A stretch of DNA of 22,463 nucleotides from a virus: positions 1-22,463 of IMG/VR virus record IMGVR_UViG_3300031857_001508; one strand, written 5' to 3'. The notes under the pieces were generated by a model that saw nothing but the letters and a program-made list of their open reading frames with translations, ran no database searches and was not told the DNA's origin. Below are positions 1-22,463 of this stretch, piece after piece. The position numbers were made by a program, and so were the translations under genes. Every line of letters starts with the position of its first letter. The first letter of the stretch is position 1.

Positions 1-198
1 TCCAGTCATGGCGGCGTTGACGGTCATGTCATCGGCTGCGTGAATTACGTCCTAAAGCTTGCTGCTAGCGATTACTTGGAATTGATCTGGTCAACAACCA
101 ACGTTGCGGCCAGCATTCAATCCTTGCCATCGTCGCCATCGGAACCAGCGCATCCTTCCATCCCTGGCATTATCCTTACAGCAGTGCAGGTTGCCTGA
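1..198 (+). CDS. C-terminal end of a virion (head/structural) protein, 5' truncated by the window
   Basis: Frame 1 is open from the window edge to a TGA at 196-198 and gives 65 residues. The end resembles the C-terminus of jelly-roll-like structural proteins found in many marine and cyanobacterial phages: a segment of the form DYLELIWSTT, a proline/serine-rich linker, then a PxIPGIILTAVQVA ending. I recognise this from memory of the family, not from a search. The stop overlaps the next start as TGATG, so the two are translationally coupled. The position just before the connector genes fits a head, decoration or similar virion protein. The N-terminal part, and so the exact identity, lies outside the window. 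Confidence 0.6.
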   Translation, partial: SSHGGVDGHVIGCVNYVLKLAASDYLELIWSTTNVAASIQSLPSSPSEPAHPSIPGIILTAVQVA

Positions 199-554
199 TG
201 GCATTAGCTAGCCCGCTACGCAAGGTTGCCAGCAAACTGATGGCAAAGTTTGGCGGTGAGGCGACGATCCGTACAGTCACGCCAGGCGTCTACAACCCAA
301 CGACAGGCACCATCAGCCAAGTCGAAACCGACACCGTAGTGCGTGGCGTACTGGAAGATGTCAATGCACGTGAGGTCAACGAGCTAGTGCAAGCTGGCGA
401 CAAGCGGCTTGCTATTGCTGCTGCTGATGTCGCTACCGCTCCAACCACTACTGACCGCGTGGTTATTGGCGGCGTGCTGCATCAAGTGATCCGCGTTATT
501 ACGATTGAACAGGACAACACGGCAATCACTTACGAGCTGATCCTGAGGGCATAG
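198..554 (+). CDS. Head-tail connector / head closure-like protein
   Basis: This 118-residue protein begins at an ATG overlapping the preceding stop. After a basic N-terminal helix (RKVASKLMAKFG) it is mostly predicted beta strand with many short Thr/Val stretches. It ends with a strand typical of small head-closure or adaptor proteins (SPP1 gp16-like fold). The assignment rests on size, composition and position: it lies after a virion protein and before the HK97 gp10-like gene and the tail terminator, where head-closure proteins normally sit. It would seal the DNA-filled capsid and provide the docking surface for the tail. No catalytic motif is seen, and a neck or minor capsid role cannot be excluded. 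Confidence 0.6.
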   Translation: MALASPLRKVASKLMAKFGGEATIRTVTPGVYNPTTGTISQVETDTVVRGVLEDVNAREVNELVQAGDKRLAIAAADVATAPTTTDRVVIGGVLHQVIRVITIEQDNTAITYELILRA

Positions 555-556
555 CC

Positions 557-958
557 ATGGCACGCCGCATCAACCTAGCTGATATCGGCAACTACTCCAC
601 TGAGAAGTACGAACAGCTACTGCGTGTAACGGTGCTGGAGACTGATAGCAGGTTGAAGCAAGCCAGCCCGGTTGACACTGGCCGATTCCGGCTGAGTTGG
701 GCAATCAGCGAGCAAGGCACACCTGGCTACGACGCTGGACCGCAAGCCAGCCCTAGCGGCATTACGCCACCACGCCGACTTGACTACCAAGTGGAACGGG
801 CAGGCAATGTTTATCACATCCACAACAACCTGCCATACGCGGAGCCATTGGCGAATGGGCATAGCATCCAGGCTCCTGCAGGCTGGACTGATGTGATCGC
901 CCGCGAGATGACCAACTGGGCGCAGCAGCAAGCTAGCCGTATTGCGAGGCAAGACTAA
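557..958 (+). CDS. HK97 gp10-like neck / tail completion protein
   Basis: A 133-residue protein starting 2 nt after the previous stop. It carries the hallmark of the HK97 gp10-like family. A helix leads into SPVDTGRFRLSW near residues 38-49, and a second conserved block reads NNLPYAEPLANGHS followed by APAGW near residues 90-110. A C-terminal amphipathic helix rich in Ala, Gln and Arg follows. Proteins of this family act at the head-tail joint. The position between the head-closure candidate and the tail terminator agrees with this. The stop overlaps the next start (TAATG at 956-960). Confidence 0.78.
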   Translation: MARRINLADIGNYSTEKYEQLLRVTVLETDSRLKQASPVDTGRFRLSWAISEQGTPGYDAGPQASPSGITPPRRLDYQVERAGNVYHIHNNLPYAEPLANGHSIQAPAGWTDVIAREMTNWAQQQASRIARQD

Positions 959-1383
959 TGGCAGCCGTCAACCTGAACACCATACGCGCAACCATTGAGT
1001 CACGGCTGGCGGCTGAGCTAACGCAAGCGCCAGTTCTGCCGGTGGTATTTCATAATCAGCCCTACATGCCAACGCCCGGTAGCTCGTGGGTGCAATGCCT
1101 AGTGAGTTTTGGCAACAACAACTTTCTCACGATGGGTGGCAGCACGGGCAGCAGCAATAGCGTGATTGGCGTGATCGTGGTCAATATCTTTACTGCAGTA
1201 GGCGTAGGATCTGGCGCTAACTACACGATCGGCAAACGCATTCGTGACCTTTACAATAGGGTCATAGTGAGCGGTGTTCATTTTGACCCGCCAACTGGCC
1301 CAGAGGTGGTGGCTGCGCCAGCTCCTGAGGGTTACTTCCAAACTCAGGTCAGAATGACCTTTGAAACCTTCGAGGATCTCTAG
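958..1383 (+). CDS. Tail terminator protein (DUF4128 / lambda gpU-like)
   Basis: A 141-residue protein. It begins with an amphipathic helix (LNTIRATIESRLAAEL), followed by alternating strands and a helix around residues 88-100 (TIGKRIRDLYNRV). It ends with a strand (YFQTQVRMTFETFEDL) typical of DUF4128 and gpU-like terminators. These proteins form a ring that caps the tail tube and joins it to the head. The gene is directly followed, after 2 nt, by the tail tube genes, which is the standard order. Family assignment is from sequence pattern and synteny. Confidence 0.75.
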   Translation: MAAVNLNTIRATIESRLAAELTQAPVLPVVFHNQPYMPTPGSSWVQCLVSFGNNNFLTMGGSTGSSNSVIGVIVVNIFTAVGVGSGANYTIGKRIRDLYNRVIVSGVHFDPPTGPEVVAAPAPEGYFQTQVRMTFETFEDL

Positions 1384-1385
1384 CC

Positions 1386-1802
1386 ATGGCTTTTTACCGA
1401 GGGCAGCAAGGCAGCGTCAAGTTTGACGATGCTGGCACTACTGCAGCAACCATCACTAGCACCCGCTCGTGGTCGCTGACTGTCGAGAAAGAATCGCTCG
1501 ACACCACGGCGCTAGGCGCTACATATCGCGCCAACGTGGGCGGCTTAATCAGCGGCAGCGGCACTTGCGAGATCCTTTACACCGCAAGCAGCGCCGATGA
1601 GACTAACGTCTTCATCGAGCACATCAACACTGCTAACGATGCTGGTGAGGCTCTGTTTGAGCTGTACCTTGATACCAGCGGCACCAAGAAGATTAGCTTT
1701 GACGGCGTGATCACTTCGGCTGAGTATTCTGCCACCGTAGGCGAGATCGAAGTCATTACTTTGAACTTCGTGACCAACGGAACCATTTCGCTGGACATCT
1801 GA
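1386..1802 (+). CDS. Tail tube (major tail) protein, copy 1
   Basis: A 138-residue protein of the small tail tube type. It starts MAFYRGQQG, has a conserved block RANVGGLISGSGT near residues 48-60, and ends with a strand pattern IEVITLNFVTNGT. This beta-rich layout, with length near 140 and a position between terminator and tail chaperone, matches siphovirus tail tube subunits, which stack as hexamers around the tape measure. A close paralogue follows after 2 nt (1805-2224). The two share the N-terminal motif, the central block and the C-terminal strand. Which copy builds the main tube cannot be told from sequence. Confidence 0.8.
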   Translation: MAFYRGQQGSVKFDDAGTTAATITSTRSWSLTVEKESLDTTALGATYRANVGGLISGSGTCEILYTASSADETNVFIEHINTANDAGEALFELYLDTSGTKKISFDGVITSAEYSATVGEIEVITLNFVTNGTISLDI

Positions 1803-1977
1803 TCATGGCTTTCTATCGCGGGCAACAAGGCACGGTCTTCTTTGATAAGGCTGGCAGTGGTGGTCTTTCCGAGATCGCAGCAGTGCGGTCTTGGAGTATG
1901 ACTGTTGAAAAGGAGTCGTACGACGCAACCTCTCATGGCGCTACCTATCGCGCCAACGTGGGCGGCTTAATCAGCGG
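1515..1977 (+). repeat. Direct DNA repeat shared by the two tail tube genes (1515-1555 and 1937-1977)
   Basis: Forty-one bases match with a single mismatch between 1515-1555 and 1937-1977, including 32 identical bases in a row (1524-1555 and 1946-1977). The repeat encodes the shared GATYRANVGGLISG block. The rest of the two genes is more diverged at DNA level, so this is either a recent conversion tract or strongly constrained sequence left from a tandem duplication. Confidence 0.85.
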
Positions 1978-2224
1978 TTCTGGCACCATTGAGGTGATGT
2001 ACGACGCGCCTGGATCTGGCGACAAGCTGGATCTGATCAAGGACGCTAACCAAGCCACTGATGAAGCCGATGCAGCCGTTGAGCTGTATCTGGATGAGAC
2101 CGGCGGCAAGAAGATCACGGGCACCATTGTGGTGACGAGCACTGAATACGGTGCTACGGTTGGCGAGATCGAGATTGTGACGATTAACTTCGTCTCAAGC
2201 GGTACTCTCACACTTAGCATCTGA
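1805..2224 (+). CDS. Tail tube (major tail) protein paralogue, copy 2
   Basis: A 139-residue protein beginning MAFYRGQQGTV, clearly homologous to the preceding gene along its whole length. RSWSMTVEKESYD parallels RSWSLTVEKESLD, RANVGGLISGSGT is identical in both, and the endings VGEIEIVTINFVSSGT and VGEIEVITLNFVTNGT are near identical. Copy 2 is more acidic and helix-rich in the middle (KLDLIKDANQATDEADAAVEL). This suggests the copies have diverged in the exposed region but kept the tube interface. The stop overlaps the chaperone start (TGATG at 2222-2226). It could form mixed rings with copy 1 or decorate one end of the tube. Confidence 0.8.
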   Translation: MAFYRGQQGTVFFDKAGSGGLSEIAAVRSWSMTVEKESYDATSHGATYRANVGGLISGSGTIEVMYDAPGSGDKLDLIKDANQATDEADAAVELYLDETGGKKITGTIVVTSTEYGATVGEIEIVTINFVSSGTLTLSI

Positions 2225-2583
2225 TGCCTGCCAACACACAGCGCCCGGTTGATCTACTCACGGGTGCTTTTGATCTGAACCAGCGCCGTAAATTCAGCGT
2301 CACCAATGACGCTGGCGATGCGGTGCTGGATCTGTATTTCAAGCCCATTACCCGTGCTGATCGCAAGAAGGCAACTACGCTTGCCGGTTCTGATGAGGCG
2401 CTAGAGATCAGCACGCAGATGCTGTGCCAGATGGCAGAGCTTGAAAATGGCACCAAGGCATTCGCCGCTGCTGATGCTGCCAAGCTGCAACGAGAGCTGC
2501 CTGAGCGTGTACTGAACGAACTAGAGCTATTCCTGTTTGGCCTTGGCGGTGAAGCCAACATTGAAGAAGCAAAAAACGACTAG
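2224..2583 (+). CDS. Tail assembly chaperone, short form (lambda gpG-like)
   Basis: A 119-residue protein (the 0-frame product), starting with an ATG in a TGATG overlap with the tail tube gene. It has a mixed N-terminal half (DLTxAFDLNQRRKF pattern, then LYFKPITRADRKKA) and a helical C-terminal half ending LGGEANIEEAKND. Position between tail tube and tape measure, length, and the frameshift signal at its end identify it as the G-type chaperone. These proteins bind the tape measure during tail assembly and are absent from the finished virion. The last codons GCA AAA AAC GAC TAG contain the slip site, so ribosomes that do not slip end here. Confidence 0.85.
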   Translation: MPANTQRPVDLLTGAFDLNQRRKFSVTNDAGDAVLDLYFKPITRADRKKATTLAGSDEALEISTQMLCQMAELENGTKAFAAADAAKLQRELPERVLNELELFLFGLGGEANIEEAKND

Positions 2584-2753
2584 AGGAAGACTCCTGGCTA
2601 TTCTTTGAGTTCTTCCTGGCAACTGAACTTGGCATGACAGTTAGCCGGTTGCGCACTGAGCTGACTGATGCTGAGTTCATACATTTTGCAGCCTACTATG
2701 AGGTCAAGGGCAAGCGCGAAAAGATAGAGATAGACAAGGCGCGGCACCGGTAG
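2224..2753 (+). CDS. Tail assembly chaperone, -1 frameshift fusion (lambda gpGT-like)
   Basis: Slipping back one base at A AAA AAC (2571-2577) joins the 118 upstream codons to a 58-codon extension read from 2577, ending at TAG 2751-2753, for about 176 residues. The extension begins RLEEDSWLFFEFFLATELGM and continues with LRTELTDAEFIHFAAYYEVKG near its middle. This is the typical layout of the T domain: a tryptophan and aromatic helix, a leucine-rich segment, then a W/F-xx-YY/YE motif and a basic end. The extension has no suitable start near its beginning, which favours frameshifting over a separate gene. In lambda and relatives the T domain recruits the tail tube protein to the G-coated tape measure. 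The ratio of the two products is unknown here. Confidence 0.88.
2571..2577 (+). promoter_or_regulatory. -1 ribosomal slippery heptamer AAAAAAC
   Basis: A perfect X XXY YYZ heptamer lies in the correct register (A AAA AAC), two codons before the 0-frame stop of the chaperone gene. It is the only point where the 0 frame can pass into the downstream open -1 frame that encodes the T-like domain. Confidence 0.88.
2584..2648 (+). promoter_or_regulatory. Candidate frameshift-stimulating RNA pseudoknot
   Basis: Six bases after the slippery site, AGGAAGA (2584-2590) can pair with TCTTCCT (2611-2617), a perfect 7 bp stem. Its loop segment CTGGCTA (2594-2600) can pair with TAGCCGG (2642-2648), 7 bp with one G-U pair, forming an H-type pseudoknot with loops of 3, 10 and 24 bases. 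The spacing suits a stimulator of -1 slippage. The pairing was found by eye; no folding energy was computed. Confidence 0.45.
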
Positions 2754-2764
2754 ACTGATCACAT

Positions 2765-2773
2765 AGGGAGGTG
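2765..2773 (+). promoter_or_regulatory. Strong Shine-Dalgarno site of the tape measure gene
   Basis: AGGGAGGTG includes a GGAGG core 7 nt before the GTG start at 2779. It is one of the few clear ribosome sites in the window. It supports the GTG start, and it makes sense because the tape measure gene is separated from the frameshift stop by 25 nt and cannot rely on stop-start coupling. Confidence 0.7.
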
Positions 2774-2778
2774 CCGCT

Positions 2779-4848
2779 GTGGCTGTTGCTGTTGTTGACG
2801 TACAGGTAAACAGCCAAGGTGCTGTACGCAATCTTCAGCAAGTCAACGCAGCGTCAAAGGCGGCTACAGCTGGCATCGGCACTCTGCGCAATGCAGTCGC
2901 CGGGCTAGCGGCAGGATTTGGCACGATTCAAGCAGCCAAGTTCGTATTCGCCAAAACTGCAGAGCTTGAATCTCAAACCAGAAGCATTCAAACGCTGACC
3001 GGCAGCGTTCAGCAAGCAAAGCAAATCATCCAAGAGCTGCAGCAACTTGGAGCAGCAACGCCATTCACAGGCACCGAGCTAATCGAAAGCGCTAAGCGCT
3101 TGACGGCTTTTGGTGTTAGCGCCAAAGACGTGGCAGAAACCACCCGTCGGCTTGGCGATGTTGCCGGAGCAACTGGCGCCAACCTAGGCGAGCTGACCCT
3201 TGCCTACGGTCAAGTCATCGCTAAGGGCAGACTGCAAGGCGAGGAGCTGCTGCAGTTCCAAGAGCGTGGTGTTGCGCTGCAGGATGAGCTGCGCAAGATG
3301 TATGGGCTCACCGGTGAGGAATTTAGCAAGGCGTTGAGTAAAGGACAGATCAGCGCAGAAGCCGTTGAAGTTGCGCTGCAACGGCTAACAGATACAGGTG
3401 GCAAATATGCTAACGGCGCTATCGCTCAAAGCGACACGCTAAATGGGCGATTTAGCACGCTGCAAGATGGCATTGAGTCATTGGCGCGAACCGTTGGATC
3501 CGCGCTAACTCCAGCAATTAAGGCAGTGCTGAATGAAGCTATATTTGCGCTTAATACAATCAATCAGCTAATCGCAACTGGCGCTAGGGCTAAATCATTC
3601 GGCATGGGGCAAGCGCAGCGTCAGCAAGTGCTGCGTCAAGCGCAAAGCGAAGCAGAGCGAATTGTCAACATGCGCCGAATCAAAGATCCATTCGAGCGCA
3701 ATCGACAATTTCAGCAGCTTGCTGCGCAACGCGAACGTGATCTAATCGAATCGTTTGGCATCAGCACTGGACAAGTCAAGCCGCAAGTCACTGCACCCCA
3801 AGGATCACGTGGGGTGCCGGAATTGCTTGGGGGGGACAGCGGCAGCCGCAAGGGCAAATCCGACGCTGAAAAAGCAGCCGACAAAGCAAAGCGCGAAGCA
3901 GAACGCGCCGCAGAAGCCGCCAAGAAAGAAGCCGAGCGCGTTGCTGAAGTCATCCGGGCACGGATTGCTGAGACTGGTTTGATTCGCGCTAAGTCCGAGC
4001 TGCAGGACAAGATTGCGGCAGCAGAAGCAGCGCGAGATCCGATGCTCGTTGCGCGTTTGCAAGGTCAGCAACGTGAGCTTGATCTGCAATATCAATACGC
4101 CGAACAGTTGGTCAAGGAAACAAACGAACAGGCTAAAAAGGCAATTATCTTTGAACAGCAAACTGCGCTAGTTGCCAACCAGCGCGAAGTGCAGCGCGAT
4201 CTAAACGAGCTGCAAGCAAGGGCTGATCAGGACAGATTCAATGCACTGCAAAAGCACATCGAGCAGCAGTACGAGCTAAACACAGCAGCCCAGAATCAGC
4301 TCAAGCTTGCAGATGGTATCTCTAATACTCTTGGTCAAGGCATTGGCGGTGCATTTGATGCGCTGATTGCTGGATCCGAGGCATTTGGCGCAAGCCTCAA
4401 GCGGATTGCATCTGGCGTACTGATCGACATCGCAAAGCAACTGCTGCAGATCTTTGTGATTGAGCAGGCAATTAATGCATTAAAAGGCGTGCTAACACCA
4501 TTCAGCGCCGCAACACCACTAGGTGCAGGCGGTGGCATGGTCGGCAAATTTGGCACGCTCGGCCCCAACTTCGGCATCCCACAGCGTGCCCAAGGCGGCA
4601 GCGTTATGGCAGGGCAGCCATACCTCGTGGGCGAGCGTGGACCGGAGCTATTCATGCCAGGGCGCAGCGGCGGCATTGCCCGCGCTGGCAGCTTTGGTGG
4701 TGGTGCCAATATCGTGGTCAACGTCGATGCAGGAGGCACCAACGTGCAAGGCAACCAGCCCGAAGGACAGGCGCTTGGCCGTGTCATTGCTGCTGCGGTG
4801 CAGGCAGAATTGATTAAGCAGAGGCGACCCGGAGGCATCCTCGCGTAA
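2779..4848 (+). CDS. Tape measure protein
   Basis: A 689-residue protein with a GTG start supported by a strong ribosome site. Residues about 1-200 hold the tape measure N-terminal domain, including stretches like AATPFTGTELIESAKRL and KGRLQGEELLQFQERG that are typical of lambda-type tape measures. A region of about 350-500 is a charged Ala/Glu/Lys/Arg coiled coil (AEKAADKAKREAERAAEAAK). Hydrophobic helices follow near 515-570. The C-terminus carries a Gly-rich segment with GQPYLVGERGPELFMPGRSG, a common ending in phage tail tape measures. It sets tail length and helps DNA entry. At the usual 0.15 nm per residue, 689 residues suggest a tail near 100 nm (inference). The stop overlaps the next start (TAATG). 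Confidence 0.93.
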   Translation: MAVAVVDVQVNSQGAVRNLQQVNAASKAATAGIGTLRNAVAGLAAGFGTIQAAKFVFAKTAELESQTRSIQTLTGSVQQAKQIIQELQQLGAATPFTGTELIESAKRLTAFGVSAKDVAETTRRLGDVAGATGANLGELTLAYGQVIAKGRLQGEELLQFQERGVALQDELRKMYGLTGEEFSKALSKGQISAEAVEVALQRLTDTGGKYANGAIAQSDTLNGRFSTLQDGIESLARTVGSALTPAIKAVLNEAIFALNTINQLIATGARAKSFGMGQAQRQQVLRQAQSEAERIVNMRRIKDPFERNRQFQQLAAQRERDLIESFGISTGQVKPQVTAPQGSRGVPELLGGDSGSRKGKSDAEKAADKAKREAERAAEAAKKEAERVAEVIRARIAETGLIRAKSELQDKIAAAEAARDPMLVARLQGQQRELDLQYQYAEQLVKETNEQAKKAIIFEQQTALVANQREVQRDLNELQARADQDRFNALQKHIEQQYELNTAAQNQLKLADGISNTLGQGIGGAFDALIAGSEAFGASLKRIASGVLIDIAKQLLQIFVIEQAINALKGVLTPFSAATPLGAGGGMVGKFGTLGPNFGIPQRAQGGSVMAGQPYLVGERGPELFMPGRSGGIARAGSFGGGANIVVNVDAGGTNVQGNQPEGQALGRVIAAAVQAELIKQRRPGGILA

Positions 4849-5189
4849 TGGCTACATTCCCTGCAATCACGCCTGCCTATGGCGCCAATAAATCATCAGC
4901 GCCCAAGGTGCGCAAGACGCAGTTTGGCGATGGCTACGAACAGCGGATCACGTTTGGCCTGAACCAAAACCCAAAGACGTGGGATCTGACTTGGCAAAAC
5001 ATCACAGAAGCCAACAGCGATACCATCGAGACATTCTTGGACGCCCGCGCTGCCGATGGCGCCAGTTTTGACTGGACACCACCGGGCGAATCGTCTGCTA
5101 AGTGGGTGTGCGAAACATGGCAGAAGACAATCCCGTACACCGGACGCGCAACGATCACGGCAACATTTCGGCAAGTATTTGAGCCATGA
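4848..5189 (+). CDS. Minor tail protein, lambda gpM-like
   Basis: A 113-residue protein matching the Phage_min_tail family: KVRKTQFGDGYEQR near residues 20-33, then TWDLTWQNIT, a helix with FLDARAADGASFDW and TPPGE, and a last strand with ATFRQVFEP. The FGDGYEQR motif and the late TPPG are diagnostic. gpM works with L, K, I and J in building the tail tip. It sits just after the tape measure gene, and its stop overlaps the L-like start by 4 nt (ATGA at 5186-5189). Confidence 0.92.
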   Translation: MATFPAITPAYGANKSSAPKVRKTQFGDGYEQRITFGLNQNPKTWDLTWQNITEANSDTIETFLDARAADGASFDWTPPGESSAKWVCETWQKTIPYTGRATITATFRQVFEP

Positions 5190-5863
5190 CCGTACCCGTC
5201 TCAGCCCTACAGGAAGTAGCGCCCAGCGCTGTCATTGAGCTATTTGAGCTGGAGCTAAACACTGCCCAACACGGCACGACTGATATCTACCGCTTTCACG
5301 CTGGCACTAGTCTCAACAACAATGGCGAGGTGGTGTGGAATGGCAACAGCTACCAGCGCTTTCCAGTCGAGGCTGATGGCTTTGAATACAGCGGCAACGG
5401 TCAACTGCCGCGTCCAAAGATTCGCGTGAGCAACATCCTCAGCACCATCACGGCACTGCTGCTGACGCTGCCGGATGGACTGGAGGGTGCCAAGTTCACC
5501 CGCATCCGCACGCTGGCCCGCTACATCGACGCGGTCAACTTTCCCGGCGGTGTTAGCCCCTACAGCCCAGACCCAACGGCGGAGTTTCCGCGCGAGATCT
5601 ACTACCTCGACCGCAAAACCATCGAAAACCGCGAGGTGGTGGAGTTCGAGCTTGCGGCAGCGTTTGACCTTGCTGGTGTTAGCGCACCCAAGCGGCAGTG
5701 CATCGCCAATATCTGCCAGTGGGTGTACAAGTCCACTGAGTGCGGCTACAGCGGCGGGCTGCCGACATGCCTCAAGACACTGACTGACTGCAAAGCGCAC
5801 TTTGGCGCTACGGCTGAGCTGCCATTTGGCAGCTACCCGGGCATCGGAGCCTTCAGCGGATGA
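5186..5863 (+). CDS. Minor tail protein, lambda gpL-like, with a C-terminal cysteine cluster
   Basis: A 225-residue protein of the Phage_tail_L family. It has IELFELEL near the N-terminus, the block [19 protein letters not shown] at about 49-67, PRPKIRVSN, and a cysteine-rich C-terminal domain with C172, C177, C186, C195 and C202. In lambda, gpL binds an iron-sulfur cluster through four C-terminal cysteines. The spacing here suggests that C172, C186, C195 and C202 are the equivalents and C177 is an extra one (inference). The protein is part of the tail tip that closes the tube and supports J. Its stop overlaps the K-like start by 4 nt. Confidence 0.92.
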
Positions 5864-6585
5864 CCTGGCGCACTGATGCTCTTGACCACGCCAAAGCCGA
5901 GGATCCGCGCGAGGCATGTGGCCTGCTGGTAGTGATCAAAGGGCGCGAGCACTATGTGCCATGCCGCAATCTGAGCACCGGCAGCGATCAGTTCATCCTC
6001 GATCCTGACGACTATGCCGCTGCGGAAGACAAAGGCGAGGTGGTAGCCGTCGTCCACTCTCACCCGATGACGCCACCTGTCCCCAGTCAGCCAGACCTGA
6101 TGGGCTGCGAAGCAAGCGGCTTGCCGTGGTACATCGTCAACCCCAAGCTTGAGACATGGGGCGAGTGCAAGCCAAGCGGCTTTAAGGCACCGCTTATCGG
6201 CAGGCAGTGGACATGGGGCGTCAGCGACTGTTGGACACTGGCGCGAGATTGGTACGCAGAGCACAGCCTGCACCTCCCAGATTGGGAGCGCCCGCTAACG
6301 CCAGAGCAGTTTGAGGCGGCACCAATGTTTGACGACTGCTGGCGCGCGGCTGGATTCCGAGAACTGGAAGAAGAGCAAGAGCTGCAAAAAGGCGACTTCC
6401 TGCTGATGAACATTTCAGGCAGTGGCTTGAACCATTGCGCTGTCTACATCGGCGACAGCATGGTGCTACATCACCTGCGCGGACGCCTCAGCAGCCGTGA
6501 CCTATACGGCGGCGGCGGTTGGCTGCAAAAATGCACAGGCCGTAGATTGCGACACCCCAAGTTCGTTACGATAGGTGGAGGTTGA
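5860..6585 (+). CDS. Tail tip assembly protein, lambda gpK-like: JAMM/Mov34 plus NlpC/P60 hydrolase
   Basis: A 241-residue protein with two enzyme-like domains. Residues 1-105 form a JAB/JAMM domain with a complete metal-site pattern: E18, then H66-S67-H68-P, S76 and D79 (HxH-x7-S-x2-D). Residues about 112-235 form an NlpC/P60 domain with the catalytic Cys in SDCW (C124) and His in NHCAVY (H192). This is the usual build of lambda gpK, which is needed for tail tip assembly and has been linked to cell wall cutting. Both active sites look intact. It lies between L and I, as in lambda. Confidence 0.92.
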
Positions 6586-6593
6586 GTCGAGTC

Positions 6594-7196
6594 ATGCTGC
6601 GGAAGATCCGGGTATATGGACGACTTGCCAAGTTTCTGGGGCAGCGTGTGTTTGAGGCAGATGTTGCCAGTGCCGCTGAGGCTGTGCGATTTCTGGTGGT
6701 GAACTTCCCGCAACTTGAAAAGCACATGGCGGATCAGCACTACCGCGTGAGCGTGGGGAAATATGCGCTGACCATGGACGAGCTGCACGATCCAGCTGGG
6801 CAGCAGGAGATCAAGGTAGTGCCGGTGTTGGTGGGTGCTGGTGGCAATGTGGGGCGTATTTTGATTGGGGCTGCATTGATTGCCGGTGCATTTTTCACTG
6901 GCGGCGCAACTATCGGATTGCTTGGGCTTGCTGCACCTGTTGCAGTCAGCACAGTTCTGGCTGGTATTGGCGTAAGCCTTGTTCTTGGTGGGGTTGCTGG
7001 CCTGCTCACCCCGACGCCAAAAATCAACCAACCCGGCACACCACAAGACAACAACGATCCACGCAAGAGCTACAGCTTCAGCGGCATCCAAAACACCAGC
7101 AGGCAAGGCACACCGGTGCCGATTGTTTACGGCGAAACCTTAGTCGGATCTGTCACCATCTCGGCTGGTATTGATACCGTAGAGGTGTACGGCTGA
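6594..7196 (+). CDS. Tail assembly protein, lambda gpI-like
   Basis: Two starts are possible. TTG at 6582 overlaps the K stop. ATG at 6594 gives MLRKIRVYGRLAKFLG, which fits the family N-terminus better, and GGAGG at 6577-6581 lies upstream, although 12 nt away. From the ATG the protein has 200 residues. The first 75 form the ubiquitin-like Lambda_tail_I domain. Next come a Gly/Ala-rich hydrophobic stretch at about 83-138 (IGAALIAGAFFTGG onward), a Pro/Asn linker and a C-terminal piece with TPVPIVYGE, also typical of gpI. gpI acts in tail tip assembly with K and is not abundant in virions. Its stop overlaps the J start (TGATG). Confidence 0.88.
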   Translation: MLRKIRVYGRLAKFLGQRVFEADVASAAEAVRFLVVNFPQLEKHMADQHYRVSVGKYALTMDELHDPAGQQEIKVVPVLVGAGGNVGRILIGAALIAGAFFTGGATIGLLGLAAPVAVSTVLAGIGVSLVLGGVAGLLTPTPKINQPGTPQDNNDPRKSYSFSGIQNTSRQGTPVPIVYGETLVGSVTISAGIDTVEVYG

Positions 7197-10100
7197 TGGC
7201 CCGCATTTATGGCGCTGGCGGCGGTGGCGGTAAAGGCGGCGGCGCACAATCGCAACCCGCACCACGCACTCCTGTTACTGAAACCGACAGTCTTAATTCC
7301 AAGCAATATGCGCAAGTCCTCGATTTGATCAGCGAGGGCGAGATCGAAGGGCTGAAGAATGGCTACCAATCTATTTTCATTGATAACACGCCGCTGCAAA
7401 ATGCAGACGGTACATACAACTTCCAGAACGTTTCCATTGCCACGCGCAATGGCACGCAAAATCAGACTTACATCCCTGGCACATCTGACGTAGAGGATGA
7501 GAAGTCAGTAGGCGTTGAGGTGCAGTACGCATCGCCAGTGGTGCGCACCATCACAGACACCAGCGTTAATGCTGCACGTATCACCATTACGGTGCCGCAA
7601 CTGCAAACCTTCACCAACGAAGGCGATGTGCTCGGTTCGCAAGTTGGTTTGCGCATTTACGTGCAGTACAACGGTGGCGGCTACAACTTGGCCGTTACCG
7701 GCACCATCAGCGGACGCACTGGTGACGCCTATCAGCGTGACTACCTAATCAACCTTGCCAGCACGTATCCGATCGACATCAAGATCGAACGCGACCGGCC
7801 AGATAGCACCGACCCAAAAGTCGTCAACGCCTTCAACTGGACCAGCTACACCGAAATCATCTACGCCAAACTGCGCTATCCCAACAGTGCCCTGGTTTGG
7901 ACGCGCATTGACGCCGAGCAGTTCAACCGCATCCCATCGCGGTCCTATCTGATCCGTGGCATCAAGGTGCGCATCCCAAGCAATGCCACCGTTGATAGCG
8001 TTACCGGCAGGCTGATCTATGCCGGCATCTGGAACGGCACCTTTGGTGCAGCGCAATGGTGCAGCGACCCTGCGTGGATCTTGTGGGACTTGCTCACATC
8101 AACGCGCTATGGCTTTGGTGATCACATTGAAGCTGCGCAACTTGATAAGTTCGCCTTCTACGCAGCCAGCCAGTATTGCTCCGAGCTGGTGCCTGATGGC
8201 TTCGGCGGACAGGAGCCGCGCTTCTCCTGCAACGTCAACATCCAAACTGCAGAAGATGCGTACAAGCTAATCAACGACATGTGCAGCGTAATGCGCTGTA
8301 TGCCGTATTGGAGCACTGGCGCACTGACAATCAGTCAAGACAGGCCCGCTGATACTGCCTACCTGTTCACGCTGGCGAATGTAACCGAGGAAGGCTTCAG
8401 CTATCAAGGTGGCAGCCGCAAGACGCGTCCCACGGTCTGCGTTGTTAGCTACCTCGATCTGCAGTCGCGTGACATTGCCTACGAAGTCGTAGAAGACGCA
8501 GAAGCCATCCAGAAATATGGCGTCGTCAAAACTGAAATCAGCGCCTTTGCTTGCACCAGTCGCGGGCAGGCGTATCGCATCGGCGAGTGGCTGCTGTATT
8601 CCGAACGCTACGAAAGCGAGATCATCAGCTTCACGGCCTCCATTGATGCTGGCGTGTTGGTGCGCCCTGGGCAGATCATTGAAGTAGCCGATCCAGTCAA
8701 GGCTGGCGCACGTCGCGGTGGCCGCATCTCTGCTGCAACGACCACAGCCATCACCGTTGATGATGCCACTGGATTGACAGCAGCAGGCGCTGATCTGTCT
8801 GTGATCATGCCTGATGGCAGCGTCCAGACGCGCACCATCGCAACCATCGCTGGTGATGTGATCACTGTGTCGTCGGCATTCTCAACAGCACCTAACGCCA
8901 ACAGCGTCTGGATTTATCAAACCAGAGCCATCCAAACGTCAACGTGGCGCGTGCTTACCGTTCAAGAGCAAGACGGTAGCAACTATGCCATCAGCGCCAT
9001 TGCTTACAACGCCAGCAAATACGACTACATCGAGCGTGGCACGGCGTTAGAAGAGCGCGACATCACTGACCTCAACAAGCCAGCCAGCGCACCACGTGCG
9101 CCAATCTTTCAAGAGGTGCTGTACGAAGAGTCTGGGCAGGTGCTGTCCAAGCTCATCATCAACTGGCTTGCATCCATTGATGAAAATGGGCGCACCAATG
9201 CTGTGCAATACCTGGTGCAATGGCGCAGGGTAGACGGCAACTGGGCGCAGAGCTACGTCACAACGCAGGAATACGTCATCTATGACACCACGCCTGGCGA
9301 TTATGAAGTGTTGATCTATGGCGTCAATCCTGGCTTGCGGCCATCAGCGCAAGCAGCACGTCTTGATGTATCAGCACGCGGCAAATTAGCTGAGCCCGCC
9401 AATGTACAGAATCTGACGATTGAGCAGATCAGCGCCAACTCTGCACGCTTGCGTTGGGGCGCCTCAACTGATCTTGACGTGAAGATCGGCGGTCGCGTCC
9501 ACATCCGCCACACCAGCATCACAGACGGCACCGGCTCATGGACTAATTCGCAGGATCTCATCCCTGCAGTGCCTGGCTACAGCACCGAGGCGATCGTGCC
9601 GATGGTCGAGGGTGAATACATCGTCAAGTTTGAAGACAGCAGCGGCAAACAAAGCCTTGGTGAGGCCAGCGTCATTGTTGATCTTCCCGATCCACTTAGC
9701 GCCTTTTTGGTGCTGGATAAACGCGAAGACATAACCGACCCGCCATTCCAAGGCGAGTTCACCAACCTGTTCTACAGCGTCGAATATGACGCCATTACGC
9801 TTGGCGGTTCAGCACTGTTTGACACCATCGCAGACCTTGACCTGCTGCTAGACCTTGACTATTACGGCGACATTGCCACTACTGGCAGTTATGTGTTTAC
9901 TGAAGTGCTGGATCTAGGCGCTAAGTATTCGCTAGACCTGCGGCGTCATCTTGTTGCTGGCGGCTTCTACCCGTCTGATTTGATCGACGAACGCACCGAC
10001 CTGATTGATACGTGGGTTGACTTTGAAGGTGCAGTGGCGGATCAGGTGAACTCCAAGGTCTGCGTGCGCACCACCGACGACAACCCCACTGGATCGCCAA

Positions 10101-10513
10101 CGTGGAGTGACTACCAAGAATTCGGCAACGGCACCTTCACCGCGCGAGCGTTCCAGTTCAAGCTAGATGCCGCCGCCTTTACGCTGTCGCAGGCGTTTGC
10201 CTGCTACGAGCTGGGATACAAAGCATCATTCCAGCGGCGCATTGAAAGCTCGGTGGTAGCCGAGGCAAGCGGCGCTGGCACAAAAAGCGTTGCGTTTGCC
10301 AATCCTTACTGGACTGGCTCTGCTGTGCTCGGCGGCGTCAACAGCATCTTGCCATCCATCGGCATCACCGCTCAGAATTTGCAATCTGGTGACTACTTCA
10401 ATGTGACCAACGTCAGCAGCAGCGGTTTTGATGTGACTTTCCGCAATAGCAGCGGCACTGCAGTTGATCGCCTGTTTGCGTGGTCAGCGGTAGGATACGG
10501 TAAAGGCGCATAA
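7196..10513 (+). CDS. Tail tip / host specificity protein, lambda gpJ-like
   Basis: An 1105-residue protein with the J layout. A Gly-rich N-terminus leads into LNSKQYAQVLDLISEGEIEG, a motif conserved in J proteins. Baseplate-hub-like domains with RIPSRSYLIRGIKVRIPSN and PAWILWDLLTSTRYG follow, then a region about 340-620 of hub and beta-rich folds. Two fibronectin type III-like modules sit at about 626-728 and 729-832. The C-terminal 270 residues are less typical and end VDRLFAWSAVGYGKGA. J forms the central fibre and hub of the tail tip and contacts the host surface. The lambda receptor-binding end is variable, so the C-terminal part is the likely host-range region (inference). Confidence 0.93.
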   Translation: MARIYGAGGGGGKGGGAQSQPAPRTPVTETDSLNSKQYAQVLDLISEGEIEGLKNGYQSIFIDNTPLQNADGTYNFQNVSIATRNGTQNQTYIPGTSDVEDEKSVGVEVQYASPVVRTITDTSVNAARITITVPQLQTFTNEGDVLGSQVGLRIYVQYNGGGYNLAVTGTISGRTGDAYQRDYLINLASTYPIDIKIERDRPDSTDPKVVNAFNWTSYTEIIYAKLRYPNSALVWTRIDAEQFNRIPSRSYLIRGIKVRIPSNATVDSVTGRLIYAGIWNGTFGAAQWCSDPAWILWDLLTSTRYGFGDHIEAAQLDKFAFYAASQYCSELVPDGFGGQEPRFSCNVNIQTAEDAYKLINDMCSVMRCMPYWSTGALTISQDRPADTAYLFTLANVTEEGFSYQGGSRKTRPTVCVVSYLDLQSRDIAYEVVEDAEAIQKYGVVKTEISAFACTSRGQAYRIGEWLLYSERYESEIISFTASIDAGVLVRPGQIIEVADPVKAGARRGGRISAATTTAITVDDATGLTAAGADLSVIMPDGSVQTRTIATIAGDVITVSSAFSTAPNANSVWIYQTRAIQTSTWRVLTVQEQDGSNYAISAIAYNASKYDYIERGTALEERDITDLNKPASAPRAPIFQEVLYEESGQVLSKLIINWLASIDENGRTNAVQYLVQWRRVDGNWAQSYVTTQEYVIYDTTPGDYEVLIYGVNPGLRPSAQAARLDVSARGKLAEPANVQNLTIEQISANSARLRWGASTDLDVKIGGRVHIRHTSITDGTGSWTNSQDLIPAVPGYSTEAIVPMVEGEYIVKFEDSSGKQSLGEASVIVDLPDPLSAFLVLDKREDITDPPFQGEFTNLFYSVEYDAITLGGSALFDTIADLDLLLDLDYYGDIATTGSYVFTEVLDLGAKYSLDLRRHLVAGGFYPSDLIDERTDLIDTWVDFEGAVADQVNSKVCVRTTDDNPTGSPTWSDYQEFGNGTFTARAFQFKLDAAAFTLSQAFACYELGYKASFQRRIESSVVAEASGAGTKSVAFANPYWTGSAVLGGVNSILPSIGITAQNLQSGDYFNVTNVSSSGFDVTFRNSSGTAVDRLFAWSAVGYGKGA

Positions 10514-10516
10514 TCC

Positions 10517-11950
10517 ATGGCCACGTACGACTGGACGGGCACGGACATAATTCCAAACGGCAGTGGTTCGGCTGTACGCGCTGACCTGAACGACGCACTG
10601 CTGGCATTGTTCTCGCAAAACAGCAGCGCCACTGCGCCGCCTGAGACCGTCGCCTACATGCCGTGGGCGGATACTTCAACTGGCCTGTACAAAATTCGCA
10701 ACGCAGCCAACAGCGGCTGGATCACGCTGTACCAGCTTGATGGCGAGTGGACAACGATCGCGCTGGAGAACGGCACCGCTGCTGCACCGTCGCTGTATTT
10801 CAAGGACAGCGGCACCGATACCGGCTTCTACAGCCCCGGCACCGACCAAGTAGCCATCACCACAGCTGGTGTTCAACGCGTCAACTTCAACGGCTCCACC
10901 GAGGTGGTGTTCAATGATGGTGGCGCTGACGTTGACTTCAGGATTGAAGGCGACACCGAGCCAAACCTGTTCAAGATCGACGCCGGCACCGATCAGGTGC
11001 AGGTGGCAAACCTCAACGGCGGACCGCTCAGTGGCACCCGTAACCGCATCATCAACGGTGACTTTTCCGTTGCGCAACGGGGCACAAGTTTTGTAAGCGC
11101 TGCCAATAATGACGACGCCTACACGCTCGACCGCTGGTACATTCTGAGCGATGGCAACGATGCTATTGACGTAACGCAGGAAACATCAACCGTACCGACC
11201 AATCAGAAATATGCCATTGCGCTTGATGTTGAAACAGTAAACAAGAAGTTTGGCATTGCTCAAATTATTGAAAACGTCAACTGCGTTGGGCTAACAGGTG
11301 GCAATGTCACGCTGAGTTTTAAGGCAAAAGTTAGCTCTACTACCAAGCTCGACAACGTAAAAGCCGCGATTGTTGCGTGGTCTGGCACTGCTGATACAGT
11401 GACAAGCGACATTATCAGCGCATGGGGCGCAGAAGGCACCAATCCAACGCTGATTGCCAATGCCACCTACGAGAACACGCCTGCGAATTTAAGCGTCACA
11501 ACAAGCTACGCCACTTATTCGCTGTCTGCAAACATTGATACAGCCAGCACTAACAACATTATCGTATTCATTTGGTCTGATGTGACAGATACGACTGCAG
11601 GCGATTTCTTGTATATCACTGATGTGCAACTAGAACCCGGAACCGTCGCCACCCCGTTTGAACGCAGGAGTTACGGGCAGGAGCTGGCGCTTTGTCAGAG
11701 GTATTACGAGATTTTTGGCCCGGTCGCAATCATGCTGCCTTGGAGTTCTGGAACGCAAATTATACGCGGGCAAGGTCAATTTGTGGTCAGCAAAAGAACT
11801 ATACCCAATGTAACTATGGGATCAAAAATAGCAGGGACCGGCACCGTAACGGCCAATAGTGTTTACGCTAACGGAGTAGAATTTTCCGCATCGGGGAGCC
11901 AGCAAGATGTGATTGTTTATGTTAATAACATTGCTGCTGTGGAGCTTTGA
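10517..11950 (+). CDS. Tail fibre / receptor-binding protein with jelly-roll carbohydrate-binding-like domain
   Basis: A 477-residue protein. The N-terminal 60 residues are of a type found at the start of virion fibre proteins. Residues about 85-165 hold short beta repeats (SLYFKDSGTDTGFYSPG and related). From about 175 comes a widespread phage module: RNRIINGDFSVAQRGTSF, then YTLDRWYI, a jelly-roll-like sandwich, and a closing VQLEPGTVATPFERRSYGQE with LALCQRYYE. This module resembles carbohydrate-binding domains and is common in tail fibres. The last 80 residues are unique beta-rich sequence and a candidate receptor tip. No catalytic motif is seen. It starts 3 nt after the J stop. Confidence 0.82.
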   Translation: MATYDWTGTDIIPNGSGSAVRADLNDALLALFSQNSSATAPPETVAYMPWADTSTGLYKIRNAANSGWITLYQLDGEWTTIALENGTAAAPSLYFKDSGTDTGFYSPGTDQVAITTAGVQRVNFNGSTEVVFNDGGADVDFRIEGDTEPNLFKIDAGTDQVQVANLNGGPLSGTRNRIINGDFSVAQRGTSFVSAANNDDAYTLDRWYILSDGNDAIDVTQETSTVPTNQKYAIALDVETVNKKFGIAQIIENVNCVGLTGGNVTLSFKAKVSSTTKLDNVKAAIVAWSGTADTVTSDIISAWGAEGTNPTLIANATYENTPANLSVTTSYATYSLSANIDTASTNNIIVFIWSDVTDTTAGDFLYITDVQLEPGTVATPFERRSYGQELALCQRYYEIFGPVAIMLPWSSGTQIIRGQGQFVVSKRTIPNVTMGSKIAGTGTVTANSVYANGVEFSASGSQQDVIVYVNNIAAVEL

Positions 11951-11953
11951 TCC

Positions 11954-12199
11954 ATGACCTACCAACTAACCACCAACACCAGCATCAAACTGCCCCTTGA
12001 AAATGGCAGCATCATGTTCCTGCCGCCACAAAACAATGGCACCCCCGAATGGCGGGAATACCAAGCATGGCTCGATGAAGGCAACACTCCCGAGCCTGCC
12101 CCTGAACCACCTGCCCCTCCAGTGCTCACCACTGAGCAGAAGCTGGAAGCCGCTGGGTTGACGGTTGCAGAATTGAAAGAGCTGTTTGGCCTGAGCTGA
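11954..12199 (+). CDS. Small fibre-associated protein, possible fibre assembly chaperone
   Basis: An 81-residue protein. It has a beta-like N-terminus, then WREYQAWLDEGNTPEPAPEP near residues 35-52, a Pro-rich linker and a helical end TTEQKLEAAGLTVAELKELFGL. The EYQAWLxEGNTPEPA pattern also occurs near the end of phage tail fibre assembly proteins and in small genes next to fibre genes. The position between two fibre genes supports a helper or assembly role. The family cannot be named with certainty. The next gene starts 2 nt later. Confidence 0.65.
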   Translation: MTYQLTTNTSIKLPLENGSIMFLPPQNNGTPEWREYQAWLDEGNTPEPAPEPPAPPVLTTEQKLEAAGLTVAELKELFGLS

Positions 12200-12201
12200 T
12201 C

Positions 12202-12540
12202 ATGGCAATCTCACCCGGCACCTACAACATCAGCCTGCAGCGCCGGGCGGACTACAGCATCACGCTGCAGTTCAAGGACAGCACTGACGCTGCCATCAAC
12301 CTGACCGGCTGGACCGTTGCAGCGCAATCCTGGAACCAAGGGCGCACCACCAAATACGGCGACTTCACCGTTACCTACACCAACCGCAGCACTGGAACAG
12401 TCGCCATCGCGTTGACGGATGACCAGACTGCAACGCTGCCCAATGAGGCGTACTACGACGTACTGCTGACCAACCCCTCCGGCCTCAAAGAGTATTACCT
12501 CGAAGGCATCATTTACGTCAGCGAGGGGTATACGGGATGA
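12202..12540 (+). CDS. Small beta-sandwich virion protein (BppU N-domain-like)
   Basis: A 112-residue protein with an Ig-like pattern: DYSITLQFKDSTDAAINLTGWTVAAQ early, TVAIALTDDQTATLPNEAYYDVLLTNPSG in the middle and YLEGIIYVSEGYTG at the end. The 'linear order of strands, LTG-W, YYDV, GxxYVS' layout resembles the N-terminal domain of baseplate upper proteins of phages and similar small virion proteins. It would be an attachment or adaptor piece for fibres (inference). Its stop overlaps the next start by 4 nt (ATGA). Confidence 0.6.
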   Translation: MAISPGTYNISLQRRADYSITLQFKDSTDAAINLTGWTVAAQSWNQGRTTKYGDFTVTYTNRSTGTVAIALTDDQTATLPNEAYYDVLLTNPSGLKEYYLEGIIYVSEGYTG

Positions 12541-12863
12541 CGACCGTCAACGTCAGCTCTGTAACTAATACGGTCACCGTCACCGAAAACGGCAGCAGCA
12601 CTGTTGTCACCGTACCTGTTACCAGCACCGTCACCGCAATCACGCAAGGTCCGCAAGGACCATCAGGGGCGGCTGCGTTTGTGTACCAACAAATTGCACC
12701 AGCAACAACTTGGACTATTAACCACAATCTTGGCTATAAACCATCTGTTGAATTACTTGATAGTGGTAGTCAAGAAATTGATGGTGATGTGGCGCATCCA
12801 AGTGATAACCAAACCGTTGTTACACTGAACCCAGCATCCGCTGGCCTCGCTCGCTTGATCTGA
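12537..12863 (+). CDS. Small fibre protein with Thr/Val-rich stalk, mini collagen-like motif and C-terminal beta domain
   Basis: A 108-residue protein. Residues 1-37 are almost entirely Thr, Val and Ser with alternating strand character (NTVTVTENGSSTVVTVPV). A short GPQGPSG motif of collagen-like type follows at about 39-45. The C-terminal 60 residues include WTINHNLGYKPSVELLDSG and an EIDGDVAHPSDNQ segment, a module known from phage fibre tips. The three-part build (stalk, triple-helix seed, head) suggests a short trimeric fibre (inference). It lies between the adaptor-like gene and a larger fibre gene. Confidence 0.72.
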   Translation: MTTVNVSSVTNTVTVTENGSSTVVTVPVTSTVTAITQGPQGPSGAAAFVYQQIAPATTWTINHNLGYKPSVELLDSGSQEIDGDVAHPSDNQTVVTLNPASAGLARLI

Positions 12864-12864
12864 C

Positions 12865-13656
12865 ATGGCTCGCAAGTTTTTTACCGACCTAGACCTGCAA
12901 AGCGTCTCGAAGGTCATCAATGTCCCGACGCCAACTGCATCTGGCGACGCAGTGCCCAAGTCCTACGTGGACTCTGCGGTTGAAGGTCTGGCATGGAAGG
13001 ACAGCGCCCGCGTTGGCACGCAAAGCAATATCAACCTGAGCAGTCCTGGCGCCACGGTTGATGGCGTGACCATGGCGTCACAGGATCGGGTGCTGGTGCG
13101 CAACCAATCCACGCAAAGCGAGAACGGCATTTATGTGTGGAATGGCAGCGCGGTTGCCATGACCCGCTCGCTTGATGCCAGCACCTTTGCTGAGCTTGAA
13201 CAGGCGATCATCACCGTCGAGGAAGGCACCGACGCTGGTACGACGTGGCGTCAGACGCAGGTCAACGGCACTATTGATAGCAGCAATGTCATTTGGACAT
13301 CGTTTGCCGCTGCAGCACCTGCAGCCAGTGAGACGACTGCTGGTATCGCCGAACTTGCCACGCAGGCCGAGGTTGACGCTGGCACCGACGACCTGCGTAT
13401 CGTCACACCGCTGAAGCTGGCCAGCTGGTCCGGGCGGATCAAGAAGTACAGCACCAACATCGGTGACGGCAGCGCAACCAGCTATACGATCACGCACAGC
13501 TTGAACACTCGTGACGTGATCATTCGCGTGTTTCCCAACTCCGGCACCTATGACGACGTGGAAGTGGACGTGCAACGCACCAGCACAACCACCGCCACGT
13601 TGGTGTTTGCCACGGCACCTGCTTCTAACGCCTATCGCGTCGTGGTGATCGGCTGA
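12865..13656 (+). CDS. Tail fibre protein
   Basis: A 263-residue protein starting with MARKFFTDLDLQSVSKVINVP, a common N-terminus of fibre proteins of siphoviruses. AVPKSYVDSAVEGLAWKDS and DRVLVRNQSTQSENGIYVW follow near residues 30-95. ETTAGIAELATQAEVDAGTD and RIVTPLKLASW occur at about 150-190. The last 75 residues form a beta domain (NTRDVIIRVFPNSG, then VDVQRTSTTTATLVF). These are all modules of tail fibres, the ATQAEVDAGTD segment being a widespread stem repeat. It probably forms a trimeric fibre attached to the tail tip. Its stop overlaps the next start (TGATG). Confidence 0.85.
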   Translation: MARKFFTDLDLQSVSKVINVPTPTASGDAVPKSYVDSAVEGLAWKDSARVGTQSNINLSSPGATVDGVTMASQDRVLVRNQSTQSENGIYVWNGSAVAMTRSLDASTFAELEQAIITVEEGTDAGTTWRQTQVNGTIDSSNVIWTSFAAAAPAASETTAGIAELATQAEVDAGTDDLRIVTPLKLASWSGRIKKYSTNIGDGSATSYTITHSLNTRDVIIRVFPNSGTYDDVEVDVQRTSTTTATLVFATAPASNAYRVVVIG

Positions 13657-13922
13657 TGGCACGGGCTTTTGAAACTGACATAACGCTCAACGCTCAACGC
13701 GAGCTGCGGCTGGCTGATGCGGACTCATCCGCCTATGTCGGCTTCAAGGCCCCGTCGACCATCACGACCAACCGCATCTGGACACTGCCTGCCGCTGATG
13801 GCACCACCGGCCAAGTGCTCAGCACCAACGGCTCTGGTGTGCTGTCATGGGCAACAGCAGGTGGCGGTGGCGGAGGCAGCTCCGTTGGTGACAACCTCTA
13901 CCTCAACGTCAACTGCATCTAA
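13656..13922 (+). CDS. Small fibre stem protein
   Basis: An 88-residue protein. Residues 10-65 are a well known fibre stem module: LRLADADSSAYVGFKAPSTI, then TNRIWTLPAADGTTGQVLST and NGSGVLSWATAGG. In many phages this module is part of a long fibre; here it is a gene by itself, ending in a Gly-rich stretch and SVGDNLYLNVNCI. The N-terminus (MARAFETDITLN) resembles that of the neighbouring fibre gene and may be a shared docking tag. Role inferred from module and position. Confidence 0.78.
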   Translation: MARAFETDITLNAQRELRLADADSSAYVGFKAPSTITTNRIWTLPAADGTTGQVLSTNGSGVLSWATAGGGGGGSSVGDNLYLNVNCI

Positions 13923-13925
13923 GCC

Positions 13926-14321
13926 ATGGCAGCCTCACCCTCTTTCATCTCCACCCCGCGCATCGGGCGACTGTCGCTGAGCACGGCGAACACCGCAACG
14001 GATGGCACCGGCACAATCAACGACCTCATCGTGGGCGCCAGCGCTGGCACCCGGGTGCTGAGCGTCAACGTGCAAGGCACCGCCACTACCGTCGCAGCAC
14101 TGGTCAACCTGTTCCTGTGGGACGGCACGCAGTGGGACCTATTTGATCAGGTGACGATCAGCGCCACCACCGGCAGCAACACCGTCAAGGGCTATCGCCT
14201 GGTGACGGCATACACGGATCTGGTGCTACCGAGCGCGAGCTACAAGCTGGGCGCCACGATTAGCGTTGCGCCAACCACCGGCACGGTTCGTGTCAGCGCA
14301 TGGGGCGGTGACCTGACATGA
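13926..14321 (+). CDS. Beta-rich virion protein of the fibre cluster
   Basis: A 131-residue protein rich in Thr, Ser, Ala, Val and Gly with a clear alternating strand pattern. It has TPRIGRLSLSTANTATDGTG near the start, VNLFLWDGTQWDLFDQVTIS in the middle and a final VRVSAWGGDLT. This layout, with an L-F-x-W/H-DGT segment and a terminal GGD, recurs in small structural proteins of phages. No function beyond virion component can be stated. It starts 3 nt after the previous stop, and its stop overlaps the next start by 4 nt. Confidence 0.65.
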   Translation: MAASPSFISTPRIGRLSLSTANTATDGTGTINDLIVGASAGTRVLSVNVQGTATTVAALVNLFLWDGTQWDLFDQVTISATTGSNTVKGYRLVTAYTDLVLPSASYKLGATISVAPTTGTVRVSAWGGDLT

Positions 14322-15427
14322 ACCTGAATACTGGAGGGTGGGCGTCACGTGCCGCTCTGTCTATTGTTACTCGGCTATTTTCAACAGGCACCAATGCAAC
14401 CCGTCCTGTTGTTGCTGTTTTGCCTCCTGAAGACAGAGAGACAATCCTGCGAACCAACTTAGATGTAGCTCTAGTTGCCAAGGGATTCGGGGCGACTATT
14501 GCTCAAGTGCCTGACGAAACAACGACAGGCGGCAATCTACGCGGACAAAGATCTACGGATTTTCAAAAAAACAGAGGGACCGCAGCGCAAGTTGCAAGTG
14601 GAACAACTTCAGGCATCTTGGCGGGAGTTTCAAATCAAGCCTCTGGTGTGTCTTCCGTGGTTGTCGGTGGAGATAGCAACACCGCCTCCAGCACCTACTC
14701 CTTCGTCGGCGGCGGCCAGAGCAACACCGCCCAAACCAACACCCACGCTGCGGTTTGTGGGGGGAGTGGTAATACGGCGAGTGGGCAGTATTCGTTTGTG
14801 GGGGGTGGGATTGGCAATATTGCAAGTGGACTGCGTAGTATTGTCGTAGCGGGTGACACCAACGCAGCATCTGGATCTAATTCTTGTATTGTTGGCGGAA
14901 TAGATAATATTGCAAACGCTTCGCAATCTTTTGTCGCTGGAGGAAGAAGGGGCACCGTAAGATCTATTGTTGGAAATCACATATTTCCTGCTTGTTCTAT
15001 CCCTATCGCCAACGCGCAAGGCGCCACCCAATCCGCCCTCCTACTCTTAGGCCGCCAAACCACCGACGCCACCGCCACAGTCCTCTGCAGCGACAGCAGC
15101 GCCGCCAGCACCACCAACCAAGTCATCCTCCCCAATAACGCGGCCTACAGCTTCAGCGGTGAGGTGATCGCAGGCGTCACAGCCGCAGGCAACACCGCCC
15201 GCTGGACAATCAACGGTGCCATCAAACGTGGCGCTAACGCAGCATCTACCGCGATGGTTGGCACGCCGACTGTCACCATGACCCACAACGACGCCGGTGC
15301 TGCAGCATGGGCTGTTGCCGTCACGGCAGACACCACCAACGGCGGCATTAAAGTTGAAGTCACTGGCGCATTAGCTACCACCATCCGCTGGGTGGCCAAA
15401 ATTGAAACCACGGAGATGACCTACTAA
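14318..15427 (+). CDS. Tail fibre / adhesin-like protein with YadA-head type repeats
   Basis: A 369-residue protein. Residues 1-85 are a distinct N-terminal part. GNLRGQRSTDFQKNRGTAAQ is a frequent lead-in to repeat fibres. Residues 106-210 contain about seven imperfect 14-residue repeats of the form NTASGxYSFVGGGxS, the signature of trimeric left-handed beta rolls like the YadA head. The C-terminal 150 residues form a beta domain (ALLLLGRQTTDATATVL, then VEVTGALATTIRWVAKIE) common at fibre tips. It probably makes a trimeric receptor-binding fibre. Codon choice changes sharply in blocks along the repeats, which suggests mosaic assembly. Confidence 0.83.
   Translation: MNLNTGGWASRAALSIVTRLFSTGTNATRPVVAVLPPEDRETILRTNLDVALVAKGFGATIAQVPDETTTGGNLRGQRSTDFQKNRGTAAQVASGTTSGILAGVSNQASGVSSVVVGGDSNTASSTYSFVGGGQSNTAQTNTHAAVCGGSGNTASGQYSFVGGGIGNIASGLRSIVVAGDTNAASGSNSCIVGGIDNIANASQSFVAGGRRGTVRSIVGNHIFPACSIPIANAQGATQSALLLLGRQTTDATATVLCSDSSAASTTNQVILPNNAAYSFSGEVIAGVTAAGNTARWTINGAIKRGANAASTAMVGTPTVTMTHNDAGAAAWAVAVTADTTNGGIKVEVTGALATTIRWVAKIETTEMTY
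14633..14950 (+). repeat. YadA-head-like coding repeats, about 7 units of about 42 bp
   Basis: Units translate as NQASGVSSVVVGGDS, NTASSTYSFVGGGQS, NTAQTNTHAAVCGGSG, NTASGQYSFVGGGIG, NIASGLRSIVVAGDT, NAASGSNSCIVGGID and NIANASQSFVAGGRR. The repeat is conserved in protein and poorly conserved in DNA. Neighbouring units differ strongly in codon use: C-ending at about 14676-14748, then G- or T-ending at about 14750-14840. Confidence 0.85.
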
Positions 15428-15702
15428 TGGCCCTCACAACTTCCTTGGCTCAGACCAACATCGGCATCCCTATGGCCGATACCTACGCCCGCATCACCCT
15501 GATGCGCTGCGACAAGGAGCAAACGCTGATTCAGATTTCGCATTACGCGAACGCTGATGCCCGCAACGAGAATGCCAGTCCGGTCTGGGACCGCACAATG
15601 TTTGCGCCCACCGGCGAGCTGCAGCCCGGCGATAACCCGCTGGCCATCGGTTACACCTGGCTCAAGGGCCAACCCGAGTACGCCGACGCGGAGGACTGCT
15701 GA
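15427..15702 (+). CDS. Small conserved phage protein next to fibre genes
   Basis: A 91-residue protein. The first half has strand character with TYARITLMRCDKEQTLIQIS. The end reads YTWLKGQPEYADAEDC, which resembles a C-terminal pattern (Y-xx-LK-xxPEF-xxAxDC) that I recall from small proteins near tail fibre genes in many siphoviruses. Their function is unknown. Nothing catalytic is seen. Its stop overlaps the next small gene (TGATG at 15700-15704), so the two are probably co-translated. Confidence 0.6.
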   Translation: MALTTSLAQTNIGIPMADTYARITLMRCDKEQTLIQISHYANADARNENASPVWDRTMFAPTGELQPGDNPLAIGYTWLKGQPEYADAEDC

Positions 15703-15836
15703 TGGCTGTTAAAGCAAAAAGCGGCACTGGGCGGCTGGATCATCAAGCTGGTAAGCCCAAGCTCACCCGGCAAGGCAACGGAAAGCGCAGTAAGCCGCGC
15801 GGCACTCGAAAGCTTCGTAAGGGCCAGGGTCGCTAA
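15702..15836 (+). CDS. Very small, highly basic protein (44 aa)
   Basis: The ORF runs from ATG 15702 to TAA 15834-15836. It starts in a TGATG overlap with the previous stop. The product has about 13 Lys/Arg in 44 residues and many Gly; MAVKAKSGTGRLDHQAGKPK opens it and RKLRKGQGR closes it. I recall similar short proteins with the SGTGRLDHQ-GKPK pattern in cyanophages, so it is probably real, but no function is known to me. The charge suggests nucleic acid or membrane/wall binding (inference). It separates the fibre cluster from the lysis genes. Confidence 0.65.
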   Translation: MAVKAKSGTGRLDHQAGKPKLTRQGNGKRSKPRGTRKLRKGQGR

Positions 15837-15860
15837 GCTATACCCGTAGCCAATGCTGCC

Positions 15861-16112
15861 ATGATTGAAGTCATAGCCGCAGTGGCCGGCGCAAGTATCT
15901 CAGTTGCCGCTATGGGCGCAATGGGGTTTAGTCGCAAGTCAGACGAAGCACGTGATGCGGTTATTCGCCTCACGAGCGCCGTTGAACATATTGCAACGCA
16001 ATTAGAAGTATTGCATTCGGATATTAAGGAAGATCGCAAGGAGTTTTTCTCTCGCCTTAATACCGTTGAGCAAAGGGTATCTAAGCTGGAAGTACGTCCA
16101 CCGTCCTGCTAG
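15861..16112 (+). CDS. Small membrane-anchored coiled-coil protein of the lysis region
   Basis: An 83-residue protein. Residues 1-23 are hydrophobic with Ala/Gly (IAAVAGASISVAAMGAMGF), probably one N-terminal membrane segment. Residues 27-77 form a charged amphipathic helix likely to be a coiled coil (EHIATQLEVLHSDIKEDRKE, then LNTVEQRVSKLE). It lies just before a second small membrane protein and the endolysin, so it may be a holin partner, an XhlA-like lysis helper or a spanin-like protein. No lipobox is seen. The function is inferred from location only. Confidence 0.6.
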   Translation: MIEVIAAVAGASISVAAMGAMGFSRKSDEARDAVIRLTSAVEHIATQLEVLHSDIKEDRKEFFSRLNTVEQRVSKLEVRPPSC

Positions 16113-16114
16113 CC

Positions 16115-16300
16115 ATGGATCGCGTCACTGATTACATCGCCTTAGCGGTTGCAGTCCACGGCGTGGCATTGATCGTGGTCAATCTGACGCCAACACCAAA
16201 AGACGATGCAGCACTGACTGCTGCTGCTAAGACTGTCGTCAAGATTTATAGGGCCATTGAGATCCTTGCCGGTGTAATCACCCCATTCGTCAAGCGATGA
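16115..16300 (+). CDS. Small membrane protein, candidate holin
   Basis: A 61-residue protein with a hydrophobic segment at about 6-25 (DYIALAVAVHGVALIVVNL), a TPTPKDD turn, and a second amphipathic or hydrophobic helix at about 32-58 ending IEILAGVITPFVKR. The short length, two potential membrane segments, charged ends and overlap of its stop with the endolysin start (ATGA at 16297-16300) make it the best holin candidate. Holins vary greatly in sequence, so this remains positional. Confidence 0.6.
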   Translation: MDRVTDYIALAVAVHGVALIVVNLTPTPKDDAALTAAAKTVVKIYRAIEILAGVITPFVKR

Positions 16301-17355
16301 TCAAGCTATCCGATCTGTTTAAGTATTACAAGCACGGCACACCGCATCAAATGGCGGCGGTGTCTGAGCTTGAGGCAGAGCTAATAAAAACAGCGCCGCA
16401 AGTGTTTGATCGCAGCCAAGCATGGTACAAGACTTGGCAGGCTGGCGGCAAGTTGCATAATTATGACGCAGCGGTAAAACTCATTAAAGAGTTTGAGGGC
16501 GTGCACCTAAGCGCCTACCCCGATCCACTACATGGATGGGATGTAGCAACCATCGGCTATGGCACCACGCGCTATCCAGATGGCCGCAAGGTGCAACGCG
16601 GTGACAAGATTACTGTGATTGACGCCGATCAATTGCTTGATGTTGAAGTAGAGCGCATTGCAGAAAAGCTCCGCAGCAGCGTGCCTTTTTGGGGTGCAAT
16701 GAGCGGCAACAAGCAATGTGCGTTGCTGTCATTTGCCTACAACCTTGGCGCTGGCTTTTACGGCAGCGCTGGCTTTGAGACCATCAGCAGATGCTTGCGG
16801 GATAAGGATTGGGCAGCAGTACCAGAGGCAATGGAGCTATACCGCAATCCAGGCAGTGCCGTAGAGGCAGGCTTGCTGCGTCGTCGCCGCGCAGAAGGCA
16901 GGCTATGGGCTGGTGAGCAGCAACAGGATCCGGCCAAGCTCAGCACGGATAGCGCCTTCACTGCGCGCATTACGCCGCATGTGCAGCTCGGAGAGTTTGC
17001 ATTGTTTCAAGAAGCACGACGCTTTGACCATCAATATCAGCTCGACACGGCAGCAGAGCTAGCGGCATTTCTTGAGCGTGCTCGCGTTAGGTTTGGCGGC
17101 AAGCCTGTTGTGATTACAAGTGGCTACCGTCCGCGTGCCATCAATGCAGCAGTCGGAGGGGCTAGTGGTAGCGAGCACCTATACGATGCGCCCAATGTCG
17201 GAGCTGTTGATTTTTACATCCGCGAGGTCAACATCAACCACGTGCAGGATTGGTGCGATGATCACTGGCCCTATTCACTCGGCTACGGCGCACCTAAAGG
17301 ATTTGTGCATTTAGGGGTGCGACGCGGCAAGCCCAGAGTGCGTTGGGATTACTAG
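16297..17355 (+). CDS. Bifunctional endolysin: GH24 muramidase plus M15 peptidase
   Basis: A 352-residue protein with two cell wall domains. Residues about 55-205 form a T4-type lysozyme (GH24). E67 is in KEFEG, D76 in YPDP and T85 in TIGYG, which matches the T4 Glu-Asp-Thr triad with a 3-residue insertion before the Thr. Residues about 228-352 form an M15-type (M15_3-like) peptidase with SGYRP, SEH (H294), AVDF (D305) and FVHLG (H338) as zinc ligands and active-site elements. The first 55 residues are an unassigned helical extension without a signal peptide. It would cut both glycan and peptide bonds of peptidoglycan, exported through the nearby holin candidate. Confidence 0.9.
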   Translation: MIKLSDLFKYYKHGTPHQMAAVSELEAELIKTAPQVFDRSQAWYKTWQAGGKLHNYDAAVKLIKEFEGVHLSAYPDPLHGWDVATIGYGTTRYPDGRKVQRGDKITVIDADQLLDVEVERIAEKLRSSVPFWGAMSGNKQCALLSFAYNLGAGFYGSAGFETISRCLRDKDWAAVPEAMELYRNPGSAVEAGLLRRRRAEGRLWAGEQQQDPAKLSTDSAFTARITPHVQLGEFALFQEARRFDHQYQLDTAAELAAFLERARVRFGGKPVVITSGYRPRAINAAVGGASGSEHLYDAPNVGAVDFYIREVNINHVQDWCDDHWPYSLGYGAPKGFVHLGVRRGKPRVRWDY

Positions 17356-17382
17356 ACTGCAGTGTAAGCCGCTACCAACGGC

Positions 17383-18234
17383 ATGGCGATTACATCCACG
17401 CGATTATCGCCAGAGCTGCTAGAGGTGCGCATTCCTTACACCAGCGTCAAGGAACCAGTCACATTCCTGCTAGCGTCTGACATTCACCTAGACAATCCAA
17501 AGTGCAACCGTGGATTGCTCAAGCAACATTTAGAAGAGTGCAAGTCCATCGGTGGCAAGGCATTGTTCTTTGGTGATGTGATGTGCTTGATGCAAGGCAA
17601 GAAAGATCGTCGCGGCAGCAAAGGCGACATCAGGCCAGAGCACTTAGGCGGCAACTACTTTGATCTGGTTTTTCGTGAGTCAGCGGATTTCCTGAACCCC
17701 TACGGCGAGATGATCCTGATGATGGGTGACGGCAACCACGAAACTGCCGTGCTCAACAATCAAGAGATCGACCCACTAGAAAACGTAGTCCGGCTCATGC
17801 GCAACGATGGCGCAGTCACTGAGCACATGGGCTATCAAGGATTTGTGCGCTTTGTCTTTGAGCGTGAAGGTGGCGGCGTCCGCCGCTGCACGTTGTTCTT
17901 CCACCATGGTGCATGGGGCGGTATTGTCACCAAGGGCACGATGGGCGGCGGGCGCTATGCGCAGATCGCACCTGATGCTGACATCGTATTAAACGGTCAC
18001 AACCACGAACGCAGCATCGTGGCGCATCCGTGCTATCGCATCAGCGATAACGGCAAAGCATGGGTTGAGCAGCGTTGGCACCTGCAGACCGGCACTTACA
18101 AGCAAGAGTTTGGTGGCACTGGCGGATGGGCAGTGGAGCGCATCGTAATGCCAAAATCACTTGGTGGCATCTGGCTTGATTTAACACCACGCGCTCGGGG
18201 CGGCGTTGATGTTACGTGTCGCCCGACGGTCTAA
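17383..18234 (+). CDS. Calcineurin-like metallophosphoesterase
   Basis: A 283-residue protein with the full metallophosphoesterase motif series: SDIHLD (D33, H35), FFGDV (D65), GDGNHE (N118, H119), FHHG (H174, H175) and NGHNH (H206, H208). All two-metal ligands appear present. Such enzymes cut phosphomonoesters or phosphodiesters, often nucleic acids or nucleotides, and occur in phage genomes with unproven roles. It is separated from the endolysin by 27 nt and directly abuts the HNH gene, so the two may be co-expressed nucleic acid enzymes. Substrate cannot be told from sequence. Confidence 0.88.
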   Translation: MAITSTRLSPELLEVRIPYTSVKEPVTFLLASDIHLDNPKCNRGLLKQHLEECKSIGGKALFFGDVMCLMQGKKDRRGSKGDIRPEHLGGNYFDLVFRESADFLNPYGEMILMMGDGNHETAVLNNQEIDPLENVVRLMRNDGAVTEHMGYQGFVRFVFEREGGGVRRCTLFFHHGAWGGIVTKGTMGGGRYAQIAPDADIVLNGHNHERSIVAHPCYRISDNGKAWVEQRWHLQTGTYKQEFGGTGGWAVERIVMPKSLGGIWLDLTPRARGGVDVTCRPTV

Positions 18235-18552
18235 GTGGATCATTGCATTGATGGCGCAAACCTCGTACCAAAACGCAGTGCAAAACACAAATTCAGACAA
18301 GAAATCTTTGGGGCTTGGCAACATCAATGCGCCTATTGCGGCGAGTCAGCAGACACGTTGGATCACGTCAGACCGCGCCATAAAGGTGGCGCTACGGTAA
18401 CTGCAAACTTGGTGCCAGCGTGCCGTAATTGCAACCGCCGCAAAGGCAGTGAAGAATGGCAGCAGTGGTTCAATCGGCAGGATTCTTATCTGCTTGATCG
18501 TGAACTTGCGGTGTTGCGATGGATTCAAGCATCTGATGATAGAACACTTTAG
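18235..18552 (+). CDS. HNH endonuclease
   Basis: A 105-residue protein with a GTG start directly after the previous TAA. It has a structural zinc site from CAYC (C32, C35) and CRNC (C63, C66), the HNH core LDHVRPRHKGG (D43, H44), the middle Asn at N58 (ANLVPAC) and the last Asn/His position at N67 (NCNRRKG). The N-terminal KRSAKHKFRQEIFGAW is a basic helix common in small phage HNH proteins. It may be a free-standing homing nuclease or aid packaging, but no terminase gene is near in the window. Its stop overlaps the convergent sigma gene by 4 nt. Confidence 0.88.
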   Translation: MDHCIDGANLVPKRSAKHKFRQEIFGAWQHQCAYCGESADTLDHVRPRHKGGATVTANLVPACRNCNRRKGSEEWQQWFNRQDSYLLDRELAVLRWIQASDDRTL

Positions 18553-19502
18553 CCTGCCATTCCTGCTGGTGATCCTTGCACATCCCCGCTAGGCATACCC
18601 TCCACATATTCCCTATCTTTTGTATCGTTGGCGCCAAGTGGGGTGCCTGCCAGCGGATTGCCTATCAGCATACGAAGCCGATTGATGCCGCGCAGCTGCA
18701 GTTGGCACATATGGCCGCGTGAGATGCCCAAACGCTTTTCAAGGTCATTCCACGGCACAGGGTTGCGGCTGTTGCGTGCATAGATAATTTCACGAGTGCG
18801 TTCGTCTAGGTATTGTTCGCAATGATCACGGAGCACCTCAAGCTGCCAGTCGTATTCAACGTCATATTGCTTCTCGTCTGCGATTAGGTCCAAGATGTTA
18901 GATGTATCTTCTTGCGTTGGCTTGTCGAGGCTGGTGACACGGTACGCTTGACGCAATGTGTCAGATATGATTTCTGGCGTCACATCAAGCATTGCAGCAA
19001 GCTCTGACATGCTTGCGGTGCGGCCATGATCCTGCGCAAATAGCTGTGCAGTCTTGTTGATCTTGACCAGCATCTCGTGAATACCAAGCGGCAGCCTGAT
19101 GATCGGGTCATATTGCACCAATGCACGGCCAATGGCTTGACGAATCCACCAATAGGCGTAGGTGCTGAACTTGTAGCCGCGGCTGTAATCAAACAGTTCT
19201 ACAGCACGCGCAAGGCCGATGTTGCCTTCTTGGATCAGATCAAGCATCTCCAGTGTCTGATTGTTGCGCTTGCTGTACTTGCGGGCTACATGCACCACCA
19301 ACTGCAGGTTTGACTGCATAAACCGCTGGCGGGCGCGTTCACCACTGCGCAACTCACGGCGTTCTTGAGTGGTTAAGGGTCTATCAAGATCCTTAAGTTC
19401 TTTCCACCTTGCGACGCGTCGACCCAGTTGTATCTCTTGTTGCGGTGTTAAAAGTGGATAGCGAGCGATACTGTTTAAGTAGTCGCCAATGGCATCAGAC
19501 AT
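18549..19502 (-). CDS. Sigma-70 family RNA polymerase sigma factor (RpoD/SigA-like)
   Basis: A 317-residue protein. Residues 3-30 match region 1.2 (DAIGDYLNSIARYPLLT). Residues 55-130 match region 2, with LDLIQEGNIGLARAVELFDY and YKFSTYAYWWIRQAI, retaining the promoter-melting aromatics (W118, W119) and Q122 equivalent to Q437. Residues 132-150 match region 3.0 (IIRLPLGIHE). Residues 150-210 form a region 3-like domain. Residues about 225-281 are region 4, where the recognition helix is unusual: SRGHMCQLQLRG in place of the usual SRERVRQIEREA. A 36-residue Gly/Pro-rich tail follows. The closest class by eye is the cyanobacterial principal/group 2 sigma factor. It would direct host RNA polymerase to phage promoters. 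Confidence 0.92.
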   Translation of the reverse strand: MSDAIGDYLNSIARYPLLTPQQEIQLGRRVARWKELKDLDRPLTTQERRELRSGERARQRFMQSNLQLVVHVARKYSKRNNQTLEMLDLIQEGNIGLARAVELFDYSRGYKFSTYAYWWIRQAIGRALVQYDPIIRLPLGIHEMLVKINKTAQLFAQDHGRTASMSELAAMLDVTPEIISDTLRQAYRVTSLDKPTQEDTSNILDLIADEKQYDVEYDWQLEVLRDHCEQYLDERTREIIYARNSRNPVPWNDLEKRLGISRGHMCQLQLRGINRLRMLIGNPLAGTPLGANDTKDREYVEGMPSGDVQGSPAGMAG

Positions 19503-19746
19503 GGAGAATCCGTTAGTTCACACAATGGAAGCACAATTTCATGGCGCTGCCAATGCTGCGCAGTTGCGTGCGTTACATGCTGCAGCAGATTGGGCTGGCC
19601 TGTTGGAGTATGCGCTGCTACTTGCTGAGCAAGAAGCAAGCCAGCGGTCTCAAATCCACTGGCTAGCGCAAGAGGCATCAGCAGCGCTACGCAGCGGTTT
19701 GGAGCAATGGCACCTAGATGCCGCGCGTGAGTTAGGCGGCCACTGA
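19501..19746 (+). CDS. Small alpha-helical hypothetical protein on the opposite strand
   Basis: An 81-residue product from ATG 19501 (an in-frame ATG at 19489 would add four residues). It is almost all helix, with LEYALLLAEQEASQRSQIHW and LAQEASAALRSG as a likely coiled coil. Amino acid and codon choice look gene-like, whereas the overlapping leftward frame gives an Arg/His/Leu-rich product with no family features. It fills the gap between dcd and the sigma gene almost exactly, overlapping the dcd end by 15 nt. Its ATG shares CATG with the sigma start, so the two genes diverge from the same four bases. No ribosome site is visible. Function unknown. Confidence 0.5.
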   Translation: MENPLVHTMEAQFHGAANAAQLRALHAAADWAGLLEYALLLAEQEASQRSQIHWLAQEASAALRSGLEQWHLDAARELGGH

Positions 19747-20250
19747 GCCCATCACGCTGCCGTGCTGGTTGTAGTGGCCAACCTCGGCGTAGCTGGTGAG
19801 AGGCTGCTGGCTCATGCGGAAGAACACCATCTGCCCGATCTTTAATCCAGGCCATAGCGGCAGCGGCAGTATCTGGCGACTGTTCTTCAGCTCTAGGGTC
19901 AAAACGCTGCCATGCCAGCCAGGGTCGGCATAGCCGGCGTGCAGGTTTTCGTAGCCTTCGCGTGCGCGGCTGGACTTGAGGAAAAACAAGCCAGCGATAT
20001 TCTCCGGCATGTTGAACACCTCGATGGTCTGAGCAAGGATGAACTGTCCAGGCTTCAACTCGTAGGGATTCTCTGCCGTGCGTCCTGCAATGCTGAGCGG
20101 GCGCATGTCTAGGTTTTCTGCCGACTCGATCATGATCGTGTCACCCAGCCGTAGGTCAAGGCTGGCGGGATTGATCAATGCCTCGTCATAGTTCTGCACC
20201 ATGCCGCCATTGCACAGCGCTTTGATCTCGTAGTCGCAGAGGATGGTCAT
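19732..20250 (-). CDS. dcd: dCTP deaminase
   Basis: From ATG (20250) it has 172 residues; a GTG at 20295 would add 15 (SNIPEFPDSSPTQP). I prefer the ATG because MTILCDYEIKAL aligns with the usual dCTP deaminase start and because the three inverted repeats then fall upstream of the gene. Motifs are INPASLDLRLGD near residues 26-37, SSRAREG at 93-99 (substrate phosphate binding), DPGWHG at 109-114 and LTLELKN with the catalytic Glu at about 120. The enzyme turns dCTP into dUTP for thymidylate synthesis. Some relatives also hydrolyse dUTP, and this cannot be decided here. It is common in phage nucleotide modules. Confidence 0.92.
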   Translation of the reverse strand: MTILCDYEIKALCNGGMVQNYDEALINPASLDLRLGDTIMIESAENLDMRPLSIAGRTAENPYELKPGQFILAQTIEVFNMPENIAGLFFLKSSRAREGYENLHAGYADPGWHGSVLTLELKNSRQILPLPLWPGLKIGQMVFFRMSQQPLTSYAEVGHYNQHGSVMGSVAA

Positions 20251-20270
20251 TGGTTGAGTAGGTGAACTGT

Positions 20271-20283
20271 CCGGAAATTCCGG
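20271..20283. promoter_or_regulatory. Inverted repeat CCGGAA-A-TTCCGG upstream of dcd
   Basis: A perfect 6 bp dyad around one central base, 21 nt upstream of the ATG start of dcd. It is one of three dyads in the 85 bp gap between dcd and the upstream gene and a candidate operator or mRNA hairpin. No -10/-35 pair is evident by eye. Confidence 0.5.
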
Positions 20284-20291
20284 AATGTTTG

Positions 20292-20310
20292 ACACGTTCG
20301 GGCAACGTGT
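20292..20310. promoter_or_regulatory. Inverted repeat ACACGTT-N5-AACGTGT upstream of dcd
   Basis: A perfect 7 bp dyad with a 5-base spacer (CGGGC). It abuts the alternative GTG start of dcd and shares three bases with the next dyad. It has no following T run on either strand, so it is not a typical intrinsic terminator. It could be a repressor site or RNA hairpin. Confidence 0.5.
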
Positions 20311-20324
20311 AAGTACGGCTTACA
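20308..20324. promoter_or_regulatory. Inverted repeat TGTAAG-N5-CTTACA upstream of dcd
   Basis: A perfect 6 bp dyad with a 5-base spacer (TACGG), 17 bp overall, overlapping the previous dyad at 20308-20310. The size and form are typical of operators bound by dimeric HTH proteins, and two small HTH genes lie nearby on the same strand. The link is an inference. Confidence 0.5.
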
Positions 20325-20335
20325 AGTTGATCGGA

Positions 20336-20668
20336 CTAATCGGGCAGGGATTCAAGAGCGCGGCGGATGATGTCGATGTTGCATGTGCCCATACCTTCAA
20401 AGACGCCTACTTCTTCCAGCGCCTGCTCCTTCAAGCTCGGCGGCTTGGGGCGGCGGTGGCGGCGAAGCTTATCGGCACAGTCGGTTGAGTAAACCGTTGC
20501 ATCAAACTCACAGCACGCCTCCAGCTCCTGGTCGGCACCCCAGCGGGAGGCCTGGCGCGCGATGAATAGCTCATACACCCACAACTCATCCGAGTGCTGA
20601 ATCGGGCTTGAGATAGCCCACTGCTTTACCAGCTCAGGCGGCGGAGTAATCGGGTGTTCTTGAGTCAT
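20336..20668 (-). CDS. Conserved hypothetical phage protein
   Basis: A 110-residue protein beginning MTQEHPITPPPELVKQW, with an ARQASRWGADQELEACCEF segment near residues 38-56, RRHRRPKPPSLKEQALEEV near 68-86 and a helical end IIRRALESLPD. I recall this pattern (TPPPELVxQW, WGADQELEACCEW, RPKPPSLKEQAL) as frequent in cyanobacterial and environmental phages, with no known function. No catalytic motif is visible. Its start overlaps the stop of the upstream HTH gene by 4 nt (20665-20668), so they are co-transcribed. Confidence 0.72.
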   Translation of the reverse strand: MTQEHPITPPPELVKQWAISSPIQHSDELWVYELFIARQASRWGADQELEACCEFDATVYSTDCADKLRRHRRPKPPSLKEQALEEVGVFEGMGTCNIDIIRRALESLPD

Positions 20669-20856
20669 ACCTGTTGCTCAGCGTTCTTCCAGCGTTTGCG
20701 GTTTACGATGTCGCTCACGTGCGCTATGGAGATGCCATAGGTGATGGCAATGCTCAGCATGGTCTCGCCGCCAGCTGCACGTTGGCGGATGTCAATAGCG
20801 TTCTGCGGCGTCAGCACCGCAGTGCCTGGGATGTGGCCAGCTCTAAACCTGCTCAT
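20665..20856 (-). CDS. Small helix-turn-helix protein
   Basis: From ATG 20856 it has 63 residues. A longer frame up to 20931 is open, but its extra residues look non-coding and overlap the DUF3310 gene more deeply. The core AIDIRQRAAGGETMLSIAIT followed by YGISIAHVSDIVNRKRW is a typical HTH: helix, turn at YGIS, recognition helix with HVSDIV and a basic end RKRWKN. It may bind DNA, for example the inverted repeats downstream near dcd, or be a remnant of an HNH-type domain that often carries such an HTH. It overlaps the upstream gene by 14 nt. Confidence 0.68.
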   Translation of the reverse strand: MSRFRAGHIPGTAVLTPQNAIDIRQRAAGGETMLSIAITYGISIAHVSDIVNRKRWKNAEQQV

Positions 20857-21064
20857 GATGCAATAGCAAACGACGCATGTACCAGTCAGCTTTGCCGTAG
20901 TCTTCATCGGCATTGCCCTTGTGCTCGGCACGCCACAGGTACTTGATCACATTGCCCTTGCAGTAGGCGCTGAATCCAGTATCACCAAGCGCTGACTTGA
21001 TGGCTTGAATGCACTCAATGTCGCCGTGCTTGTAATGCGGCGGGTGGTTAATTAGGTCGCTCAT
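20843..21064 (-). CDS. DUF3310 family protein
   Basis: A 73-residue protein fitting DUF3310 over its whole length: NHPPHYKHGDIECIQAIKSA near the start, FSAYCKGNVIKYLWRAEHKG in the middle and DYGKADWYMRRLL at the end. The family is widespread in phages and often sits in DNA metabolism clusters. Some members are annotated as nucleotide kinase-like, but I see no P-loop, so I do not claim this. Its start overlaps the upstream 50-residue gene by 17 nt. Confidence 0.88.
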   Translation of the reverse strand: MSDLINHPPHYKHGDIECIQAIKSALGDTGFSAYCKGNVIKYLWRAEHKGNADEDYGKADWYMRRLLLHHEQV

Positions 21065-21200
21065 CTTGCATCAGCTCCAAGAGTTCAAGAATGTGCGCGG
21101 CAAACGCCACGTGTGTCATGACTGCATGGGTGCCGGGAGGGCGCCCGTAGGACGCCTCCCACCACTCCTTGAATGCAATATCAAGTGTGGTTTGATTCAT
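21048..21200 (-). CDS. Small conserved phage protein (50 aa)
   Basis: The ORF runs from ATG (21198-21200 on the complement) to TAA (21048-21050). It begins in a TGATG overlap with the SSB stop and ends 17 nt inside the DUF3310 gene. The product has an aromatic helix FKEWWEASYG, then RPPGTHAVMTHVAFAAHILE and a short acidic end. The GRPPxTHAVMTH-AFA pattern is one I recall from small proteins in cyanobacterial and other phage replication clusters. Without this gene there would be a 135 nt hole in a tightly packed operon, which supports its reality. Function unknown. Confidence 0.72.
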   Translation of the reverse strand: MNQTTLDIAFKEWWEASYGRPPGTHAVMTHVAFAAHILELLELMQDERPN

Positions 21201-21550
21201 CAGAACACAGGCTCCTCGCTGGTGGTTGCTGCGCCGCGTGGCATGAATTCAAAGCGCTGGATGCTGAGCACATGCTTGCTGCGCTTGGCACCGGTTTCTT
21301 TGTCATTCCATTCTTGGCGACGCACGGCTCCGGTCACAAGGATGCTGTCGCCTTTTTTGAGCTTATCGACGATCAGCTCAGCGGACTTACCCCAGATCTC
21401 GCAGTCGATGGCGTTATTGATCCAGTTGCCGTCTTTGTCTTTACCCTCCTGGATACCACCTGCGAAGTTGGCAACCATGGTGCCAGATTCGAAGGCACGC
21501 AGTTGCAGGTCGGTGATGATGCGAACGATGCCGGTTGCGTAAAGGCTCAT
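21200..21550 (-). CDS. ssb: Single-stranded DNA-binding protein
   Basis: A 116-residue protein with one OB fold of bacterial SSB type: IVRIITDLQLRAFESGTMVANF at the N-terminus, IDCEIWGKSAELIVDKLKKGDSI in the middle (the CxxWGKxAE pattern) and VTGAVRRQEWNDKETGAKRS with a long loop near residues 72-92. The C-terminal tail is short (TTSEEPVF) and, while acidic and ending in Phe, is not the full DDDIPF tip of bacterial SSB. It coats single-stranded DNA in replication and in RecT-type annealing. Next to the RecT-like gene, it forms a recombination pair. Confidence 0.92.
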   Translation of the reverse strand: MSLYATGIVRIITDLQLRAFESGTMVANFAGGIQEGKDKDGNWINNAIDCEIWGKSAELIVDKLKKGDSILVTGAVRRQEWNDKETGAKRSKHVLSIQRFEFMPRGAATTSEEPVF

Positions 21551-21551
21551 G

Positions 21552-21767
21552 TCAGTTCAGTGGTGTGATGCCATTGGCTTCCTCAAAAGCCAAGACTTGA
21601 GCAAGGGGATAACGGACGCGTGGTGTGCCGGCTGGCAAGCCAATGCGTGATGCGGTGACATAGGCAGGGCCAATGCCGCGTGCACGTTGGTTTTTGATAG
21701 CTGCTGGCTTCAGCCCCCAACGTGCAGCCAGTTCATCAGTGGTCAGGAATGGCTCAGTCATCAGCAA
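21552..21767 (-). CDS. Small MerR/excisionase-like helix-turn-helix protein
   Basis: A 71-residue protein; an internal Met at residue 3 could be the true start. FLTTDELAARWGLKPAAIKNQ is a clear HTH of the AlpA/MerR-like type (first helix TDELAARWG, recognition helix PAAIKNQRARG). VRYPLAQVLAFEEANG at the end is the short beta-wing and helix seen in excisionase-like and phage HTH_17 proteins. It could control early genes or be a recombination directionality factor. No integrase is seen, so a regulator is more likely. It overlaps the RecT-like stop by 14 nt. Confidence 0.78.
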   Translation of the reverse strand: MLMTEPFLTTDELAARWGLKPAAIKNQRARGIGPAYVTASRIGLPAGTPRVRYPLAQVLAFEEANGITPLN

Positions 21768-22463
21768 ATGGATCCTCCGATGGCGTGTCGGATAGCACCG
21801 CCTCGCGCTCTACGGCAAGGCGCAGCAGCTCGTCGTTCTGTTCGTCGCTTAGCTCAGGCTTGCGCTTATCCATGCGTGCTACCACCTCCTGCAGCTTGGC
21901 CAGTGTGTCGGCTTTGGCGATTGCAGCCTTGCCGGCTTGGAACAGCTTGGCATCGCCTGCGGGTAGTGCTGGCGCAGCAGTGGTAACCGTCACCGGCTCC
22001 ACCTCGGCCTGCTGCATCTCATCAGTGCTGTAGACGCCGGACATGTCAGCGGGAAACGCCTTACGCAATGCCAGCGCCTCAGAGCATTTGGCAATCATCG
22101 CGGCACCCATCTTGGACCAGAGCCCTTGGCCGGCGTTGTAGTCAGCAAAGCGTGCAACGCCAACAAAGGGATGCTGGCTGCCCTTGCGATGGATGATGGT
22201 CTTGGCCGCGGCAGGTGGCTTGCTGCCAAGCCATACGTCAGCCCATACGCCGTCGTCACCGCACCAGTAGGTTTCGCTGCCGTCCAGTTGGCCGGTGCGC
22301 TCGGCAATGGCACGCAAGCCGTCGATGCCGGCTTGGATGGTCATCTTGCCGCCACGCTTGATGGCGTAGATCTGCTTGCTGAATGGATCCAGCCCAGTGC
22401 GCTGGCAGGCGTAGGCAAACAGGCGCAACTCGTCATTGCTGCAGCCAGGCGCAATGGTGGTTG
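21754..22463 (-). CDS. RecT/Bet-type single-strand annealing protein, 5' end outside window
   Basis: The frame is open to the window edge, giving about 236 residues of the C-terminal part. It carries the family core: LRLFAYACQRTGLDPFSKQI, YAIKRGGKMTIQAGIDGLRA, IAERTGQ, then WSKMGAAMIAKCSEALALRK and AFPADMSGVYSTDEM. The C-terminal 80 residues are an Ala-rich linker and an acidic helix, often involved in SSB or nuclease contact in this class. The protein anneals complementary strands in recombination and replication. A partner exonuclease is expected upstream, outside the window. TTG at 22428 is not a start, because homology continues upstream. Confidence 0.92.
   Translation of the reverse strand, partial: TTIAPGCSNDELRLFAYACQRTGLDPFSKQIYAIKRGGKMTIQAGIDGLRAIAERTGQLDGSETYWCGDDGVWADVWLGSKPPAAAKTIIHRKGSQHPFVGVARFADYNAGQGLWSKMGAAMIAKCSEALALRKAFPADMSGVYSTDEMQQAEVEPVTVTTAAPALPAGDAKLFQAGKAAIAKADTLAKLQEVVARMDKRKPELSDEQNDELLRLAVEREAVLSDTPSEDPFADD

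Follow-up and report, generated by a model that had tools for sequence, protein, structure and literature searches.

How does a virus express an open reading frame that lies between two of its tail genes but has no start codon of its own? In the DNA analysed here, the stop codon of a small gene, G, is separated from the start of the tape measure gene at position 2779 by 195 bases (2584-2778). The initial annotation had called this gap false and proposed that ribosomes shift into the -1 frame near the end of G and read on through most of it, with a pseudoknot downstream of the site; its count of 195 bases is correct. The window, meaning the whole stretch of DNA that was analysed, is a virus record of 22,463 bases (IMG/VR IMGVR_UViG_3300031857_001508). 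Comparison with relatives makes it almost certain that ribosomes move back by one base at a fixed position and so add a second domain to a protein that helps to build the tail.

Gene order and the identity of G

The window is related to the cyanosiphophages S-H1, MED4-184/P-HS2 and MED4-117, and its virus is a virus of cyanobacteria. Its structural genes are arranged in the order neck protein, tail terminator, two major tail proteins, G, T, tape measure and minor tail protein. G and T thus stand between a major tail protein (upstream) and a tape measure protein (downstream), where G/GT genes are expected. The main features of this region are as follows.

1386-1802, plus strand: major tail protein 1 (phrog_10528)
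1805-2224, plus strand: major tail protein 2 (phrog_10528)
2224-2583, plus strand: G, a gpG-like tail assembly chaperone of 119 aa in the 0 frame, stop codon TAG at 2581-2583 (phrog_20784, E 1.7e-40; AlphaFold match 2OB9)
2571-2577, plus strand: slippery heptamer A_AAA_AAC
2577-2753, plus strand: T domain in the -1 frame, 58 codons and a TAG at 2751-2753 (phrog_337 tail protein, E 2.2e-5)
2584-2617, plus strand: first hairpin, hp1; 2584-2590 pairs with 2611-2617, and the inner stem joins 2591-2593 with 2607-2609
About 2624-2679, plus strand: second hairpin, hp2, longer than hp1
2779-4848, plus strand: tape measure protein, the next gene 3' (PF20155 TMP_3, E 1.8e-23)

The E values of the two major tail protein genes against phrog_10528 are 1.5e-22 and 9e-18. 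These adjoining genes are 58% identical to each other, as if they were tandem duplicates.

Further along the record, several other genes can be recognized.

16297-17355: lysozyme plus M15 peptidase (Pfam)
18235-18552: HNH endonuclease (Pfam)
18549-19502, minus strand: phage-borne sigma-70 family factor with regions 1.2, 2, 3 and 4
19732-20295: dCTP deaminase-like protein (Pfam)
20843-21064: DUF3310 (Pfam)
21200-21550: SSB (Pfam)
21754-22428: RecT (Pfam)

The family matched by G, phrog_20784, is without stated function. Searches of Pfam and NCBIfam with the G and T of the window returned no meaningful match and none at the curated cut-off, and a search of the PDB by sequence profile returned no match. 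Evidence for the role of G is instead provided by structure. An AlphaFold model of the protein (mean pLDDT 75) has as its best PDB match 2OB9 (probability 1.00, E 0.008, TM about 0.5), the HK97 tail assembly chaperone. Named tail assembly chaperones were also among the matches when a library of viral structures was searched with G. In addition, the homologue of G in cyanophage KBS-S-2A weakly matches PF16459 Phage_TAC_13 (E 0.0044, below the family cut-off). The 2OB9 and PF16459 matches support the predicted role and fold of a tail assembly chaperone, as evidence that is supportive rather than conclusive.

The slip site and the -1 frame

Since the 3' end of G reads GCA AAA AAC GAC TAG, an A_AAA_AAC heptamer lies in register at 2571-2577, and its first base is 10 nt from the 0-frame stop. 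As the initial annotation had noticed, this slip site precedes the stop and the -1 frame is open for 58 codons, as far as the TAG at 2751-2753. Its description of that frame as T-like is supported by the phrog_337 match and by conservation in relatives. A fusion of G and T would be 176 aa long.

Relatives of G were collected in five scans, which yielded 458 loci that could be used and, among them, 284 distinct sequences. Some loci are overlapping pieces of one contig, and counts therefore use distinct sequences unless loci are named. All 284 distinct relatives carry a -1 slip site at the same place, and T is in the -1 frame in every one of them. The site is A_AAA_AAC in 146, A_AAA_AAA in 68 and the tetramer A_AAG in 70. 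The last type belongs to a clade of Prochlorococcus phages (loci L083, L084 and L165-L244), in which the codons read NNA AAG GAA, the codon before AAG is GCA, GTA, ACA or ATA, and the hairpin is retained. The slip codons GCA and AAA are synonymously invariant, whereas codons farther upstream in G vary. T is kept as a protein down to 24-31% identity.

The heptamer A_AAA_AAG was found in none of the 284 distinct relatives. In E. coli it is far more shift-prone than A_AAA_AAC or A_AAA_AAA (PMC5009743), and the lower slippage of A_AAA_AAC there is a point against reading the site as a frameshift signal.

T might alternatively be translated separately, by ribosomes that reinitiate past the G stop, so that no fusion is made. 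The S-H1 record agrees with this to the extent that a shortened separate CDS is annotated at T, and in Prochlorococcus-phage sequences an AAGGGGG that resembles a ribosome binding site directly follows the stop. Yet at none of the 458 loci does an ATG, GTG or TTG precede the conserved T domain within the open part of its frame, reinitiation would not require invariant slip codons, and the run of G in the Prochlorococcus phages is accounted for by the 5' arm of hp1. Separate translation is consequently hardly credible. The annotations also bear on the earlier expectation that gene callers miss the extension. This holds for the MED4-184 record, which has no CDS annotated at T, but not for S-H1, where part of it was called.

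Another mechanism is transcriptional slippage, in which RNA polymerase slips on the run of A and some mRNAs join G and T in frame. The run is six A long in the window and seven in 68 of the 284 distinct relatives, as such a mechanism would like. In 70 of the 284, however, the Prochlorococcus phages, just three A precede a G. A run of three A is too short for polymerase slippage. Slippage of the polymerase also has no need of a conserved RNA hairpin at the spacing that a ribosome would call for, and it is a very improbable source of the fusion, if slightly less so than reinitiation.

A programmed -1 frameshift in the tail assembly chaperone gene, as the initial annotation proposed, is strongly supported by these comparisons, because the slip site and the frame of T are fixed, no other start codon is available to T, the gene order is that of a tail chaperone, and the predicted fold of G is chaperone-like.

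Hairpins downstream of the slip site

In the window, hp1 begins 6 nt past the slip site. The base of hp1 is a stem of 7 bp, AGGAAGA/UCUUCCU, which is the stem described in the initial annotation and is conserved. A dnaX-like stimulator would be expected as a stable, conserved hairpin lying about 5-9 nt past the slip site. The start of hp1 stays about 5 to 8 nt past the slip site in every type of relative, despite changes of sequence and register.

Relatives fall into the sequence types EE (that of the window), CCAGGA, GCAGG and MED. The stems differ between types: AGGAAGA/UCUUCCU, GCCAGGA/UCCUGGC, GCAGG/CCUGC, and AAGGGGGA with UUUUUCCUU. EE and MED can share the same columns, whereas CCAGGA and GCAGG pair in a shifted register. 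For the GCAGG type, the largest (118 sequences, including eight EA/ET outliers with another fold), a single consensus fold by RNAalifold failed (-2.5 kcal/mol). For this reason each sequence was folded separately, and its energy was expressed as a z-score against shuffles that preserve each protein and its codon pool.

Over 45-nt windows that start at the G stop, each of the two slip-site clades has a mean z of about -3; across most of G the mean lies much nearer zero. At hp1 the mean z is -2.66 for EE (n=29), -2.46 for CCAGGA (n=23), -3.36 for GCAGG (n=85) and -2.90 for MED (n=41). The corresponding values for a control stretch of G are -0.07, -0.27, -0.33 and +0.92. Taken by itself, the hp1 of the window stands out only moderately (z -1.7 to -2.0, with 31 to 59 of 1000 shuffles as low).

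Further evidence comes from synonymous sites. Synonymous diversity at third codon bases is lower at positions predicted to pair, which are nearly frozen, than elsewhere (0.00 against 0.53, 0.06 against 0.39, 0.06 against 0.34 and 0.01 against 0.12), and the frozen codons shift with the register of hp1. For instance, 40 of 40 sequences of the CCAGGA type use CTG for Leu codon 11, as against 4 of 35 of the EE type, with kinship uncorrected in these counts. Glu codon 8 is always GAG where it falls in the inner stem; the eight EA/ET outliers, which are predicted to fold differently, have GAA there.

Covariation inside types is weak because the stem of hp1 hardly varies within a type. The argument for the hairpin draws on how the types differ from one another and on synonymous sites that are frozen, with relatedness uncorrected. 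On these comparative grounds, hp1 is a genuine conserved RNA hairpin whose sequence has been rewritten between types.

Codon 7 of T (2604-2606) shows a preference of another kind. Where it encodes Phe it is TTT in 231 of 242 cases, though the models of hp1 leave its third base unpaired.

Beyond hp1, the segment 2581-2690 of the window folds with an energy of -42.8 kcal/mol, compared with -27.3 kcal/mol for shuffles (z -3.9, none of 1000 as low). The second hairpin, hp2, has a mean z of -1.79, -3.18 and -2.14 in three types and of -0.19 in the Prochlorococcus-phage clade, and some of its pairs are altered on both sides among relatives. Hp2 is thus conserved as an RNA structure in three of four types. 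Its absence from the Prochlorococcus phages implies that it is not needed everywhere.

The initial annotation had gone further and suggested that the loop of the first stem pairs downstream, so that the same frameshift would be stimulated by an H-type pseudoknot (stem 1 together with 2594-2600/2642-2648). Seven pairs, one of them G-U, can indeed be drawn in the window, and at least six of the seven can form in 22 of the 35 nearest relatives. All seven form in only 5 of those 35, however; the two end pairs are kept by 37% and 63% of these relatives and broken in the rest without compensation, more distant types break stem 2 more, and the 3' arm at 2642-2648 sits inside the stem of hp2. The comparison of stem changes proposed with the pseudoknot therefore has a divided outcome: stem 1 survives it, whereas stem 2 fails it through uncompensated breaks. 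As a conserved element the pseudoknot was rejected, and stimulation by it is quite improbable. A transient form may still occur in the one virus of the window. A scan for other helices between the loop and downstream sequence found only short ones, mostly rich in G-U or specific to one type.

A similar arrangement can be found in a distant lineage. Cyanophage KBS-S-2A is 29% identical to the window in T (E only 0.6) and about 32% in G. Its G stop is immediately preceded by A_AAA_AAC, its T is unannotated, and two hairpins follow one after the other. Among 17 distinct relatives of this lineage, some hp1 pairs show compensatory changes, one of them being A-U in 6 and C-G in 11, and hp1 and hp2 have mean z-scores of -3.8 and about -2 (n=13). 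The arrangement of the window is thus found again in this distant lineage. In a sister group of KBS-S-2A (L486, L487, L489-L493, L495, L496, L499 and L500), T is in the +1 (or -2) frame, and the codons AAA AGC lie at the frame junction or before it. The direction of frameshifting thus apparently changes within one tail chaperone lineage.

Two single sequences differ at the slip site itself. A relative of KBS-S-2A, L497, carries the lambda slip site G_GGA_AAG instead of A_AAA_AAC. Moraxella phage Mcat14 (L463) has A_AAA_AAG before a G-like stop, a T-like domain at -1 and a strong predicted hairpin downstream. The T-like matches in Mcat14 and in Microcystis phage Mae-JY09 are weak (E 0.7).

Conserved hairpins could also serve some purpose other than slippage. 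The slip site and the fusion would then be the same, with hp1 and hp2 kept for their effect on the stability or processing of the mRNA or on translation of the tape measure gene. Stimulation by hp1 is a prediction from its position and conservation, and hp2 is distant from the slip site and missing in the Prochlorococcus-phage clade. Moreover, a small control of eight non-redundant lambda-type sequences showed no structure directly past the slip site (z about +0.7 to +0.8), with a dip to about -2 a further 24-30 nt downstream, so a tail frameshift can dispense with a hairpin beside its slip site. Against such a role stands the spacing of about 5 to 8 nt, which hp1 holds in every type and also in the KBS-S-2A lineage. 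Searches of the site for promoters and terminators and against Rfam gave no match. A purpose unrelated to slippage is therefore unlikely, although less so than any other alternative considered here.

Mechanism and known systems

The locus is thus very probably a G/GT tail-chaperone frameshift, in which two chaperones are made from one gene, as in lambda, with a hairpin as stimulator. The slip site, the frame, the lack of another start, the conservation of T and of both hairpins as RNA, the chaperone-like fold of G and the gene order are shown by comparison. In the proposed mechanism, most ribosomes would read AAA AAC GAC TAG and release gpG (119 aa). A minority would meet hp1 six bases ahead with AAA in the P site and AAC in the A site. 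Hp1 would stimulate slippage of both tRNAs back by one base, and translation would continue as GT (176 aa). The slip site and hp1 would jointly determine the ratio of G to GT. If the proteins act as in lambda, G would bind the tape measure protein and the T part would recruit the tail tube protein.

A broader reading concerns the whole cyanophage chaperone lineage. In this reading a two-hairpin signal persists while its stems are rewritten between clades and the class of slip site changes, from a tandem A_AAA_AAC or A_AAA_AAA to a single A_AAG and, in a sister lineage, apparently to +1. The hairpins would keep the G:GT ratio steady as the slip site drifts, and hp2, in those clades that have it, would act as a functional second element. 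This reading is tentative, and somewhat doubtful as a whole.

The analysis adds an unannotated tail protein to the map of a common cyanophage group, in whose public records these genes are labelled hypothetical. The relatives also form a natural series in which the slip site and the hairpin vary and the product stays constant. How phages maintain the ratio of G to GT can thus be tested with reporters.

The frameshift itself is a known phage trick. It has been described for lambda and many tailed phages (PMC5009743) and belongs to the conserved class of Xu, Hendrix and Duda 2004, as that work is cited in PMC5009743. The uncommon parts are the hairpins that are conserved but rewritten and the change of slip-site class. 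Neither was found described in the papers that could be searched, and no priority is claimed.

Lambda G/GT resembles the window in having its gene between the major tail protein and the tape measure, a -1 slip near the 3' end of G, a T that is read solely as a fusion and a G with a chaperone-like fold. It differs in its slip site (G_GGA_AAG rather than A_AAA_AAC) and in the distance from the start of that site to the stop, which is 22 nt in lambda and 10 nt in the window. The conserved hairpin directly downstream in the window is absent in the eight non-redundant lambda-type sequences.

The -1 frameshift of E. coli dnaX likewise combines an A-rich slip heptamer with a plain downstream hairpin (PMC5009743 and general knowledge). 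However, dnaX uses A_AAA_AAG and an upstream Shine-Dalgarno-like stimulator, of which none is obvious at the site in the window, and the gene is unrelated. Finally, the Prochlorococcus-phage relatives, unlike the window, carry NNA_AAG and so recall Bacillus cdd and IS1222, whose slip sites are A_CGA_AAG and G_CGA_AAG (PMC5009743). The codon before AAG is CGA in those two systems, in place of the four codons used by the phages.
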